DNA from: Hydrogenophilales bacterium 16-64-40 | Lineage (GTDB): Bacteria; Pseudomonadota; Gammaproteobacteria; Burkholderiales; Thiobacillaceae | Length of the DNA stretch: 64,000 bases | Assembly: GCA_002256995.1 (NCBI GenBank) | Contig: NCGX01000019.1 | Span: 1 to 64,000, forward strand | Reading direction: 5' to 3' | Part shown: positions 1 to 64,000 of the stretch, one piece after another | Position numbering within the stretch: position 1 is the first letter of the stretch | Layout of the letters: each line of letters opens with the position of its first letter | Notes under the pieces: model-generated | The model's database searches: none | What the model was told of the DNA's origin: nothing | What the model saw: the letters and a program-made list of their open reading frames with translations, nothing else | Translations under genes and position numbers: made by a program

Positions 1-488
1 TACTTGGCGACCGAGCCGAAGCCGGGGCAGCAGTCGGTGATCGGCAGGTCGTTGTCGACGGTCTTCGGCACGTGGATCGCCTGGATGGGATAGCCCATCT
101 GCTCGGACAGCTGGCTGATCTTGAAGCAGGTGTCGGCCGAATCGCCGCCGCCGTTGTAGAAGAAGTAGCCGATGTTGTGCGCCTTGAACACGTCGATCAG
201 GCGCGTGTATTCGCGCTTGTTGGCTTCCAGCGACTTCAGCTTGAAGCGGCACGAGCCGAACGCGCCCGACGGGGTGGAACGCAGCGCGGCGATGTCGGCG
301 TCGGTTTCCTTGGTGGTATCGATCAATTCTTCGGTCAGCGCGCCGATGATGCCGTTCCTGCCCGCGTAGACCTTGCCGATCTTGTCCTTATGTTTGCGCG
401 CGGTTTCGATCACGCCGCAGGCCGAGGCGTTGATGACGGCAGTGACGCCGCCGGATTGTGCGTAAAAGGCGTTCATTTTTTTCGCCAT
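1..488 (-). CDS. pfp: pyrophosphate-dependent 6-phosphofructokinase, C-terminus cut by window edge
   Basis: Reversible phosphorylation of fructose 6-phosphate using pyrophosphate instead of ATP, in glycolysis and gluconeogenesis; in autotrophs and methylotrophs such enzymes often also act on sedoheptulose phosphates. The first 162 codons are present and the rest lies beyond base 1. The translation begins MAKKMNAFYAQSGGVTAVIN, and the motif YNGGGDSADTC (near residue 110) followed by PKTVDNDL (near residue 140) is the family's active-site signature. Start: ATG at 488 preceded by a GAGGAG Shine-Dalgarno sequence. The Lys-Thr-Val-Asp-Asn-Asp run is typical of the PPi-dependent group; PPi use itself is inferred from family membership. 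It follows adk and a small gene on the same strand, but a terminator at 521-550 separates it from them. Confidence 0.93.
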   Translation of the reverse strand, partial: MAKKMNAFYAQSGGVTAVINASACGVIETARKHKDKIGKVYAGRNGIIGALTEELIDTTKETDADIAALRSTPSGAFGSCRFKLKSLEANKREYTRLIDVFKAHNIGYFFYNGGGDSADTCFKISQLSEQMGYPIQAIHVPKTVDNDLPITDCCPGFGSVAK

Positions 489-520
489 GGGGTTGTCTCC
501 TCAATGTATTAATTTTCTGC

Positions 521-550
521 AAAACAAAAAGCCAGCGGCGAAGCTGGCTT
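521..550 (-). terminator. Rho-independent terminator
   Basis: On the minus strand a perfect stem AGCCAGC/GCTGGCT with a short TTCGCC-type loop is followed by TTTTTGTTTT. It lies just after the stop of the small gene at 558-923 and before pfp, so it probably ends the upstream adk transcript. Confidence 0.85.
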
Positions 551-557
551 GAATCAT

Positions 558-923
558 TCAACTGTGGCCGGACGCCTCGCCCTCGGCCAGGCGCTTGGCT
601 TCTTCGTCGGCCTGCATTTTCAGCAGCGTGGTGACGCAGTCGCCGATGTCGTCGTATTCCTCGCGCCCGGTCGCAAAGCGATCGCGGATGCGGTAGAAGA
701 ACATGCTGCGATAACGCGAATCGCCGGTTTTCGACAGCACGAAATGACAGCCGTGCTCGTTCCAGTAAAAGCCCGGGCACAGCGTCAGTTCGCGGTCGTC
801 GATATGCAGGCGGATTTCGGTATCGACGTTCTGGATCTCGACGTCCCTGCCGTAACGCTCGTTCACCGCCTGCTGGACGACCCAGCGCTCGGTATCGGTC
901 AGCGGGGAAATCTGCTGCGGCAT
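558..923 (-). CDS. conserved hypothetical protein, 121 aa
   Basis: I do not recognise the family. The protein is soluble-looking, acidic and has no signal peptide or membrane segment. It reads MPQQISPLTDTERWVVQQAV at the start, has two cysteines in the middle (LTLCPGF and NEHGCHF) and ends in a charged helix rich in Glu, Lys and Ala. It starts 18 bases after the adk stop codon and is closed by a strong terminator, so it is very probably co-transcribed with adk. The real frame was chosen over the overlapping 388-780 frame because of this operon spacing and the terminator position. Function unknown. Confidence 0.75.
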   Translation of the reverse strand: MPQQISPLTDTERWVVQQAVNERYGRDVEIQNVDTEIRLHIDDRELTLCPGFYWNEHGCHFVLSKTGDSRYRSMFFYRIRDRFATGREEYDDIGDCVTTLLKMQADEEAKRLAEGEASGHS

Positions 924-941
924 CGCTGGCAGGACCCCGAC

Positions 942-1607
<666 letters not shown>

Positions 1608-1695
1608 TTATGTGGATGTGTAAAACCACGCTAGCCTAAGGCAAGCGCGATTCAAGCAACACTTAAAATTTTTTATTGGGGGATTCAAGCGGCTG

Positions 1696-2454
1696 CTATG
1701 TAGCAGAAAACAGGCCACGCACCCGCGCCAGGTCTTCCGGCGTATCGACGCCCGGCGCTGGCGCGGTGGGCGTGATGCCGAGGCTGATGCGGTAGCCGTG
1801 CCCCAGCACGCGCAACTGTTCCAGCATCTCGTAGCGCTCCAGCGGCGAACTGATCAGGCTGGCATAGGTGCGCAGAAAGCCGACGCGGTAGGCATACAGG
1901 CCGATGTGACGCAGCGCGCCGAGTTCGTGCGGCATGGCCTGCTGCGCGGCAAATGCATCGCGCGGCCAGGGGATCGGCGCGCGGCTGAAATACAGCGCGT
2001 AGCCGGCTTCGTCGGCGACCACCTTGACGACGTTGGGATTGATGAAATCGGCGTGGTCGTGGATCGGATGCGCCAGCGTGGCCATCACCGCATCGTCGTG
2101 CAGCACCAGCTGGCGCGCGGCCTCACGGATCAGCAGCGGGTCGATCAGGGGTTCGTCACCCTGCACATTGACCACCAGGGTGTCGTCGGCCCAGCCCAGG
2201 GTTTCGGCGACTTCGACCAGGCGCTCGGTGCCGGACTGATGGTCCGGCGAGGTCATCAGGGCCTGATAGCCGGCGGCCGTGACCGCCTGCTGCACTCGCG
2301 CGTCGTCGGTGGCGACGACGACCGATTCGGCCCCCGCCTGCAGCGCACGCTCCAGCACGCGCAGCACCATGGGCTGACCGCCGATGTCCGCCAGCGGCTT
2401 GCCCGGCAGGCGGCTGGACGCATAGCGGGCGGGAATGACGACGCGAAAATTCAT
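1696..2454 (-). CDS. kdsB: 3-deoxy-manno-octulosonate cytidylyltransferase
   Basis: Activates Kdo to CMP-Kdo for lipopolysaccharide inner-core assembly. The protein is 252 residues and opens with [20 protein letters not shown], the nucleotidyltransferase signature, followed by [17 protein letters not shown] and a C-terminal [11 protein letters not shown] motif. The ATG at 2454 was chosen because an upstream extension to 2601 would add 49 residues with no family counterpart and would overlap the preceding small gene. It sits directly downstream of the Trm112-like gene and lpxK, so three lipopolysaccharide-related genes are grouped. Confidence 0.96.
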
Positions 2455-2471
2455 GCGGGCGCGTGTCGGCA

Positions 2472-2657
2472 CTATTTGCCGTGGATTTCGTCGAGATTCA
2501 GCGCGCGCGCTTCTTCCGGCAGCATCACCGGAATGTCGTCGCGTATGGGATAAGCCAGGCGGCACGCCCGGCAGATCAGTTCGTTCGCGGATTTTTTCCA
2601 CTCGAGCGGGCCTTTGCAGACCGGGCAGACGAGGATTTCAAGAAGCTTCGGGTTCAT
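2472..2657 (-). CDS. ycaR: Trm112/YcaR-family small zinc-ribbon protein
   Basis: A 61-residue protein of the Trm112-like family, commonly encoded between lpxK and kdsB. Two cysteine pairs are visible, CPVC at residues 11-14 and CRAC near residues 30-33, which fits a small zinc-binding fold; the family tail [16 protein letters not shown] is present. In eukaryotes and archaea Trm112 activates methyltransferases; the bacterial role is not well defined. Its start overlaps the end of the upstream diguanylate cyclase gene by 20 bases, which suggests translational coupling. Confidence 0.88.
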
Positions 2658-3747
2658 CGGTCAGTGTCCAGGGGTTCGAAGTCGTGCCCGCCGTGTCGGC
2701 CTGCTGCGACTTGCTTTGATAAAGATGGATGTCGGCGACCGCCAACAGCGTTTTCAGATCATGGCCGTCGCGCGGGGCATGGCTGACGCCCAGGCTCACC
2801 GCCATCGGCAGGCCGTTGCTGTTGCTCCAGGCTTCGGTGCGCGATTCGATGCGCCCGAAAATCCGGCGGATGGCGGCCTCGTCGCGTTGCGGCAGGATAG
2901 CAACAAATTCATCGCCGCCCCAGCGTCCGCACACCCCCATTTCAGCCGATTCGCTGAAGATCTGCGCGAACTCGGCCAGCACGCGATCGCCCACGCCGTG
3001 GCCGTAGCGGTCGTTGACCGCCTTGAACTGGTTGAGGTCGGCAAACAGCACGGTGGCCGGGATGCCGGGGTTCGCCTGGTCGAAGACCCTGTCTGCCGCC
3101 GCCAACAGGCCGTGGCGGTTGAGCAGCCCGGTCAGCGCATCGAAGCGGCTGCGGTAGTCGAGCTGGCGGCGTTGCCCCTCGATGCGGCCCATCAGGATGT
3201 AGGCATACAAGGCCAGGGTGATCCAGAACACGCCGAAAAACACATCGCCCGCGCCCACCTCGAACCCGCCCAAGCGGTAGCGCACGGCGAAGGCGACCGC
3301 CATGCCGAGAAACGCCCCGCCCAGCACCTCCGCAAACAGGCGCATGCCGTACCGCATGCCGTTGCCCAGCAGCACCATCAGGAATGCCAGTGCCGCTGGC
3401 GGAATCGGGTTGGGGTCGTGAATCACGCACAGGGTGACGATCAACAGATCGGCGCTCATGGCGCTGCGGATCTTCAGCAGCGTGACGCCCTGCAGCGCCT
3501 GATGAAAGAACCAGCTGTTGAGGAAAAAATAAACGCCGAGCGCGATCAGCAGGTATTCGATGCTGAGCAGCGCAGGGGAAACGGATTCCAGGGTGGAGAA
3601 ATAAATGACCGCCAGCGAAAAGAACAGATAGCGGGTGAAGAACTGGGTGACGATTTCGGAGCGGTCTGGCATCCAGAAACCGGCATCCCCGGTTTCGGCT
3701 TCCCAGCGGCAGGGATGACGGCGATCGCCCCAATCAGCATTCTGCAT
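2638..3747 (-). CDS. membrane diguanylate cyclase (GGDEF domain)
   Basis: Makes cyclic di-GMP from two GTP. The N-terminal half holds about five hydrophobic segments (from [10 protein letters not shown] to [10 protein letters not shown]), then a cytoplasmic GGDEF domain of about 165 residues with [26 protein letters not shown] and the intact active site RWGGDEF near residue 275. No RxxD inhibitory site precedes GGDEF, so product inhibition is not expected at that site. The ATG at 3747 was chosen for a GGGGGAG Shine-Dalgarno run; an internal ATG at 3672 (MPDRSEIV) is a real alternative because the first 25 codons resemble a palindromic repeat. It is inserted between lpxK and ycaR, which are usually adjacent. 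Confidence 0.88.
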
Positions 3748-3787
3748 ACCCACTCCCCCTTCCCTGATGCGCACGTGTTGCTTGTTG

Positions 3788-4771
3788 TTATCGTTTGAGG
3801 CGTGCGCTGAGCCAGTCGATGAATCCGCTTTCGGGGGCGACGTCGAGTTCCACCGCCCACCATTCGTCCCCTGCAAAACCCGAACATTTTACCGCGTCTT
3901 TTTCGGTCATCAGCACGGCGCCGGCGGCCGGCAGGTCCTGCGGCCGGAATGCGTGGTGGTCGGCGAAGGCGCGCGGGCTGGAGCGGACACCCTGCGCGTC
4001 GAGCATGTCGAAGAACCCCTGCGGCCGGCCGATGCCGGTCACCGCGAGCCAGTCGCGTGGCGGCAGCTGGCGCAGCGGCATTTTTTCCTGCGGCGCGCGC
4101 AGGCGCCAGGCCTGCCCGGCGCGGTAGTCGGCGCGCCATGCGCGAGGCAATGCCTGCGGCTGCGCCGCGCCGCGCACGACCTGGATCACCGCATCCACGC
4201 TGTCGAGCCGGCTGCGAGGTTCGCGCAGCGGCCCCGCCGGCAGCGGCCAGCCATTGCCCAGCCCGCTCGCCGCGTCGACCACGGCCAGTTCGATGTCGCG
4301 CCGCAGGCGGTAATGCTGCAGGCCGTCGTCGGACACGATCACGTCCACCCCCGGATGGCGCGCCAGCAGGGTGCGCGCCGCCGCCACCCGGTCGCGTCCG
4401 ACCACCACCGGGGCAGCGGTCTTGAGGTGGACCAGCAAGGGCTCGTCGCCTACTTCCGCCGGCGCGCTGTCCGGCTGCACCTCGACGCAGCCGCGCGCCG
4501 CACCGCCGTAGCCGCGGCTGACCACGCCCGGGCGATAGCCCTGCGCGCGCAGCCAGTTCACCAGCCAGATCACCAGGGGGGTCTTGCCGCTGCCGCCGGC
4601 GGTAACGTTGCCGACAATGATCACCGGCACGCCAACAGAAACAGCCGGCAACCAGCCGCGCCGGTAAGCCAGACGGCGCAGACCGGACACGGCCGCAAAC
4701 AGCAGGGCAAGGGGTGAAAGCAGCAGCGTGAGCACGCCAGTGCGTGCCCAGAGATGCTGTAGGGAAACCAC
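3788..4771 (-). CDS. lpxK: tetraacyldisaccharide 4'-kinase
   Basis: Phosphorylates the 4' position of the lipid A disaccharide at the inner membrane. The 327-residue protein has an N-terminal membrane helix (residues 10-30, VLTLLLSPLALLFAAV), then the characteristic P-loop GNVTAGGSGKTP near residue 55 and VVSRGYGG shortly after; DVIVSDDGLQH matches the family's catalytic DDGxQ region. It follows exbD by 11 bases on the same strand, giving a likely exbB-exbD-lpxK transcript. Confidence 0.96.
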   Translation of the reverse strand: MVSLQHLWARTGVLTLLLSPLALLFAAVSGLRRLAYRRGWLPAVSVGVPVIIVGNVTAGGSGKTPLVIWLVNWLRAQGYRPGVVSRGYGGAARGCVEVQPDSAPAEVGDEPLLVHLKTAAPVVVGRDRVAAARTLLARHPGVDVIVSDDGLQHYRLRRDIELAVVDAASGLGNGWPLPAGPLREPRSRLDSVDAVIQVVRGAAQPQALPRAWRADYRAGQAWRLRAPQEKMPLRQLPPRDWLAVTGIGRPQGFFDMLDAQGVRSSPRAFADHHAFRPQDLPAAGAVLMTEKDAVKCSGFAGDEWWAVELDVAPESGFIDWLSARLKR

Positions 4772-4782
4772 GAAGCGCCCGC

Positions 4783-5199
4783 TTAGGGGGCGGTCTGGGT
4801 GACGAAAGTGATGCGGGTGAGTCCGACCCGGCGCGCTGCTTCCATCACGTTCACCACCGACTGGTGCGCAGCCTGCGCATCGGCATTGATCACCACTACC
4901 GGCTCGGCCTGATCGCCGGCAGCCTGTTTCAGCGCGGCGGCCAGATCGTCGACCGCGGCGCTTCTGACCGCCGTGCTGTCGACCTGATAGCGGCCATCTT
5001 CAGCCACCGCCACCTCGATCTGCTTGGGCGGGGTCGGCGTCTGCTCGGCGCTGCTGGTGGGCAGATTGATCTTGAGTTCGGCAAAGCGCGCGTAGCTGGT
5101 GGTCACCGCCAGGAAAATCACGATGACGAGCAGGATGTCGATGAACGGAATCAGGTTGATTTCCGGGTAGTCCTCGCGGCGGCCTCTACGAAAATTCAT
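4783..5199 (-). CDS. exbD: ExbD/TolR-family biopolymer transport protein
   Basis: Proton-channel partner of ExbB that energises TonB-type outer-membrane transport. It is 138 residues, with a short cytoplasmic N-terminus (MNFRRGRREDYPEINLIPFID), one transmembrane helix carrying the essential Asp in LIPFIDILLVIVIF, and a periplasmic domain of about 90 residues. It starts 7 bases after exbB. No tonB gene is next to it, so the TonB partner must lie elsewhere. Confidence 0.93.
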   Translation of the reverse strand: MNFRRGRREDYPEINLIPFIDILLVIVIFLAVTTSYARFAELKINLPTSSAEQTPTPPKQIEVAVAEDGRYQVDSTAVRSAAVDDLAAALKQAAGDQAEPVVVINADAQAAHQSVVNVMEAARRVGLTRITFVTQTAP

Positions 5200-5206
5200 G
5201 ACAGGC

Positions 5207-5812
5207 TTACTTCCTTTCGCCGTGGACGATTTCCACCAACTTGATCGCTTGCTGCTCCATGTCGACCACCAGCGATTCCACCTTGTTGCGGAAGTAGCGG
5301 TAGAAAATCATCGCCGGGATCGCCACGATCAGGCCGAACGCTGTGTTGTACAGCGCGATCGAAATGCCGTGCGCCAGCTGGCCGGGGTTGGTGCCGCCGC
5401 CGGTCTGGGCGCCGAAGATCTCGATCATGCCGATCACCGTGCCAAGCAGACCCAGCAGCGGCGCCATGCTGGCGATGGTGCCGAGCGAGGTGAGGAAACG
5501 GTCGAGATCGTGGGTGACGGCGCGACCAGCTTCCTCGATCGACTCCTTCATGATCTCGCGCGAGTTGTGGGCGTTCTTCAGCGCGGTCGCAAACACCCGC
5601 CCCATCGCCGAACCGTCGGCCAGCCGCGTGACGAGTTCCGGCGTCACGCCACGTTCCTGATAGCTCTTGATCGTTTCCAGCAGCAGGCTGGGGGGTGCGA
5701 CTTCCTGGGTGCGCAGGCTGTAAACGCGCTCGATGATGATGGCTACGGCAACAACCGACGCCAGGATCAACGGCCAGATCGGCCAACCGGCCGCCTCGAT
5801 AATGGCAAACAC
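5207..5812 (-). CDS. exbB: ExbB/MotA/TolQ-family proton channel protein
   Basis: Forms the pentameric inner-membrane proton channel with ExbD. With the GTG start at 5812 the protein is 201 residues and begins directly at the first membrane helix, as in the family; a GTGGAG Shine-Dalgarno sequence sits 9 bases upstream. The longer frame to 5875 would add 21 residues without a family match. Membrane segments lie near residues 10-32, 110-135 (IASMAPLLGLLGTVIGMIEIF) and 150-180 (ALYNTAFGLIVAIPAMIFY); the conserved GLLGTVIGMI motif is present. Confidence 0.93.
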   Translation of the reverse strand: MFAIIEAAGWPIWPLILASVVAVAIIIERVYSLRTQEVAPPSLLLETIKSYQERGVTPELVTRLADGSAMGRVFATALKNAHNSREIMKESIEEAGRAVTHDLDRFLTSLGTIASMAPLLGLLGTVIGMIEIFGAQTGGGTNPGQLAHGISIALYNTAFGLIVAIPAMIFYRYFRNKVESLVVDMEQQAIKLVEIVHGERK

Positions 5813-6150
5813 TGAATACCACTCCACAATGAAAACAACAGACGAAATGTAGCCCCCGCATGCGGGTTTCGGCAAGCACCAATTGCGCGGACGGCGATTT
5901 TGCCGGCTCCCCGCGAGTTCTCCACAATTGGTGTGGATAAGTCTGTTAAGAACTGCCTGCCATCCCCCCTAAACACCCGCCCACAAAGGGAAAAGCGTTT
6001 TGGCACAAAAAGTAGCCACCCCACTTAGTATATTTATATCAATGAGTTACATAAACCCATCTGCCGTCAATAGGCATATCAAGTTTTTTTTATGAAGGCC
6101 TGATGACTGTGCATGAACCGTGCCGGCTGTAAGCCGTTATCCTCCACGCC
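5813..6150. other. 338-base divergent intergenic region between exbB and xseA
   Basis: No gene is supported here. The exbB side carries a perfect 12-base palindrome CCCGCATGCGGG (5855-5866), which could fold in the exbB leader. Further out, CACCAATTG and CAATTGGTG form a 9-base inverted repeat about 40 bases apart. The middle, around 6020-6060, is strongly AT-rich (TTAGTATATTTATATC) and is the likely place for the divergent promoters, though no clean -35/-10 pair stands out. No Fur box was seen. Confidence 0.5.
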
Positions 6151-7506
6151 ATGGACCTTCTGGACGACATTCCCGACAGCACGCCCGGCCTGCCCGTGCT
6201 CACCGTGAGCGAGCTCAACCGCATGGCGCGCCGCGCGCTGGAATCGCAATTGCCGCTGTTGTGGGTGGAAGGCGAAGTCTCCAACTTCATGCGCGCCGCT
6301 TCCGGCCACTGGTATTTCTCGCTCAAGGACGCCAGCGCGCAGGTGCGCTGCGTGATGTTCCGCGGGCGCAACCAGTTTGCCGGCTTCACCCCGGCCAACG
6401 GCGACCACGTCGAAATCCGCGCCCTGCCCTCGCTGTATGAGGCACGCGGCGAGTTCCAGCTGGGCGCCGAAGCGATCCGCCGCGCCGGCGCCGGGCGCCT
6501 GTATGAAACCTTTCTGAAATTGAAGGCCAAGCTGGAAGCCGAGGGGCTGTTCGACCCGGCGAAAAAGCGCGCCCTGCCGCGCTTTCCGCGCGCCCTCGGC
6601 ATCGTCACCTCGCCGCAAGCCGCGGCCCTGCACGACGTGCTGACCGCGCTTTCGCGCCGCATGCCGGGCCTGCCGGTGATCCTCTACCCGACCCCGGTGC
6701 AGGGCGCCGGCGCCGGCGTGCAGATCGCCGCCGCCATCAAAATGGCCGGCGCACGCGCCGAATGCGACGTGCTGCTGGTATGCCGCGGCGGCGGCTCGCT
6801 GGAGGACCTGTGGGCGTTCAACGACGAGGCGGTGGCGCGCGCGATTGCCGCCAGCCCGATGCCGGTGGTGAGCGGGGTCGGCCACGAAACCGATTTCACC
6901 CTGGCCGACTTTGCCGCCGACCTGCGCGCGCCCACCCCCACCGCCGCCGCCGAACTCGCCAGCCCGGCGCGGGCCGAACTGCTGCAGCAGCTGGGCCATC
7001 TGGCGCGCCAGCTGCAGCACCACCTCGCCCGCAGGCAGCACAGCGAGATGCAGCGGCTGGATTACCTGGCGCGCCGCCTGGTCCACCCGGCCGAGCAGCT
7101 GCGTCGCCGTCAGACCGAACTGGGTCAGCTGGCGCAACGCCTGCGCCACGCCGGCGGCACCCGCCTGACGACCGAGCACCTGCGCATCTCACGGCTGAGC
7201 CAGCGGCTGGTGACGCCGCTTCACGTCATCCGGCGCGAACAGCAGCGGCTGGACGCGCTGGGCATGCGCGCCCGGCGCGCGGTCGAGGGCGGTTTCGGGC
7301 AGCGGCAGCTCAATCTGGCACGGCTCGCCAGCAGCCTCGCCCACCTCAACCCGCAAGGCGTGCTGGCGCGCGGCTACAGCATCGTCCAGCTGGAAAGCGG
7401 CGCGGTGGTGCAGGATGCCGCAACGCTCGATGCTGGCGACCGCATCGGCATCCGCTTCTACCGTGGGCAGGCCCGCGCGAAAATCGAGTCGGCCAGCACG
7501 GATTAA
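6151..7506 (+). CDS. xseA: exodeoxyribonuclease VII large subunit
   Basis: Large subunit of the single-strand-specific exonuclease VII (works with XseB, not in this window). The 451-residue protein has an N-terminal OB-fold (LPLLWVEGEVSNF, residues 35-105), the catalytic region with PRALGIVTSPQAAAL, CRGGGSLEDLWAFNDE and SGVGHETDFTLADF (residues 150-265), then a long basic coiled-coil segment rich in Arg, Gln and Leu, and the end motif LARGYSIV. No strong Shine-Dalgarno sequence precedes the ATG; the start is set by family alignment. Confidence 0.96.
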   Translation: MDLLDDIPDSTPGLPVLTVSELNRMARRALESQLPLLWVEGEVSNFMRAASGHWYFSLKDASAQVRCVMFRGRNQFAGFTPANGDHVEIRALPSLYEARGEFQLGAEAIRRAGAGRLYETFLKLKAKLEAEGLFDPAKKRALPRFPRALGIVTSPQAAALHDVLTALSRRMPGLPVILYPTPVQGAGAGVQIAAAIKMAGARAECDVLLVCRGGGSLEDLWAFNDEAVARAIAASPMPVVSGVGHETDFTLADFAADLRAPTPTAAAELASPARAELLQQLGHLARQLQHHLARRQHSEMQRLDYLARRLVHPAEQLRRRQTELGQLAQRLRHAGGTRLTTEHLRISRLSQRLVTPLHVIRREQQRLDALGMRARRAVEGGFGQRQLNLARLASSLAHLNPQGVLARGYSIVQLESGAVVQDAATLDAGDRIGIRFYRGQARAKIESASTD

Positions 7507-7527
7507 AACCCGCTTGCCGAGATTGCT

Positions 7528-7552
7528 GTAGGAGCGCCTTCCAAGGCGCGAT
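7528..7552. repeat. short REP-like hairpin (GTAGGAGCG type)
   Basis: Begins GTAGGAGCGCC, with an internal self-complementary core GCGCCTT/AAGGCGC. It is the same motif class as the longer palindrome at 16611-16686, and lies in the convergent xseA-miaA gap, a usual place for such extragenic palindromes. Confidence 0.6.
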
Positions 7553-7607
7553 TTCCCGCGCCGTGACAACCATGGCCAGCCCCTTGCGGGTGCTCGTACA
7601 GCGGCTG

Positions 7608-8549
7608 CTAGGGCCTCAAATGGCGCGCCACGAGCGCCGTTGCCTGCGCGTCCACGTCGTCGGCGAGACTATCCAGCGCCATCATGTCCGCCCATGAGCG
7701 CAGCCAGGTGAGCTGGCGCTTGGCGAGTTGTCGGGTGGCGGCGATGCCCTGCTCGCGCAGCGCCTTCATGTCGATGTCGCCGTCGAGATAGGCCCACGCC
7801 TGACGGTAGCCAACCGCGCGCATGGCCGGCAGGTCGGGCTTGAGTGTGTAGTCCCGGCGCAGGGTTTCCACTTCATCGAGCAGGCCTTCGGCGAGCATGG
7901 TGTCGAAGCGCGCGGCGATGCGCTGATGCAGCACGGCGCGGTCGGACGGAATCAGGGCGAGTTGCAGCACGCGGTAGGGCAATTCGGACTGCGTCCTGTC
8001 GAGCAGCGCCGACATCGGCGTGCCGGCAAGCTGGAAAATTTCCAGCGCGCGGCCGATGCGCTGGGAATCGTTCGGCGCCAGCCGTGCCGCGGTGACGGGA
8101 TCGACCTTGGCCAGATCGGCATGCAGCGCGGGCCAGCCACGCGCCGCCGCCTGCGCCTCCAGCTTCTTGCGCAGCGCCGCATCGGCGCGCGGCAGGTCGT
8201 CCAGCCCCTGCAGCAGGGCGCGGAAATACAGCATGGTGCCGCCGACCAGGAGCGGCACGCGGCCGCGCGCGACGATGTCGGCCATCAGGCGCCGCGCGTC
8301 ATCGCAAAACGCCGCTGCGGAATAGGCGTCGGTGGGGTCGCGGATATCCAGCAAATGGTGCGGTGCGCGCGCCAGGGTGGCGGCGTCGGGCTTGGCGGTG
8401 CCAATGTCCATGCCGCGATACACCAGTGCCGAATCGACGCTGATGATTTCGAGCGGGAAGCGTTCGAGCAGGCTGACTGCCAGCGCGGTCTTGCCGGAGG
8501 CGGTCGGGCCCATGAGGAAAATGGCGGGGGGGTGGCGGGGCACGGGCAT
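7608..8549 (-). CDS. miaA: tRNA dimethylallyltransferase
   Basis: Adds a dimethylallyl group to A37 of tRNAs that read UNN codons. With the ATG at 8549 the protein is 313 residues, the usual family length; the P-loop [11 protein letters not shown] is near residue 13, followed by [31 protein letters not shown] and [11 protein letters not shown]. The longer frame to 8600 would add 17 residues of no family similarity, and a GGGGGA run sits upstream of 8549. The usual mutL neighbour is 3 kb away and not linked to it. Confidence 0.95.
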
Positions 8550-8698
8550 GGGGCGATTATCCCCCAGCTTGGGGCTGCCGCCGATGACGGCAGGGTGCAA
8601 TGCGGCCAGGCGAAGCGTAAAGATCAGGGTCTACAGTAATAAACGCGGGCATCGACAATCTGCCCGGCCCATCTATCCCTGCAGGAGGCTCGCATCCC

Positions 8699-9721
8699 AT
8701 GAACATAGAGGAACTTAAATCCGTGGCCAACGCCATTGTCGCCAATCAGAAAGGTGTGCTGGCGGCAGACGAGAGCAGCCCCACCATCAAGAAGCGCTTC
8801 GACTCGATCCAGGTCGAGTCCACCGAGGAAAACCGCCGACGCTACCGCGAGACCCTGTTTACCGCCGACGGCATCGAGCGCTACGTGGGCGGCGTCATTC
8901 TGTTCGACGAAACCCTGCGCCAGAGCACGCGCGACGGCATCCCCTTTCCCCAGCTGCTGGCGGGCCGGGGCATTACCCCCGGCATCAAGGTCGACCAGGG
9001 CGCCAAGGCGCTGGCGCTCCACCCCGGCGACCGGGTGACCGAAGGCCTCGACGGTTTGCGCGAGCGGCTCGCCGAGTACCGGCAGCTGGGCGCGCAGTTC
9101 GCCAAGTGGCGAGCGGTGATCGACATCGATGAGCGCGACATTCCGTCGCCGTTCGGCATCCGCGCCAATGCCCACGCGCTGGCGTGCTACGCCGCGCTGT
9201 GCCAGGAGGCCGGCCTGGTGCCGATCGTGGAGCCGGAAGTGCTGATGGACGGCGCCCATGGCATCGAGCGCTGCGAGACGGTGACGTCACAGGCGCTGCA
9301 GGCGGTGTTCGCCGAGCTCGATGCCCATGGCGTGCTGTTCGAGGGCATGCTGCTGAAGCCGAACATGGTGATCGCCGGCAAGCAGTGCGCGCGCCAGGCC
9401 GGCGTGCTGGAAGTCGCCGAGGCCACGCTGCGTTGCCTCAGGCGTTACGTGCCAGCGGCGGTTCCCGGAATTGTGTTCCTCTCCGGCGGGCAAAGCTCCG
9501 AGGACGCGACCGACCATCTGAACGCGATGAACGCGATGGGGCCGCAGCCGTGGGAAGTCAGCTTCTCCTACGGGCGGGCGCTGCAGGCGCCCGTGCTGGC
9601 CGCCTGGCAGGGGCAGGAAGACAACGTCGCCGCCGCGCAAATTGCGCTGTTGAACCGTTGCCATCTGAATGGCCTGGCCCGTGCCGGCAAATATGCACGC
9701 ACCATGGAGGGCACAGCATGA
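8699..9721 (+). CDS. class I fructose-bisphosphate aldolase
   Basis: Schiff-base aldolase joining glyceraldehyde 3-phosphate and dihydroxyacetone phosphate, used in glycolysis, gluconeogenesis and the Calvin cycle. It is 340 residues and matches the animal/plant-like class I family: GVLAADESSPTIKKRF near residue 20, VILFDETL, GIKVDQG, RANAHALACYAALCQE, EPEVLMDG, FEGMLLKPNMV (Schiff-base lysine region) and FLSGGQSSEDA. An AGGAGG Shine-Dalgarno sequence precedes the ATG. It stands alone, and a perfect palindrome follows the stop codon. Confidence 0.95.
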   Translation: MNIEELKSVANAIVANQKGVLAADESSPTIKKRFDSIQVESTEENRRRYRETLFTADGIERYVGGVILFDETLRQSTRDGIPFPQLLAGRGITPGIKVDQGAKALALHPGDRVTEGLDGLRERLAEYRQLGAQFAKWRAVIDIDERDIPSPFGIRANAHALACYAALCQEAGLVPIVEPEVLMDGAHGIERCETVTSQALQAVFAELDAHGVLFEGMLLKPNMVIAGKQCARQAGVLEVAEATLRCLRRYVPAAVPGIVFLSGGQSSEDATDHLNAMNAMGPQPWEVSFSYGRALQAPVLAAWQGQEDNVAAAQIALLNRCHLNGLARAGKYARTMEGTA

Positions 9722-9732
9722 CCCACATCATG

Positions 9733-9755
9733 GCTTGTCGACCAGGTCGACAAGC
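9733..9755. repeat. perfect 23-base palindrome downstream of aldolase
   Basis: Arms GCTTGTCGACC and GGTCGACAAGC flank one central A. There is no T-run after it, so it is not a standard intrinsic terminator. It may be a processing hairpin for the aldolase mRNA or a protein-binding site for the next gene. Confidence 0.7.
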
Positions 9756-9804
9756 GGTCGGTGCCGAGGGCGCCTCGCGTCTCCATTAAGAGGCGCTGTG
9801 GCCC

Positions 9805-10383
9805 ATGCCAATCCAGATTCATCGGCTCAGGATCGACCGCCTGCCCGGGCTGTGGCTGGCCCTTGCGCTCGGTCTCCATGCGCCGGCTTACGCCACGGAA
9901 ATTACCGGGGACAGCCAACGGACGCTGGCCATTGGCGTGATCGCGCACGACCGTGGACCCGCCAGCGACCACCATGAAGACGGAATTGACCTCAATCTTG
10001 AAGCGCAGTTTGCGCCGCTGGACCGCCATGGATCGCTGCGTCCGCATCTCGGCACCACACTGAATTTCGTGGGGGATACCAGCATCGCCTATGGCGGCCT
10101 GGGCTTTCGTTTGCGCGAGACAAGGCAATGGTTCGCCGACCTTCTGCTCAGTGTGGCGGTACATGACGGCCCCTTGCACAAGGATCCGGTCGGTTGCCGG
10201 CTATACAGCGACTGCGGCTTCGGCATCCGCGTCATGCCCCGCTTCGGGGTGGAAATTGGCTACCGGGCCAGTCCCGCCGCGTCGGTTTCCCTGTTTGTGG
10301 ACCACATGTCGCACAAATGGATCATCGGTGGCGAGAATGAAGGCCTCGACCATATCGGCCTGCGCTATATGCGGCCTTACTGA
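9805..10383 (+). CDS. PagL-like lipid A 3-O-deacylase / acyloxyacyl hydrolase
   Basis: Probably an outer-membrane beta-barrel enzyme removing the 3-O acyl chain of lipid A. The 192-residue length fits; residues 1-31 look like a signal sequence ending ...HAPAYA. The rest alternates polar and hydrophobic residues as in a small barrel. Near the C-terminus FVDHMSHKW supplies the His-x-Ser pair expected of PagL, followed by the family-like NEGLDHIGLRYMRPY ending. The catalytic Glu is not certain, since two Glu residues lie 8 and 10 positions after the Ser. A generic outer-membrane barrel of unknown function is the alternative. Confidence 0.7.
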   Translation: MPIQIHRLRIDRLPGLWLALALGLHAPAYATEITGDSQRTLAIGVIAHDRGPASDHHEDGIDLNLEAQFAPLDRHGSLRPHLGTTLNFVGDTSIAYGGLGFRLRETRQWFADLLLSVAVHDGPLHKDPVGCRLYSDCGFGIRVMPRFGVEIGYRASPAASVSLFVDHMSHKWIIGGENEGLDHIGLRYMRPY

Positions 10384-10410
10384 GCCTCATCTTCTCCGGG
10401 CAGCGGCCAC

Positions 10411-10442
10411 AAAAAAAGCGGCGGGGTTTCCCCCGCCGCCTT
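10411..10442 (-). terminator. Rho-independent terminator
   Basis: On the minus strand GGCGGCGGGG/CCCCGCCGC forms a strong stem with a short loop and is followed by TTTTTTT. It ends the transcript of the minus-strand gene at 10463-10918 and lies in a convergent gap. Confidence 0.9.
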
Positions 10443-10462
10443 GGCTTCGCTTGCTGCGGCGA

Positions 10463-10918
10463 TCAGACCGCGTCGGCGTACTGCGCCTTGGCCTGGCGCG
10501 CTGCCGCGATCTCGTCGGGACCGTAGGCCTTGCCGGACCACAGCATCTCGTAGGCGATTTCCTCGTTGCCGTTCTCGCACAGGTCCAGCACTTTCTGGAA
10601 CAGCGGTTGGAAGGTTTCCGACTGGTGCGATTTCTCGTGGTTCTCGAAGGTGGTCCAGAAGGTCACGATCAGCGCCTCCTTGCCCTTCATCGGGCTTTCG
10701 ACCGCCTGGCCGATGGTCGAGCCTTCGTTCGACACCTGGCCGGAGTTCAGCGAGACGAAACCACCGACGAAGCCGGTGTCGGAATGGTAGGTCTTGACGT
10801 TTTCACACAGAAACGCCACCCGTTCCTGCAAGTCGTCCACCGAGTACTCCGGCTTCAGCACCACACGGTTGACGGTCACGATACCGTCGGATGGGAAATT
10901 AGCAATCAGCCCACTCAT
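10463..10918 (-). CDS. conserved hypothetical protein, possible dimeric alpha/beta-barrel fold
   Basis: A 151-residue soluble protein with no signal peptide. The middle segment EALIVTFWTTFENHEKSHQS, followed by a Phe- and Leu-rich helix and EIAYEMLWSG, is reminiscent of antibiotic-biosynthesis-monooxygenase-type (dimeric alpha/beta-barrel) proteins, but this is a weak match by eye. Two cysteines (FLCENV and DLCENG) sit in similar Leu-Cys-Glu-Asn contexts. It is closed by its own terminator, and an IscR-like operator lies 46-70 bases upstream, which suggests control by an Rrf2-type regulator. I do not assign a reaction. Confidence 0.65.
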   Translation of the reverse strand: MSGLIANFPSDGIVTVNRVVLKPEYSVDDLQERVAFLCENVKTYHSDTGFVGGFVSLNSGQVSNEGSTIGQAVESPMKGKEALIVTFWTTFENHEKSHQSETFQPLFQKVLDLCENGNEEIAYEMLWSGKAYGPDEIAAARQAKAQYADAV

Positions 10919-10963
10919 GGTTTATCTCCTGTTGGCAAGGGTTGAACAGGGTTCCCAGTCTAT

Positions 10964-10988
10964 ATACCTGAGTGAATTAGTCAACTAA
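10964..10988. promoter_or_regulatory. IscR/Rrf2 type 1-like operator
   Basis: Twenty-three of 25 positions agree with the type 1 IscR consensus as I recall it: left part ATACCTGA, AT centre, right part TAGTCAAC. It lies 46-70 bases upstream of the minus-strand gene at 10463-10918. Binding by IscR itself is an inference; other Rrf2 regulators have similar sites. Confidence 0.55.
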
Positions 10989-11028
10989 TTTATTCAATCC
11001 GCAAATGACTAGATCAATTATTCTGATC

Positions 11029-11059
11029 GATGTGTCTACAGATATAACTTAGACACATC
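11029..11059. repeat. 10-base perfect inverted repeat, 11-base spacer
   Basis: Arms GATGTGTCTA and TAGACACATC. Centres of the arms are about two helical turns apart. No T-run follows on either strand, so a dimer-binding operator is more likely than a terminator. It lies between the S24-like gene and the gene at 10463-10918. Confidence 0.6.
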
Positions 11060-11088
11060 AAAGGGTTAGATATAGATCCTAAGTGTGC

Positions 11089-11451
11089 TCAGAGATAGCT
11101 CTTTTGCTCGCTGCGCTTGCCGGGCCGCTTCTTCATGATGACGACACCCTTGGCCACGTCGATGTCCGCCACCGGAATGTTCTCGTACATGGGGTTGAGC
11201 GGCTTTAGCATCCAGCCGTCGGCGTGCTGCACGAGTTGGCGAAAAATGAATTCGTCGTTCACGAAAGCCACCACAAAGGAGCCGTCCTTGACCAGGCCAG
11301 ACGGCTCGACCACGATGATCTCGCCCTCCTCGAATTCGGGCATCATGGAGTCACCCAGCACCATCAGCGCATAGGGTTCGGCGCTGGAGCAGTTGCTGGC
11401 CTCGTTGAGTTCCTGGATCGGGATGGTCTTGCGTTCGTCGCGTTCGTTCAT
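11089..11451 (-). CDS. S24/LexA-like domain protein without DNA-binding domain
   Basis: A 120-residue protein made only of the LexA/UmuD-type fold: LMVLGDSMMPEFEEGEIIVVEP carries the usual catalytic Ser (GDSM). The matching position of the catalytic Lys, 36 residues on in FIFRQL, is Arg, so self-cleavage is doubtful. There is no N-terminal helix-turn-helix, only a polar 25-residue lead with RKTIPIQELNEASNCSS. It may be a non-cleaving sensor or a protein-interaction domain. The upstream region holds an ATACCTGACTAATTAG motif like the one before the next gene downstream, so the two are probably co-regulated. Confidence 0.75.
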   Translation of the reverse strand: MNERDERKTIPIQELNEASNCSSAEPYALMVLGDSMMPEFEEGEIIVVEPSGLVKDGSFVVAFVNDEFIFRQLVQHADGWMLKPLNPMYENIPVADIDVAKGVVIMKKRPGKRSEQKSYL

Positions 11452-11464
11452 GGGGATCTCGTTA

Positions 11465-11491
11465 ATACCTGACTAATTAGCTCGGGATTAT
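11465..11491. promoter_or_regulatory. second IscR/Rrf2-like motif, imperfect right half
   Basis: The left half ATACCTGACTAATTAG matches the same motif as 10964-10988 very well; the right half CTCGGGATTAT fits only if one or two bases are inserted. It ends 14 bases upstream of the S24-like start codon, a position suited to repression. Confidence 0.4.
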
Positions 11492-11516
11492 AGCCAAAAG
11501 TGCCGGCAGCCAAAAG

Positions 11517-13307
11517 TCAGCGGCCGCGCATGAACATGGCGTCCAGCTCCCTGAGGCTGACCTGGAACCAGGTGGGCCGGCCATGATTGCACTGCCCGCC
11601 CCGCTCGGTGGCTTCCATCTCGCGCAGCAGCGCGTTCATTTCGGGCAGGGTCAGGTGGCGGTTGGCGCGCACCGCGCCATGGCAGGCGAGCGTCGCCAGC
11701 AGCTCGTTGCGGCGCTCGGCCAGAAGACGCGCGACGCCGAATTCGGCGACTTCGCGCAATACGGCACGAGTCAATTCAACCGGGTCGGCATTCTTCAGCA
11801 GCCACGGCACCGAGCGCACCGCCACCGAGGTCGGCGAAGTGACCGACAGTTCGAAGCCGATTTCACGCAAGGACGCCAGATGCGGGCTGATTTCCGCTGC
11901 GTCGCGCGCGTCCACCGTCAGCGCGACCGGAATCAGCAGGGTCTGTGCCGGCACCGCACGGGCATCGAGCGCAGTCTTGAGCTTCTCGTAGACGACCCGT
12001 TCGTGCGCGGCATGCATGTCGACCAGCACCAGCCCCTGCGCGTTCTGCGCCAGCACATAGACGCCGTGCAACTGACCCAGCGCATAGCCGAGCGGCGGTG
12101 CGTCGATGCCATCAGGCAAGGGCTGCGCCGCAGGCGCACCCTCCTCCCCTGAATCCTGGCCCCTGAGCCCTGCCCCCTGAAGCGGCGCATAGAACGCCAT
12201 CGCCTCGTTCACCTGCAGCGGCATCGACCCCTGCTGCTGCGCGACGAACCCCGGCCTGAACCCCGGTGCTGCGGGCGTGCCGGGCGCCTCGGGCGCAGCG
12301 CTGCCCGTCACCGGCGCCGACAGCAGGCGCTCGACCGCATGAAACAGAAACTGGTGCACGCCGCGGCTGTCGCGGAAGCGGATCTCGGTCTTGGCCGGAT
12401 GCACGTTGACGTCCACGGCATCCGGCGGCAGGCTGATGAACAGGCAATATGCCGGGTTCAACTGATGGTGCAGCACGTCGCGATAGGCTTCCTTCAAGGC
12501 GTGGACGATCAGCTTGTCGCGCACGTAGCGGCCATTGACGAACACGTGCTGGCTGTCGCGGCTGGCGGTGGCGGCGCCAGGACGAATCACCCAGCCGGAC
12601 ACCCTCAAGGCCCCCGCGGCGGCATCGACCGCAATGGTGTTGCGTTCGAACGCCTCGCCCATCACCTGACGCACCCGCGCGGCGGCGGAACCGGCGTTGA
12701 GTCGCAACTGCACCCGCCCGTTGTGGGAAAGGGTGAACGCCACCTGCGGGTTCGCCAGGGCCAGCCGCCGCACGGTTTCGGCGCAATGGGCGTATTCGGT
12801 GGCTTCGGTCTTGAGAAATTTGCGCCGCGCCGGCGTGTTGAAGAACAGGTCCTGGATGTCGATCGTGGTGCCGGTGGCCCGCGCCGCCGGCGCGGGCTCG
12901 CCCAGGCGGCCGCCCTCGACCTGCACCGCCCAGGCATGCTCGGCGCCGGGGTGATCAGCGTTGGCGCCGCGGCTGGCGAGCTGCACCCGCGCGATGGCGG
13001 CGATCGACGCCAGCGCCTCGCCGCGAAACCCCAGGCTCGCCACCTGTTCGAGGTCGGCCAGGCTGGCGATCTTGCTGGTGGCGTGACGGGTCAGGGCGAG
13101 CGCGAGTTCGTCGCGCGCGATGCCGCTGCCGTTGTCGGCGACCCGGATACGCTTGATGCCGCCCTGCTCCAGATCGACCTGGATATCGGTGGCCCCGGCG
13201 TCGAGGCTGTTTTCAAGAATTTCCTTCAAGGCCGCGGCGGGGCGTTCGACCACCTCGCCGGCGGCGATTTGCGAAATCAGCACATCGGGCAAGACGCGAA
13301 TCAACAT
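11517..13307 (-). CDS. mutL: DNA mismatch repair protein MutL
   Basis: ATPase that couples MutS mismatch recognition to downstream repair. It is 596 residues with the N-terminal GHKL ATPase motifs in order: AAGEVVERPAAALKEILENS (near residue 20), ADNGSGI, TRHATSKI and GFRGEALASI. A Pro/Gly/Ala-rich linker (near 340-400) precedes the C-terminal dimerisation domain, with CHGAVRANRHL and GRPTWFQVSLREL near the end. The ATG at 13307 is preferred to the TTG at 13319. It starts one base past the stop of the hemerythrin gene, so it is last in the tsaE-amiC-hemerythrin-mutL operon. Confidence 0.97.
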   Translation of the reverse strand: MLIRVLPDVLISQIAAGEVVERPAAALKEILENSLDAGATDIQVDLEQGGIKRIRVADNGSGIARDELALALTRHATSKIASLADLEQVASLGFRGEALASIAAIARVQLASRGANADHPGAEHAWAVQVEGGRLGEPAPAARATGTTIDIQDLFFNTPARRKFLKTEATEYAHCAETVRRLALANPQVAFTLSHNGRVQLRLNAGSAAARVRQVMGEAFERNTIAVDAAAGALRVSGWVIRPGAATASRDSQHVFVNGRYVRDKLIVHALKEAYRDVLHHQLNPAYCLFISLPPDAVDVNVHPAKTEIRFRDSRGVHQFLFHAVERLLSAPVTGSAAPEAPGTPAAPGFRPGFVAQQQGSMPLQVNEAMAFYAPLQGAGLRGQDSGEEGAPAAQPLPDGIDAPPLGYALGQLHGVYVLAQNAQGLVLVDMHAAHERVVYEKLKTALDARAVPAQTLLIPVALTVDARDAAEISPHLASLREIGFELSVTSPTSVAVRSVPWLLKNADPVELTRAVLREVAEFGVARLLAERRNELLATLACHGAVRANRHLTLPEMNALLREMEATERGGQCNHGRPTWFQVSLRELDAMFMRGR

Positions 13308-13308
13308 G

Positions 13309-13845
13309 TCAGATCGCAAACGTCACACCGCGGCGCGCCGCCATGGCGCGGCCAAGGCGTTCGATCTCGGCCGCACCGAGCACCTGGCGCGCCAGCGGCA
13401 ATACATGGGTATTTTCGAATTCGAGATGGCTGCGATTGAGGGCGATGAAACGCTGCGTCAGCGCCGCGTCCAGTGCGGACGCGGCGCCCGACCCGATCTG
13501 CTGCAGTTCCACGCGCAGGCGCCGCCACAGCAGCGCGAGCTCGTCGTGCTCCAGGGTCAGAGCCTCGACCAGATCGCAGGCGCCGGGCGCGCCGGCGCGT
13601 TCGAGCAACGGAAACAGATTGCGCTCCTCGTCGTCGTGGTGATGCACCGCCGCGGTGTCGAAGTAGGCCAGCGCCGCGCGTGCCGCCTGCTGCGCCTGCG
13701 CGTCGGCGCCGTGCATGGGCAGGTACGCCAGCAATTTATCCAGGGTGTCGCACTGTTTGGCGATGCGGCCGTGACAGGCTTCAAGCACCGCCAGCGGCCG
13801 GTCGAAACCCGGGGCCGCCGCCGCGCCCAGCAGGCTGACACTCAT
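13309..13845 (-). CDS. hemerythrin-like HHE domain protein
   Basis: Predicted four-helix-bundle di-iron protein of 178 residues. Candidate iron ligands are visible in order: ACHGRI near residue 24, VHHHDDEERNLFP near residue 68 (H-x3-E pattern), LEHDEL near residue 100 and RSHLEFENTHVLP near residue 140. Such proteins sense or store oxygen or NO, or handle iron; no choice can be made here. Its ATG overlaps the amiC stop codon (ATGA), and its own stop abuts mutL, an unusual place for a hemerythrin gene and a sign of translational coupling. Confidence 0.88.
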   Translation of the reverse strand: MSVSLLGAAAAPGFDRPLAVLEACHGRIAKQCDTLDKLLAYLPMHGADAQAQQAARAALAYFDTAAVHHHDDEERNLFPLLERAGAPGACDLVEALTLEHDELALLWRRLRVELQQIGSGAASALDAALTQRFIALNRSHLEFENTHVLPLARQVLGAAEIERLGRAMAARRGVTFAI

Positions 13846-15050
13846 GGATTGAGTGTCAGCCGCGACGGCGCGGTCAGCGGATGCTTGTCGAAGTAATTCC
13901 TGACGCCATTGACAATGGCGTCGACCAGTTTGTCCTGATAGGCGTCGTCGTTCAGGCGCCTTTCCTCTTCCGGGTTGGAAATGAATGCAGTCTCGATCAG
14001 GATCGACGGAATGTCGGGTGCCTTCAGCACCGCGAACCCGGCCTGTTCAACGCGCGGCTTGTGCAATCTGTTGACGCCACCGATTTCCTTCAGCACGGCG
14101 GTTCCCAGCTTCAGGCTGTCGTTGATGGTGGCGGTCTGCGAGAGGTCGATCAGGGTGCGCTTAAGGAAGAGGTCCTTGACGTCGATGTTGATGCCGCCCA
14201 CCAGGTCGGCCTCGTTTTCCTTCGTGGCCAGCCAGCGCGCGGCGACCGAGGTTGCGCCGTTCTCGGACAGCGCGTACACCGACGATCCGTGCGCATGCGA
14301 CTTGATGAAGGCGTCGGCGTGAATCGACACGAACAGATCAGCCTTCAGCGCGCGCGCCTTGGTAACCCGCTGCCCCAGCGGCACGAAATAGTCGCCGTCA
14401 CGAATCAGCACGGCACGCATGTTTTCCTGCGCATCGATTTTTTGCTTGAGCTTTTTCGCCAGCGCCAGCGTGATGTGTTTTTCGTAGGAGCCCTTGGCGC
14501 CGATGGCGCCGGGATCTTCGCCGCCATGGCCGGCGTCGATCGCCACGGTAATCAGCCGCGCGTATTGTGGAACACCCGGTTTGGCAGGACGCTGCAGCTC
14601 GACCGTCGCCGGTTGGGAAACGGCGGGGTTCCATGTGATATCGCCCGCCTGCGCCGGATAGAGGTCGACCACCAGCCGGTGGCCATACGCGCCCAGCGGG
14701 GGCAATTGAAACACGGACGGCCTGACGGCGGCTTTCAGGTCCAGCACCATCCGCATCACGCCGGGGCGGTTGACGCCCACGCGGATTGCGCCAATGTAGG
14801 GGTCGGCGGCGGAAAGTTGTGCGGCCAGGGCATCGAGCGCGGCACCCGCCTCGACGCCTTCAAGGTCGATCACCAGGCGCTCGGGATTCGACAGGGTGAA
14901 ATATTGATGTGCGACGGGCTGCGCAGCTTCCAGCGTGATCCGGGTGTAATCGGGCGACGGCCACAATCGCGTGGCGGACAGCTGCAGCGCCTGGGCCCAG
15001 CCCGACGCCAGCACACCGCATAGCAGGAAAATTTTCAGCAGAGCGTGCAA
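13842..15050 (-). CDS. amiC: N-acetylmuramoyl-L-alanine amidase, AmiC-type
   Basis: Periplasmic zinc amidase that cleaves the peptide from MurNAc during septum splitting. With the TTG start at 15050 (GGAG Shine-Dalgarno sequence 5 bases upstream) the 402-residue protein begins with a clean signal peptide MHALLKIFLLCGVLASGWAQA. An AMIN domain for septal targeting covers residues 25-130 (LWPSPDYTRITLEAAQPV), then the Amidase_3 domain: VAIDAGHGGEDPGAIG, the zinc Glu in SYEKHITL, SIHADAF and the catalytic Glu in LIETAFISN. Starts upstream of 15050 would extend into tsaE and spoil the signal peptide. Confidence 0.93.
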   Translation of the reverse strand: MHALLKIFLLCGVLASGWAQALQLSATRLWPSPDYTRITLEAAQPVAHQYFTLSNPERLVIDLEGVEAGAALDALAAQLSAADPYIGAIRVGVNRPGVMRMVLDLKAAVRPSVFQLPPLGAYGHRLVVDLYPAQAGDITWNPAVSQPATVELQRPAKPGVPQYARLITVAIDAGHGGEDPGAIGAKGSYEKHITLALAKKLKQKIDAQENMRAVLIRDGDYFVPLGQRVTKARALKADLFVSIHADAFIKSHAHGSSVYALSENGATSVAARWLATKENEADLVGGINIDVKDLFLKRTLIDLSQTATINDSLKLGTAVLKEIGGVNRLHKPRVEQAGFAVLKAPDIPSILIETAFISNPEEERRLNDDAYQDKLVDAIVNGVRNYFDKHPLTAPSRLTLNP

Positions 15051-15520
15051 AATGACTCCAGATAATGGGCGCCGCGCGGACTGGCGGCTTCGCATTCGAT
15101 TTCGCGCGCCTCGTCCGCAATCGCCAGCCGGATGATCACGTCGGGCGGCGGCAGCCAGCCCGCGGCCTTTTCGGGCCATTCGATCAGGCTCACCACCCGA
15201 CCGTCGCTGATGTCGCGAAACCCCGCGTCCAGCCATTCGCGCGGGTCGTGCATACGATACAGGTCAAAGTGGTATAGCTCAAACGCGGGCAGGCTGTAGA
15301 TCTCGGCCAGGGTGTAGGTCGGACTCTTGACCCGCCCCTCGTGTCCCAGCGCCCGCAGCAGCCCGCGCACCAGCGTCGTCTTGCCCGCACCGAGATCGCC
15401 CTCGAGGTAGAACGTCAGCCCGGGCATCAGTTCCCGCGCCAGCTGCGCGCCGAATGCAAGCGTCGCAACCTCGTCGGCCAGATGGCGGCGGCAACGCACG
15501 GTATCATCGACGGTATGCAT
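15035..15520 (-). CDS. tsaE: tRNA threonylcarbamoyladenosine biosynthesis ATPase TsaE
   Basis: ATPase partner of TsaB/TsaD in making t6A37 of tRNAs that read ANN codons. The 161-residue protein has the P-loop GDLGAGKTTLVRGLLR near residue 42, then the family motifs SPTYTLAEIY, ELYHFDLYRM and LIEWPEKA. Its end overlaps the start of amiC by 16 bases. The ATG at 15520 overlaps the divergent queG start; a GTG eight codons in (15499) is an alternative start that would leave more room between the genes. Confidence 0.95.
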   Translation of the reverse strand: MHTVDDTVRCRRHLADEVATLAFGAQLARELMPGLTFYLEGDLGAGKTTLVRGLLRALGHEGRVKSPTYTLAEIYSLPAFELYHFDLYRMHDPREWLDAGFRDISDGRVVSLIEWPEKAAGWLPPPDVIIRLAIADEAREIECEAASPRGAHYLESFCTLC

Positions 15521-16573
15521 GAGCAGGATTTAAGCCGACTGGCGCAGAAAATCAAGCAATGGGGGCGCGAGCTCGGCTTTGCCGCGGTGGGCATTGCCGA
15601 CGGCGACCTGAGTGCGGCCGAAGCGGGCTTGCAGGAATGGCTGGATCGGGGCTTTCATGGCGAGATGGATTATATGGCCGCGCACGGCACCAAGCGCAGC
15701 CGGCCGGCCGAACTGGTGCCGGGAACCGTCCGCATCATCAGCGCGCGGCTGGACTATTTTCCGCCGGTGTCGGCCGACCCCCATGCGGTGCTGGATGACG
15801 CCGACGCCGCCTATGTTTCCCGCTACGCGCTGGGGCGCGACTACCATAAAGTCTTGCGCAACCGCCTGCAAAGCCTGGCCGAAAAAATCGGCGCGGCGGT
15901 GGGCGCGCATCATTTTCGCGTCTTCACCGACAGCGCGCCGGTGCTGGAAGTGGCACTCGCCGCGAAATCCGGGCTGGGCTGGCGCGGCAAACACACCCTG
16001 CTGCTGAACCGGCAGCACGGATCGTGGTTCTTCCTCGGCGAGATCTACACCGACCTGCCCTTGCCGGTGGACGCGCCCGAAGCCGGCCATTGCGGCACCT
16101 GCTCCGCCTGCATCGACATCTGCCCGACGCAGGCGATCGTCGCGCCCTACACGCTCGACGCGCGGCGCTGCATTTCCTACCTCACCATCGAACTCAAGGG
16201 CAGCATCCCAGTTGAACTACGCGCACTGCTCGGCAACCGAATCTACGGCTGCGACGACTGCCAACTGGTGTGCCCGTGGAACCGGTTTGCGCAGACTGCC
16301 GCGCTGCCGGATTTCGAGGTTCGGAACGGGCTCGACAGCGCCCGACTGGTGGAACTGCTCGCCTGGAGCGAGGCCGACTTCAGCGAGCGCCTGGCGGGAT
16401 CTCCGATCCGCCGCATCGGGCATGAACGCTGGCTGCGCAACATCGCCGTCGCGCTGGGCAATGCGCCGCCTTCTCCTGAAATTCAAGCCGCGCTCAGCGC
16501 GCAGCTCGGCCATCCGTCCGCGCTGGTGCGCGAGCACGTGGCGTGGGCGTTGGCACGCCAACAAAAGGCTTAA
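15515..16573 (+). CDS. queG: epoxyqueuosine reductase
   Basis: Final step of queuosine synthesis in tRNA: reduces epoxyqueuosine using a cobalamin and two 4Fe-4S clusters. The 352-residue protein starts MHEQDLSRLAQKIKQWGREL; cluster motifs CGTCSACIDICPTQAI (near residue 193) and CDDCQLVCPWN (near residue 247) are intact. A C-terminal HEAT-like segment ends ...EHVAWALARQQKA. The ATG at 15515 was chosen; the longer frame to 15341 lies inside tsaE on the other strand. Confidence 0.95.
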   Translation: MHEQDLSRLAQKIKQWGRELGFAAVGIADGDLSAAEAGLQEWLDRGFHGEMDYMAAHGTKRSRPAELVPGTVRIISARLDYFPPVSADPHAVLDDADAAYVSRYALGRDYHKVLRNRLQSLAEKIGAAVGAHHFRVFTDSAPVLEVALAAKSGLGWRGKHTLLLNRQHGSWFFLGEIYTDLPLPVDAPEAGHCGTCSACIDICPTQAIVAPYTLDARRCISYLTIELKGSIPVELRALLGNRIYGCDDCQLVCPWNRFAQTAALPDFEVRNGLDSARLVELLAWSEADFSERLAGSPIRRIGHERWLRNIAVALGNAPPSPEIQAALSAQLGHPSALVREHVAWALARQQKA

Positions 16574-16610
16574 GCGTGTCGAAACAGTTCGTCACACCGA
16601 AAAAAAATCG

Positions 16611-16686
16611 GTAGGAGCGGCGTCCTTGCCGCGATCTTCGTACCTTTGCAGCAATCACAGCATCGCGGCGAGGACGCCGCTCCTAC
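16611..16686. repeat. 76-base REP-type palindrome
   Basis: Two 25-base arms, one starting GTAGGAGCGGCGTCC and the other ending GGACGCCGCTCCTAC, match with one mismatch and are separated by 26 bases. Such paired inverted REPs can fold into a long hairpin. The right arm contains the stop codon of the cation transporter gene at 16683-17303; the queG stop lies 37 bases to the left. A single related element is at 7528-7552. Confidence 0.8.
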
Positions 16687-17303
16687 ATCCCATCTGCCCG
16701 CAGTTCCTGCCGAGCGTGGCGGATCACCGACGCCCCCGAACTCAGCGCCAGCCCGGCCAGCACCAGCGCCACCGCGATGTCCGGCCAGCCGTGCGCGGTC
16801 GCCCACACGCCGCCCGCCGCCCCCATCACGGCCAGGTTGCCGAGCGCGTCGTTGCGCGAGCACAGCCACACCGAGCGCGCCTGCGCGTCGCCACCCCGAT
16901 GCGAAAACAGCAGCGCTGCGACGCCGACGTTGACCGCCAGCGCCACGAGGCTCACCCAGCCCATGATGAACGGCTCCGGCACCACGCCGGCCGACCATTG
17001 CCAGGCCGACTTGCCGAGCACGAACACGCCGAAACCGACCATCAGCCAGCCCTTCCACAGCGCGGTGCGCGAGCGCCACACCGGCGCCAGGCCCAGCACA
17101 AAGAGCGCGACGCCGTAGTTGCCGGCGTCGCCCAGAAAATCGACTGCATCGGCCAGCAGCGACACCGACTGCGCCTGGAGGCTGGCAACGATTTCGACGC
17201 CGAACATCAGCGCATTGAGCACCAGCGCAATCCACAGCGCGCGCCGATAGCGCGGATCGGGCGGCGCCGTGTTGCACACCGAGTCGCAGCCGCACTCGCT
17301 CAT
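16683..17303 (-). CDS. cation efflux (CDF-like) membrane protein
   Basis: A 206-residue protein with six likely membrane helices, resembling the transmembrane part of cation diffusion facilitator family proteins; ALVLNALMFGVEIVASLQAQ and LLADAVDFLGDAGNY carry the metal-site Asp pattern of that family, and NDALGNLAVMGAAGG supplies the second site. It is shorter than full CDF proteins and lacks the C-terminal cytoplasmic domain. The N-terminus MSECGCDSVCN holds three Cys, a possible metal-capture site. Start at 17303 was set by the family-like start of the first helix; the longer frame enters the divergent murI promoter. Confidence 0.85.
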   Translation of the reverse strand: MSECGCDSVCNTAPPDPRYRRALWIALVLNALMFGVEIVASLQAQSVSLLADAVDFLGDAGNYGVALFVLGLAPVWRSRTALWKGWLMVGFGVFVLGKSAWQWSAGVVPEPFIMGWVSLVALAVNVGVAALLFSHRGGDAQARSVWLCSRNDALGNLAVMGAAGGVWATAHGWPDIAVALVLAGLALSSGASVIRHARQELRADGM

Positions 17304-17387
17304 GATGGCTGCCGCGCCGGAGAATACGGTGCCGGACGGCCCTGCAGGTAAAATCCCGTCTTTCTCATAAGCGCTATCCTGCCACCC

Positions 17388-18185
17388 ATGTCCACGAATG
17401 CAAATTCTCCCATCGGCGTATTCGATTCCGGCATCGGCGGGCTGACGGTGGTGCGCGCCCTGATGGAGCGCCTGCCCTACGAGAACATCGTCTACTTCGG
17501 CGACACCGCGCGCGTGCCCTACGGCGTGAAGTCGGTCGAGACCATCGCCCACTTCACCACCCAGATCGCGCAGTTCCTGCTGGAAAAGGACGTCAAGCTG
17601 CTGGTCATCGCCTGCAACACCATGGCGGCCGTGGCCTCGCAGATCGTCAAGGATCTATCCCCAGTGCCGGTGCTCGACGTCATCGACGCCGGCGCAGCCT
17701 CGGCGCGCGGCGGCAAGAAGATCGGCGTCATCGGCACCCCCACCACCATCAACAGCAACGCCTATGCGCGCGCGATCCACGAATACGCGCCCGACTCGCG
17801 CATCCATTCGCAGGCCTGCGCGCTGTTCGTGCCGCTGGTGGAGGAAGGCTGGCTCGATCATGAAGTCACGCGATTGACCGCCCAGGACTATCTGAAGCCG
17901 CTCTTGGGCGAGCACATCGACACCCTGGTGCTCGGCTGCACCCATTACCCGCTGCTGAAACCACTGCTGCGCCAGGTGGTGGGCGACGACGTCGCGCTGG
18001 TCGATTCCGCCGAAGCCATGGCCGAGCAGGTCGCGGCGGTACTGGCTGAAAAGAAGCTCGCCAACCCCGGCCCGGCCCAGCCGCGCTACGATTTCTACGT
18101 CACCGACGTGCCGCTGCGCTTCCAGACCATCGGCGAGCGCTTCCTCGGGCGCACGCTCAACAACGTGCACGTGGTGAAGTGGTGA
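17388..18185 (+). CDS. murI: glutamate racemase
   Basis: Makes D-glutamate for peptidoglycan. It is 265 residues; both catalytic cysteines are visible in IACNTMAA (near residue 75) and LGCTHYPLL (near residue 187), and the start IGVFDSGIGGLTVVRAL and YFGDTARVPYG match the family. arfB follows after 16 bases on the same strand. Confidence 0.97.
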   Translation: MSTNANSPIGVFDSGIGGLTVVRALMERLPYENIVYFGDTARVPYGVKSVETIAHFTTQIAQFLLEKDVKLLVIACNTMAAVASQIVKDLSPVPVLDVIDAGAASARGGKKIGVIGTPTTINSNAYARAIHEYAPDSRIHSQACALFVPLVEEGWLDHEVTRLTAQDYLKPLLGEHIDTLVLGCTHYPLLKPLLRQVVGDDVALVDSAEAMAEQVAAVLAEKKLANPGPAQPRYDFYVTDVPLRFQTIGERFLGRTLNNVHVVKW

Positions 18186-18201
18186 CCGCACGTCCGCGGA
18201 C

Positions 18202-18627
18202 ATGATCCGGGTCAACGCCCAGATCGAACTCGACGAGCGCGAAATCCAGGAGGATTTCGTGCGCGCCTCGGGCCCCGGCGGACAGAAGGTCAACAAGGTG
18301 TCGACCGCGGTGCAACTGCGCTTCGACGTCGCCCGCTCCCCTTCTCTGCCCGACCCGGTGCGCGCCCGCCTCATCGCCCTGGCCGGCCGTCGCGTCACCC
18401 AGGAGGGGGTGCTGATCATCGAGGCCGAACGCTATCGCAGCCAGCGGCGCAACCGCGACGACGCCCTGGAACGCCTGATCGAACTGATACGCGAAGCCTG
18501 CGAAGTGGAGAAGCCGCGCCGCCCCACCCGTCCCACGCTGGCGTCAAAGAAGCGGCGGCTGGACAGCAAGCAGCGGCGGGGTGAAACCAAGAAACTGCGG
18601 ACGGTGAAGCCGGGAACGGACAGCTGA
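18202..18627 (+). CDS. arfB: alternative ribosome-rescue factor ArfB
   Basis: Peptidyl-tRNA hydrolase that frees ribosomes stalled on non-stop mRNA. The 141-residue protein has the catalytic GGQ motif in ASGPGGQKVNKVSTAVQL near residue 28 and a basic C-terminal tail (PTLASKKRRLDSKQRRGETKK) that in this family enters the empty mRNA channel. It follows murI closely and is probably co-transcribed. Confidence 0.95.
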   Translation: MIRVNAQIELDEREIQEDFVRASGPGGQKVNKVSTAVQLRFDVARSPSLPDPVRARLIALAGRRVTQEGVLIIEAERYRSQRRNRDDALERLIELIREACEVEKPRRPTRPTLASKKRRLDSKQRRGETKKLRTVKPGTDS

Positions 18628-18679
18628 ACCGTCGCCGTGCCGGGCGCATGCCTGCTTTGGCAAGTGCGCTCGGCGCGCC

Positions 18680-20311
18680 TTAAAGAAATTTGCCCCCAGC
18701 CACTTCGCTCACTTTTTCACGAATGGCATGGGTCAGCCCGGACAGGCCTGAGAAGACCGCACCAAGGTTCAAACCATCCAGCAGTCCGGCGGACAGGCCT
18801 TCGGATGGGCTGATGCCGTTTTCCTCGAGCTTGCGCTTGGCGAACGGGTGGTCCTGTTCGGCGGCCCGTCGCAGCCAGAACGTGCCGAGCCTTTTGGCCG
18901 CGTCGGGTTCCACCCCCGGCACCCGGCCGGTGTAGAGCATCCAGCCCAGGTCGAATTGCGAGTTGAAGTGTCCCGCCCGCGCCGCCACCAGGTGCCAGGC
19001 GTAGCCCTGGGCCGGATCGTCCGGGAACGGCACACCGACGCTGGCAGCCTCGAAAAACAGGGAGCCGATGCAGTTGGCCCCCACACCGGACCCCAGCGCG
19101 GCGCCATGCCGGCACAACTCGACCACTTCGCCGAACGATTTTCCGGGCAGGCCGAGGCCGCCGCGCAGGTGCGCCATCATCAGTTCCTGCAAAGCGAGCG
19201 CATGCCCCATGGCGGCGGCCATGCGGTAGTCCGCGCGCGCCGCTTCGATATTCCCAAGTTGCTTGTTGATCCGGCCACGCAGGTTGTAGGCCTTGTCGTC
19301 GTCCGGGTATTCGTCGATCAGGCGGTTCGCCACCGGCAGGGCATCGTGCCAGTTTCCCAGCCTGACGAAATCATGCAGCAGGCTCGTCAGGCGATCATGC
19401 GTCGGATGCTTGCTGATCGCGGCTTCCCAGTAGGCGCGCGCCGCCCCCGGCGTGGACATCTTCCCCGGGCGCGCGACGTAGTCGTCTTCCATGTCGAGCA
19501 GCGCGGATTCGCGGACCCCGGCCTGCCGCGCCTGCGCCAGCGCAGCGCGAACGGCTTCATCCGAGCCGCCCCATTCCGGCAGCGCATAGCGCATCCTCAA
19601 CCAATGGATGCTCGCATGCTGCGGCATGATGGCTTCTGCGCGTTGCAGATACGCCTCTGCCTGTTGCGCATCACCGTCCGCGAAATGATTGTCGGCCAGC
19701 ATCGTCAGCACTTCGACAGGCTTCGGCGTCAGGTCGAGTGCACGCGCCAGCAAGGCGTTGGAGCGTGCGAGCCGCTCCCCCATCAAGGCGAACCGGGCAG
19801 CGCCGACCTCGCTCGCGTACTTGCCGCCGCGCACGGCCCAGGCTCCGCTCCGCCAGACAGCGCCGCACACCCAATGCGCGGGGTAGGAATGGGGCATGGC
19901 CTGCAGCCACTCGGCGCAGCGGTCGATCCCCGCCAGCTCCGTGTCGCCAATGCTGTCGACAAGCGTTTTTGCCGGGTTGCTGTCGCTGCGTCCGCCGAGG
20001 TACGCCTCGCGCGCTTCGAGCAAGGCCGCATCGAGGCGGACAAAATCCCCTGCAAAAAATGCGCGCTGAAGATCGAGTCGGGTCTGCGCCGATTCGGGAA
20101 GGGGCGGTGCCCCGGTCAGAAACGTCTGCGGCTCGATCGTGGGACGTGGAAGTGACATGGACTCGGCGGCGAGGTCAAAGTGAGGTATCTCTGACTGCCC
20201 CCCGTCCAGGCCCCTCCAATACAACGCCAGCGGAATTGCAATGGCGGCGATCAGAATCAGAACCACCACCAGCTTACGCCCGCCTTCCCCACGCATAGCA
20301 GAATCCCGCAT
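18680..20311 (-). CDS. membrane-anchored TPR/Sel1-repeat protein
   Basis: A 543-residue protein with one N-terminal membrane helix (residues 13-32, LVVVLILIAAIAIPLALYW) and a large exported or cytoplasmic helical-repeat region. Tetratricopeptide-like units are visible near LLARALDLTPKPVEVLTMLADN and AYNLRGRINKQLGNIEAARADY, and Sel1-like units near ALALQELMMAHLRGGLGLP and SQFDLGWMLYTGRVPGVEPD. The region around residues 80-230 resembles DUF4034-type proteins, but this cannot be confirmed by eye. Likely a protein-interaction scaffold; the partner is unknown. A GGAGGG Shine-Dalgarno sequence supports the ATG at 20311. Confidence 0.78.
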   Translation of the reverse strand: MRDSAMRGEGGRKLVVVLILIAAIAIPLALYWRGLDGGQSEIPHFDLAAESMSLPRPTIEPQTFLTGAPPLPESAQTRLDLQRAFFAGDFVRLDAALLEAREAYLGGRSDSNPAKTLVDSIGDTELAGIDRCAEWLQAMPHSYPAHWVCGAVWRSGAWAVRGGKYASEVGAARFALMGERLARSNALLARALDLTPKPVEVLTMLADNHFADGDAQQAEAYLQRAEAIMPQHASIHWLRMRYALPEWGGSDEAVRAALAQARQAGVRESALLDMEDDYVARPGKMSTPGAARAYWEAAISKHPTHDRLTSLLHDFVRLGNWHDALPVANRLIDEYPDDDKAYNLRGRINKQLGNIEAARADYRMAAAMGHALALQELMMAHLRGGLGLPGKSFGEVVELCRHGAALGSGVGANCIGSLFFEAASVGVPFPDDPAQGYAWHLVAARAGHFNSQFDLGWMLYTGRVPGVEPDAAKRLGTFWLRRAAEQDHPFAKRKLEENGISPSEGLSAGLLDGLNLGAVFSGLSGLTHAIREKVSEVAGGKFL

Positions 20312-20422
20312 ATCCCTCCCCCTTTTATATTTTGTGGGGGATTATTCCACCATTTGGACGGGTTGCGATTGGCGTGGGCAGACTGCGTCGCAGGATCGCT
20401 CATATTCAGGAAAGGATCCCCC

Positions 20423-21091
20423 ATGACTTACGTGCGGACAGATTGGGTCGGGTGGCTGGTTGGCTGGATGCTCGCGCTGTGGGTGCTGACGCCCCCACTG
20501 GCCACGGCCAGCGAAAACGAGCTCGCTACCCGCCTGCAGCAGGGTGGCCACGTGCTGATGCTGCGACACGCCCACGCGCCCGGTTTCGGTGATCCGCCCC
20601 ATTTCAAACTGGACGATTGCACCACCCAGCGCAATCTGGACGCCAGCGGGCGTGCCCAGGCGATGGCCGCCGGCGGCTGGCTGCGTGGGCAAGGCGTCAA
20701 GGCAGCGCGGGTCTATTCGAGCCAATGGTGTCGCAGCCTGGAGACCGCCCGCCTGCTCAATCTCGGCGACGTGACGCCCCTGCCTGCGCTCAACTCGTTT
20801 TTCGAGCGTACGCATGACCGTGTAAACAGTCTTGTCGCGCTGAACGCGTTTTTCGCCCGACAGCCTGCGGACGGCCCGCTGCTGATCCTGGTGACCCACT
20901 TCGTCAATATCCAGGCGATTGCCGGGTTCGGCGTCGGCTCAGGCGAAGGCGTGTTGCTGCAGCTGCAGCCGGGAGAGGCGCCGCGTGTGGTGGGCCGGCT
21001 GGACGTCGGCGCGCCGGGCGCCGGCACGCACCCGGCGCCGCAGCGTGCTATAGAACGTGCGGGACCGCCTGCGCCGCTTCGTCCGCAATGA
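20423..21091 (+). CDS. exported histidine phosphatase family protein
   Basis: The 222-residue protein has an N-terminal signal or anchor (residues 8-27, WVGWLVGWMLALWVLTPPLA), then the histidine phosphatase core with the nucleophile in MLRHAHAPG (near residue 44), RVYSSQWCRSLETA, and the second His in LILVTHFVNIQA. Substrate unknown; a periplasmic phosphomonoesterase is likely. ATG at 20423 follows a GAAAGGA Shine-Dalgarno sequence. Its last 44 bases overlap the 3' end of the convergent helicase gene. Confidence 0.86.
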   Translation: MTYVRTDWVGWLVGWMLALWVLTPPLATASENELATRLQQGGHVLMLRHAHAPGFGDPPHFKLDDCTTQRNLDASGRAQAMAAGGWLRGQGVKAARVYSSQWCRSLETARLLNLGDVTPLPALNSFFERTHDRVNSLVALNAFFARQPADGPLLILVTHFVNIQAIAGFGVGSGEGVLLQLQPGEAPRVVGRLDVGAPGAGTHPAPQRAIERAGPPAPLRPQ

Positions 21092-23033
21092 CGGGTGACG
21101 TCGGCTGTGCCGCAAAGAAGCGCGCCACCACCTCCAGCTTCCTTGTCCGCGTCATCGCTGGCAGCGCGTTCAGCAGCAAACGGCCATAAGGCTTGTCCGC
21201 CAGCCGCGTATCGCAAATCATCAACACCCCGCGATCGGTCTCGGTGCGGATCAGCCGTCCCGCCCCCTGCTTCAGGCTGATCGCAGCATGCGGCAGTTGA
21301 TAGTCCATGAAGGGTTTGCCACCGTTCTTCTCGGCCTGGGCGATGCGCGCGGCGACCACCGGGTCGTCGGGCGGCTGGAAGGGCAGCTTGTCGATGATCA
21401 CCACCGACAGCGCGTCGCCCGGCATATCGACGCCTTCCCAGAAGCTTTGGCTGCCCAACAGCACGGCGTTGCCGGCTTTCTGGAAGCGCGCGAGAAGTTC
21501 GTTCTTCGGCGCATCGCCTTGCACCAGCAAGGGATAATCCCAGCCGCGCGCCTTGAAGGCGTCAAACAACAGGCCGCGCGCTTTTTCCAGCGCGCGCAGG
21601 CTGGTGAACAGAATGAACGCACGGCCGCGGCTGATTGCCAGCACCGGCAGGGCGGCCTTGACGACGGCGTCGGTGAAGTCCGGCGTATTGGGTGCAGGCA
21701 AGCCCTGCGGCACGTAGAGCACCCCCTGGCGCGGGTAGTCGAAGGGGCTGTCGACGCACAGGGTTTCGGCGCTCTCGATGCCCAGGCGCGTTTTGAGATG
21801 GGTGAAGTCGCCGCCGACGGCGAGCGTGGCGGAGGTCAGGATCCATGCTTGCGCGCGCTCGGTGAGCTTGGCGCCGAACATCGCGCCGACCGACAAGGGG
21901 GTCGCATGCAGCAGGAGCGAACTCAGCGTGGTTTCCAGCCAGCGCACGCGCGGATGGTCGGGATCGTCGGCGCGCTGCCAGCTGGCCAGGGTGGCCTGCA
22001 CCGCCTGTGCCCGCTCGAAGCAGTTCTTCAGGTCGGCGTCGCGCTCGGCCTGGGTTTCCAGCAGCTTTGCCGTTTCATCCAGCGCCGCCGACAGGGCTTT
22101 CAGCGCATCCGGCCATTTGTCGTAGCGCGCCAGTTCCGCGAGGGTCGACTTGACCGGGTTCTGCGGAAACGCCAGGCGCAGGTCGCGCGTCGCTTTTCCC
22201 AGGTCTTCGGCCGCGCGGCGCAGTGCGGGAAAGTCGCCCGCCTTCACCGCCGCGAGGCGCTTGGTGTCGCCCGCCAGGTCGAGCAGTTGCGCGGTGGAGA
22301 GGGTTTCGCCGAAAAATTGCGCGGCGGTTTCGGCCAGCTGGTGCGCTTCGTCGAGGATCACGGTATTGCATGCCGGCAGCAGCTCGGCGACGCCTTCGTC
22401 TTTGAGCCACAGGTCGGCGAAGAACAGGTGATGGTTGACTACCACCACCTCGGCGTCGAGCGCGGCCTTGCGCGCGGCCATGACAAAGCAGTCCTTGTAA
22501 TGGCTGCATTCGCTGCCCAGGCAGGTGTCGCGGCTGGAAATGGCGTAGTGCCAGGCGGTGGCGTCCTCGGGGATGCCTTCGGCCTCGGCGCGATCGCCAC
22601 TCGCGCTGGTTTCGGCGAAGCGGGCGATTTTCTGCAGCCATGCCGCATCGTCGCGGTGGGCAAAACGGCCATCGCTCAAGTTGCGCTGCAGGTGATGGTG
22701 ACAGACGTAATTGGCGCGGCCTTTCAGCAAGGCCACCTTGACCGGCGATTTCAGCGCGCGGCGCGCGGCCGGCAGGTCGCGATGAAACAGCTGGTCCTGC
22801 AGCGCCTTGGTGCCGGTGGAGATCACCACCTTGCCGCCCGACAGCAGCGCGGGGATCAGATAGGCCAGCGTCTTGCCGGTGCCGGTGCCGGCTTCGGCCA
22901 GCAGCACGCTGTTGCCGGCGATCGCGTGCTCGACCGCCTCGGCCATGGCGAGCTGCTGCGGGCGCGAGCGCCAGCCCGGCAGCACCGTGGCGCACGCGCC
23001 TTCAGGGGAAAATAGGCTTTTCAGATCAAACAT
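21048..23033 (-). CDS. ATP-dependent DNA helicase, DinG/YoaA (XPD-like)
   Basis: 5'-3' superfamily 2 helicase with an iron-sulfur cluster. It is 661 residues: Walker A in AEAGTGTGKTLAY (near residue 50), cluster cysteines in YVCHHHL, TCLGSECSHYKDC (near residues 113-185), the DEAH box in VILDEAHQLAE, and motif VI near QGAGRLIRTETDRG. The ATG at 23033 removes an 11-residue extension with no family match. YoaA-like proteins act in replication-blocking damage repair; the name dinG is also used for this group. Confidence 0.93.
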   Translation of the reverse strand: MFDLKSLFSPEGACATVLPGWRSRPQQLAMAEAVEHAIAGNSVLLAEAGTGTGKTLAYLIPALLSGGKVVISTGTKALQDQLFHRDLPAARRALKSPVKVALLKGRANYVCHHHLQRNLSDGRFAHRDDAAWLQKIARFAETSASGDRAEAEGIPEDATAWHYAISSRDTCLGSECSHYKDCFVMAARKAALDAEVVVVNHHLFFADLWLKDEGVAELLPACNTVILDEAHQLAETAAQFFGETLSTAQLLDLAGDTKRLAAVKAGDFPALRRAAEDLGKATRDLRLAFPQNPVKSTLAELARYDKWPDALKALSAALDETAKLLETQAERDADLKNCFERAQAVQATLASWQRADDPDHPRVRWLETTLSSLLLHATPLSVGAMFGAKLTERAQAWILTSATLAVGGDFTHLKTRLGIESAETLCVDSPFDYPRQGVLYVPQGLPAPNTPDFTDAVVKAALPVLAISRGRAFILFTSLRALEKARGLLFDAFKARGWDYPLLVQGDAPKNELLARFQKAGNAVLLGSQSFWEGVDMPGDALSVVIIDKLPFQPPDDPVVAARIAQAEKNGGKPFMDYQLPHAAISLKQGAGRLIRTETDRGVLMICDTRLADKPYGRLLLNALPAMTRTRKLEVVARFFAAQPTSPVIADEAAQAVPHVL

Positions 23034-23153
23034 TTTTGGACAGGATTTCGAGGCGGAGTGTAACATCCAGCCGCGGCCAGACCGATTGCACCGGCTTCAG
23101 TTTGATTGGTTTGCTGCCGTTAGTTCTAACGTTTCCGTCCATCCTGCCCCGCC

Positions 23154-24008
23154 ATGCGCCTATACCTGTTCTGCCTGCTGATATCGGTATTCCCGGCCGC
23201 GGCCCATGCGGCAGTCGCCCAGCAGGAGATGCGTCCGGGCATTTCAGCCAGCGCCGACTATCTGATCGGCGAACCCGGCAAGCCCGCCGTGTTGCTGCTG
23301 CACAGCTTTTTGCAGACGCGCGATTTCCGGACCGTGGCCACGCTCGCCCGCGGCCTGCAGGAAGCGGGCTATACGGTGCTGGCGCCCACGCTCAGCCTGA
23401 ACATTCCCAACCGCGCACAAAGCCTCGCATGCGAGGCGGTGCACCGCCACAGCCTGGATGACGATGTGGCCGAAATCGGACGCTGGGTGAGTTGGCTGAA
23501 GTCGCATGGCCACCGCTCGATCGTGCTGGTCGGCCACAGCTTCGGCAGCCTGCAGCTGCTGGCCTATCTGTCGCTCAAGCCGGATGCGGCGGTAAAAGCC
23601 TATGTCGGCGCTTCGTTGATCGAAGCCAAGATCGGCACGGCTGCGCGCGCTGCCCTGATCGCGCAGTTGGAAGACCGCGTAGTCCGCAAGCAACGCGCAC
23701 TGGTCAAGCAGACCTTGTCTTTCTGCAGAAAATACCCTTCGACGCCGGAAGGACTGCTGTCGTATGTACGCTGGGATCAGGCCCGTCTGCTGGCGGCATT
23801 GAAGCAATCGCCGGTGAGCGTCAAGCTCATCATGGGCGATCGGGACGATGTGATTGAACACGGCTGGTTCAAGGCCTTGGCGCTGGTGGAGGTGCCGCTG
23901 GTGATTGTGAAAGGCGCCAACCACTTCATGGATGGCGCGCATGAGTTCGATCTGCTGGAACACACGCTCCAATCGCTGGTCACGATTCAACAGGCCCCAT
24001 CCCGATGA
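23154..24008 (+). CDS. periplasmic alpha/beta hydrolase
   Basis: A 284-residue protein with a signal peptide (MRLYLFCLLISVFPAAAHA). The alpha/beta-hydrolase core is intact: PAVLLLHSFLQTRDF (oxyanion region), nucleophile elbow LVGHSFGSLQLL (Ser near residue 128), Asp in MGDRDDVIEHGW and His in KGANHFMDGAHE. Substrate unknown. Its stop codon overlaps the ATG of the next gene (ATGA), so it is co-translated with a c-di-GMP signalling protein. Confidence 0.85.
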   Translation: MRLYLFCLLISVFPAAAHAAVAQQEMRPGISASADYLIGEPGKPAVLLLHSFLQTRDFRTVATLARGLQEAGYTVLAPTLSLNIPNRAQSLACEAVHRHSLDDDVAEIGRWVSWLKSHGHRSIVLVGHSFGSLQLLAYLSLKPDAAVKAYVGASLIEAKIGTAARAALIAQLEDRVVRKQRALVKQTLSFCRKYPSTPEGLLSYVRWDQARLLAALKQSPVSVKLIMGDRDDVIEHGWFKALALVEVPLVIVKGANHFMDGAHEFDLLEHTLQSLVTIQQAPSR

Positions 24009-26284
24009 AGATGAAGTGGCCGGACGCCATCTCCATCAAGCAGATCGCGCTCGCGCTTATCAGCGGGCTGCTGGCGCTGGTGAGCCTGGTGGGGGGGTTT
24101 GCCATTTATCAAACCCGTGCTGTCACACACAGCCTGGAACAACATAGTCAGAACGCAGCCCAGTCCGAGTTGGCGGCCGCCGTCCAAGGGCTGCTGAGCC
24201 GGACCGAAGAACAGTCCGTCAAACTGGCGGGCTGGGATGAAACCCGGCAACAGCTGGTACTGCCCGAGTATTACACCTATTGGCGGGATCAACGGCTCTA
24301 CGAAAGCGGCATGCTGAACAGCAGCCATCTGCGGGCGGCGTTGTACGCCCCATCCGGCATGCTGCTCGAACCCAGCCCTGCGGAAATCAGCATGCCGGCG
24401 AGGCTGCCGGCCGGCACCCCGCCGCATCAGAGCGCCAGTTGGTTGATCGACGAAGCAGGCACCGTTGCGTTGTATTACGCGTTCCCGGTATACAGCGACG
24501 AGCAGCGGCAAACCCTGCTCGGCCACGGCCTGATCCGGCTCGATTTCATGCCGGCCCTGCTGCGTCAGAACGCGCTCCATTTCACCGACACCGCCAGTGT
24601 CAGCCTGGCACTCAAGCCGGGTGAAATACTGGCCACGTCGGACCTGTTTCCGCGCCTCCGTTTCAACACCCGCCCCGACCCCGACCAACTCCGTTTCCAG
24701 ACCATCCTGTCGCGCACCCTGCTCGCCCTGTTCGTGCTGCTGGCGGCCATGGCATTGCTGGGTTTCGTGGCGTACAACCGGCTGCTGGTGCGTCCGCTGG
24801 GGCGCCTTTCGCAGTTCATCGATGCCATGCAGCACGGCCGCTTCAGCCCGAATCCGTCGCGTTCGCAGAGCATGCGCATCAGCGAACTGGAAAATATCCG
24901 CCGTTCGCTATTCGACTACCAGTTGCAATTGCGCGAGCTGCACGGCTCGATGGAACACCAGAACCGTGAATTCCACACGCAGGCGCGGCAGGATACGCTG
25001 ACCGGCTGCCACAACCGGCGCGCGTACGAAGAAGACTGGGAACGCTTCCGCCAGGAACTGAAAACCGCACCGCAGGGCGTGGCCTTTCTGCTGTTCGACT
25101 GCGACCGCTTCAAGACCATCAACGACACTTACGGCCACGCCAAGGGCGATCGCGTGCTGTCGATCATTGCCGATGCGCTGGTGATGGCATTGCGTGCCAA
25201 TGATCGCTTGTATCGCATCGGCGGCGACGAATTCGCCACCTTCCTGTCGCGCACCACGCCGGCCCAGGCCAAACAGGTCGCACAACGCTGCCAGAGCCTG
25301 ATCGAAGCGGCAGGCTTTGCCGACCTTGGCATCATCGAGCCGGTCGGCCTCAGCATCGGCATCGCCTTCTGCGCGGCCGATCAACTTGAACAGGTCAACG
25401 AGCTGCCCAAGCAGGCCGACATCGCCATGTATACCGCCAAGCAGCCCGGTCGCACCCGCATCGCACTGTATGGCGAAGATACCGAGCGTGCGTCGCAGAC
25501 GCTGGTGGCGAGCCGCGAAACCAGCGCCCTGTTCCAGGCACTGGCCAGCCCCGGCATGATCGAAATGCACTACCAGGCGGTCCATGCCCTGCCAGGACGT
25601 CAAGTGGATTATTACGAGGCACTGGCACGCATCCGCTACCACGGCAAACTCATCATGCCGGATGCGTTTCTGCCGGTGGTCAGCAGCCGCCGACTGGAAA
25701 CCGAATTCGATCTGGCGGTCCTGAACCAGGTCGATGCCGACCTGTCGTCAGACCAGTTGCCGACCGGATGCGGCCTCTCGATCAACTTGTCGGCGCAGAG
25801 CATATCGCGCCCCGAAGTCGTCTCGCAGCTGCTGGAACTGTCGCGCCACAACGCCCGCCACCCCTTGATGCTGGAAATCACCGAAACCTCGCTCATCACG
25901 CAAATGGTCGAGGTGCGCACCTATCTCGACTTGCTGCGCACAGTGAATTACCGCATTGCGATGGATGACTTCGGCACCGGTTATTCGCCGCTGCGCTACC
26001 TGGTCGACCTGCCGGTGGATGTGGTCAAGTTCGACATATCGCTGGTGAACAAGCTGGGAGAAGACAACCGCGCCGGCCAGGTGGTGGCCGACTTCGCCCG
26101 CATGATGAGCGAGGTGGGTTACTCGCTGGTGGCCGAGGGGGTGGAAACCGAGGCCGTGCTGCTCAAGGTCGAAAGCCTGGGCATTGCGCATGCGCAGGGT
26201 TACTTGCTGGGGCGGCCCATTCCGCTGACGGAGCTGGCCGCCAGCTTCACCGCCGAGGGCGCCGCAGCCACGTGTAATGCGTGA
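24005..26284 (+). CDS. GGDEF-EAL bifunctional c-di-GMP protein
   Basis: Inner-membrane signalling protein, 759 residues. Two membrane helices (13-35 and about 238-260) bound a periplasmic sensor region of about 200 residues; a HAMP-like segment follows. The GGDEF domain (about 335-490) has DCDRFKTINDTYGH and intact RIGGDEF. The EAL domain (about 505-745) has a YYEALARIR signature, INLSAQS, LEITETS, MDDFGTGYSPLRYL, KFDISLV and VAEGVET, so most catalytic positions are kept. Whether it makes or degrades c-di-GMP in the cell cannot be told. Translationally coupled to the upstream hydrolase. Confidence 0.92.
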   Translation: MKMKWPDAISIKQIALALISGLLALVSLVGGFAIYQTRAVTHSLEQHSQNAAQSELAAAVQGLLSRTEEQSVKLAGWDETRQQLVLPEYYTYWRDQRLYESGMLNSSHLRAALYAPSGMLLEPSPAEISMPARLPAGTPPHQSASWLIDEAGTVALYYAFPVYSDEQRQTLLGHGLIRLDFMPALLRQNALHFTDTASVSLALKPGEILATSDLFPRLRFNTRPDPDQLRFQTILSRTLLALFVLLAAMALLGFVAYNRLLVRPLGRLSQFIDAMQHGRFSPNPSRSQSMRISELENIRRSLFDYQLQLRELHGSMEHQNREFHTQARQDTLTGCHNRRAYEEDWERFRQELKTAPQGVAFLLFDCDRFKTINDTYGHAKGDRVLSIIADALVMALRANDRLYRIGGDEFATFLSRTTPAQAKQVAQRCQSLIEAAGFADLGIIEPVGLSIGIAFCAADQLEQVNELPKQADIAMYTAKQPGRTRIALYGEDTERASQTLVASRETSALFQALASPGMIEMHYQAVHALPGRQVDYYEALARIRYHGKLIMPDAFLPVVSSRRLETEFDLAVLNQVDADLSSDQLPTGCGLSINLSAQSISRPEVVSQLLELSRHNARHPLMLEITETSLITQMVEVRTYLDLLRTVNYRIAMDDFGTGYSPLRYLVDLPVDVVKFDISLVNKLGEDNRAGQVVADFARMMSEVGYSLVAEGVETEAVLLKVESLGIAHAQGYLLGRPIPLTELAASFTAEGAAATCNA

Positions 26285-26293
26285 CGCTAGGCC

Positions 26294-27973
26294 TCAGTGC
26301 TTGCCCGAGCGCCAGATGGAAAAGATGATCCACAGGCTGTTGAAAAAAGCGATCAGGAATCCCAGCAGTCCGAATAAAGGCAGACCGAATAGCTGAGGGC
26401 CGCCTTCCACCGTCATGATGATGCTGGAGCCCACCACCAGCGAGGCGGTCAGAATGCCCATGGTCAGCCGGTTGCTGGCGCGGTCCAGTTGATGGCCAAA
26501 ATGATCCAGCCGCTTCAGGTCGAGATCAACCCGCACCCGCCCCCGCCGCATGTCCCGCACCAGGTGCTGCACGTCGCGCGGCAAATCGGCCACCACTTCC
26601 AGCGCCTCGCGCATGCTCTTGCGCCCGCGCGCCAGCAAGGCCTGCGGGGTGTAGCGCTGCTTGATGATGCGCTCCACGAACGGCGTCACCTGGTCGATCA
26701 TGTGAAATTCGGGGTCGATCTGCTGTCCCAGCCCTTCCAGCGTGATCAATGTCTTGAACAGCAAGGTCAGGTCGGCCGGCAGCACCAGGTTGTTGTCGCG
26801 CATCAGGGCCGTGACGTCATTCAGCAGCGTCCCGATCTTCACGTCCTTGAGCTGCAGGTCATCGTAATTTTGCAGCAGTTCGGTGACGTCGTAGGCGAGG
26901 CGGTCCTCGTCGCCCACCGATTCGCCGCTCCAGTCGAGCAGCACCTGCAGCATGGCCTGCTCGTCCTTGCGCGTCAGGGCATGCAGCATGTCGACAATCT
27001 GGTTGCGGCGGTGATGGGTCAGCATCCCCACCATGCCGAAATCGATGATGCCGATGCGGTTGTCGGGCAGGAACAGGATGTTGCCGGGATGCGGGTCGGC
27101 ATGAAAATAGCCGTGTTCCAGCACCATGCGCAGCACCGTGTCGGCACCGCGCGCTGCCAGCAGCTTGGGATCGAGTCCACTGGCGCGCAGCTTGTCCGGG
27201 GCCACGCCCGCCAGGCCGACGATTTCCTCCTGCACGTTGACGCGGTCATTGGTGAATTCCCAATACACCCTGGGAATTTTCACCAGCGGGTCGTCGGCGA
27301 AGTGGCGCGCGAACTGGTCGATGTTGCGTGCCTCCTTGGCCAGGTCGAGTTCGCGATTCAGCGAGCGGCGGAACTGCGAGACGATATGCACTGGATCGTA
27401 GCGCCTGGCGTCCGGCATTTCGCTTTCCAGCAATTTGGCAGCGTGTTCCAGAATGCGCAGATCGGCCCGGATCACGTCCTCGATGCCGGGACGGCGGATT
27501 TTGACGACGACCGGCGTGCCGTCCTTGAGCGTGGCGCGATGCACCTGCGCAATGGACGCTGCCGCCAGCGGCAGCGTGCTGAATTCGGCGAACACCTCGC
27601 CGGGCTCGCCCTTGATGGCGGCCACCAGATCGGGATACAGCACGTCGTAGGGCACCGCCGGCACCTGGCTGTGCAGCTTTTCGAATTCGGTAATCCACTG
27701 CGGCGGAAACATGTCGACCCGCGTCGCCAGCAGTTGTCCGAGTTTGACGAATGTCGGTCCAAGCTCTTCCAGCGCGCGGCGGATGCGCACCGGCGCGTCG
27801 AGCTGGCTGATTTCGCTGGTGCTGCGCCAGTGCAGAACACGCCCGGCCCGTTCCAGCGCGCCGCTGATGCCGAGGACGCGCACCAGATCGCCCCAGCCAT
27901 AGCGAATCATCACCGAGGCGATTTCATGCAATCGCGGCAGGTCGCGCACGACCGAAAGGGTTTGCCAGAGCAT
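26294..27973 (-). CDS. ubiB: UbiB-family (ABC1/ADCK-like) atypical kinase
   Basis: Atypical protein-kinase-like ATPase needed for ubiquinone synthesis in many proteobacteria. It is 559 residues with the family hallmarks: KxGQ motif in FVKLGQLLATR (near residue 88), alanine-rich loop LAAASIAQVHRA, VVVKIRRPGIE, YFHADPHPGN (catalytic loop) and GIIDFGMVG (metal-binding DFG). Two C-terminal membrane helices follow (ILTASLVVGSSIIM and LLGFLIAFFNSLW). The ATG at 27973 removes a non-conserved 35-residue extension. Ubiquinone function is inferred from the family. Confidence 0.9.
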   Translation of the reverse strand: MLWQTLSVVRDLPRLHEIASVMIRYGWGDLVRVLGISGALERAGRVLHWRSTSEISQLDAPVRIRRALEELGPTFVKLGQLLATRVDMFPPQWITEFEKLHSQVPAVPYDVLYPDLVAAIKGEPGEVFAEFSTLPLAAASIAQVHRATLKDGTPVVVKIRRPGIEDVIRADLRILEHAAKLLESEMPDARRYDPVHIVSQFRRSLNRELDLAKEARNIDQFARHFADDPLVKIPRVYWEFTNDRVNVQEEIVGLAGVAPDKLRASGLDPKLLAARGADTVLRMVLEHGYFHADPHPGNILFLPDNRIGIIDFGMVGMLTHHRRNQIVDMLHALTRKDEQAMLQVLLDWSGESVGDEDRLAYDVTELLQNYDDLQLKDVKIGTLLNDVTALMRDNNLVLPADLTLLFKTLITLEGLGQQIDPEFHMIDQVTPFVERIIKQRYTPQALLARGRKSMREALEVVADLPRDVQHLVRDMRRGRVRVDLDLKRLDHFGHQLDRASNRLTMGILTASLVVGSSIIMTVEGGPQLFGLPLFGLLGFLIAFFNSLWIIFSIWRSGKH

Positions 27974-28139
27974 CGTTTTATTTCTTGGAATCAGACATGC
28001 CGAGAGTGTACCCGCAGGGGGGTACGCCGGATTCGTAAGCCGCCAAAGCACCAACGACCCCGTTGTAGCCGCAAGCAACGCAGCGGAGCGCAGCCCGGTG
28101 GTGTGCGGTCAGGCCCGCCGCGCGGACGAACAGCCGCGA

Positions 28140-28826
28140 TCAGGAACGCAGGCGTTCGCTCTGCCGTTTGAGCGAATCGGACAAGGCCGCCAGAATGCCG
28201 CTCGCCACCTGGGACAGGCGCACGGTGGCCGTGCTCGCCGTCTCGCTCAGCCCGGCGCGCCCCGCCTCGCTGCCAGCTTTCACGCCGGCCGCCAGCTGTT
28301 GCAGCGCCTCGCGCACCTGCTCGCCGGTGCGGGTGCCGCTGTGTTTCAGGTGGTCGCGCAGATAGCCGAGCTCCTCTTTCAGCTTGCCGCCGGACTGGCT
28401 GGCGGTCTGTTTCAGGGTGTCGACAAGCTGGGTCTCGAGGTCGCGCAGCTGTTCCAGGCTGGCTTTGAGTTCGGTGTCCTTGAACGCCTTGCCCTGGGCG
28501 GCGGCTTCCTGCAGGGCGTAGGAGGCGGCCTGCGCGGCACTGCCGACGGCGTCGTCGATGCCGGCCATGGCCTGCTTGAGGCCGACCTTCATCTCGCCGC
28601 CGCGCGCGGCGAGTCCGCTGCCGACGCCGGCGGTGATCGCACCGACGATTTCACCGATGTTTTGCAGCGCCAGCCGGCGTTCGTGCAGCGCACGCGCAGT
28701 CAGTTCGCGCACCCGCTCGTGCAGGTCAGGCTCGGATGCGGCGGCTGCGGCATCGTCGTGCAATTGCTTGAGCTGCGCGTTTTCGAGGATACTGGTTTCA
28801 CGTGTAGGGGATGGCGCGTCATTCAT
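28140..28826 (-). CDS. hypothetical coiled-coil protein
   Basis: A 228-residue Ala-, Gln- and Leu-rich protein without a signal peptide. Long amphipathic helices dominate (ERVRELTARALHERRLALQN, LRDLETQLVDTLKQTASQ, TGEQVREALQQLAAGVKAG), separated by a Gly/Ala hydrophobic stretch IVGAITAGVGSGLAARGG, so a phasin-like or structural role is possible but unproven. A GAGGAC Shine-Dalgarno sequence supports the ATG at 28826. It diverges from the NlpC/P60 gene. Confidence 0.7.
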   Translation of the reverse strand: MNDAPSPTRETSILENAQLKQLHDDAAAAASEPDLHERVRELTARALHERRLALQNIGEIVGAITAGVGSGLAARGGEMKVGLKQAMAGIDDAVGSAAQAASYALQEAAAQGKAFKDTELKASLEQLRDLETQLVDTLKQTASQSGGKLKEELGYLRDHLKHSGTRTGEQVREALQQLAAGVKAGSEAGRAGLSETASTATVRLSQVASGILAALSDSLKRQSERLRS

Positions 28827-28899
28827 GGTGCAGTCCTCAAGGTCAAGATTCTCTGGATCCAACCGTTCTCTAACTAACTATAGAGCAGATTGTTATCCC

Positions 28900-29379
28900 A
28901 TGAAGCCTGTCGCGCTGCTGTCCCTGTTGGCTTTGCTGCTGGTGCTGCCCGCTCACGCCAACCCCCCGCCTGAAGATATCCCGATCTATGCCGTCAGCCT
29001 GGTCGGCAGCCCGTATCGCCTGGGTGGCACGTCGCCCGAAACCGGGCTCGATTGCAGCGGCTTCGTCGGCCACGTGTACCGGGAGGCGAGCGGGATCATG
29101 CTGCCGCGTGACAGTCGCGCGATCAGCCAAGCAGCGCGGCCGCTGACGCAAGCCGAACTTCAGCCGGGCGATCTGGTCTTCTTCAACACCCTCAACCGCG
29201 CGTTTTCCCATGTCGGAATTTATCTGGGCGATGACCGTTTTGTGCACGCTGCGAGCAGCCGCTCGGGGGCTGTCATGGTCTCCAGCCTCAACAACCGCTA
29301 CTGGCGCGAACGGTATGACGGCGCACGGCGCGTCACCCCGCCGGACAATGCCCCTTTCATTGATGCGATGCCCGACTGA
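28900..29379 (+). CDS. NlpC/P60 family cell-wall endopeptidase
   Basis: Exported cysteine peptidase of 159 residues, likely cutting peptidoglycan stem peptides. A signal peptide ends near residue 20 (LLVLPAHA). The catalytic Cys is in GLDCSGFVGHVY (near residue 50), the His in FSHVGIYLGD (near residue 104), and a third polar site is FVHAASS. The true start is ATG 28900; the longer plus-strand frame overlaps the antisense coiled-coil gene. The next gene starts inside its last 17 bases. Confidence 0.93.
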   Translation: MKPVALLSLLALLLVLPAHANPPPEDIPIYAVSLVGSPYRLGGTSPETGLDCSGFVGHVYREASGIMLPRDSRAISQAARPLTQAELQPGDLVFFNTLNRAFSHVGIYLGDDRFVHAASSRSGAVMVSSLNNRYWRERYDGARRVTPPDNAPFIDAMPD

Positions 29380-30031
29380 TTTTGGCTCCCGCCTGTTCCG
29401 GGGCGGCTTGCTGGGGGCTGCGATGGTCTGTGCGGGCATGGCGCATGCCGCCGAACGCGATCTCAGTTTTGAAAGCGCAGGCGATGTCAACGAGGGGCCA
29501 TTGCACTTCCTGTTAAGTTTGCCCGCCAAGCCGGTTCACCATCACCAGAACCGCATCCGCATCGAGTCCGACAGCCTGGCTTCCGGCTGGGTCAGCCTGT
29601 CGCAATGCCACGACCACCTCGACGCGGTTCCCAGCGCGCAGATCACGTTCCGCGAAGGCTTCGTGCGCGACCTCAGGGTGGATGCTTTCAGCCACATCAG
29701 GGATGCCTGGATCGACGGCTCCAGCGTGCAATTGCGGCAGGTCGAGCCGGGTGCACGGCTGTGCCTGTCCGCGCAAATCCGCGCCCTGCGCAACACCGGA
29801 AATGGCTATTTCAATCTGATCAACGGCCCCTATATGCGCAAGTTTCTGGATGGCTATTACCCGATGCGGGTCACGCTGGCCGTCGACTACCCGGCCCAGA
29901 CGCTGACCCTGCTCGACATCTCACCGTCGGTGCAGCCCGGCTTGCTGATTGTCGAGCAGCCAGGCGCCATCTGGATGGAGGCGGTGTTCGAGGGCGAATT
30001 GCAAACCATGATCCAGTTCGAGCGAAACTGA
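29363..30031 (+). CDS. secreted hypothetical protein
   Basis: A 222-residue protein with a signal peptide ending ...CAGMAHAA near residue 30. The mature part is beta-rich with a small Cys pair (LSQCHDHL and ARLCLSAQ). No family recognised. It has no membrane segment after the signal, so it is periplasmic or outer-membrane associated. The ATG at 29363 overlaps the end of the NlpC/P60 gene by 17 bases, so the two are probably translated together and may act in the envelope. Confidence 0.72.
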   Translation: MRCPTDFGSRLFRGGLLGAAMVCAGMAHAAERDLSFESAGDVNEGPLHFLLSLPAKPVHHHQNRIRIESDSLASGWVSLSQCHDHLDAVPSAQITFREGFVRDLRVDAFSHIRDAWIDGSSVQLRQVEPGARLCLSAQIRALRNTGNGYFNLINGPYMRKFLDGYYPMRVTLAVDYPAQTLTLLDISPSVQPGLLIVEQPGAIWMEAVFEGELQTMIQFERN

Positions 30032-30057
30032 GCAGGCAGTTTTTTTATTCTATGTAT

Positions 30058-30072
30058 TGATAACGGTTATCA
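30058..30072. promoter_or_regulatory. Fur box
   Basis: Perfect 7-1-7 palindrome TGATAAC-G-GTTATCA, close to the Fur core TGATAAT-N-ATTATCA. It lies 49-63 bases upstream of the fbpA start in an AT-rich stretch suited to a promoter, so iron-dependent repression of fbpABC is expected. Confidence 0.85.
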
Positions 30073-30120
30073 TTTACAGTACGATTACCAACACCTAATA
30101 TTTTCAAGGATCAACCAGAC

Positions 30121-31128
30121 ATGAAAACGACCAAACTGCTTGCTGCGCTGACCCTCGTGGCATCCGCCCTGCCCGCGCTGGCTGAGGAAGTGGTGGTGTA
30201 CTCCGCGCGCAACGAACAGCTGATCAAGCCGCTGTTCGATGCTTACACGCGCGATACCGGCGTTGCCATCAAGTTCATCACCGACAAGGAAGGCCCGCTG
30301 ATGGCGCGCCTCAAGGCCGAAGGCAAGAACACGCCGGCCGACGTGCTGCTGACGGTGGACGCGGGCAACCTATGGCAGGCATCCGAAGAAGGCCTGCTGC
30401 GCCCGATCCAGTCGAAGACCCTGCGGGCCAATGTGCCGGCCCACCTGCGCGACCCGGACAACGAATGGTTCGGCCTGTCGGTGCGCGCCCGAACGATCGT
30501 TTACAACACCAACAAGGTCAGACCCGCCGAGCTGTCGACCTACGAGGATCTGGCCAATCCGAAATGGAAGGGTCGCCTGTGCCTGCGCACTTCGAAGAAG
30601 GTCTACAACCAGAGCCTGGTGGCGATGATGATCACCGAATACGGCGAAGGCAAAACCGAGGACATCGTCAGCGGCTGGGTCAATAACCTCGCGACCTCGC
30701 CCTTCCCCGACGACACCAAGGCGATGGAAGCCGTGGCTGCCGGCCAGTGCGACGTCACCCTGGTCAACACCTATTACTTCGGCCGCCTGATGGAGAAAAA
30801 CCCCAATCTGCCGCTGGCGATCTTCTGGCCCAACCAGAATCTGAAAACCAAGACGGCCGGCGTGCACGTCAACATCTCGGGCGCCGGCGTCACGCGCCAC
30901 GCCAAGAATCCGGCCGGCGCGCAAAAGCTGATCGAATGGCTGTCGTCCGACAAGGCGCAGAACCTGTTCGCCGACGTCAACCTGGAATACCCGGTCAATC
31001 CGAAAGTGGCACCGGACAAGGCCGTGGCGGCATGGGGCAGCTTCAAGCAAAGCCTCATCAACGTGAAAGAGGCTGGCAGCCTGCAGGTCAAGGCCGTAAA
31101 ATTGATGGATCGCGCCGGTTATAAATAA
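30121..31128 (+). CDS. fbpA: ferric iron ABC transporter, periplasmic binding protein
   Basis: Binds Fe(III) in the periplasm and delivers it to the FbpB permease. The 335-residue protein has a signal peptide ending ALPALAEE near residue 22, then the family start [19 protein letters not shown]. The tyrosine pair NTYYFGRL near residue 220 is the expected iron ligand pair; [18 protein letters not shown] is also conserved. It is the first gene of the operon, behind a Fur box, and is followed by a strong hairpin that should favour its expression over the permease. Confidence 0.95.
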
Positions 31129-31159
31129 GCCGCTCAAGAGCCCATCGAAGTGATTCATC

Positions 31160-32836
31160 TTGCCTGATACCGTTGCCGCATCGACAAAAACGCCCGTTGC
31201 GGGCGTTTTTGTCGTACCGGGCGGCCGTCCCCGCATCAGCGGCTGGATGCTGTTCGCCCTCGCCGTCGCCGCACTGGTGCTGGTGCCGGTGGTGGTCACC
31301 TTCTCGTCGTTCGCCCAGGTCGAGCGCGACATTCTTTCGCACCTGATCGAGTTTGCCCTGCCCGAACTGGTGGTCAACACGCTGTGGCTGGTGCTGGGGG
31401 TGGGGCTCGGCGTCAGCGTGCTGGGCGTATCGCTGGCCTGGCTCACGGCGATGTGCGAATTCCCCGGCCGCCGCATGTTCGGCTGGGCGTTGCTGCTGCC
31501 GCTGGCGCTGCCCGCCTACGTGACGGCGTTTGTCGCGATCGGCCTGCTGGATTTCACCGGCCCGGTGCAGACCTGGCTGCGCGACGGCTGGGGCATCACC
31601 GGGCTGCCGGAAATCCGCTCGCGCGGCGGCGTCATCCTGGTGATGTCGCTGGCGCTCTACCCCTACGTCTACCTGATCGCCAAAAACGCCTTCGCGACGC
31701 AGGGCGCGATCGCACTGGAAGCGGCGCAGTCGCTCGGGCTCTCCCGCACGCAGGGCTTCTTCCGGGTAGCGCTGCCGATGGCGCGGCCGTGGATCGCCGC
31801 CGGGCTGATGCTGGCGCTGATGGAAACCCTGGCCGACTTCGGTACCATGGCGATCTTCAACTACGACACCTTCACCACCGCCATCTACAAGGCGTGGTAC
31901 AGCCTGTTCTCGCTGGCGGCGGCCGCGCAGCTGGCATCGATCCTGATCCTGTTCGTGCTGGTCGTGGTGGTGTTCGAGCAGCGCTCGCGCGCGCAGATGC
32001 GCTACAGCACCGTGGGCCGCAGCGCCGCGCAGCGGCGCATCAAGCTGCCGCCCGCGCTGGCCGGACTGGCCCTGCTGTACGCGGGGACGGTGCTGGCGGT
32101 GGCCTTCATCATCCCGGTCGTGCAATTGATCCTGTGGACGCGCGATGTCATGGCCGACGATCTCGACGCCCGCTACTGGGCCTTTGCCTGGCATTCGGTG
32201 CTGCTGGCCGGCATCGGCGCGCTGATGGTGGTGGCGGCGGCCCTGCTGCTCGCCTACGCCGGGCGCCAACGCCCCGGCACCGCGATGATGTGGACGCAGC
32301 GCCTGGCCACCCTCGGCTATGCCTTTCCCGGCGCGGTGCTGGCGGTGGGCCTGTTCATCCCGGTGGCGGCACTGGACAACTGGCTGATCGACACCGGCCA
32401 GACGTGGTTCGGCTTCGAGGGCACCGAGATTCTCAAGGGCACCCTGCTGATCATGCTGCTGGCCTATCTGGTGCGCTTTCTCGCGGTCGGCTTCGGCCCC
32501 ATCGACAGCGGCCTGCACCGGATCACCCGCAACGTCGACGAGGCCGCCAAGAACCTCGGCACCAGCGCCGCCGGCCTGTTGGCGCGGGTGCATCTGCCGA
32601 TGCTGCGCGCCAGCCTCTTGACCGCAGCGACCTTCGCCTTCGTCGACATCATGAAGGAAATGCCGATCACCCTGATGACCCGCCCGTTCGGTTGGGACAC
32701 GCTGGCGGTGCGGGTGTTCGAGATGACCTCGGAGGGCGAATGGGAGCGCGCCGCGCTGCCCGCGCTGGCCATTGTCATTGCCGGTATCATCCCCATCATT
32801 CTCCTGACCTGGCGCAATGCGCGCTCGCTTGACTGA
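31160..32836 (+). CDS. fbpB: ferric iron ABC transporter, fused permease
   Basis: Inner-membrane channel, 558 residues, made of two fused permease halves with about 12 membrane helices. Each half has an EAA loop for contact with the ATPase: EAAQSLGLSRTQGFFRVALP (near residue 190) and EAAKNLGTSAAGLLARVHLP (near residue 460). The TTG at 31160 is a tentative start, kept because it supplies the basic residues before helix 1; the first ATG is at codon 30 (31247), right at that helix. A terminator-like hairpin lies inside codons 8-19. Confidence 0.9.
   Translation: MPDTVAASTKTPVAGVFVVPGGRPRISGWMLFALAVAALVLVPVVVTFSSFAQVERDILSHLIEFALPELVVNTLWLVLGVGLGVSVLGVSLAWLTAMCEFPGRRMFGWALLLPLALPAYVTAFVAIGLLDFTGPVQTWLRDGWGITGLPEIRSRGGVILVMSLALYPYVYLIAKNAFATQGAIALEAAQSLGLSRTQGFFRVALPMARPWIAAGLMLALMETLADFGTMAIFNYDTFTTAIYKAWYSLFSLAAAAQLASILILFVLVVVVFEQRSRAQMRYSTVGRSAAQRRIKLPPALAGLALLYAGTVLAVAFIIPVVQLILWTRDVMADDLDARYWAFAWHSVLLAGIGALMVVAAALLLAYAGRQRPGTAMMWTQRLATLGYAFPGAVLAVGLFIPVAALDNWLIDTGQTWFGFEGTEILKGTLLIMLLAYLVRFLAVGFGPIDSGLHRITRNVDEAAKNLGTSAAGLLARVHLPMLRASLLTAATFAFVDIMKEMPITLMTRPFGWDTLAVRVFEMTSEGEWERAALPALAIVIAGIIPIILLTWRNARSLD
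31182..31214 (+). terminator. terminator-like hairpin between fbpA and fbpB
   Basis: Perfect 15-base arms (CGACAAAAACGCCCG and its complement) with a 3-base TTG loop. The stem ends in a T-run GTTTTTGTCG on the plus strand. It sits 53 bases after fbpA and within the predicted first codons of fbpB. Partial termination here would raise the fbpA to fbpB ratio. Confidence 0.7.
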
Positions 32837-32841
32837 CCCCC

Positions 32842-33909
32842 ATGGCTGAATTGATCCTCGACTCTGTTTCGCAGTCGTACGGCGAACGGCAGATCATTGC
32901 CGACCTGAGCTTCACTTTGCCGGAAGGCGCGATCGGCTGCCTGCTCGGCCCGTCGGGCTGCGGCAAGACCACGGCGTTGCGCTGTATTTCCGGCTTCGAG
33001 CCGATTCAGCACGGCGAGATCCGTATCGGCGGCGAAGTCGTGAGCCGCCCGGGCTGGATGCTGGCCGCCGAAAAACGCCGCGTCGGCATGGTGTTCCAGG
33101 ATTACGCGCTGTTTCCGCACCTGACGGTGGCGAAGAACGTCGGCTTCGGCCTCCACGGCAAGTCGGCTGCCGAAAAACAATCGCGCATCGACGAACTGCT
33201 GCAACTGGTCGGCCTCGCCGCCCATGCCGGGCAGTTCCCCCACCAGTTGTCCGGCGGCCAGCAGCAGCGGGTGGCGCTGGCCCGCGCCCTGGCGCCGCGC
33301 CCGCGCCTGATCCTGATGGACGAGCCGTTCTCCAACCTCGACGTCGAACTGCGCGAGCGACTGTCGCTCGAGGTGCGCGACATCTTGAAGCGCGAAGCCA
33401 CCACCGCGCTCATCGTCACCCACGACCAGCACGAAGCCTTTTCCCTGGCCGACTGGGTCGGCGTGATGCACCAGGGCCGCATCCAGCAGTGGGACACGCC
33501 CTACAACCTGTATCACGAGCCGATCAACCGCTTCGTCGCCGACTTCGTCGGCCAGGGCGCGCTGGTCACCGGCGAGGTCATCAACGACCATCAGGTGGAA
33601 ATCGAACTCGGCGTGCTGGACGGCCACATCCCGGTCGAGTGCGACGCCAGCGGCTGCGACGAATGCGTGCGCAACTGCCGTGTCGACGTGCTGCTGCGGC
33701 CGGACGACATCATCCACGACGACGATAGCCTGCTGCTCGCCGAAGTCGAGAACAAGGCCTTCCGCGGCGCCGAATTCCTCTACACGCTCAAATTGCCGAG
33801 CGGCCAGCGCGCGCTGTCGCTGGTGCCCTCGCACCACAACCACGCCGTCGGCGAAAAGATCGGCATCCGGCTTGCGGTCGATCATGTCGTGGCGTTCCGC
33901 CGCGAGTAA
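32842..33909 (+). CDS. fbpC: ferric iron ABC transporter, ATP-binding protein
   Basis: Powers the FbpB permease. It is 355 residues: Walker A GPSGCGKTTALR (near residue 36), Q-loop FQDYALFPHL, signature LSGGQQQRVALARAL, Walker B LILMDEPFSNLD and H-loop IVTHDQHEAF. A C-terminal TOBE-type domain follows residue 240; it contains an unusual cluster, ECDASGCDECVRNCRVD (residues 257-273), with Cys spacing C-x4-C-x2-C-x3-C. It begins 5 bases after fbpB. The cluster could bind iron or an Fe-S centre, giving feedback on uptake, but this is inference. Confidence 0.95.
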   Translation: MAELILDSVSQSYGERQIIADLSFTLPEGAIGCLLGPSGCGKTTALRCISGFEPIQHGEIRIGGEVVSRPGWMLAAEKRRVGMVFQDYALFPHLTVAKNVGFGLHGKSAAEKQSRIDELLQLVGLAAHAGQFPHQLSGGQQQRVALARALAPRPRLILMDEPFSNLDVELRERLSLEVRDILKREATTALIVTHDQHEAFSLADWVGVMHQGRIQQWDTPYNLYHEPINRFVADFVGQGALVTGEVINDHQVEIELGVLDGHIPVECDASGCDECVRNCRVDVLLRPDDIIHDDDSLLLAEVENKAFRGAEFLYTLKLPSGQRALSLVPSHHNHAVGEKIGIRLAVDHVVAFRRE

Positions 33910-33913
33910 GCCG

Positions 33914-36481
<2,568 letters not shown>

Positions 36482-36530
36482 GCGGGACAATTCGCCGCAC
36501 CCGGCGCCAACGGCACGCAGCAGATCGCCC

Positions 36531-37295
36531 CTAAAGCTCGATCACCTGTCCCTGCATCAAGGCTTCCACCCCCCAGCCGGGGGCGGCGACGCGCAGCTCG
36601 TTCATGATTGCTGCCTCGTTGCCCGGTTTCAGGTGGGTAATCCAGAGCTCGGGGCGCACGCTGAGCGCCTGCAGTTCTGCCGCCAGCGAATCCGGCCAGT
36701 GATGCTTCGATGCCTGCGCGACGTCGACCAGCGCGTTCTCGAACGAGGTATCGATGATGAGGTGGCGCAGGTCGGGAATGGCGTTGAGCGCGGCGATGAA
36801 GGCTTCGCTGTGCGTGGTGTCCCCGCTGAACACCAGGCTCCCCGCGGCCGTGGCCAGATGGACGCCGCACGCCGGCACCACGTGATTCACCGGCAGCGGC
36901 CTGAACGTCCGCCCCTTGAGCGTGAACGCCTCGCCAAAGTCCAGGGGTGCAAACCGCATCCACGGCGACGCCGCACTCGGAATCTGGCGAAAATCCGGCC
37001 ACAAATGCCAGTTGAACAGGTGCATGGACAAGACCGCCAGCACGTCGGGCAGCGCATGCACCGTCAGCGGGGTGGCGCGCAGGTCGCCGACGCTGTCGAG
37101 CAGCAGTGGCAGGCCCAGCGTGTGATCGAGATGGGCATGGGTGAGGAAGACGTGATCGATCGCCAGCAGCTGCTCGAAGTTGAGCGTGGTGATGCCGGTG
37201 CCGGCGTCGATCAGCACGTCGTCGTCGACCTTGAGGCAGGTGGTGTGGCGCCCGCTGCCGATGCCGCCGCTGCAACCGAGGATGGTGAGTTTCAT
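36531..37295 (-). CDS. class II 3',5'-cyclic nucleotide phosphodiesterase
   Basis: Metallo-beta-lactamase-fold enzyme of 254 residues predicted to hydrolyse cAMP or cGMP. The signature H-x-H-L-D-H is exact in LTHAHLDHTLGLP near residue 54, followed by VNHVVPACG, FSGDTTHSE and LWITHLKP as metal ligands. It starts 26 bases after the class III adenylate cyclase gene on the same strand. The pair makes and removes the same second messenger, so a self-limiting signalling unit is likely. Confidence 0.9.
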   Translation of the reverse strand: MKLTILGCSGGIGSGRHTTCLKVDDDVLIDAGTGITTLNFEQLLAIDHVFLTHAHLDHTLGLPLLLDSVGDLRATPLTVHALPDVLAVLSMHLFNWHLWPDFRQIPSAASPWMRFAPLDFGEAFTLKGRTFRPLPVNHVVPACGVHLATAAGSLVFSGDTTHSEAFIAALNAIPDLRHLIIDTSFENALVDVAQASKHHWPDSLAAELQALSVRPELWITHLKPGNEAAIMNELRVAAPGWGVEALMQGQVIEL

Positions 37296-37321
37296 TGCTG
37301 TTTTATCGTGTTGTATCGTGG

Positions 37322-39538
37322 CTATTTGGTGGTGTAGACGTACACGCCGTCCCAGTCTGCGGGCGGCGGCACTTCGCGGAAATGCGCGATGCGCGCAAGG
37401 TAGATATCGTACAGCGTACGCGGGCGGCGGACGTTGAGCGCGCGCAAGGCGGCTTCGGCAGCGTCCCAGTCCTGCGCCTGATAGCGTGCAAACGCGGCTT
37501 CGAAGTCGGCCGCGTCCTGGCGCACCGCATCGGCGAGGCCGTCCTTCTGCCCCAGCGGTTCGTAGATCGACACCGGGGTTTCCTTGCCCTTGACGCGCAC
37601 GTCGTCGACTTTCATGAAGGCGTGAACGGGATCGGCCTCGACCGTGGTCTGCGTAACCAGGATGCCGACGCCGTACTGCTTGGTAATGCCTTCGAGGCGC
37701 GAGCCGAGGTTCACCGCGTCGCCCATCACGGTGTAGGCCATGCGGAACTCGGAGCCCATGTTGCCGACGCTCATGCGCCCGGTGTTGACGCCCACGCCGA
37801 TCTTCACGTCGGGCCAGCCGCGCGCCGCGAACTCCTGATTCAGCTTCGCGAGCGCCGCCTGCATGTCGAGCGCGGTCTGCACCGCGCGGGTGGCGTGGTC
37901 GGCGAGGTCCACCGGCGCGTTCCAGAACGCCATGATGGCGTCGCCGATGTACTTGTCGATGGTGCCGCGATGCTGCTGCACGATGCGCGTCATGGTCGAC
38001 AAATAGGCGTTCAGCACTGCGGCGAGTTCGGCCGGCGGCAGCTGCTCGGAAAAATTGGTGAAGCCGCGGATGTCGGAGAACAGCACGCTCATGTCGCGCG
38101 ACTGCCCTTCCATCGTGTAATGCGCCGGATTCTGGCTCATTTCGGCGGCCAGTTCAGGCGGCACGTACTGGCCGAACAGCTTGGTGATCTGGCGCTTGCT
38201 GCGGGTCGCGGCAAAAAAGCCGTAGGCGGTGTTGAGCGCATACAGGCCAAGCACCGTCAGCATCGGCGCCGCCATCGGCACCACCATGAAGCGCGACCAG
38301 GCTGCACCGTAGGCGGCCAGCAGCAAGGCCAGCATCACCATGCTGGCCGCCAGGCCGATGGTCGGCCCGAAACGCAGCAGCACCGCCGTCAGCAAAGCGC
38401 CCAGCAGCAGCACGGCGGCCAGCCGCGCGTCATCCGCCCACGGCGGCGTGGCGCGGATGGTGCCGTCGAGGATGCCGGCGATCAGGTGGGCATGGATCTC
38501 GACGCCCGGAAAGGCGTTGGAAAACGGCGTCACCCGCAGGTCGGCCAGACCCGGTGCGGTCGACCCCAACAGCACGATGCGGTTTTCCAGCTGCGCCAAA
38601 GGTGCCTTGCCTGCCAGCACGTCGGCCGCCGACAGGTAGGGAAACGGCGCGCCAGCGCGGTACGGCACATGCACCCGGCCGTCCACGCTCAAGGGCATGC
38701 GAATGCCGCCCACTTCCAGCCACGGCGACAGATACTGCCGGCCGAGCACCGACTGCCGGTCAACGCCGGCAAGCGCCGGATCGCCACCGAACGCGACCTG
38801 CAAGGTGGAAGCCGACAACGCCAGGTAGTAGCCTGCGCCATACCGGCTGACCAGACTCATCTGGCGCGCCGTGCCATCCTCGTCGGCGCGCATATTGAAA
38901 AAGCCCGCGCCCTGCGCCGCCTGCTGGAACGCGGCTAGATTCGCGCCATAGCCGGTGGGCGGCGGCGTACCCGGCTGCAACGGATCAAACGCGGCGGCCG
39001 GCAAGGACGGTTGCGGCAACAGGCCGGTTTTGGCATCACCGTAGCCTTGCGGAATGAAGTAGTAGCCCAGGGACAGCGGACGTTCGGCAAGCACCTGCGC
39101 AAAGCGGGCGTCGTAGTCGAGTCGCGGCGCCAGCTTTTCGAGTGCCGCCCTGAAATCGCGGCTGCCCGCCAGATCGCGGTACGCCAGCTGCTTGAGGGTA
39201 TCGAGGCCCGAACTCGTGTCCGGTTCGGCAAACACCACGTCGAAGCCGACCGCGGCCACGCCATAGTGGTCGAACAACTGCTCGACCAGCGCGGTTAGGG
39301 TGTCGCGGCTCCACGGCCAGCGGCCGAGGCTTTTCAGGCTGGCCTCGTCGATGTCGAGGATGGCCACGCGATCATCCAGGCCGGCCGGCGCAGTACGGAT
39401 CAGCCAGGCGTCATACAGCCAGGCTTCGGCGCGCTGGATCGGGGCGATGTGGAGCAGTCCCGCAACGTGCGCCGCGATCAGCAAAACAAGCAGCGCAGAC
39501 AGCCCTGCCTGCGCCAGCCTGGACAGGACGCGCTTCAC
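37322..39538 (-). CDS. CHASE2-domain class III adenylate/guanylate cyclase
   Basis: Membrane sensor cyclase, 738 residues. A signal/anchor helix (8-28) precedes the extracytoplasmic CHASE2 domain (about 30-335: VAILDIDEASLKSLGRWPW, FDVVFAEPD). Three membrane helices follow (about 370-435), then the class III cyclase domain with both metal Asp residues (LFSDIRGFTNFSE and DKYIGDAIMAFW), VNTGRMSVGNMGS and TVMGDAVNLGSR. A short TPR-like tail follows (ADFEAAFARYQAQDWDAAEAAL). Product is most likely cAMP by motif pattern. Its ATG overlaps the M48 stop codon. Confidence 0.93.
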   Translation of the reverse strand: MKRVLSRLAQAGLSALLVLLIAAHVAGLLHIAPIQRAEAWLYDAWLIRTAPAGLDDRVAILDIDEASLKSLGRWPWSRDTLTALVEQLFDHYGVAAVGFDVVFAEPDTSSGLDTLKQLAYRDLAGSRDFRAALEKLAPRLDYDARFAQVLAERPLSLGYYFIPQGYGDAKTGLLPQPSLPAAAFDPLQPGTPPPTGYGANLAAFQQAAQGAGFFNMRADEDGTARQMSLVSRYGAGYYLALSASTLQVAFGGDPALAGVDRQSVLGRQYLSPWLEVGGIRMPLSVDGRVHVPYRAGAPFPYLSAADVLAGKAPLAQLENRIVLLGSTAPGLADLRVTPFSNAFPGVEIHAHLIAGILDGTIRATPPWADDARLAAVLLLGALLTAVLLRFGPTIGLAASMVMLALLLAAYGAAWSRFMVVPMAAPMLTVLGLYALNTAYGFFAATRSKRQITKLFGQYVPPELAAEMSQNPAHYTMEGQSRDMSVLFSDIRGFTNFSEQLPPAELAAVLNAYLSTMTRIVQQHRGTIDKYIGDAIMAFWNAPVDLADHATRAVQTALDMQAALAKLNQEFAARGWPDVKIGVGVNTGRMSVGNMGSEFRMAYTVMGDAVNLGSRLEGITKQYGVGILVTQTTVEADPVHAFMKVDDVRVKGKETPVSIYEPLGQKDGLADAVRQDAADFEAAFARYQAQDWDAAEAALRALNVRRPRTLYDIYLARIAHFREVPPPADWDGVYVYTTK

Positions 39539-40449
39539 CGAATGCGGTAGAAACGGTCGGCCAATTCCTTGCCGCGAACGGCATCGAGACGTCCATCCAC
39601 CGCCTCGCCCAGCGCCGCGAGGCGATCGGCCGGATGCGGGTGGGTTTTATAGAGCAGGCTGGTGCGGTTGTCCCCTGCAGGCAAGGCCGCCATGTCCTGC
39701 AACACGCTGGGCAGTCCCCAGGGGTCGTAGCCGGCGCGCGCGGCATACACCATGCCGACGCGATCCGCCTCGTGTTCTGCGTTCTTGTCGAGCCCGCGCG
39801 CCATGATTTCAGCGCCGTTGCCGATCAGGTTCTGCACCACCTGGTCGCTGCCTTTTGCCTTGCTGCTGGCGGCCTGCCCCAGCGCCCCGATCAGGCTGGA
39901 TTGCTTGAGCACCTTGAGGTGATGCTTCTGCGTGACGTGGGCGATCTCATGTCCCAGCACGCCGGCCAGCTCGGCCTCGGTGTTGAGCAGTCGGTACAGG
40001 CCCTTGGTCACGAAGATGTAGCCCCCTGGCGCGGCAAAGGCGTTGATGGCCTCGGTGTCGAGCACGCCGAAATGCCAGGTGACCTCCTGGCGCCCGCTCT
40101 GCAGCGCCACCCAGTTGCCGACCAGGTTGACGTAGTTCTGCAGCTTGTTGTCGCGCACCAGCGGCACCGCGCCCAGCAGGTTGCCGGAAATCTGTCGGCC
40201 GATGCGGTTTTCCTCTTCCAGCGAGTAACCGGTCAACAGCGTCTGCCCCAACTGCCGCAAATCGACTTTCTGCTTGCTCTGCGGCGGCGTGGCAGCATCG
40301 GGCGCGGCTTCGGGAGCCGGCTGCGTCTGCTTATCTTTGTTCAGTTCCTCCTTGATGCGGTCTTCCAGCATCTTGCCGAAGTCGATTGCGACGGCCGCGC
40401 CGCTGAGCGACGCGAGCGCGACGGCCATTAGTGTCAGTTTGATCTTCAT
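39535..40449 (-). CDS. exported M48-family zinc metalloprotease
   Basis: A 304-residue protein with a signal peptide (MKIKLTLMAVALASLSGAAVA). The peptidase domain has LGHEIAHVTQKHH (zinc HExxH, near residue 160) and the third ligand in NAEHEADRVGM. A Pro/Ala linker (TQPAPEAAPDAATPP) sits between signal and domain. Likely a periplasmic quality-control protease like BepA/LoiP; the exact substrate is unknown. ATG at 40449 follows GGGAGAG; it overlaps the stop of the upstream SH3 gene by one base and its own stop overlaps the cyclase start. Confidence 0.9.
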   Translation of the reverse strand: MKIKLTLMAVALASLSGAAVAIDFGKMLEDRIKEELNKDKQTQPAPEAAPDAATPPQSKQKVDLRQLGQTLLTGYSLEEENRIGRQISGNLLGAVPLVRDNKLQNYVNLVGNWVALQSGRQEVTWHFGVLDTEAINAFAAPGGYIFVTKGLYRLLNTEAELAGVLGHEIAHVTQKHHLKVLKQSSLIGALGQAASSKAKGSDQVVQNLIGNGAEIMARGLDKNAEHEADRVGMVYAARAGYDPWGLPSVLQDMAALPAGDNRTSLLYKTHPHPADRLAALGEAVDGRLDAVRGKELADRFYRIR

Positions 40450-41204
40450 CAGTTGCTCTCCCATGTCGACGATTGCTGTGCCTGCGGTTTCGGCAGGTCG
40501 GGTACGCTGACCGCCGCGAGCCGCGCCTGGCCGGCGAAGGTCCTCGCCTGCGTCGCGCTCACGCGCAGCGCGTCCAGGCGCGCGAGTTCCTCGGCGTTGA
40601 ATTTAGCCTCCTTGAGGTCCTCGTCGTTAAGACCGCGCAGACCTGCGACGGCGACGACTCGAGTGGGGTCTGACCGCGTCGTCGCCGCGCCGACGACGTC
40701 GCCCACGCCCGCGCCGCCGAGGCCGCCCGACCCTGCGCGCACCGAGAGCAGCCGGATCCAGCCGCTTTGGCTGCCCGCCTTCACGCGCAGCCAGCCCGCT
40801 TGCTTGCCGAGGATTTCGACGCGCGCGCCCTTGGCGACGCTCGCCGTAACCTTCGACGTGGAAGCCGGTTCGCGATAGAGTTTTTCCGCGCGCAGGACCG
40901 TGCCTGGGGCAGACGATACCGCGGCGGGCGGCGCCGCCGGAGGCGCCGCGGCCGCCGGCCCGGGCGCGGCCTCAGAGGGCGCTTTAGCGACGGCAGAAGG
41001 CGTCACGATAGTGGTCTGCGCTGCGTCCGCAGCGGGTTCGCTTGCGGGCGCCGCAGGCGCTTCCGCGACGGCGGGCGGCGTAGCGCTGTCGACGCGCGGC
41101 GCCGCCGGTTCGCTCACGGGCGCGCCGGCCTCTTCGCTGCGATCGCCGCACGCGCCGAGCACTGCGGCGAACGACACGATGAGCACCATCGCTTCGGGTT
41201 TCAT
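40449..41204 (-). CDS. SH3-domain lipoprotein (tandem paralog, extended)
   Basis: A 251-residue paralog of the gene at 41248-41778. The N-terminus MKPEAMVLIVSFAAVLGACG carries a lipobox (LGAC), so it is probably a lipoprotein. A long Ala/Pro-rich spacer (about residues 25-105) is followed by a bacterial SH3 domain with VLRAEKLYREPASTSKVTAS and GWLRVKAGSQSGWIRLLSVR, then a Gly-rich stretch and a helical tail with NDEDLKEAKFNAEELARLDAL. The C-terminal part is nearly the same as its neighbour. It may tether to peptidoglycan. The start at 41204 follows from the lipobox. Confidence 0.8.
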   Translation of the reverse strand: MKPEAMVLIVSFAAVLGACGDRSEEAGAPVSEPAAPRVDSATPPAVAEAPAAPASEPAADAAQTTIVTPSAVAKAPSEAAPGPAAAAPPAAPPAAVSSAPGTVLRAEKLYREPASTSKVTASVAKGARVEILGKQAGWLRVKAGSQSGWIRLLSVRAGSGGLGGAGVGDVVGAATTRSDPTRVVAVAGLRGLNDEDLKEAKFNAEELARLDALRVSATQARTFAGQARLAAVSVPDLPKPQAQQSSTWESN

Positions 41205-41247
41205 GGCATCCACCGCTTGGCCGTCAGCACCATCAGTCTGGTCTTCA

Positions 41248-41778
41248 TCAGTTGTTCCCCCACGGCGAAGAGGACTGCTCGGGCTGGGGCTTGGGCAATT
41301 CCGCCACCTTGACCGCGACCAGGCCGGACTGGCGGGCAAAGCTTCTGGCCTGCGCCGTCGTCACGCCCAGGGCTTCCATGCGCGCCAACTCGTCGGCATT
41401 GAACTGGGCACGCTTCAGATCTTCGTCATTCAGGCCGCGCAGACCGGCCACCGCAACCACGCGAGTGGGGTCGGACCGCGTGGTCGCGGCCCCCACCACA
41501 TCGCCCACCCCGGCTCCCCCCAGTCCGCCCGCCCCCGCACGCACCGAGAGCAGCCGGATCCAGCCGGTGGAATTACCGGCCTTCACGCGCAGCCAACCAC
41601 CCTGCTTGGCGAGGATGTCAACGCGGGCGCCCTTGGGCACGTTGGCCGCCACGCGGGCGCTTGCACTGGGCTGGCTATAGAGTTTTTCATTGCGCAAGAC
41701 CGTGCCGGGCGCGGCCCAGGCAGTCGCCGACGCGACGCACAGCACCAGCGCGGCCGCCGGGATCAGTGTTGTTTTCAT
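41248..41778 (-). CDS. periplasmic SH3-domain protein (tandem paralog)
   Basis: A 176-residue secreted protein with signal peptide (MKTTLIPAAALVLCVASATA). The SH3 domain (about 25-90) reads VLRNEKLYSQPSASARVAAN and GWLRVKAGNSTGWIRLLSVR; a Gly-rich segment GAGGLGGAGVGDVVGAATTR and a conserved helical tail follow. It lacks the lipobox and the Ala/Pro spacer of its downstream paralog. Start ATG at 41778 follows GGAGAAG. It is the first gene of the minus-strand run that continues to the phosphodiesterase. Confidence 0.82.
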   Translation of the reverse strand: MKTTLIPAAALVLCVASATAWAAPGTVLRNEKLYSQPSASARVAANVPKGARVDILAKQGGWLRVKAGNSTGWIRLLSVRAGAGGLGGAGVGDVVGAATTRSDPTRVVAVAGLRGLNDEDLKRAQFNADELARMEALGVTTAQARSFARQSGLVAVKVAELPKPQPEQSSSPWGNN

Positions 41779-41843
41779 CGTAGGTCTTCTCCATTTGAAG
41801 CGGAACTGCATGAACTGCCATTCTATGGCGTTAAGATGCCGCA

Positions 41844-42638
41844 ATGAACTTTCTTGCGGCCTCCATCGAATCGCTCGGCGCCAAGGTCGTCGGCTGGTTT
41901 ACCGTTGGTTACGCGATGTTTGCGTTTCTGGCCAAGGCCAGCTTGCTGCTGCTGGACCGCACCACCTGGAACCGCGCCACGTTCGACGTGGTGGTGAAGC
42001 AGGTTTACTTTACGGCTGTGCAGATTCTGCCTGTTTTCCTCGGCTATGCACTGGTCATTTCGTGGCTCATCATCACCATCATCCTGTCCACCGCACGCGA
42101 TTTCGGCCTCACCGCATTCGCCAGCGAAATGACCATTCGCGTGCTGGTGCTCGAGCTGCTGCCTTTTCTGACTGCGCTCTTTGTCGCCTTGCGTTCCGGC
42201 AGCGCAATCAACACCGAAGTCGCCCTGATGCAGGTCAACAACGAATTGGATGCACTGGCGCACTGTAAGGTTCCGCCGATGCAGTTCGAGTTTCTGCCGC
42301 GGCTGATCGGCGGGGTGGTCTCGGTCGTCATCCTCGCCGGCCTGGCCGGCCTGCTCGCCCTGTTGTTGGGCTACCTCTCGATTTACGGCGTGAGCACGGC
42401 GGGCTTCGAGCCGTACACCCAGACCATCGCAAAAATATTCGATTTCAAGATCATGGCCGGGCTGATCGTCAAGTGCGCGCTGTTCGGGCTGGCGGTCACC
42501 CTGATCCCGGTCACCGCCGGGCTCGAAACGCCAAAAAAACTCTTCATGGTTCCGGTCTCCGTGCTGCGCGGCATGATGCGGGTGTTCTTCGCCATTGTGA
42601 CGATCGAGGTGGTGTCATTAGCGCTCAAATACATCTGA
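41844..42638 (+). CDS. MlaE-like ABC lipid-transport permease
   Basis: A 264-residue inner-membrane protein with about six helices, matching MlaE/YrbE-family permeases: LELLPFLTALFVALRSGSAI and VNNELDALAHCKVPP align with the conserved region that precedes the coupling helix, though usual residues such as the GxVGA motif have changed. Expected to move phospholipids or other lipids with MlaD. It is the first gene of the operon; the next frame begins inside it. Confidence 0.86.
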   Translation: MNFLAASIESLGAKVVGWFTVGYAMFAFLAKASLLLLDRTTWNRATFDVVVKQVYFTAVQILPVFLGYALVISWLIITIILSTARDFGLTAFASEMTIRVLVLELLPFLTALFVALRSGSAINTEVALMQVNNELDALAHCKVPPMQFEFLPRLIGGVVSVVILAGLAGLLALLLGYLSIYGVSTAGFEPYTQTIAKIFDFKIMAGLIVKCALFGLAVTLIPVTAGLETPKKLFMVPVSVLRGMMRVFFAIVTIEVVSLALKYI

Positions 42639-43087
42639 CCCCGTTTGCCGACCGCGCCGCGCTGCTGGTTGCGGTTGACGCCCTGCCTGAAGACGTGGCG
42701 CGCGTTGCACTCGATCTGCCGCTGCGGGCGAACCTGTCGGCGCTCGAAAACATTGCGCTGATTCCGCTCTACCAGCGCCATTACGACGCGGCCGAATCGA
42801 CCCGGCAGGCGCAGGCCATGCTGGACCAACTGGACCACGCCGGGATTGCGTTGCTGCGCGACCCTGACATGACGCCGGCCCAGCGCTTCGTCACCAAGCT
42901 TGCGCGCGCGCTCATCCTCAAGCGCCCGCGCCTGGTGATCGACCGTCCCGGCGCCATGCTTTACGATGTGCCGTATCCCGCCTTCATCGGGAAACTGGCG
43001 GCGCGGGCAGACATGACAGGCACCTGGGAAATTTACGACTTCAACTGGAACCAGGTTCTCTATAACCAGGCACTTGATTCGGAATGA
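42617..43087 (+). CDS. degenerate MlaF-like ATPase homolog lacking Walker A
   Basis: About 156 residues, placed where MlaF (the ATPase) should be. It aligns only with the C-terminal two thirds of an ABC ATPase: NLSALENIALIPLYQRH is like the Q-loop part, MTPAQRFVTKLARALILKRP replaces LSGG-ARALAL, and LVIDRPG replaces Walker B with Arg in place of the catalytic Glu. There is no Walker A sequence, so ATP hydrolysis is not expected. No ATG, GTG or TTG fits the family-like start; an ATT at 42617 or a GTG at 42473 (inside the permease gene) is possible. Its end overlaps mlaD by 4 bases. Confidence 0.7.
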   Translation: MSAQIHLTPFADRAALLVAVDALPEDVARVALDLPLRANLSALENIALIPLYQRHYDAAESTRQAQAMLDQLDHAGIALLRDPDMTPAQRFVTKLARALILKRPRLVIDRPGAMLYDVPYPAFIGKLAARADMTGTWEIYDFNWNQVLYNQALDSE

Positions 43088-44031
43088 ACAAACTACATTT
43101 CAAGGTCGGCTTGTTTGCCGCCGCCTCGCTGCTGCTGGCGGGCGCATTCGTGGTGTATCTGCTGCATGCGCGTGGCTTTTTTGAAGAGACCTTCCACCTG
43201 CAACTCGCCGCATCCAGCGCCGATGGCGTCGCGCCCGGGGTACCGGTGGTGTTTTCCGGCATCGAAATCGGCCGCGTCACCACGCTGGGGCTGAACGAAG
43301 AAGGCGGCATCATCATCCACGCCACCTTCTTCAAGCGCAATGCAAAATGGCTGAAGGAGAACAGCACCTTCACCCTCGACAAACCCATCGTCGGCGGCGC
43401 CAAGATCCGCGTCGACTCGCCCGACCTCGACGCCCCCGCGCTGCCCGACGACGCCACCGTGCTGCTGCTCACCTCCGACATCAGCAAGGAGCTTCCGGCA
43501 CTGGTCGAACGGGTCAAGGCAGTTCTCGACAACGTCGAGCACCTCACCCGCAAGGACGGCGAGATCACGGCCACCCTGGCCAACCTGCAGACGGTGACCG
43601 GACGCATGACCGGCGAATACGGCATGCTGGAAGGCATCCTCGGCAGTCCGGAAAAGGCCCGCGCGGTGACCGACTCGCTCGACGGCATTCGCGCCCTCGT
43701 CGGCAGGCTCGACAGCCTGGCGCTTAAAGTGGACGGCATGGCCGTCAAAACCGACCAATGGCTGTTTGCGCCGGCGGGCGTGGCCGAGCAGACGCACGAG
43801 GCGCTGGCCCAGATACGACTGATGCTGAATGACGCGCAATCCAGCCTGGAAAAGGCCGATGCCATGATGACCAACGCGGTGGCGATTTCCGCCGACGTCA
43901 AGGAAGGCACGCAAGACATCGCCACGCTGCGCGCCGAAGTCGACGATGCGGTGAGCAAGGCCAATGCGCTGGTCAACAAGATCAACAAGATGTGGCCGTT
44001 TGCGAGCGAGCCCGAGGTGAAGCTGCCATGA
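43084..44031 (+). CDS. MlaD-like MCE-domain lipid-binding protein
   Basis: Inner-membrane-anchored lipid carrier, 315 residues. One membrane helix (residues 9-28, FAAASLLLAGAFVVYLLHA) is followed by an MCE domain: GVAPGVPVVFSGIEIGRVT (near residue 47) and LDKPIVGGAKIRVDSPD. The long C-terminal part (residues 140-300) is helical coiled coil, which in this family forms a tunnel or oligomer contact. It overlaps the degenerate ATPase homolog before it and the lipoprotein after it by 4 bases each. Confidence 0.9.
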   Translation: MNKLHFKVGLFAAASLLLAGAFVVYLLHARGFFEETFHLQLAASSADGVAPGVPVVFSGIEIGRVTTLGLNEEGGIIIHATFFKRNAKWLKENSTFTLDKPIVGGAKIRVDSPDLDAPALPDDATVLLLTSDISKELPALVERVKAVLDNVEHLTRKDGEITATLANLQTVTGRMTGEYGMLEGILGSPEKARAVTDSLDGIRALVGRLDSLALKVDGMAVKTDQWLFAPAGVAEQTHEALAQIRLMLNDAQSSLEKADAMMTNAVAISADVKEGTQDIATLRAEVDDAVSKANALVNKINKMWPFASEPEVKLP

Positions 44032-44693
44032 AGCCCCTGCTCGCCCTCGCCTGCCTGCTTGCGCTTACGGCCTGCAGCAGCGGCCCGCCGCCGCCCGACT
44101 GGAAAACCGATGCGGCCGATCTGATCGAGCGTTACCAGAAACATGCCCTGCAGGGCGAAAACGTGCTCGCCGAGCGCTACTTCCAGCGGGCTGTCGGCGC
44201 CACTGGCGGCGCCGGCCGCGTCACCGAGACCGCGCGCCTGTGGCTGGTGCGCTGCGCCACCCGCCGCGCCATGCTGATCGACGATGCCTGCGCCGAGTAC
44301 GCCGAACTCGCCGCCATCGCACCGAGCGCGGCGGACCATGCCTACTATCAGTTCCTTACCCTGCGCTGGGACGCGTTCGATGTCGCCCTGTTGCCCAGCC
44401 AGCACCGCGATCTGGTGCGCGCAGCGGCTGACAAGCGCCCTGAAACTTTGAACAGGATCGCCGACCCGCTGGCGCGCCTGCTCGACGCCAGCCTGCTGGT
44501 GATGCGCCAGGAAGCCGATGCTGCCACGCTGGCGCTGGCCGCGGAAACCGCCTCGGAACGGGGCTGGCGCCAGCCGCTGCTGACCTACCTGAAACTGCAG
44601 CACGCACAGGCTACGACCCGGGGCGATGTCGCCGAAATAAGCCGCCTGACCGGGCGTATCCGGCTGGTCGAGAAGAGTCTGCTGCCGCATTGA
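44028..44693 (+). CDS. Mla-operon lipoprotein
   Basis: A 221-residue protein starting MKPLLALACLLALTACSSGP, a lipoprotein signal with lipobox LTAC. The mature part is Ala/Arg-rich and helical, with no recognised domain. It is the last gene of the operon and probably reaches the outer membrane, in the place of MlaA- or auxiliary-type partners, but no such similarity is visible. ATG overlaps the mlaD stop (ATGA). Confidence 0.78.
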   Translation: MKPLLALACLLALTACSSGPPPPDWKTDAADLIERYQKHALQGENVLAERYFQRAVGATGGAGRVTETARLWLVRCATRRAMLIDDACAEYAELAAIAPSAADHAYYQFLTLRWDAFDVALLPSQHRDLVRAAADKRPETLNRIADPLARLLDASLLVMRQEADAATLALAAETASERGWRQPLLTYLKLQHAQATTRGDVAEISRLTGRIRLVEKSLLPH

Positions 44694-44793
44694 CAAGCCC
44701 ACGGGCCGCGACTATCTTCCCGCTTCACGTGAGCTTAGTAGTTGTATACCAAACACGTTGAACGAAACATCAATCCAACAAGAGGAGACGTAC

Positions 44794-45303
44794 ATGAAAT
44801 TATCGACCATCGCGCTGGCTGCCCTGGCAGTGCTCGCAACCACCGCACACGCCGCACCCGCCATGATGTCCCCCGAGTGGACCGCGCAGGCTTGCGACGC
44901 CTGGAACAAGGACGCCACCCTCACCAGCGGCCTGGCTGACCAATGGATCAAGAATGACAAGGCCCGCGGCTACAAGATCATTCACCTGTATCGCACCGAC
45001 TGCGGCGAAGCCACCAAGACCGAGCTGAAAATCATGGGCAAGGATGGCAAGGCCATGTGCGTCTACGGCGGCGCCGTGCAGAACACCAAAATGGATCATG
45101 GGGTCGACTACACCATGCACGCCACCACCGAGCGCTGGAACGAAATGGGCGCGGGCGAATACGGCCCGATGAAGGCGATGATGTTCGGCCGCCTCAAGTT
45201 CACCGGCCCGAAGGTGGAAGCCATGGGCGTGATGGGACCGTTCGGTGCCTTCCTGCGCTTGCCGGGCAAGATTCCCGGCGACCAGGCCTGCCCTGCGAAG
45301 TAA
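44794..45303 (+). CDS. secreted SCP2-like sterol-transfer domain protein
   Basis: A 169-residue protein with signal peptide (MKLSTIALAALAVLATTAHA). The rest resembles an SCP-2 sterol-carrier fold (LKIMGKDGKAMCVYGGAVQN, then MGAGEYGPMKAMMFGRLKFTG with a C-terminal hydrophobic segment); three or four Cys residues suggest disulfides. It may bind lipids in the periplasm, in keeping with the adjacent Mla-like operon. An AGAGGAGA Shine-Dalgarno sequence precedes the ATG; a terminator follows directly. Confidence 0.78.
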   Translation: MKLSTIALAALAVLATTAHAAPAMMSPEWTAQACDAWNKDATLTSGLADQWIKNDKARGYKIIHLYRTDCGEATKTELKIMGKDGKAMCVYGGAVQNTKMDHGVDYTMHATTERWNEMGAGEYGPMKAMMFGRLKFTGPKVEAMGVMGPFGAFLRLPGKIPGDQACPAK

Positions 45304-45320
45304 GCGGCTTACGCCACACG

Positions 45321-45352
45321 AAAAAGGCCGGGAGCAATCCCGGCCTTTTTTT
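45321..45352 (+). terminator. bidirectional Rho-independent terminator
   Basis: Stem GGCCGGGA/TCCCGGCC with a 3-4 base loop, preceded by AAAAA and followed by TTTTTTT, so it can serve both the SCP2 gene and the convergent SlyD-like gene. Confidence 0.92.
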
Positions 45353-45386
45353 GCGTCATCAGGCCACCGAACCGGCCTGGTTCGAT

Positions 45387-45872
45387 TTAATGGACCGTTC
45401 CGGTTTTAACGTCGAGCGGCCGGCCGTTGCGGATTTCCTCCGGCGTGGCCTCACGGATATCCATCACGTTCACCAGGCAGGTGACGCTCTGCCCGGCCAG
45501 CGAGGGGTTGCCGTCCAGCGTGAGCTTGTCGTCCTCGATCGCGGTGACGTAAAAGACCTTGGTCTCGCCGGTGTCGTTCTCGAACATGACTTCAGCGCCG
45601 ACGCGCCTGAATTGCGGCGGCACGTTCTCGATGTCGTCCGTAAACACCAGGCTCTCGTCGCGCAGGCCGTAGCCTTCTTCGGGGGACAGCGTGATCTCGA
45701 TTCGGTCGCCCACCTTGCGGCCGGCCACCGCCGACTCGATCGCCGGCAAAATGCCGCTGTTGGCGCCCTGCACATAACCCACCGGAATGTCGTACTGCTC
45801 GACGACCATGCCGCGCGCGTCGAGGATGGAATAGGTGATGTATACGAGTTTGTTCTGTGTCACGGTGACCAT
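45387..45872 (-). CDS. FKBP-type peptidyl-prolyl isomerase, SlyD-like
   Basis: A 161-residue cytoplasmic protein; SlyD-like start VTYSILDARGMVVE variant, GYVQGANSGILPAIESAVAG and LSPEEGYGLRDESLV are the usual FKBP positions, and the flap region FENDTGETKVFYVTAIEDDKL matches the insert-in-flap domain. There is no His-rich C-terminal tail, so metal binding like E. coli SlyD is not expected. It speeds proline isomerisation or holds folding proteins. Confidence 0.88.
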   Translation of the reverse strand: MVTVTQNKLVYITYSILDARGMVVEQYDIPVGYVQGANSGILPAIESAVAGRKVGDRIEITLSPEEGYGLRDESLVFTDDIENVPPQFRRVGAEVMFENDTGETKVFYVTAIEDDKLTLDGNPSLAGQSVTCLVNVMDIREATPEEIRNGRPLDVKTGTVH

Positions 45873-46002
45873 GCTGTCTCATCCTGAAGCGTCGAAGAAA
45901 ACGCTGCGCCGGCACCGGATCGGCCCTGCACTGCATGCTTATGATACCTATGAAGGGTGCCCCCGCAAATCGCCCTGCTTGCCGGGCACCGGCGGCGCAG
46001 GC

Positions 46003-47436
46003 TCAGTACTTGACGCGCACGCGGTAGCCGAGTGTCGCCTGCCCCCCGGCGGGCACCGACACCGACCATTCGGCCATGCCGGACGCCGCCTTGGTGTGCG
46101 GCTGCGATTCGCTCACCATTTCCCAGTCGCCCGGCATCGGCTCGCGCACCATGACGGTCACCGCTTCCGGCTTGGCGTTTTTCAGCACGATTTCATAGGC
46201 CGACTCGAACACGGCGTTGTAGCGGCTGGTACCGGCCAGCTTCTTGAAGTCTGTCTGCTTCCTGTCGGCGGTGACATCAAATGCGTCGCCCAGCTTCAGG
46301 CGCACGGTTTCGTTCTTCGGCGTGTGCTCGATTCGGTCTTCGCCGACGAACTGCGCGTTGCCCTGGCTGTCCTGCTTGTATAGGCGGATCACGCCGCGGG
46401 GCAAGGGAACGCCGAGGCCTTCGCCCTTGTTGTCGAACTCGACGAACACCCCGACCTTGATTTTCTGCCCCAGCTCGCCGTGTTGCCCCGAGTAATAATA
46501 GTTCGCGCCTTGGAGCAGGAATTCCTTCTTCACCGGCACCCGGCTCGCCGTCATCAGCGCCACCTGCTTGGTCTGGTTCTGTGCCAGCGTGGTGGGGCGC
46601 TGCAAGGTATAGAGGTGATACTCGAACAGCGACTCCTGCTGCATTTCGGCCGCATCGGCCACCTTGGCCATCGTCTCACGCAGCATCGGCTGGGCATCGT
46701 GCACCCGGTTGACATCCCCCGCCACCAGTTGCAGCCGGGCATTGGGGTAGGCGGCGCCACTCTGGTTGGTCAGCGTTACCCAGCCGTTCAGATCGAGTTG
46801 GTCGTCGCGCGCGTTCAATTCGGCCACATAATCGGCACGCCACGACAGCCCCCCGGTCAGATAGGACAGCTCCAGGTTCTGGCTGCCCGCTGTCGGATTG
46901 ACCAGCGAGATGACCAGGCTGGGCGTGTCGCGCAGCGTGTCCGGCACGCCCGCAAACGCAAGCCGCCCCGGCACGCCGGTTTCGATGCGGTCGGCGAACT
47001 TGAGCACGATGCCGCCATGGGTCGACAGCACCGTCGCGGTCTCGCGGGTGTCTACGCCGGTGGTAGGATGGGTGCGGATCACACTGACTTGCTGTCCGAC
47101 GTATTGCTCGAGCAGACTTTCCGGCGTCAACAGATTGAAATCGAAGGTCTGTTCCTGCAGCCGGAACCCCGCCGGGTTCGTCAGATTGCGCAGTTGCGCG
47201 GTTTCCGGTCGCATCTGCGCCGACACGTCGCGCCACGTCAGCTGGTTCATGTCGCGCGCAACCGCAACCCGCCGCGCATCCTTGATCAGCGCCAGGTTGT
47301 CGTTGTAAATGGTGACCGCCACACTTTGCTGGTCGGCTGCGGTCGTGACAAGCGCTTCGCGCGGCGCGGCCCAGCTGACGTGGGATGCGGCGATCAGCCC
47401 GGCGATCATCGTATTCAGCAGTTCTTTCTTCATCAT
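46003..47436 (-). CDS. secreted DUF4139-type protein
   Basis: A 477-residue protein with signal peptide (MMKKELLNTMIAGLIAASHV...WAAP). Beta-rich mature region of repeated sandwich type; LSYLTGGLSWRADYVAELN and LNGWVTLTNQSGAAYPNA are typical of DUF4139-family proteins. Function unknown; probably cell-surface or periplasmic. The ATG at 47436 is preferred (47433 is next to it) because the upstream 18 codons do not look like a signal. It diverges from the HDOD gene. Confidence 0.82.
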   Translation of the reverse strand: MMKKELLNTMIAGLIAASHVSWAAPREALVTTAADQQSVAVTIYNDNLALIKDARRVAVARDMNQLTWRDVSAQMRPETAQLRNLTNPAGFRLQEQTFDFNLLTPESLLEQYVGQQVSVIRTHPTTGVDTRETATVLSTHGGIVLKFADRIETGVPGRLAFAGVPDTLRDTPSLVISLVNPTAGSQNLELSYLTGGLSWRADYVAELNARDDQLDLNGWVTLTNQSGAAYPNARLQLVAGDVNRVHDAQPMLRETMAKVADAAEMQQESLFEYHLYTLQRPTTLAQNQTKQVALMTASRVPVKKEFLLQGANYYYSGQHGELGQKIKVGVFVEFDNKGEGLGVPLPRGVIRLYKQDSQGNAQFVGEDRIEHTPKNETVRLKLGDAFDVTADRKQTDFKKLAGTSRYNAVFESAYEIVLKNAKPEAVTVMVREPMPGDWEMVSESQPHTKAASGMAEWSVSVPAGGQATLGYRVRVKY

Positions 47437-47510
47437 GTCGGACTCGTGCACACCTTGCGGCAATACGCCATGATGACCGAACCGCACCAAAAAGGGTTCG
47501 CGGCGCTAGA

Positions 47511-48833
47511 ATGATCGAACACCCCCCCGCAGCGACAAACATGACCTCAGACGACCCCCATCCCTCGCGCATCGTCGGCGGCGGCATCAACACCCGCGAA
47601 TCCGATCAGCCCGTGGTGGTGACACAAATGCTCGGCATCGACAACAGCGCACCGGTTCGCGAGGATGCCCTGCGCGCGCGCTTTTTGTCGTTTGATCCCT
47701 TGTTCGACGCCGCCTCCAATCTGGTTGCGCATCAGCTGGTCCTGCGCGGCCGCGCCGCGCCCGCCGATGCCCCGCCCGAGCTTCGGCAAATGGAAGAGGA
47801 CATGCTGCTGACCGGACTCTATTCATTGACGCAGGGCGGCCTGACCGGCAAGCTGCCTTTGCTGGTCCAGATCAGTGCGGGGGTGCTGTTCAGCGACATC
47901 CCGCAGCAAATCAATCAACGCCAACTGATCTGGTGCGTGGCCCTCGACAACGAACAGCATCTGGCACGCGCCCTGGCGTTGCAGGATGCCGGCCTGACGT
48001 TCTGTCCCACGCTCAATCGCAACAGCGCGATCGTGCTGGACAGCGCATCTGCCTGGCCCTACCTGGCCTGCCACGCCGACGACACGCCGCCCGTGGTTGC
48101 TGCGCGCCTGGTCGTGGGAGGCGTTCGGCACGCGCACACCCAGGCGCGCTGGCCCGGAAACGCCTGGTTCAAGGGCAGCTTCTTTACCGGCGACACCCAG
48201 CCCGCCGAAGTCAGCCACGAACAGGCGATACGGCTGGACTTGCTGGCCATCGCGCTGCGCCAGTCGGTCGAGACCCTGGTCCAGTTTTTCCGGCTGAACC
48301 CGGACATGACGCCGCGTCTGCTCGCCATCGCCAACTCCCAGGTCGGCGGCCTGAGCCGGCCCGCCGAATCGGCCGCCCATGCGCTGGTCATGCTGGGGCC
48401 CGAACGCGCCCGCCGGGTCGCGGCACTGCTGGCGCTGGCCGGGGCCCATCCCGACGAAACGGCGCGCCAATATGCCGTGACTGCCCTCACGCGGGCGCTG
48501 TTCATGGGCAAGATCACCCGTCTGGGCGCCCCCGCCGAGAGTGCCGCCAGCGCCTTCGAAATCGGCCTGCTGTCGGCGGTTCCCCATGTGTTGTCGCTGC
48601 CGGTTGAAACGCTCATCCGCAGACTGGGCCTGTCGGCGACGAGCGCGCGCGCGCTGAGTGCGCATCCCTCCCCCGAAGGCAGCCTGCTGCAGCTGACGCA
48701 TGCCTGCGAAAAAAACGACGTCGACACCCTGGCCGAACACGCGCACAAGCTGGGGATTCCGCTGCACCAGATTTCCGTGGCCTACCTGGATGCCCTGATT
48801 GCCGCCTCGGCGCTCGACGAAGCCCTGCATTGA
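47511..48833 (+). CDS. HDOD-domain signalling protein with degenerate EAL-like N-terminus
   Basis: A 440-residue cytoplasmic protein of the YuxH type. The N-terminal half (about 50-240) has EAL-like secondary motifs (FDPLFDAASNLVAHQLVLRG, ARALALQDAGLTFC) without catalytic residues. The C-terminal HDOD domain is visible from about 245, with LIRL-like segments LLAIANSQVGGLSRPAESAA and HALVMLGPERARRVAALLAL. Likely a regulator acting by binding, not catalysis. Start: ATG 47511 or ATG 47541; neither has a clear Shine-Dalgarno sequence. Confidence 0.82.
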   Translation: MIEHPPAATNMTSDDPHPSRIVGGGINTRESDQPVVVTQMLGIDNSAPVREDALRARFLSFDPLFDAASNLVAHQLVLRGRAAPADAPPELRQMEEDMLLTGLYSLTQGGLTGKLPLLVQISAGVLFSDIPQQINQRQLIWCVALDNEQHLARALALQDAGLTFCPTLNRNSAIVLDSASAWPYLACHADDTPPVVAARLVVGGVRHAHTQARWPGNAWFKGSFFTGDTQPAEVSHEQAIRLDLLAIALRQSVETLVQFFRLNPDMTPRLLAIANSQVGGLSRPAESAAHALVMLGPERARRVAALLALAGAHPDETARQYAVTALTRALFMGKITRLGAPAESAASAFEIGLLSAVPHVLSLPVETLIRRLGLSATSARALSAHPSPEGSLLQLTHACEKNDVDTLAEHAHKLGIPLHQISVAYLDALIAASALDEALH

Positions 48834-48869
48834 CAGCGTAAAATGGCGGTTTTTCCCGCACCCACTCCC

Positions 48870-49646
48870 ATGCATCCCACCCTCGTTTTCGACATTGAAA
48901 CGGTTCCCGACCTCGCCGGGTTCGCCGCAGTCAACGGCATCGACACAGCGGCGCTGCCGCAGGCCGAGCTGGCCGAAATGACCCTGCTCGCCCGGCGCCA
49001 GAAAACCGGCAGCGACTTCATGCCGCATCATCTGCACCGCATCGTCGCCATTTCCTGCGTGCTCAGAAGCGGAGACCAGCTCAAGGTCTGGTCACTGGGC
49101 GAACCCGACAGCAGCGAAGCCGAGCTGATCCAGCGCTTCTATGACGGCATCGAGCGCTACACCCCGCAGCTGGTGTCGTGGAACGGCGGCGGCTTCGACC
49201 TGCCGGTGCTGCACTACCGCAGCCTGGTCCATGGCATTGCGGCGGCGCGCTACTGGGACTGGGGCGACGACGACAAGGATTTCAAGTGGAACAACTACCT
49301 GTCGCGCTACCACACCCGGCATCTGGACTTGATGGATGTGCTGGCGATGTTCCAGCCGCGTGCCAACGCCCCGCTCGACCAGATGGCCAAGCTGTGCGGC
49401 TTTCCCGGCAAGCTGGGGATGGACGGATCGATGGTGCTGGACGCCTTCCAGCAGGGAGAAATCGACGCCATCCGCAACTACTGCGAAACCGACGTGATGA
49501 ACACCTGGCTGGTGTACCTGCGTTTTCAGAAAATGCGCGGCACGCTATCCGATGCTGCCTATGCTGCCGAAATCGAGCTTGCGCGCAGCACCGTGCAAGA
49601 CCACCCCGCCCCCCACTGGCAGGAATTCCTGGCGGCCTGGGGGTAA
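48870..49646 (+). CDS. predicted 3'-5' exonuclease (PolB-like, DEDDy)
   Basis: A 258-residue protein of the DNA polymerase B-like exonuclease family (PF10108 type). Metal ligands: Asp and Glu in LVFDIETVPD (near residue 8), Asp in SWNGGGFDLPVLHYR (near residue 110), Tyr/Asp in NYCETDVMNTWLVYLRF (near residue 210). Acts on DNA or RNA ends; substrate not determined. ATG at 48870 is preferred because the nine codons before it are Pro-rich and unlike the family. Confidence 0.88.
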   Translation: MHPTLVFDIETVPDLAGFAAVNGIDTAALPQAELAEMTLLARRQKTGSDFMPHHLHRIVAISCVLRSGDQLKVWSLGEPDSSEAELIQRFYDGIERYTPQLVSWNGGGFDLPVLHYRSLVHGIAAARYWDWGDDDKDFKWNNYLSRYHTRHLDLMDVLAMFQPRANAPLDQMAKLCGFPGKLGMDGSMVLDAFQQGEIDAIRNYCETDVMNTWLVYLRFQKMRGTLSDAAYAAEIELARSTVQDHPAPHWQEFLAAWG

Positions 49647-49719
49647 ACCTTTTTCAGACACAAAGGCAGAGAAGACGCACGGGTTTTCTCCGCGCCTCTG
49701 TGCTTAATGCATTGAACCC

Positions 49720-51018
49720 ATGAATCCCATCGTCGACATTCTTTCCCTCGACCACGAGGGCCACGGCGTCGCCCGCATCGACGGCAAGGTCACCTTCGTC
49801 GACGGCACGCTGGCAGGCGAGCGTGCGGAAATCGCCGTATACCGCGAGCACGCCAAATACAACTCGGCCAACGCCATCGCCATCCTCAAGGCAAGCTCGC
49901 AGCGTGCCGAGCCGCGCTGCCCATATTTCGGCCGCTGCGGCGGCTGTTCGATACAGCATCTGGAAGTCAGCGCCCAGGTGGCCGCCAAACAGCGCGTGCT
50001 GGAAGACAATCTTGCCCGCATCGGCAAGGTCAAACCCGATGTGATGCTGCCTGCCCTGCACGGGCCGAGTTGGGCTTACCGCACCCGCGCACGGCTGTCG
50101 GCACGGTGGGTCGACAAGAAAGGCGGCGGACTGGTCGGCTTCCGCGAAAAGCGCTCCAGCTTCATCGTCGACATGGCGAGCTGCGAAGTCCTCACCCCCG
50201 ACGTATCAAAGCTGCTGCTGCCGCTGCGCGAACTCATCAACGCGCTATCGAACGCCGACCGCATTCCGCAGATCGAGGTCGCCGTCGGCGAACACGTCAC
50301 CGTGCTGGTGTTCCGCCTGCTCGCGCCCTGGAGCGACGAGGATGCCGTCAAGGTGCGCGCGTTCGCCGATCACCATCGCGTACAGATTTGGGAGCAGGCC
50401 AAAGGCCCCGACACGGTGCGCCCGTTCTGGCCCCACATCGCGCCCGAACTCAGCTACAGCCTGCCCGAGTTCGGCCTGGTGATGCCGTTCAAGCCGACCG
50501 ACTTCACCCAGGTCAATGTCGCCATGAACCGCGCCCTGGTCAGCCGCGCGTTGCGCCTGCTGGCCCCGCAGCCGGGCGAACGCATCGCCGACCTGTTCTG
50601 CGGGCTGGGCAATTTCACCCTGCCGCTCGCCAGGAGCGGTGCCGAGGTGCTGGGCATCGAGGGCAGCGCCGAACTGGTCGCGCGCGCGCGCGAAAACGCG
50701 CTGCACAACAATCTGCCCAATGCCCGCTTCGCGCTCGACAACCTGTTCGAAATGACGCCGGCTAAGTTCGCTGCGCTCGGGCCCTTCGACAAGCTGCTGA
50801 TCGATCCGCCGCGTTCCGGCGCCATCGAAATGGTCAAGTCCCTGCCCGAGGCAGGTGCGCCGCATCGCATCGTGTATGTCTCGTGCGACCCCGCCACGCT
50901 TGCGCGCGACGCCGAGGTGCTGGTTCACACCAAGGGCTATCGGCTCGAAGCGGCCGGGGTCGCCAACATGTTCCCGCATACCGCGCATGTGGAATCGATC
51001 GCGCTATTCGAGCGCTAA
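49720..51018 (+). CDS. rlmD: 23S rRNA (uracil-1939-C5)-methyltransferase RlmD
   Basis: Methylates U1939 of 23S rRNA. The 432-residue protein starts with a TRAM domain (about 2-55), then the 4Fe-4S cluster motif [15 protein letters not shown] (near residue 68), [12 protein letters not shown]-binding [14 protein letters not shown] (near residue 290), IDPPRSGA and the catalytic Cys in [12 protein letters not shown] (near residue 390). Confidence 0.95.
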
Positions 51019-51056
51019 TCCATTAAAATCCGCCGCTTAACTCACTTTCAACCATC

Positions 51057-52286
51057 ATGGCACTCATCGTACAAAAATACGGCGGCACCTCGGTCGCCAA
51101 CGTCGAACGCATCCGCGCGGTGGCGGAGCGCGTCGCCAAATTCAAAATGCTCGGGCACCAGGTAGTGGTGGTGCTCTCGGCCATGTCGGGCGAGACCAAC
51201 CGCCTGATCGCGCTGGCCAAGCAGATCCAGGCCAGCCCCGACCCGCGCGAACTGGACATGATGGTGTCGACCGGCGAGCAGGTCACCATTGCGCTCCTGG
51301 CGATGGCACTGAAGGATCTGGGCCTGAAGGCGAAAAGCTACACCGGCGCGCAGGTGCGCATCCTCACCGACAACGCCCACACCAAGGCGCGCATTCTCAG
51401 CATCGACGAAGCCAGGATGCGCGCCGACCTCGATTCCGGCCACGTGCTGGTGGTCGCCGGCTTCCAGGGCGTCGACGAACAGGGCAACATCACCACCCTC
51501 GGACGCGGCGGTTCCGACACCACCGGCGTGGCACTGGCCGCGGCGCTGAAAGCGGACGAGTGCCAGATCTACACCGACGTCGACGGCGTCTACACGACCG
51601 ACCCGCGCATCGTGCCCGAAGCGCGCCGCCTGAAGACCATCACCTTCGAGGAAATGCTCGAAATGGCGAGCCTCGGCTCCAAGGTGCTGCAAATCCGCTC
51701 GGTCGAATTCGCCGGCAAGTACAAAGTCAAACTCCGCGTGCTGTCCAGCTTTCAGGACGAAGGCGACGGCACGCTCATCACCTTCGAGGAAAACAACACC
51801 ATGGAACAGGCCGTCATTTCCGGCATCGCCTTCAACCGCGACGAAGCCAAGATCACCGTGGTCGGCGTGCCCGACCATCCCGGCATCGCCTACCAGATTC
51901 TCGGTCCGGTCGCCGACGCCAACATCGACATCGACATGATCGTGCAGAACGTCAGCCACGAAAACACCACCGACTTCACCTTCACCGTGCACCGCAACGA
52001 CTTTGAAAAGGCCATGGGCATCGTCAAGGCGACAGCGACCAGCATCGGCGCACGCGAAGTCACCGGCGACGACAAGATCGCCAAGGTCTCGATCGTCGGC
52101 GTCGGCATGCGCTCGCACGTCGGCATCGCGCGCAAGATGTTCGAAACCCTGTCGAAGGAAAACATCAACCTGCAAATGATCTCGACTTCGGAAATCAAGA
52201 TCTCGGTCGTGGTCGAAGACAAATACATGGAACTCGCGGTGCGCGCGCTGCATCAGGCCTTCGAACTCGACAAAGCCACCGCGTAA
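51057..52286 (+). CDS. lysC: aspartate kinase
   Basis: First step of the lysine, threonine and methionine pathway. It is 409 residues: KYGGTSVAN near residue 7, [16 protein letters not shown] near residue 150 and [11 protein letters not shown] follow, with two C-terminal ACT domains (about 265-335 and 340-405) for feedback control by lysine and/or threonine. No other pathway gene is nearby. The tRNA-Ser gene lies 44 bases after its stop codon. Confidence 0.96.
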
Positions 52287-52329
52287 GGTGGCTTTCCGCC
52301 GCGCATTCCGCTACAATTCGCGGCGGTTC

Positions 52330-52420
52330 GGAGACGTGGCCGAGAGGTTGAAGGTACTCCCCTGCTAAGGGAGCATGCGGGCTTAAACCTGCATCGAGGG
52401 TTCGAATCCCTCCGTCTGTG
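52330..52420 (+). tRNA. tRNA-Ser(GCU), 3' end abnormal
   Basis: About 91 bases with anticodon GCT in the loop CTGCTAA (stem CTCCC/GGGAG), a long variable arm with GCGGG/CCTGC and TpsiC arm GAGGG-TTCGAAT-CCCTC. The acceptor stem GGAGACG should end CGTCTCC, but the sequence gives CGTCTGT; the first two pairs become G-T and G-G, and no CCA is encoded. The change falls exactly at the border of the accessory region that follows, so an integration or deletion event probably replaced the last bases. Function of this copy is doubtful. Confidence 0.85.
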
Positions 52421-52481
52421 TCCCCAACTGTCCCCGTTTTGTCCCCGTTTGTCCCGAAAGCGCTGTCCCCGTTTTGTCCCC
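52419..52481. repeat. phased TGTCCCC direct repeats
   Basis: Six copies of TGTCCC(C) start at 52419, 52429, 52440, 52450, 52464 and 52475, spacing 10-14 bases, so mostly on one helix face. It begins in the last bases of the tRNA-Ser gene. Possibly arm-type recombinase sites next to the attachment core, or an array bound by the same protein as the hip operators (53906-53952). Confidence 0.65.
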
Positions 52482-52549
52482 GCGACCTCGACCGCCGCAA
52501 GTTGTCCGCAAAAAATGGACAGTTTGTCTCCGGCAGCGCACTCTCGCCC

Positions 52550-52813
52550 TCATCCACCAAAGCTAAACCAGACGTCATCTGCCGCATCGAGAAACGCCGA
52601 CAATTGCTGAATGCGATCCTTCATCGTCTCCACGTCCCCTGCCTGGTCGAGCCAGGCGAGTACGACTTCCGAACGAAGCCCAGGCTCCGCGTGCATCGCG
52701 ATCCAGACATTCCCCCCCCTGCTCGACAGCGCCCGACGGCCGGCATCGAGCGCACCGCAGAAACCAACGGGCTTATGTTTTTCGAGCCAGTCATCACTGT
52801 CACTGTCGCTCAT
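52550..52813 (-). CDS. hypothetical acidic protein, 87 aa (intact copy)
   Basis: I do not recognise the family. Starts MSDSDSDDWLEKHKPVGFCG, then RRALSSRGGNVWIAMHAEP and a tail with AFLDAADDVWFSFGG. It is acidic with no signal or membrane segment. A paralog lies at 53489-53750, broken in the poly-G tract that codes Arg-Gly-Gly. In this copy the tract has 8 G and the frame is open; both copies flank a toxin-antitoxin pair. Confidence 0.6.
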   Translation of the reverse strand: MSDSDSDDWLEKHKPVGFCGALDAGRRALSSRGGNVWIAMHAEPGLRSEVVLAWLDQAGDVETMKDRIQQLSAFLDAADDVWFSFGG

Positions 52814-52842
52814 GACGTTGGTTGCTCATTGGCCTAGCTCCG

Positions 52843-53130
52843 TCATGTATGGATCCTGGCCGTCAACTCGATCCCCAGCGCCTTCATCACCGCCAGCGTG
52901 GTCTTGAGTGTCGGATTGCCGTGCTCGCTGAACGAGCGATAGAGTTGTTCACGGGACAGTCCGGTATCCCCGGCGATCTGCGCCATACCTTTGGCGCGAG
53001 CAACAACGCCGAGCGCGTGCGCGATGTAAGCTGCGTCACTCGTCTCGAACGCCTCGGCCATGAAGGCCGCAATGGCAGCATCGGATGTCAAATCCTCTGC
53101 CGGGTCGTATGTAGTCAACTTTTCAACCAT
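52843..53130 (-). CDS. HigA-like antitoxin
   Basis: A 95-residue antitoxin with a C-terminal helix-turn-helix of the addiction-module antidote type: ALGVVARAKGMAQIAGDTGL, SREQLYRSFSEHGNPTLKTTL, VMKALGIELTARIHT. The N-terminal part (MVEKLTTYDPAEDLTSDAAI) is acidic and likely binds the toxin. It starts just after the toxin stop codon with a TGGAG Shine-Dalgarno sequence, the toxin-first order typical of higBA-type pairs. It should bind the palindrome at 53439-53454. Confidence 0.88.
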   Translation of the reverse strand: MVEKLTTYDPAEDLTSDAAIAAFMAEAFETSDAAYIAHALGVVARAKGMAQIAGDTGLSREQLYRSFSEHGNPTLKTTLAVMKALGIELTARIHT

Positions 53131-53131
53131 G

Positions 53132-53428
53132 TCATTCGCTCCATTCATCAGCCAGTCGCTTTGCGGTCTTGATGTCCTTTGCTTGCGTGCTTTTGTCGCC
53201 GCCGCACAACAAGACGATGATCGTGTCCCCTCGCTTCTGGAGGTAGACGCGGTATCCAGGGCCATAGTGGATGCGCAGCTCACTTAACCCCTGCCCTACC
53301 GGCTCCGCGTCACCAGCGAGCCCAAACGCGAGACGATCCAACCTCGATGCGATGGCAGCACGGGCACGCTCGTCCTTGAGATTTATGCGCCACTTTCGAA
53401 AAGTCTCGGTCTGCTTAATCTCAATCAT
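53132..53428 (-). CDS. RelE/ParE-superfamily HigB-like toxin
   Basis: A 98-residue toxin: MIEIKQTETFRKWRINLKDE start, helical middle (RAAIASRLDRLAFGLAGD), then the beta-sheet core LRIHYGPGYRVYLQKRGDTIIVLLCGGDKSTQAKDIKTA (split as in RelE proteins), ending LADEWSE. Family members cleave mRNA on the ribosome. The antitoxin gene follows directly. A -35/-10 pair with an overlapping palindrome lies just upstream of the ATG. Confidence 0.88.
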   Translation of the reverse strand: MIEIKQTETFRKWRINLKDERARAAIASRLDRLAFGLAGDAEPVGQGLSELRIHYGPGYRVYLQKRGDTIIVLLCGGDKSTQAKDIKTAKRLADEWSE

Positions 53429-53435
53429 TGGCCAA

Positions 53436-53464
53436 AATGTAGTTTATAAACTACTCATTGTCAA
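53436..53464 (-). promoter_or_regulatory. promoter and palindromic operator of the HigBA-like pair
   Basis: On the minus strand TTGACA, 17 bases, TACATT. The spacer contains most of the perfect 16-base palindrome GTAGTTTATAAACTAC (53439-53454). It ends 8 bases before the toxin start codon. Autorepression by the antitoxin is the simple reading. Confidence 0.7.
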
Positions 53465-53488
53465 GAGGTGCTTCTGCAGTAGCGTGCG

Positions 53489-53750
53489 TCAGTTACCGAA
53501 GCTAAACCACACATCGTCTTCAGCATCGACAAACGCCGCTAATTGCCGAATGCGATTTTTCATTGTTTCGATGTCCTCCGCCTGGTCGAGCCAGGCAAGC
53601 ACGACTTCTAAACGAAGCTCAGGCAACGCGTGCATCGCGATCCAGACATTCCCCCCCCCTGCTCGATAGCGCCCGACGGCCGGCATCGAGCGCACCGCAG
53701 AAACCAACGGGCTTATGTTTTTCGAGCCAGTCGTCATCACTTTCGCTCAT
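53489..53750 (-). pseudogene. frameshifted paralog of the 87-aa protein gene
   Basis: Start MSESDDDWLEKHKPVGFCG matches the intact copy at 52550-52813. In the poly-G tract (on the minus strand, bases about 53651-53659 as C9 on the plus strand) there is one more G than in the intact copy (9 instead of 8), so the frame changes and stops early; the rest, ending DAEDDVWFSFGN, is in another frame. The 262-base length is not a multiple of three. Slippage could restore the frame, so it may be switchable, or the difference may be a sequencing error. Confidence 0.7.
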
Positions 53751-53863
53751 GACGTTCCTCCGTTTGCCGTGAACGAAAGTGTCCCACAACTTCCGTTCTC
53801 CAAGATACCCCATGGGTTGAATATCCGGCGGCCACAAAACCCTGCAAATGCTCAAGTGCGTAT

Positions 53864-53887
53864 AGCGCTTGAGAGAGCGCTTGAGAG
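53864..53887. repeat. tandem 12-base repeat AGCGCTTGAGAG x2
   Basis: Two perfect copies, with CTCAAGTGC about 4 bases upstream forming an inverted partner of the first. Lies in the promoter region of the HipBA-like pair, 16 bases before the palindromic operators. Confidence 0.6.
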
Positions 53888-53902
53888 CTGAGGATCTGGC
53901 GA

Positions 53903-53952
53903 AGGTGTCCCTACTAGGGACACCTGGGGTTGCTTTGTCCCAAGTTGGGACA
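53903..53952. promoter_or_regulatory. two palindromic operators TGTCCC-N5-GGGACA
   Basis: Operator 1 (53906-53922) sits inside a perfect 11-1-11 palindrome (53903-53925); operator 2 (53936-53952) is a perfect 8-1-8. Both have the same half-sites and spacer, and their centres are 30 bases apart, about three helical turns. They lie 41-87 bases upstream of the likely -35 box of the HipBA-like pair and are candidate antitoxin sites. Confidence 0.75.
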
Positions 53953-53992
53953 CGGAGTAACAGCCTGATTCTGGCACGAATGCGCGTAAATA

Positions 53993-54021
53993 TTGACATA
54001 AATATCAACACGGCGTAATTT
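53993..54021 (+). promoter_or_regulatory. likely sigma-70 promoter of the HipBA-like pair
   Basis: TTGACA at 53993-53998, 17-base spacer, TAATTT at 54016-54021, about 30 bases before the antitoxin start codon. Confidence 0.6.
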
Positions 54022-54051
54022 TAAGCATCAAAACCATAAGTATTGATCTGT

Positions 54052-54327
54052 ATGCCGAAAAGACAACGACGCAACCAGGATGTTTCAGTTCTGCTTTCAG
54101 AAATCGTTCTGGCCGGAAAGACGATGACCCCCCCTGTTACCGCCGGTGAGATGGCTAAACGCGCTGGCATTTCGCCAGAGACGCTATCCAGGATGAAGCA
54201 CCTTGGGCGCGGAGATGCAGCCGTGATCGGCGATCTGGCGGCTATCGTGGGATTTCGTCTCAAGCTTGTCAGGGAAGACGGTCTTCAGGAAAAAATGTTG
54301 ACCGGTGGGTTCTTTGATGATGACTGA
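54052..54327 (+). CDS. HipB-like antitoxin / Xre-type regulator
   Basis: A 91-residue basic protein. A helix-turn-helix of the Xre kind is likely in VTAGEMAKRAGISPETLSRM and KHLGRGDAAVIGDLAAIVGF. It precedes the HipA-like kinase and overlaps its start by 11 bases. ATG 54052 was chosen over the TTG at 54043. It probably binds the TGTCCC-N5-GGGACA sites and the kinase. Confidence 0.8.
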   Translation: MPKRQRRNQDVSVLLSEIVLAGKTMTPPVTAGEMAKRAGISPETLSRMKHLGRGDAAVIGDLAAIVGFRLKLVREDGLQEKMLTGGFFDDD

Positions 54328-55690
54328 CCGGCATGCCGTAATCTGGACCCGCGCAGGCAGATCGCCGATCAAGATGGCAAGCGTTGTGGCAACCGCGCGG
54401 GAATGCCGCATCACTTATACGAAGGATTTCATCGACTCCGGTTTGCCTGGACTGTCTTTGCTGGCGGATCCGACTGTTGTTCAGCAAGGAACGATGGTCT
54501 GGGCATCGACAGAGAGTCGCCCGCTCCCCCCTCGCCTGATGGCCATGATCCCGCCCAACCATGCCGGCAACCTGCAGCGGCGCATCTATGCGGAAATACT
54601 GGCGCGCAGGGCGACGCCGCCCGCGCCGGGCATGGAAACCGAATGGGAAATGCTCATATTGTCGGGTCGCAATGGCATTGGGCACCTGGATGTTTTTTCG
54701 AATGACGTTGAAGCCTCCGCCTGGTACACGCAGGTTGCCGACCAAACTGTTGCCGTGCTCAAAAAGGGCCGATCAAAGATATGGGCCATCCTGAAAGATG
54801 AGGTTGGGCAACACGCCGGAAACCATGGCGGATTGGCCGACCTGGCCGACTTTTTTGGACCCACCCCAACTGCCGGCGGAATGATTACCAAAGTGTTGAT
54901 CGCCATTCCGGATCGTCCTGCATGGTCAGGCGAATTTCTGCATTCCGGCAGTCGGACAAAGCGCACGCCATTTGTTGATGTAATCGTCAAAATCGAAGAG
55001 CCTCAGTACGATGGACTGCTCGATCTGGAATCGCTTTGCCTTAATGTTCACCGTGCCGCAGGATTTGATGTTCCGAGATCATGGAGACAAGATATCGATG
55101 GATTGAGGTCATTGGCCATCGAGCGATTTGATCGCAGCAAAGAAGGGCTTCCTATCCCATTTGAAAGCCTGATGACGGTGTTCGCTTCGGGATCAAGAAG
55201 AATCCAGAACTCGCAGGATGTGATGTGGATCGAGGTGGGCAAGATGGTTGCGAAAATTGGCCGTGTATGCGACCTGGACATTCGCAAAGCACAGGAAACC
55301 TTGTTCCGCCGCCTGGCATTCGCGCTGATGACAGGGAATGGCGACATGCACCTGGATAATCTCGGTTTCCTGGGCGGGAAGCGCGAGGTTTTCCTGTCGC
55401 CGGTTTACGACCCCGCCCCTATGCGGGCGTGGGCTCGGCACAACATGCGGATGGCGGTGCCGATGGACTTTGAACAAGGAAGACCCATCTACCGGCAGAT
55501 CGCCGACACCGCCACGTCATTTGGACTGTCAGCATCACAAGGAAGGGACATCCTGCTCAATGCGGCCGAAGCCACGAAAGATTTCTGTGAACAGGTGATG
55601 GCTATGGGTAACGTTCCGGAAGCCCGTCGCCAGGCGTTGGTTGATGTTGTTACGGGGGAACGGAAGCTCTTGTGCAAGGCGTTTCCTTAA
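54317..55690 (+). CDS. HipA-like serine/threonine kinase toxin
   Basis: A 457-residue protein of the HipA family. The C-terminal kinase region has SLAIERFDRS (near residue 265), the catalytic-like LMTGNGDMHLDNLGFLGG (near residue 340; HipA has a GNTDAHAKN-type motif, so Asp is kept but neighbours differ) and LSPVYDPAPMRAW (metal-binding). The N-terminal region is long and divergent, with no clear Gly-rich P-loop like HipA's. Base composition is more AT-rich than the flanking genes, consistent with transfer. Activity as a persister toxin is inferred only. Confidence 0.82.
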   Translation: MMTDRHAVIWTRAGRSPIKMASVVATARECRITYTKDFIDSGLPGLSLLADPTVVQQGTMVWASTESRPLPPRLMAMIPPNHAGNLQRRIYAEILARRATPPAPGMETEWEMLILSGRNGIGHLDVFSNDVEASAWYTQVADQTVAVLKKGRSKIWAILKDEVGQHAGNHGGLADLADFFGPTPTAGGMITKVLIAIPDRPAWSGEFLHSGSRTKRTPFVDVIVKIEEPQYDGLLDLESLCLNVHRAAGFDVPRSWRQDIDGLRSLAIERFDRSKEGLPIPFESLMTVFASGSRRIQNSQDVMWIEVGKMVAKIGRVCDLDIRKAQETLFRRLAFALMTGNGDMHLDNLGFLGGKREVFLSPVYDPAPMRAWARHNMRMAVPMDFEQGRPIYRQIADTATSFGLSASQGRDILLNAAEATKDFCEQVMAMGNVPEARRQALVDVVTGERKLLCKAFP

Positions 55691-55711
55691 GAAAATCCCC
55701 ATGATGAAGCT

Positions 55712-56170
55712 ATGCTGACGGTTCGAACGCTTCACTCCAGCGACCTGTGCGATCTGCTCGCGCTCTACGCGCATCTTCACCGCCAGGATGACCCGCTTCC
55801 GTCCGGCGCAGTCGTCCAGGATACATGGCAGGAGATCCTGTCCAATCCCCATCACCGCGTCTTCGGCGGCTATGTTGGCGATACGTTGGTTTCCAGTTGT
55901 GCACTCACCATCGTCCCCAACCTGACGCGCGGCTGCAGGCCTTACGGCATCGTCGAGAACATGGTGACGCACGCCGGCCATAGGAATAAGGGGTACGGCA
56001 AGGCAATACTCGCGCACGCGCTGGCTCATGCCTGGGCTGCCAGGTGCTATAAGGTGATGATGCTCACCGGAAAGAAAGACGAAGCCACAGCGCAGTTTTA
56101 CGAGGGCGCCGGCTTCGACGGCGATGAAAAGCGAGGCTTCATCGCGAAGCCGGAAACCAGAGGAATATGA
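55712..56170 (+). CDS. GNAT-family N-acetyltransferase
   Basis: A 152-residue protein with the acetyl-CoA-binding motif HRNKGYGKAILAHAL (Q/RxxGxG/A, near residue 92), ENMVTHAGHR before it and QFYEGAGFDGDEKRGF at the end. Substrate unknown. It sits 21 bases after the HipA-like gene and may be co-transcribed. A toxin-type GNAT would have an RHH antitoxin before it; none is present, so a plain acetyltransferase is likelier. Confidence 0.88.
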   Translation: MLTVRTLHSSDLCDLLALYAHLHRQDDPLPSGAVVQDTWQEILSNPHHRVFGGYVGDTLVSSCALTIVPNLTRGCRPYGIVENMVTHAGHRNKGYGKAILAHALAHAWAARCYKVMMLTGKKDEATAQFYEGAGFDGDEKRGFIAKPETRGI

Positions 56171-56406
56171 GTATGGATTGGCTAGCAATGCTTCAGTTTG
56201 CAATCGGCGCCACCACCGTCCTGGGGGTAGGCGTGTGGCTGCTTTATTTCACGGTTATTCGCCCCGCAATAACGCGGCAAAATCTGCAAAGTCTTGGCGA
56301 GACATCAATGAGCACCCCTGAAGAAGCCCAGATGCTCACCGCGTTTCGAGTGCTACCGAAGGAGCGCAAACTGATAGCAATCAAGCTCATCGAGGCTTTG
56401 ATTTAA
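56167..56406 (+). CDS. small single-span membrane protein
   Basis: 79 residues with one helix (about 8-30, MLQFAIGATTVLGVGVWLLYFTVI) and a charged cytoplasmic tail (TPEEAQMLTAFRVLPKERKL). Family unknown. Overlaps the GNAT stop by 4 bases. A truncated copy follows at 56436-56582, so the gene was tandemly duplicated before the IS21-family insertion. Confidence 0.6.
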   Translation: MSMDWLAMLQFAIGATTVLGVGVWLLYFTVIRPAITRQNLQSLGETSMSTPEEAQMLTAFRVLPKERKLIAIKLIEALI

Positions 56407-56435
56407 GTGAGGCCTCGACTAGAGGAATATGAGAT

Positions 56436-56582
56436 ATGAGTGTGGATTGGCTGGCAATCCTTCAGTTTGCGATCGGCGCCACCACCGTCCTGGGGGTAGG
56501 CGTGTGGCTGCTTTATTTGCTTTTCATTCGACCTGCGTGCGGCCAGGAAGCAAAATCTGCGCGTCGTCCGGGACGACCGTGA
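56436..56582 (+). pseudogene. truncated second copy of the small membrane gene
   Basis: Forty-eight residues: MSVDWLAILQFAIGATTVLG repeats the first copy with only a few changes, but the tail is replaced by RPACGQEAKSARRPGRP and ends shortly before the IS21-type repeats. Probably cut by the insertion; whether a stable protein is made is unknown. Confidence 0.6.
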
Positions 56583-56610
56583 ACATAATTGACGGCCAAT
56601 TGGATGCGTA

Positions 56611-56698
56611 TTCCAGGCCAAACTGGACACCGATTCCACGGCAAACTGGACAGTCATTCCACGGCAAACTGGACACTGATTCCAGCGCAAACTGGACA
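56611..56698. repeat. four 23-base direct repeats at an IS21-type end
   Basis: Units with core CAAACTGGACA, each preceded by TTCCA, start at 56611, 56634, 56657 and 56680 (exact 23-base period). Such terminal multiple repeats bind the IstA transposase in IS21-family elements and lie 66 bases before the istA start. Confidence 0.8.
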
Positions 56699-56763
56699 GT
56701 AAAAATGTGACGTAGCGCGCGGGATAACCGTGGCACGCTCGAAGATTTTTCTTCGGAGGCCAC

Positions 56764-57429
56764 ATGGCGAACAGCAGGTTATCCATGCGCAAGATTACAG
56801 AAGCACTGCGGTTGCATCACGAATGCAATCGCTCCCATTGAGAGATTGCCCGCGCCATCGGCGCCTCGCCGACCACCGTCGGCCAGTATCTGCGCCGCGC
56901 CCGCGAAGCGGGCATCGGCTATCCGCTGCCAGACGGTCTGGATGAGGCGATCCTTGAGTCCCGGCTGTTTCCAGCGGAGGTGTCAGCGGATGTCGTCCGC
57001 TCGGAACCAGACTGGACACAGGTGCATCGCGAGCTGCGACGGAAGAGCGTCACGCTCGACCTCTTGTGGCAGGAATACAAGGCAGACCACCCGGACGGTT
57101 ACCGCTACAGCTGGTTCTGCGAACATTACCGGCAGTGGGCGGGCAAGCTGTCGGGATGTGGCGACCTCGCGCATAGTGTCAGCATGCGGCAGACGCACAC
57201 CCCCGGCGAGAAGCTGTTCGTCGATTATGCGGGGCAGACGATTCCGGTCATCGACGGCGCCACCGGTGAAATCCGCCAGGCGCAATTGGACGTGGCGACC
57301 TCGCGCATAGTGTTCGTGGCGGTGCTGGGCACCTCGAACTACACCTATGCCGAGGCCACCTGGACGCAGCAACTGCCAGACTGGATCGGCTCCCACGTCC
57401 GCGTCTTCGAGTTGACACGCGCCGGTTGA
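56764..57429 (+). pseudogene. istA: istA transposase, broken
   Basis: Translation starts MANSRLSMRKITEALRLHHE and would read into an IS21 IstA helix-turn-helix (EIARAIGASPTTVGQYLRRA), but TGA (56839-56841) interrupts between HSH and EIARA. The frame then continues through PGEKLFVDYAGQTIPVIDG (the catalytic-core start with DYAG) to residue 221, where the gene is cut. Full IstA has about 500 residues with a DDE triad; only the first catalytic Asp is present. Non-functional. Confidence 0.85.
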
Positions 57430-57438
57430 CACGCGCCG
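57411..57438. repeat. tandem 14-base duplication at the istA break
   Basis: Two exact copies of GTTGACACGCGCCG, one as the last istA codons and one after it. Could mark a target-site or replication-slippage scar where the IS was lost. Confidence 0.6.
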
Positions 57439-57518
57439 ATATACAGCCAATCCACCGACGTGCCTTTCATGCGCGCAGGGTTCCCGGCTGCCTATGCGCA
57501 ATTTCAGGAAGCAGGAAG

Positions 57519-58610
57519 CTACGTGACTGGGTTTTTCGCTTTGACGTCGCCCAGGAGGTCGACTGTCTCCCGCTGATGCAAGGGCACAATCAAACGCATC
57601 AGTTTCCAGGCATGCTGCACCCCATAGAAATACAGGGTAAACACGGCGAGAAAGCCATAGAACAGCACCGCATCGGGCACACCCCAGCGCCAGCCGAAAA
57701 AGCCAACCAGGCCGAACGCCACGGCAATCAGATGAATAAACAGCACCACCTGGCCATCGGTATACCCGATACGCAACAGAATATGGTGGAGATGGTCGCG
57801 GCCGGGGTGGAACGGGCTTTTTCCCTTGAGCATGCGACGCAGCATCAGGCTCACCGTATCCAGAAGCGGGATGGCAAAAAACCACAGTGCAGCGGCCGGC
57901 GGCAGCGCATTTCTCTCCGACTGCGTCACCCGGATGGCCGCCCAGGCCAACAGAAAGCCCAGCATCAGGCTGCCGCAATCACCCATGAACACCCGGGCGC
58001 GGCGCTGCCACGGCAAGCGCATGTTGAAGAACAAAAAACCAAGCAGGGCGCCCCCCAGAATCAACAGGACAATGAGCGTATTTTCCCTGCCCCCCACATG
58101 GGCGGCGGCGGCAATGAAAGCGGTCGAAATCAAGGCCAGCCCGCCCGCCAGGCCATCCAGGCCATCGGACAGATTGAGCGCGTTGGCCATGCCCACCACC
58201 GCAAAGACAGTAAAGGGCACAGCCAGCACACCCAGCGCGACGGGGCCAAAACCGAACAAATCGCCAAGACTTGCAAGCGGCGCCCCGGCAAACAAGGCCA
58301 TGATCAAGCCCGCTATGCCTTGCGCCAGAAAACGCCACTGCACCGACAGGCCGCTCCGGTCATCCAGAAAGCCGATCGCAACAATGATCGATACCGAGGC
58401 CATCAAGCCCCAGAAAATGGGGGCTTCAATAAGATGCAACGAAGCCGATACCGCGATCGCAAACGACATCGCCAAACCGCCCACCACCGGGATCGCGCCC
58501 ACGTGATGCTTACGCTCATCGGGGTGGTCTAGCAATTTGAAATGATGTGCAGCCCAGATCAAGACTGGCATGGCCAGCAACGTAAGGAGAAACCCAAAAA
58601 TCCACTGCAT
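57519..58610 (-). CDS. wecA: undecaprenyl-phosphate N-acetylhexosamine-1-phosphate transferase (WecA-like)
   Basis: Starts O-antigen or enterobacterial-type glycan assembly by loading GlcNAc-1-P (or related sugar) on undecaprenyl phosphate. It is 363 residues with about eleven helices; family motifs DDRSGLSVQWRFLAQ, NALNLSDGLDGLAGG, FMGDCGSLMLGF and HPGRDHLHHIL are intact. It is separated from the fnl-type operon by a MITE-like element, but likely serves it. Confidence 0.92.
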   Translation of the reverse strand: MQWIFGFLLTLLAMPVLIWAAHHFKLLDHPDERKHHVGAIPVVGGLAMSFAIAVSASLHLIEAPIFWGLMASVSIIVAIGFLDDRSGLSVQWRFLAQGIAGLIMALFAGAPLASLGDLFGFGPVALGVLAVPFTVFAVVGMANALNLSDGLDGLAGGLALISTAFIAAAAHVGGRENTLIVLLILGGALLGFLFFNMRLPWQRRARVFMGDCGSLMLGFLLAWAAIRVTQSERNALPPAAALWFFAIPLLDTVSLMLRRMLKGKSPFHPGRDHLHHILLRIGYTDGQVVLFIHLIAVAFGLVGFFGWRWGVPDAVLFYGFLAVFTLYFYGVQHAWKLMRLIVPLHQRETVDLLGDVKAKNPVT

Positions 58611-58783
58611 TAGCTTTTATTCCCAACTTGCTTTTCAATAAATCATCTACGACATTACGGCAAGGCCAGGTAAAGCCTGAGTACCTCTGCCCAGAAAAAA
58701 CCAACACGCAGATGTAACCCTTTCCGTTCCCCACGATTTTAACCGTGCGGCCACATCCTGAAACGGCAATCCTGCTTGCTCTT

Positions 58784-59005
58784 GGGAAACACTGATTAAT
58801 TCGTCATTGCGAGTCGCGAAGCGACGCGGCAATCCAGAAATGCCTGCTTAATCAATGCGCTGGATTGCCGCGTCGTCATTGCGAGTCGCGAAGCGACGCG
58901 GCAATCCAGAAATTCCTGCTTAATCAATGCGCTGGATTGCCGCGCGGAGTTTATGCCCTCCGGGTGCTCGCAATGACAGCCATATCGAATTAATCAGCGT
59001 TTCCC
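58784..59005. mobile_element. 222-base MITE-like element with two tandem internal repeats
   Basis: 20-base terminal inverted repeats (GGGAAACACTGATTAATTCG; its partner differs at one base) flank two copies of a 72-base unit starting TCGTCATTGCGAGTCGCG (58801-58872 and 58873-58944) and a shorter arm ending CTCGCAATGAC. No coding capacity; no clear target duplication. The 58611-58783 stretch before it holds nothing I can name. Confidence 0.75.
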
Positions 59006-59036
59006 TAACTCCACCCCTCAACTCTCCGCTCCCCCC

Positions 59037-59256
59037 TCACCCAACCAGAAATTCATCCCTGGAACGCCCCTTGGCCTCCTCATCCGCCAGCCACTTCGGC
59101 GCGCGGCCACGGCCCGACCAGGAGTCGCCAGTGGCCGGGTTGCGGTACCTGGCCGCCACCGCCCCACGGGACTTGGCCTTCTTCGCCCCGCCCTTCAGCC
59201 TCCGCCTGCTTCAACAATGCTTCCGCCTGCGCCTTCAATTCCTTGTACGTTGCCAT
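59037..59256 (-). pseudogene. H-NS-family nucleoid protein, internally deleted and frameshifted
   Basis: Starts MATYKELKAQAEALLKQAEA after an AAGGA Shine-Dalgarno sequence, as in betaproteobacterial H-NS-type proteins. The C-terminal DNA-binding domain (RYRNPATGDSWSGRGRAPKW and DEEAKGRSRDEFLVG) follows in another frame. About 30 central residues are missing and the 220-base length is not a multiple of three, so no full protein is made. Confidence 0.8.
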
Positions 59257-59270
59257 CGTTTTTCCTTTCG

Positions 59271-59441
59271 TTAATAAATCAAACCAACATCAGCGCAGTC
59301 TGGCTCAATCAAATCACCCGGTAAAAGCTTGATGCCTCGCTGCCTCCACAACAATTCCTCTCTCGGATTCCGTACGGCAATCTGGCCCGGATATCTGACA
59401 AGTATTTCTGTGCCTCTTGAGTTCATTCGGCTGGCGCCCAT
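59271..59441 (-). CDS. hypothetical small basic protein, 56 aa
   Basis: MGASRMNSRGTEILVRYPGQ ... DLIEPDCADVGLIY, no recognised family or signal peptide. AAGAG sits a few bases before the ATG. It lies between wbuC and the H-NS pseudogene on the same strand. May be a chance frame. Confidence 0.3.
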   Translation of the reverse strand: MGASRMNSRGTEILVRYPGQIAVRNPREELLWRQRGIKLLPGDLIEPDCADVGLIY

Positions 59442-59468
59442 TTCGCCAACTCTTTTGCCTGCTCGGGA

Positions 59469-59963
59469 TTAGCACCCGACCAGTTCACGTAATTTCATGA
59501 GAAATTCCTGCCCTTCAGAAGTCCCTTCATCAGGCGACCAAGGCGCGGGCTCTTTTGCGGCAGACGGATCGAATGGACCTGCCTTCAACTCAAGCAGTAC
59601 AGAGCCCGGAGCCAAGGCAATGATGGTGTGCCAAGTTCCAGGTGGCAACTCAACGCCCACGCTGAGACCATCATCTTCGCCATACTCCTCAGTGCCAAAC
59701 CGAATCACCTCTTGAATAGCCCCGTCATCCTCGAAGGTCAGCAAAGCAAACATCCCTCGTACCGCCACAAGGCATTCAGACTTCGGGTCTAATGAGTGCC
59801 GGTGCGGTCGGATATAACTCTCCATGCCGATTGCATTGAGAAAACGCTGGCAGGGATCGTCAAAGCTCTCGTGAATATTGCGATGCTGCCGCGCCCGTGG
59901 TGACCCAGCGGCTTCTTCAACGAGCGACCCCAGGAATTCGGGCGAAAATTTTTTGACAGTCAT
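59469..59963 (-). CDS. wbuC: WbuC-like cupin protein
   Basis: A 164-residue cupin-fold protein of the WbuC family, found at the end of FucNAc-type O-antigen clusters; role unknown. Metal-site residues IRPHRHSLDPKSECLVAVRG (near residue 48) and the final cupin strand are visible. Its ATG overlaps the glycosyltransferase stop (ATGA); the 188-residue frame is an extension into that gene. Confidence 0.85.
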   Translation of the reverse strand: MTVKKFSPEFLGSLVEEAAGSPRARQHRNIHESFDDPCQRFLNAIGMESYIRPHRHSLDPKSECLVAVRGMFALLTFEDDGAIQEVIRFGTEEYGEDDGLSVGVELPPGTWHTIIALAPGSVLLELKAGPFDPSAAKEPAPWSPDEGTSEGQEFLMKLRELVGC

Positions 59964-61156
59964 ACCCGCAAAGCCTCCACGATCTGCTTGACGGCCACCT
60001 CGGGCGAGAACAACCTCGCTGCAAGCGCTTTGCACCGGCCTTTAAATCCATCGTCCTGGGCGATGCCGGTCACGAGTTCCAGGGCCAGAGACCTGAGCGA
60101 ATCGACAGAAGTATCGGTACAGACATGACCAAGCTGTTCCCTTTCGATCAACTCAACGAGGTCATTACCCGGATTGATGCTGGCCAGAACCGGCAAGCCG
60201 GATTGCATGTACGACAGGAATTTACCAGGGATGTTGTGCGTCTTGTGCCGAGGATCGAGTGCCACTAACCCCACGTGGCATTGAGCATACAGTCCGGGGA
60301 TTTCATCAGGATCGATTTCGTCGAAAAACACCACGTTATCGAGCCCACGCGCAGCGGCATCGTTGCGCAACCGTAGCGCATCGCTACCCCGACCAACAAA
60401 CAGAAAGCCAATGTCTGTTCTGTCTTTCAAACGTTCGGCAAGGTCAAGCAATATCCCCATGCCTTGGGCAATGCCCATGTTGCCGGCGTAAACAAAAACT
60501 ATCCGGCCTGCCAATGGAGTATCGCGAACGGTAATGCTGCAACCCGCATCAGGCGCATCGGCCAACCAGTTTTGCAACACTTCGACACGACGGGGTGAAC
60601 GCTTAAGCCACTCAGTAAAATACGTCCGATTTCCCTGGGTCTGAACGCCAATCACATTGGCCACCGAGTACTGGTAATTCGCAATCGCCTTGAAGAATTG
60701 GTACGGCAACCCCCGGCCCATCAACCCCATATCGACCGCCCATTCCGGGAAGATGTCGCGGATGACGAGGTAGCCCCGGCAACCGTTGGCCCGCTTCAAA
60801 GCCCTGACGATTGGCCCCAGGAAAATCGTCGGCGAATACCAAACGACGCCATCCCAGCGCTCTTCTGCAAGCGGGCTCTTGCGCAAATTGCGCAGCATCG
60901 AGAACGGCATCAGAAACTCGCCGATCGTGCGACGGACGTAGCTGATATCCTTGGTCTTCGGCGACTTCAGACGCACTATCCGCACGCTGTTCCACATTTC
61001 AACCTGCCAATCGTCTTCCAGCTCGGGGGACGGAATCAGGACAGTAGGCTCATATCCCTGCCTGGCAAACTCAAGTGATAAATCTCGAAGCTGTATGGCA
61101 CCTGAAGAACGCATCGGTGGAAAAGCATCTGCAACCAAGACAATACGCACGATCAA
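59960..61156 (-). CDS. wbuB: group 4 glycosyltransferase, WbuB-like L-fucosamine transferase
   Basis: A 398-residue GT4 glycosyltransferase: VADAFPPMRSSGAIQLRDLS N-terminal domain, RDIFPEWAVDMGL, FVYAGNMGIAQGMGILLD (nucleotide-sugar domain start), and the E/DxxxxG-like PGKFLSYMQSGLPVLAS end motif. Adds N-acetyl-L-fucosamine-type sugar to a lipid-linked acceptor by its place after fnlC and before wbuC. Starts 2 bases after the fnlC stop codon. Confidence 0.85.
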   Translation of the reverse strand: MIVRIVLVADAFPPMRSSGAIQLRDLSLEFARQGYEPTVLIPSPELEDDWQVEMWNSVRIVRLKSPKTKDISYVRRTIGEFLMPFSMLRNLRKSPLAEERWDGVVWYSPTIFLGPIVRALKRANGCRGYLVIRDIFPEWAVDMGLMGRGLPYQFFKAIANYQYSVANVIGVQTQGNRTYFTEWLKRSPRRVEVLQNWLADAPDAGCSITVRDTPLAGRIVFVYAGNMGIAQGMGILLDLAERLKDRTDIGFLFVGRGSDALRLRNDAAARGLDNVVFFDEIDPDEIPGLYAQCHVGLVALDPRHKTHNIPGKFLSYMQSGLPVLASINPGNDLVELIEREQLGHVCTDTSVDSLRSLALELVTGIAQDDGFKGRCKALAARLFSPEVAVKQIVEALRV

Positions 61157-61157
61157 T

Positions 61158-62282
61158 TCACTTTGACCAGACCGTGCGATTCACATAATCGACGTAACTC
61201 AGCACAACTCGCAGCAATTGCTTGGATACCGCGCCGGCCTCATAATCTTGCACCGGCTGCATTACACGCTTTGTCTTGTCATGCTGCGCGATGATGATTC
61301 GCACCGCATCCAGCACCCGCTCCTTCTTCAGCCCACTCATGATGAGCGTGCCCACGTCCATTCCTTCCGGCCGTTCGTGTGTGTTACGGATAGTAATCGC
61401 CGGCAAGTTTAGCAACGAGCCTTCTTCGCTGATTGTGCCGCTATCGGACACGACACACAAAGCCTCCATCTGTAATTTGATGTAATCGCAAAACCCGAAA
61501 GGCTTGAGGAATTGGATATGCGGATTGATCTCCCCCAACTCCAAAGCGTCCAACCGCTTTTTGGTCCGAGGATGAGTAGAAACGATCACTGGGACATCAT
61601 ATTGCTCAGCCAGTGCGTTCAATGTCTCTATCATATCCAGCAAATTTTGCGGTGTATCGACATTTTCTTCACGGTGAGCGCTCACGATAAAGAATTTGTC
61701 CGTCTCTAGCCCCATGCGTTGCAACACATCCGATTTTTGTATCTTCGGCATGTAATGATCCAGCACCTCGCGCATGTGTGAGCCGGTCTTAATGATGGTC
61801 TCAGGGCGAATCCCCTCTGCAATCAAGTAACGGCGAGCGTGTTCAGTGAGCACTAGATTAATGTCGCTCAGGTGATCCAGAACCTTGCGGTTCAATTCTT
61901 CCGGCACACGCTGATCGAAACAGCGATTTCCAGCCTCCATGTGGAACACAGGAATCTTACGGCGTTTGGCCGCGATAACGGCCAGACAGGAATTGGTATC
62001 ACCGTACAGCATGACAGCGTCAGGCTTTTCTTTCTCCATCACCGCATCGGATTTTTCGATCACGCGCGCGATAGTCTGTGCTGCATTCTCACCCACTGCC
62101 TCCAGGAAATGATCCGGCTTGCGAATACCCAAATCCTCAAAGAAAAGTTGATTCAGCTCGTAATCATAGTTCTGGCCGGTGTGCACCAGAATGTGCTGGG
62201 TGTGCCGATCAAACTCCGCGATGACGCGGCTCATTTTGATGAGTTCGGGGCGCGTCCCGACGATCGTCATCACTTTAAGCAT
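61158..62282 (-). CDS. fnlC: UDP-N-acetylglucosamine 2-epimerase family, FnlC/WbjD-like
   Basis: A 374-residue epimerase for the last step to UDP-N-acetyl-L-fucosamine. Motifs: TIVGTRPELIKMSRVI, VHTGQNYDYELNQLFFEDLG, YGDTNSCLAVIAAKRRKIPV, HMEAGNRCFDQRVPEELNR, SAHREENVD and VVSDSGTISEEGSLL are all present. The Asp/Asn GNRCFDQRVPEE form is typical of the FnlC group rather than WecB. Its start overlaps fnlA by 8 bases. Confidence 0.87.
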   Translation of the reverse strand: MLKVMTIVGTRPELIKMSRVIAEFDRHTQHILVHTGQNYDYELNQLFFEDLGIRKPDHFLEAVGENAAQTIARVIEKSDAVMEKEKPDAVMLYGDTNSCLAVIAAKRRKIPVFHMEAGNRCFDQRVPEELNRKVLDHLSDINLVLTEHARRYLIAEGIRPETIIKTGSHMREVLDHYMPKIQKSDVLQRMGLETDKFFIVSAHREENVDTPQNLLDMIETLNALAEQYDVPVIVSTHPRTKKRLDALELGEINPHIQFLKPFGFCDYIKLQMEALCVVSDSGTISEEGSLLNLPAITIRNTHERPEGMDVGTLIMSGLKKERVLDAVRIIIAQHDKTKRVMQPVQDYEAGAVSKQLLRVVLSYVDYVNRTVWSK

Positions 62283-63285
62283 TGAGTTCTTCCTTGATGA
62301 AATCCAGATTCAACAATAATTTCTTTACTTGTGCGACATTCAGGCGTTCGGTGTTGTGTGAGGTGTAGTCTTCCTGATGTGAAATCCTTTCTTCACCCTC
62401 GGTGAAATACTGCGCATAGTTCAGGTCGCGATTGTCCGCTGGGATGCGGTAATAGCCGCCCATATCATGGGCTTTAGCCATTTCCTCACGCGAGATCAGC
62501 GATTCGTATAGTTTTTCGCCATGTCGCGTGCCGATTTCTCGCACTGGATTATCTTTTTCAAATAGCTCTTTCAGTGCCTGCGCCAGATCGGCAACGGTGG
62601 AGGCAGGTGCTTTCTGCACAAAAATATCACCTTGTTTGCCATGTTCAAACGCATACAGTACCAAATCCACGGAATCTTCCAACGACATCAGGAAGCGCGT
62701 CATGTTCGGATCGGTTACGGTGAGTGGCTTACCATCTTTGAGTTGCGATACAAACAACGGTATGACCGAACCGCGCGATGCCATCACGTTGCCGTAGCGG
62801 GTTGCACACAAGACTGTCTCACCTTCGCCTTGCATACGCGCTTTGGCAACCATTAGTTTCTCTGCCATCGCTTTGGAAATACCCATCGAATTAATCGGAT
62901 ACACCGCCTTGTCCGTGCTCAACACCACCACGCGTTTTACGCCATTGGCTGTCGCAGCATTCATGACATTCTCGGTGCCAATGACGTTGGTACGCACCGC
63001 CTCCATTGGATAGAACTCGCACGATGGAACTTGCTTTAATGCTGCCGCATGGAACACATAATCCACACCCTTCATCGCCTGATGGATGCTGTCGTAATCG
63101 CGGACGTCGCCAATATAGAACTTAAGTTTTGGATTATTTAGTGCGATACGCATTTCTTCCTGCTTCTTTTCGTCACGGCTAAAAATGCGAATCTCGCGCA
63201 CTTCCGTCGAAAGAAAGCGCTTGAGCACGGTGTTCCCGAAAGAACCCGTTCCCCCAGTAATCATCAGCACTTTACCTTTGAACAT
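62275..63285 (-). CDS. fnlA: UDP-GlcNAc 4,6-dehydratase/5-epimerase, FnlA/WbjB-like
   Basis: First step toward L-FucNAc from UDP-GlcNAc. The 336-residue SDR has the NAD-binding MITGGTGSFGNTVLKRF, FHAAALKQVPSCEFYPMEAV and STDKAVYPINSMGISKAM motifs (M-x3-K replaces the usual YxxxK Tyr, as in this subfamily), then RYGNVMASRGSVIP. The upstream reductase lies 13 bases away and fnlC overlaps the end. Confidence 0.88.
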   Translation of the reverse strand: MFKGKVLMITGGTGSFGNTVLKRFLSTEVREIRIFSRDEKKQEEMRIALNNPKLKFYIGDVRDYDSIHQAMKGVDYVFHAAALKQVPSCEFYPMEAVRTNVIGTENVMNAATANGVKRVVVLSTDKAVYPINSMGISKAMAEKLMVAKARMQGEGETVLCATRYGNVMASRGSVIPLFVSQLKDGKPLTVTDPNMTRFLMSLEDSVDLVLYAFEHGKQGDIFVQKAPASTVADLAQALKELFEKDNPVREIGTRHGEKLYESLISREEMAKAHDMGGYYRIPADNRDLNYAQYFTEGEERISHQEDYTSHNTERLNVAQVKKLLLNLDFIKEELNA

Positions 63286-63298
63286 AAGTAATCCCTTT

Positions 63299-64000
63299 TT
63301 ATTTATATGCGTGCATCAATTTAATCAAATCTGGCCACTCAGGAGCGATGTACCCCGTCGCTGATTGAAACCGCTTTGCATCCAGCGAACGATCGATCAC
63401 CAACTTTTCATCCGGCACAATATCAATGGTCTTGCCGTACACATCAGCGATCAATCTTAGTAAATCAAATTTATTGATCGGCTTGGCAGCGACATGGTAC
63501 AGCCCTGACAACTCAGCATGAGGAATCACCACATCCCGCACAACTTGTGCAAAGACCACCGTTGGCAGCCCCGAAAAAATGGCGCGAGCGTAACCTCTGC
63601 AGCGTCCCTCTTGCGACAGGAACCAATCCAGTAATCCGTATTTGCTTTGCAACTCATGTCCAATTGTGGAAGTACGCAAGGTAATCGTGTGTGGATAAAT
63701 CACCTCGCCCAAGGACTTGGATTTACCATACACATCACGTGCGTCGGCAAAATCCTCTTCGGTATAACCGCCCTTCTCACCGGAAAACACACAATCCGTA
63801 CTAACGTGGATTAAGCGCGCGCCAACCAGTTTGCACAACCCCGCCAACCGATGTGGCATCAACGTGTTGATCGGGATAGAAACCAACGGATCTTCTACTT
63901 CCGGCTTGTGCTTCGTCAATCCGGCGCAATTGACGACGACATCCGGTCTGGTTTGATCGAGAACGCTTGCCAGAGCATCCGGGTTCACGACATCAATTCC
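63299..64000 (-). CDS. RmlD-like SDR reductase, N-terminus cut by window edge
   Basis: Frame runs on past base 64000 (the last readable codons are Gly-Ile-Asp-Val-Val). DVVVNCAGLTKHKPEVEDP, LIHVSTDCVFSGEKGGY and VYGKSKSLGEV (YxxxK) match dTDP-4-dehydrorhamnose reductase-type SDR proteins. In place and context it probably acts as the second-step reductase of the FucNAc pathway, as FnlB/WbjC does, but it lacks the extra C-terminal cupin domain of that group. Confidence 0.85.
   Translation of the reverse strand, partial: GIDVVNPDALASVLDQTRPDVVVNCAGLTKHKPEVEDPLVSIPINTLMPHRLAGLCKLVGARLIHVSTDCVFSGEKGGYTEEDFADARDVYGKSKSLGEVIYPHTITLRTSTIGHELQSKYGLLDWFLSQEGRCRGYARAIFSGLPTVVFAQVVRDVVIPHAELSGLYHVAAKPINKFDLLRLIADVYGKTIDIVPDEKLVIDRSLDAKRFQSATGYIAPEWPDLIKLMHAYK

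Follow-up and report, generated by a model that had tools for sequence, protein, structure and literature searches.

A conserved, putatively ATPase-dead relative of ABC NBDs in an Mla-type lipid transport operon of Thiobacillus and related bacteria

An Mla-type operon in a Thiobacillaceae genome of 3.1 Mb carries, in the position of its ATPase gene, a conserved gene for a 156-residue protein, the mini-NBD, whose best reading is a catalytically dead, ABC-derived pseudo-NBD from which the motifs for ATP hydrolysis are absent. We hold it to be slightly better than an even bet that the locus encodes a variant of the Mla/Mpc-type lipid transporters, in which this protein would hold the cytoplasmic face of the permease and lipid flux would take place without ATP hydrolysis by the complex itself. 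The results suggest that many sulfur-oxidising bacteria and some of their relatives possess a lipid-transport set with a conserved stand-in for the motor, a transporter perhaps without a motor of its own. Both the ATP dependence of MCE-type transporters and the direction in which they move lipids are still debated. Here, evolution has seemingly removed the motor and kept the rest, including a dedicated stand-in, which would make the question directly testable in harmless bacteria and, if true, would add a further case of an ABC permease turned to a non-ABC mode.

The locus and the protein in the ATPase position

The window, i.e. the whole stretch of 64,000 nucleotides that was analyzed, is part of one contig of this genome (C31). 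On its + strand, four consecutive genes of the same orientation encode an MlaE-type permease, the mini-NBD, an MCE (MlaD-like) protein and a putative lipoprotein. Their reading frames overlap by 22, 4 and 4 nt, the last two junctions being ATGA. The features are as follows:

41844..42638, + strand: MlaE-type permease of a divergent branch, with a putatively altered coupling helix; 264 aa; PF02405, E 9.1e-41
42606..42612, + strand: Shine-Dalgarno-like GAGGTGG for the mini-NBD gene, within permease codons 255-257
42617..42619, + strand: ATT, start codon of the mini-NBD gene; ATT in 51/51 distinct Thiobacillus loci
42617..43087, + strand: pseudo-NBD (mini-NBD), ABC-derived; 156 aa; without Walker A, signature, catalytic Glu or H-loop His
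43084..44031, + strand: MCE (MlaD-like) protein; 315 aa; one MCE domain and a long C-terminal part; PF02470, E 1.4e-7
44028..44693, + strand: putative lipoprotein with an LTAC lipobox (by eye); 221 aa; predicted to be all-helical

A preliminary description of this DNA had placed a protein of about 156 residues in the ATPase slot of an Mla-type operon. The open frame at 42617-43087 is exactly of this length, and matches to PF02405 (permease) and PF02470 (MCE protein) flank it on either side. The MCE protein scored 32 bits against a cut-off of 25.1 for PF02470, and an MCE homologue was present at every locus examined in other genera; by analogy, it would form a hexameric ring or needle. The lipoprotein reading frame had no Pfam match over the cut-off and no match to ABC_trans_aux up to E 10, i.e. 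it is not PqiC-like. Its AlphaFold2 model was all-alpha (pLDDT 90.6) and found no PDB match at E<=1e-3 with Foldseek, and the protein belongs to no known family. Neither an MlaB-like gene nor an MlaF gene was found in the window operon. On the opposite strand, immediately upstream (40449-41844), are two tandem genes for SH3-domain proteins that are 73% identical over 152 residues, and an M48 peptidase gene (39535-40464) adjoins this pair; by eye, similar genes flank the corresponding permease of another carrier genome, G376.

The motifs expected of an active ABC ATPase were sought in two alignments of the mini-NBD family (A1 and A5), which comprise 65 rows, 4 of them common to both, and thus 61 distinct sequences. 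Neither the Walker A motif GxxxxGK[ST] nor the SGG signature occurred in any of the 65 rows, and in the window protein the position of LSGG reads TPAQ. Its Walker B motif is VIDRP, with arginine at the position of the catalytic glutamate; across the rows this site reads DR(P) in 58, ER in 3, DH in 2 and both EH and DR in one, while one row (L165) has no such motif. Since the only histidines of the window protein are at positions 6, 55 and 74, there is no H-loop histidine. All three losses named in the preliminary description, i.e. of Walker A, of LSGG and of the Walker B glutamate, were thus borne out. The upstream frame contained no intact Walker A motif, and no frameshift that hides a normal MlaF was detected. 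An intact MlaF that has escaped notice and a sequencing frameshift were both rejected, because the same short protein recurs in many genomes. The family also has invariant residues of its own; in an alignment of 14 rows these were PLRANLS..N (35-45), A65, L69, A78, RD (81-82), RF (90-91) and A98 in the N-terminal part, and P111, L115, D117, YP (120-121), I139, D141, WN (144-145) and LY (148-149) in the C-terminal part.

The relationship to ABC ATPases emerged from profile and structure comparisons. The mini-NBD alone had no Pfam match even at E 10, and none of 16 family members matched any Pfam family at E<=0.01. As a single sequence it gave weak NCBIfam matches (GlnQ, 2.7e-4; LolD, 4.1e-4), which involve profile positions after Walker A. 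A profile built from the 14 rows matched 35 distinct ABC ATPase sequences of the PDB at E<=0.01 (best 4.3e-8), and these matches, too, lie past Walker A. AlphaFold2, supplied with 49 sequences, predicted a compact mini-NBD with high confidence (pLDDT 92.2, pTM 0.89), and Foldseek returned 267 PDB matches for this model at E<=1e-3. Judged by their titles, the 50 that were listed belong to ABC transporters or ATPases, excepting PH0203, which we take to be an ABC protein as well. An NBD fold and common ancestry with ABC ATPases are indicated by the profile and Foldseek matches together. Descent from MlaF specifically was not supported: the best sequence matches were ArtP/GlnQ and LolD, and MlaF was one among many structural matches (hhalign, 83%, E 8.6e-6).

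The model consists of strand 4-10, helix 13-21, strand 27-30 and helices 42-52, 58-71 and 87-99 in its first half, followed by strand 105-109, helices 111-114 and 120-128, strand 136-142 and helix 143-154 in the second. In our reading of the model, the first strand and helix take the place of the Walker A strand and helix of an NBD, and the P-loop and the antiparallel beta-subdomain have apparently been excised. With these equivalents kept and the P-loop and beta-subdomain gone, the protein gives the impression of a remodelled mini-NBD, and not of a simple C-terminal fragment. The earlier statement that only the C-terminal ABC part is kept fits the alignments, which cover solely the part after Walker A. 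The word relic, in the sense of a leftover, did not stand, because the family is conserved, is predicted with confidence to fold compactly, has invariant residues of its own and extends over several families and into a second order.

Distribution and conservation of the mini-NBD gene

The closest copies came mostly from Thiobacillus records, among them Thiobacillus sp. (L084, 92% identity), T. denitrificans RG (L086) and T. thioparus DSM 505 (L090); some metagenome assemblies with close copies are labelled Rhizobium sp. or Sulfuriferula. Full-length copies were present in 51 of the 55 other members of the genus. The copy of one further member (G003) ends at a contig edge, and no mini-NBD was found in G014, G025 or G004 (weak match only), whose assemblies are 81-90% complete. 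All four other genera of the family had the gene, as did 2 of 40 other members of the order at E<1e-20, the remaining matches being weak (E 6e-8 or worse). A profile search of 399 genomes of the order gave two clean groups, with 32 genomes at 132.6-237.9 bits and the next match at 47.0 bits. Among the matches listed, these 32 carriers span six families and include all 12 sampled members of the window genome's own family.

Beyond the order, the set is rare. At E<=1e-14, the class sample yielded one further genome of 369, G686, which belongs to another order and encodes a permease, a 154-aa mini-NBD, an MCE protein and a homologous lipoprotein (E 1e-19). At the same threshold, 3 of 398 genomes matched in the phylum sample, two of which are from the same family (the window genome and G057) and one of which has an ordinary ATPase. 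The latter match (G1070, 56.6 bits) was rejected as a mini-NBD, being a complete MacB-like ATPase that includes Walker A. Since an ordinary ATPase reached 56.6 bits, the assignment of the G686 protein (58.1 bits) is based on its length of 154 aa and its four-gene context, and not on its score.

The neighboring genes recur together with the mini-NBD gene. Homologues of the permease, MCE protein and lipoprotein flank it at loci L067-L072. An MCE gene was present at 25/25 loci of L140-L164, most of which carry the whole four-gene block; at three (L147, L149 and L154) there was no permease in the stretch examined, and in L140 and L151 the stretch stops short of the lipoprotein gene. The search for the same four-gene set in related genomes, which the preliminary description had called for, thus found it across Thiobacillus, in six families of the order and in one genome of another order. 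One genome (G046) had two mini-NBD copies on separate contigs (C28 and C55), 92% and 74% identical to that of the window, which points either to a second system or to a mixture of strains in the assembly.

Identical proteins and L134, which is cut at a contig end, were dropped from the loci compared. Selection on the gene was estimated pairwise from 51 loci (1275 pairs). For the mini-NBD, 1267 pairs gave a median dN/dS of 0.195 at a median dS of 0.69; for the permease, 1271 pairs gave 0.109 at a median dS of 0.64. These results show that the mini-NBD gene is conserved and under purifying selection, in keeping with the earlier view that it is maintained and not decaying. A decaying ABC ATPase pseudogene would also have lost its catalytic motifs, but the low dN/dS, the family's own invariant motifs, conservation across families and a frame that runs without a stop to about residue 150 in the distinct loci compared (one of which ends at a contig edge) make this explanation hardly credible.

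The ATT start codon and the overlap with the permease gene

The ATT at 42617 lies within the end of the permease gene, 7 nt after GAGG, and no ATG, GTG or TTG start fits the mini-NBD gene at this locus. The seven bases from position -11 were GAGGTGG in 46 of 51 distinct Thiobacillus loci, GAGGTGC in 3, and GAGGTGA and GAGGGAA in one each. Synonymous codon use was analyzed at 49 of the 51 loci, the two with a 265-codon permease being left out. Permease codons 255-257, which contain these bases, were frozen as GAG (49/49), GTG (48/49) and GTG (43/49, 5 not Val). They are followed by TCA at codon 258 (49/49) and TTA at codon 259 (45/49, with TTG in 4), two codons that made up only 25/547 Ser and 6/1975 Leu codons, respectively, in permease codons 1-256. 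The mean synonymous entropy was 0.17 over the last 11 permease codons, compared to 0.68-1.02 in four 60-codon blocks and 0.73 in codons 241-253. The lowest stretch elsewhere was codons 5-13 (0.28-0.30), so low values were not confined to the overlap. The freezing of codons is in part a matter of dual coding, yet the frozen codons 255-257 precede the mini-NBD gene.

An upstream GTG at 42473, which would give a 204-aa reading frame, was considered as the start and rejected. At three loci (L073, L161 and L164) the frame is closed by a stop 3 codons before the ATT, which leaves no ATG, GTG or TTG start to them there. The ATT may have been kept because an NTG start at this position would create a TGA in the permease gene. 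In G376 the overlap is gone and ATT is still present, with AGGAG 8 nt upstream. G257 resembles G376 in this respect, although a GTG that precedes the ATT by three codons is an alternative candidate. The candidate start of G186 is ATG, and those of the other non-overlapping loci are ATG or GTG.

In G376, permease and mini-NBD are separated by an OEP/HlyD/RND efflux operon (contig C2, L209:4677-10528). Both genes stay open there, and a remnant of the permease frame's 3' end persists ahead of the mini-NBD, in the form of a short frame with an ATG; a repeat search at the insertion revealed no clear duplication at its ends. In G257 and G186, permease and mini-NBD are on different contigs. The 22-nt overlap, together with loci that have no ordinary start codon, might bring to mind a programmed frameshift that fuses permease and mini-NBD into one protein. 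We consider this very improbable, since the genes are apart in these three genomes, other genomes have separate ATG or GTG start candidates, the Shine-Dalgarno-like codons upstream of the ATT are frozen, and no X XXY YYZ slippery heptamer was seen in the overlap by eye.

An ATT start codon is known from infC, and the present case, if true, would be a conserved ATT start beyond the few genes known. An ATT start combined with a good Shine-Dalgarno sequence inside the permease gene would probably set the amount of mini-NBD relative to permease. Control of an unusual start codon (GTC) by IF3 is reported for sigR in the accessible text of PMC5472188. A wider proposal, which we put forward tentatively, is that an MlaE-type lineage gave up ATP hydrolysis altogether, its NBD having become a P-loop-less clamp that keeps the permease either open or closed and makes it a passive or otherwise gated lipid conduit, in an amount set by the AUU start inside the permease gene and possibly responsive to the level of IF3.

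The partner permease and the source of energy

The permease is a clear but divergent member of the MlaE family. It scored 140.2 bits against Pfam PF02405 (cut-off 22.5), matched MlaE of 6xbd at E 7.2e-9 and, with 89.8 bits, stayed below the curated cut-off of 212.2 for NCBIfam TIGR00056. All 35 carrier genomes examined (the 32 order genomes plus G056, G059 and G686) had such a distinct MlaE, at 105-141 bits with the Pfam model as compared to 210-261 for ordinary ones, and in 32 of them it adjoins the mini-NBD by coordinates. A tree separates the mini-NBD permeases from ordinary MlaE; only this split was used, as branch supports after re-rooting are unreliable. Thus, the mini-NBD is tied to its own branch of permeases in 35/35 carriers. 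Ordinary MlaE was encoded in addition by 34/35, so an MlaF is usually at hand.

Permeases from 35 of 38 mini-NBD loci (those at L147, L149 and L154, with no adjacent permease, were left out) were compared with 31/31 others, and residues were counted after dropping 4 and 1 duplicate rows, respectively, leaving 31 mini-NBD permeases and 30 ordinary ones. G127 was present in 30/30 ordinary and 0/31 mini-NBD permeases (A in 27), T132 in 30/30 and 2/31, E133 in 29/30 and 0/31 (N in 26), and Q134 in 27/30 and 0/31 (E in all 31, and also in 3/30 ordinary ones). Permease motifs are therefore changed, as the preliminary description had noted. By our placement, positions 127-134 would lie in the coupling helix, and its canonical TEQ motif would be lost. 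In the accessible text of PMC7790496, the coupling helix of MlaE, between TM2 and TM3, mediates the contact with MlaF. R103, placed at Arg97 of MlaE, was found in 29/30 ordinary and 0/31 mini-NBD permeases, while E104, K210 and an acidic residue at 255 were mostly or fully kept in the latter. The loss of the arginine may mean little, because alanine mutants of the Arg97/Glu98/Lys205/Asp250 cluster of MlaE are described there as having no growth effect (PMC7790496). R117, E125 and M129 were invariant among the mini-NBD permeases.

These observations are consistent with a lipid transporter of the envelope that has four components and is of the Mla/Mpc type, in which the ABC ATPase subunit would have been replaced by the pseudo-NBD. 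The mini-NBD would dock on the cytoplasmic face of the permease at the altered coupling helix and, as a structural or gating subunit, would maintain the MlaE dimer in a state competent for transport. Lipids would pass through permease and MCE protein down a gradient or with energy from another source. A mini-NBD that binds the permease as a regulator or assembly factor, outside the transport cycle and in a role like that of MlaB, is in our view decidedly doubtful. It is a small, conserved cytoplasmic protein, its operon has no MlaB-like gene and its permease does not have the ~148-residue N-terminal extension found on a second permease of the same genome (C51), but it occupies the ATPase gene position, has an NBD-type fold and belongs to an operon that keeps no MlaF to regulate.

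The nearest described system is Mpc (mpcEFDA), as presented in the accessible text of PMC12436622. Mpc and the window operon have in common the order permease, ATPase slot, MCE protein and lipoprotein, an MlaE-type permease and a long C-terminal part of the MCE protein. In contrast to the window operon, with its mini-NBD as second gene, short permease and predicted all-helical lipoprotein, Mpc is described there as having a complete ATPase of the MlaF type, a permease with a STAS domain and a lipoprotein like PqiC. MlaFEDB shares the MlaE permease family, an MCE protein and the coupling helix, and differs, in the available portion of PMC7790496, by the presence of the ATPase MlaF and of MlaB, neither of which the window operon encodes. 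PqiABC likewise combines permease, MCE protein and lipoprotein without an ATPase of its own; however, according to the part of PMC10897342 that is available, PqiA is not MlaE-like, there is no NBD remnant, and PqiC has an ABC auxiliary lipoprotein domain. The authors of that study consider a passive function, the PMF or an unidentified ATPase (PMC10897342), and Pqi is the precedent here for a system that has no ATPase of its own. Among the open-licence papers listed by the literature searches, none describes a pseudo-NBD in an MCE operon, judged by titles and the start of abstracts. To our knowledge, the Mce1 and Mce4 operons have no pseudo-NBD.

Mce1 and Mce4 are of interest in another respect, as MCE transporters that, in the accessible text of PMC9947336, have one common active ATPase, MceG, and not one each. 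The window permease might likewise be driven by a borrowed MlaF, the mini-NBD serving as an adaptor or as one half of an asymmetric NBD pair, and the altered coupling-helix residues could then reflect a different ATPase partner. A separate mlaF elsewhere in the genome, as proposed earlier, was indeed found. The genome has three MlaF-grade ATPases: a canonical one with mla genes on contig C10, which served as the search query, an orphan on C40 (376 bits), and an Mpc-like one on C51 (192 bits). The prevalence of ordinary MlaE loci among carriers and the occurrence of the orphan in 11/13 Thiobacillus tested also speak for a loan. However, the orphan is missing from 11/28 carriers tested, so it is not an obligate motor of the mini-NBD system, and as an obligate partner it was rejected by this distribution. 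The coupling helix has lost residues that ordinary permeases keep, and the mini-NBD is devoid of Walker A and signature, which form the sites of NBD dimers. In one carrier (G280), only the special MlaE and MCE were found, with no ordinary MlaE, MlaD or MlaF-grade ATPase; its best MlaF match scored 119.6 bits, compared to 391-415 in four sister genomes. As this is a draft of ~50 contigs and 96% completeness, in which an operon could fall into a gap, it argues against a borrowed MlaF short of excluding it. Taken together, we regard a borrowed motor as unlikely.

The C51 operon (L082:3409-6806) offers an internal comparison in the same genome. It encodes the MlaE permease with the N-terminal extension, a full ATPase (PF00005), an MCE protein and an ABC_trans_aux lipoprotein (PF03886, 1.4e-13). 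A STAS domain on its permease was an impression gained by eye; at E<=1e-5, MlaE is the sole Pfam match of this protein. The orphan MlaF (C40:38458-39264, L212) follows a gene for a 2-oxoacid dehydrogenase acyltransferase, is 65% identical to the canonical MlaF and has relatives at L213-L226, L228 and L231. Walker A, LSGG and DEP are intact in the orphan, and tyrosine replaces the H-loop histidine (VVTYDV) in 14 of 17 copies, the search pattern having missed the other 3; the ordinary MlaF copies caught by the H-loop pattern had histidine in 8/8.
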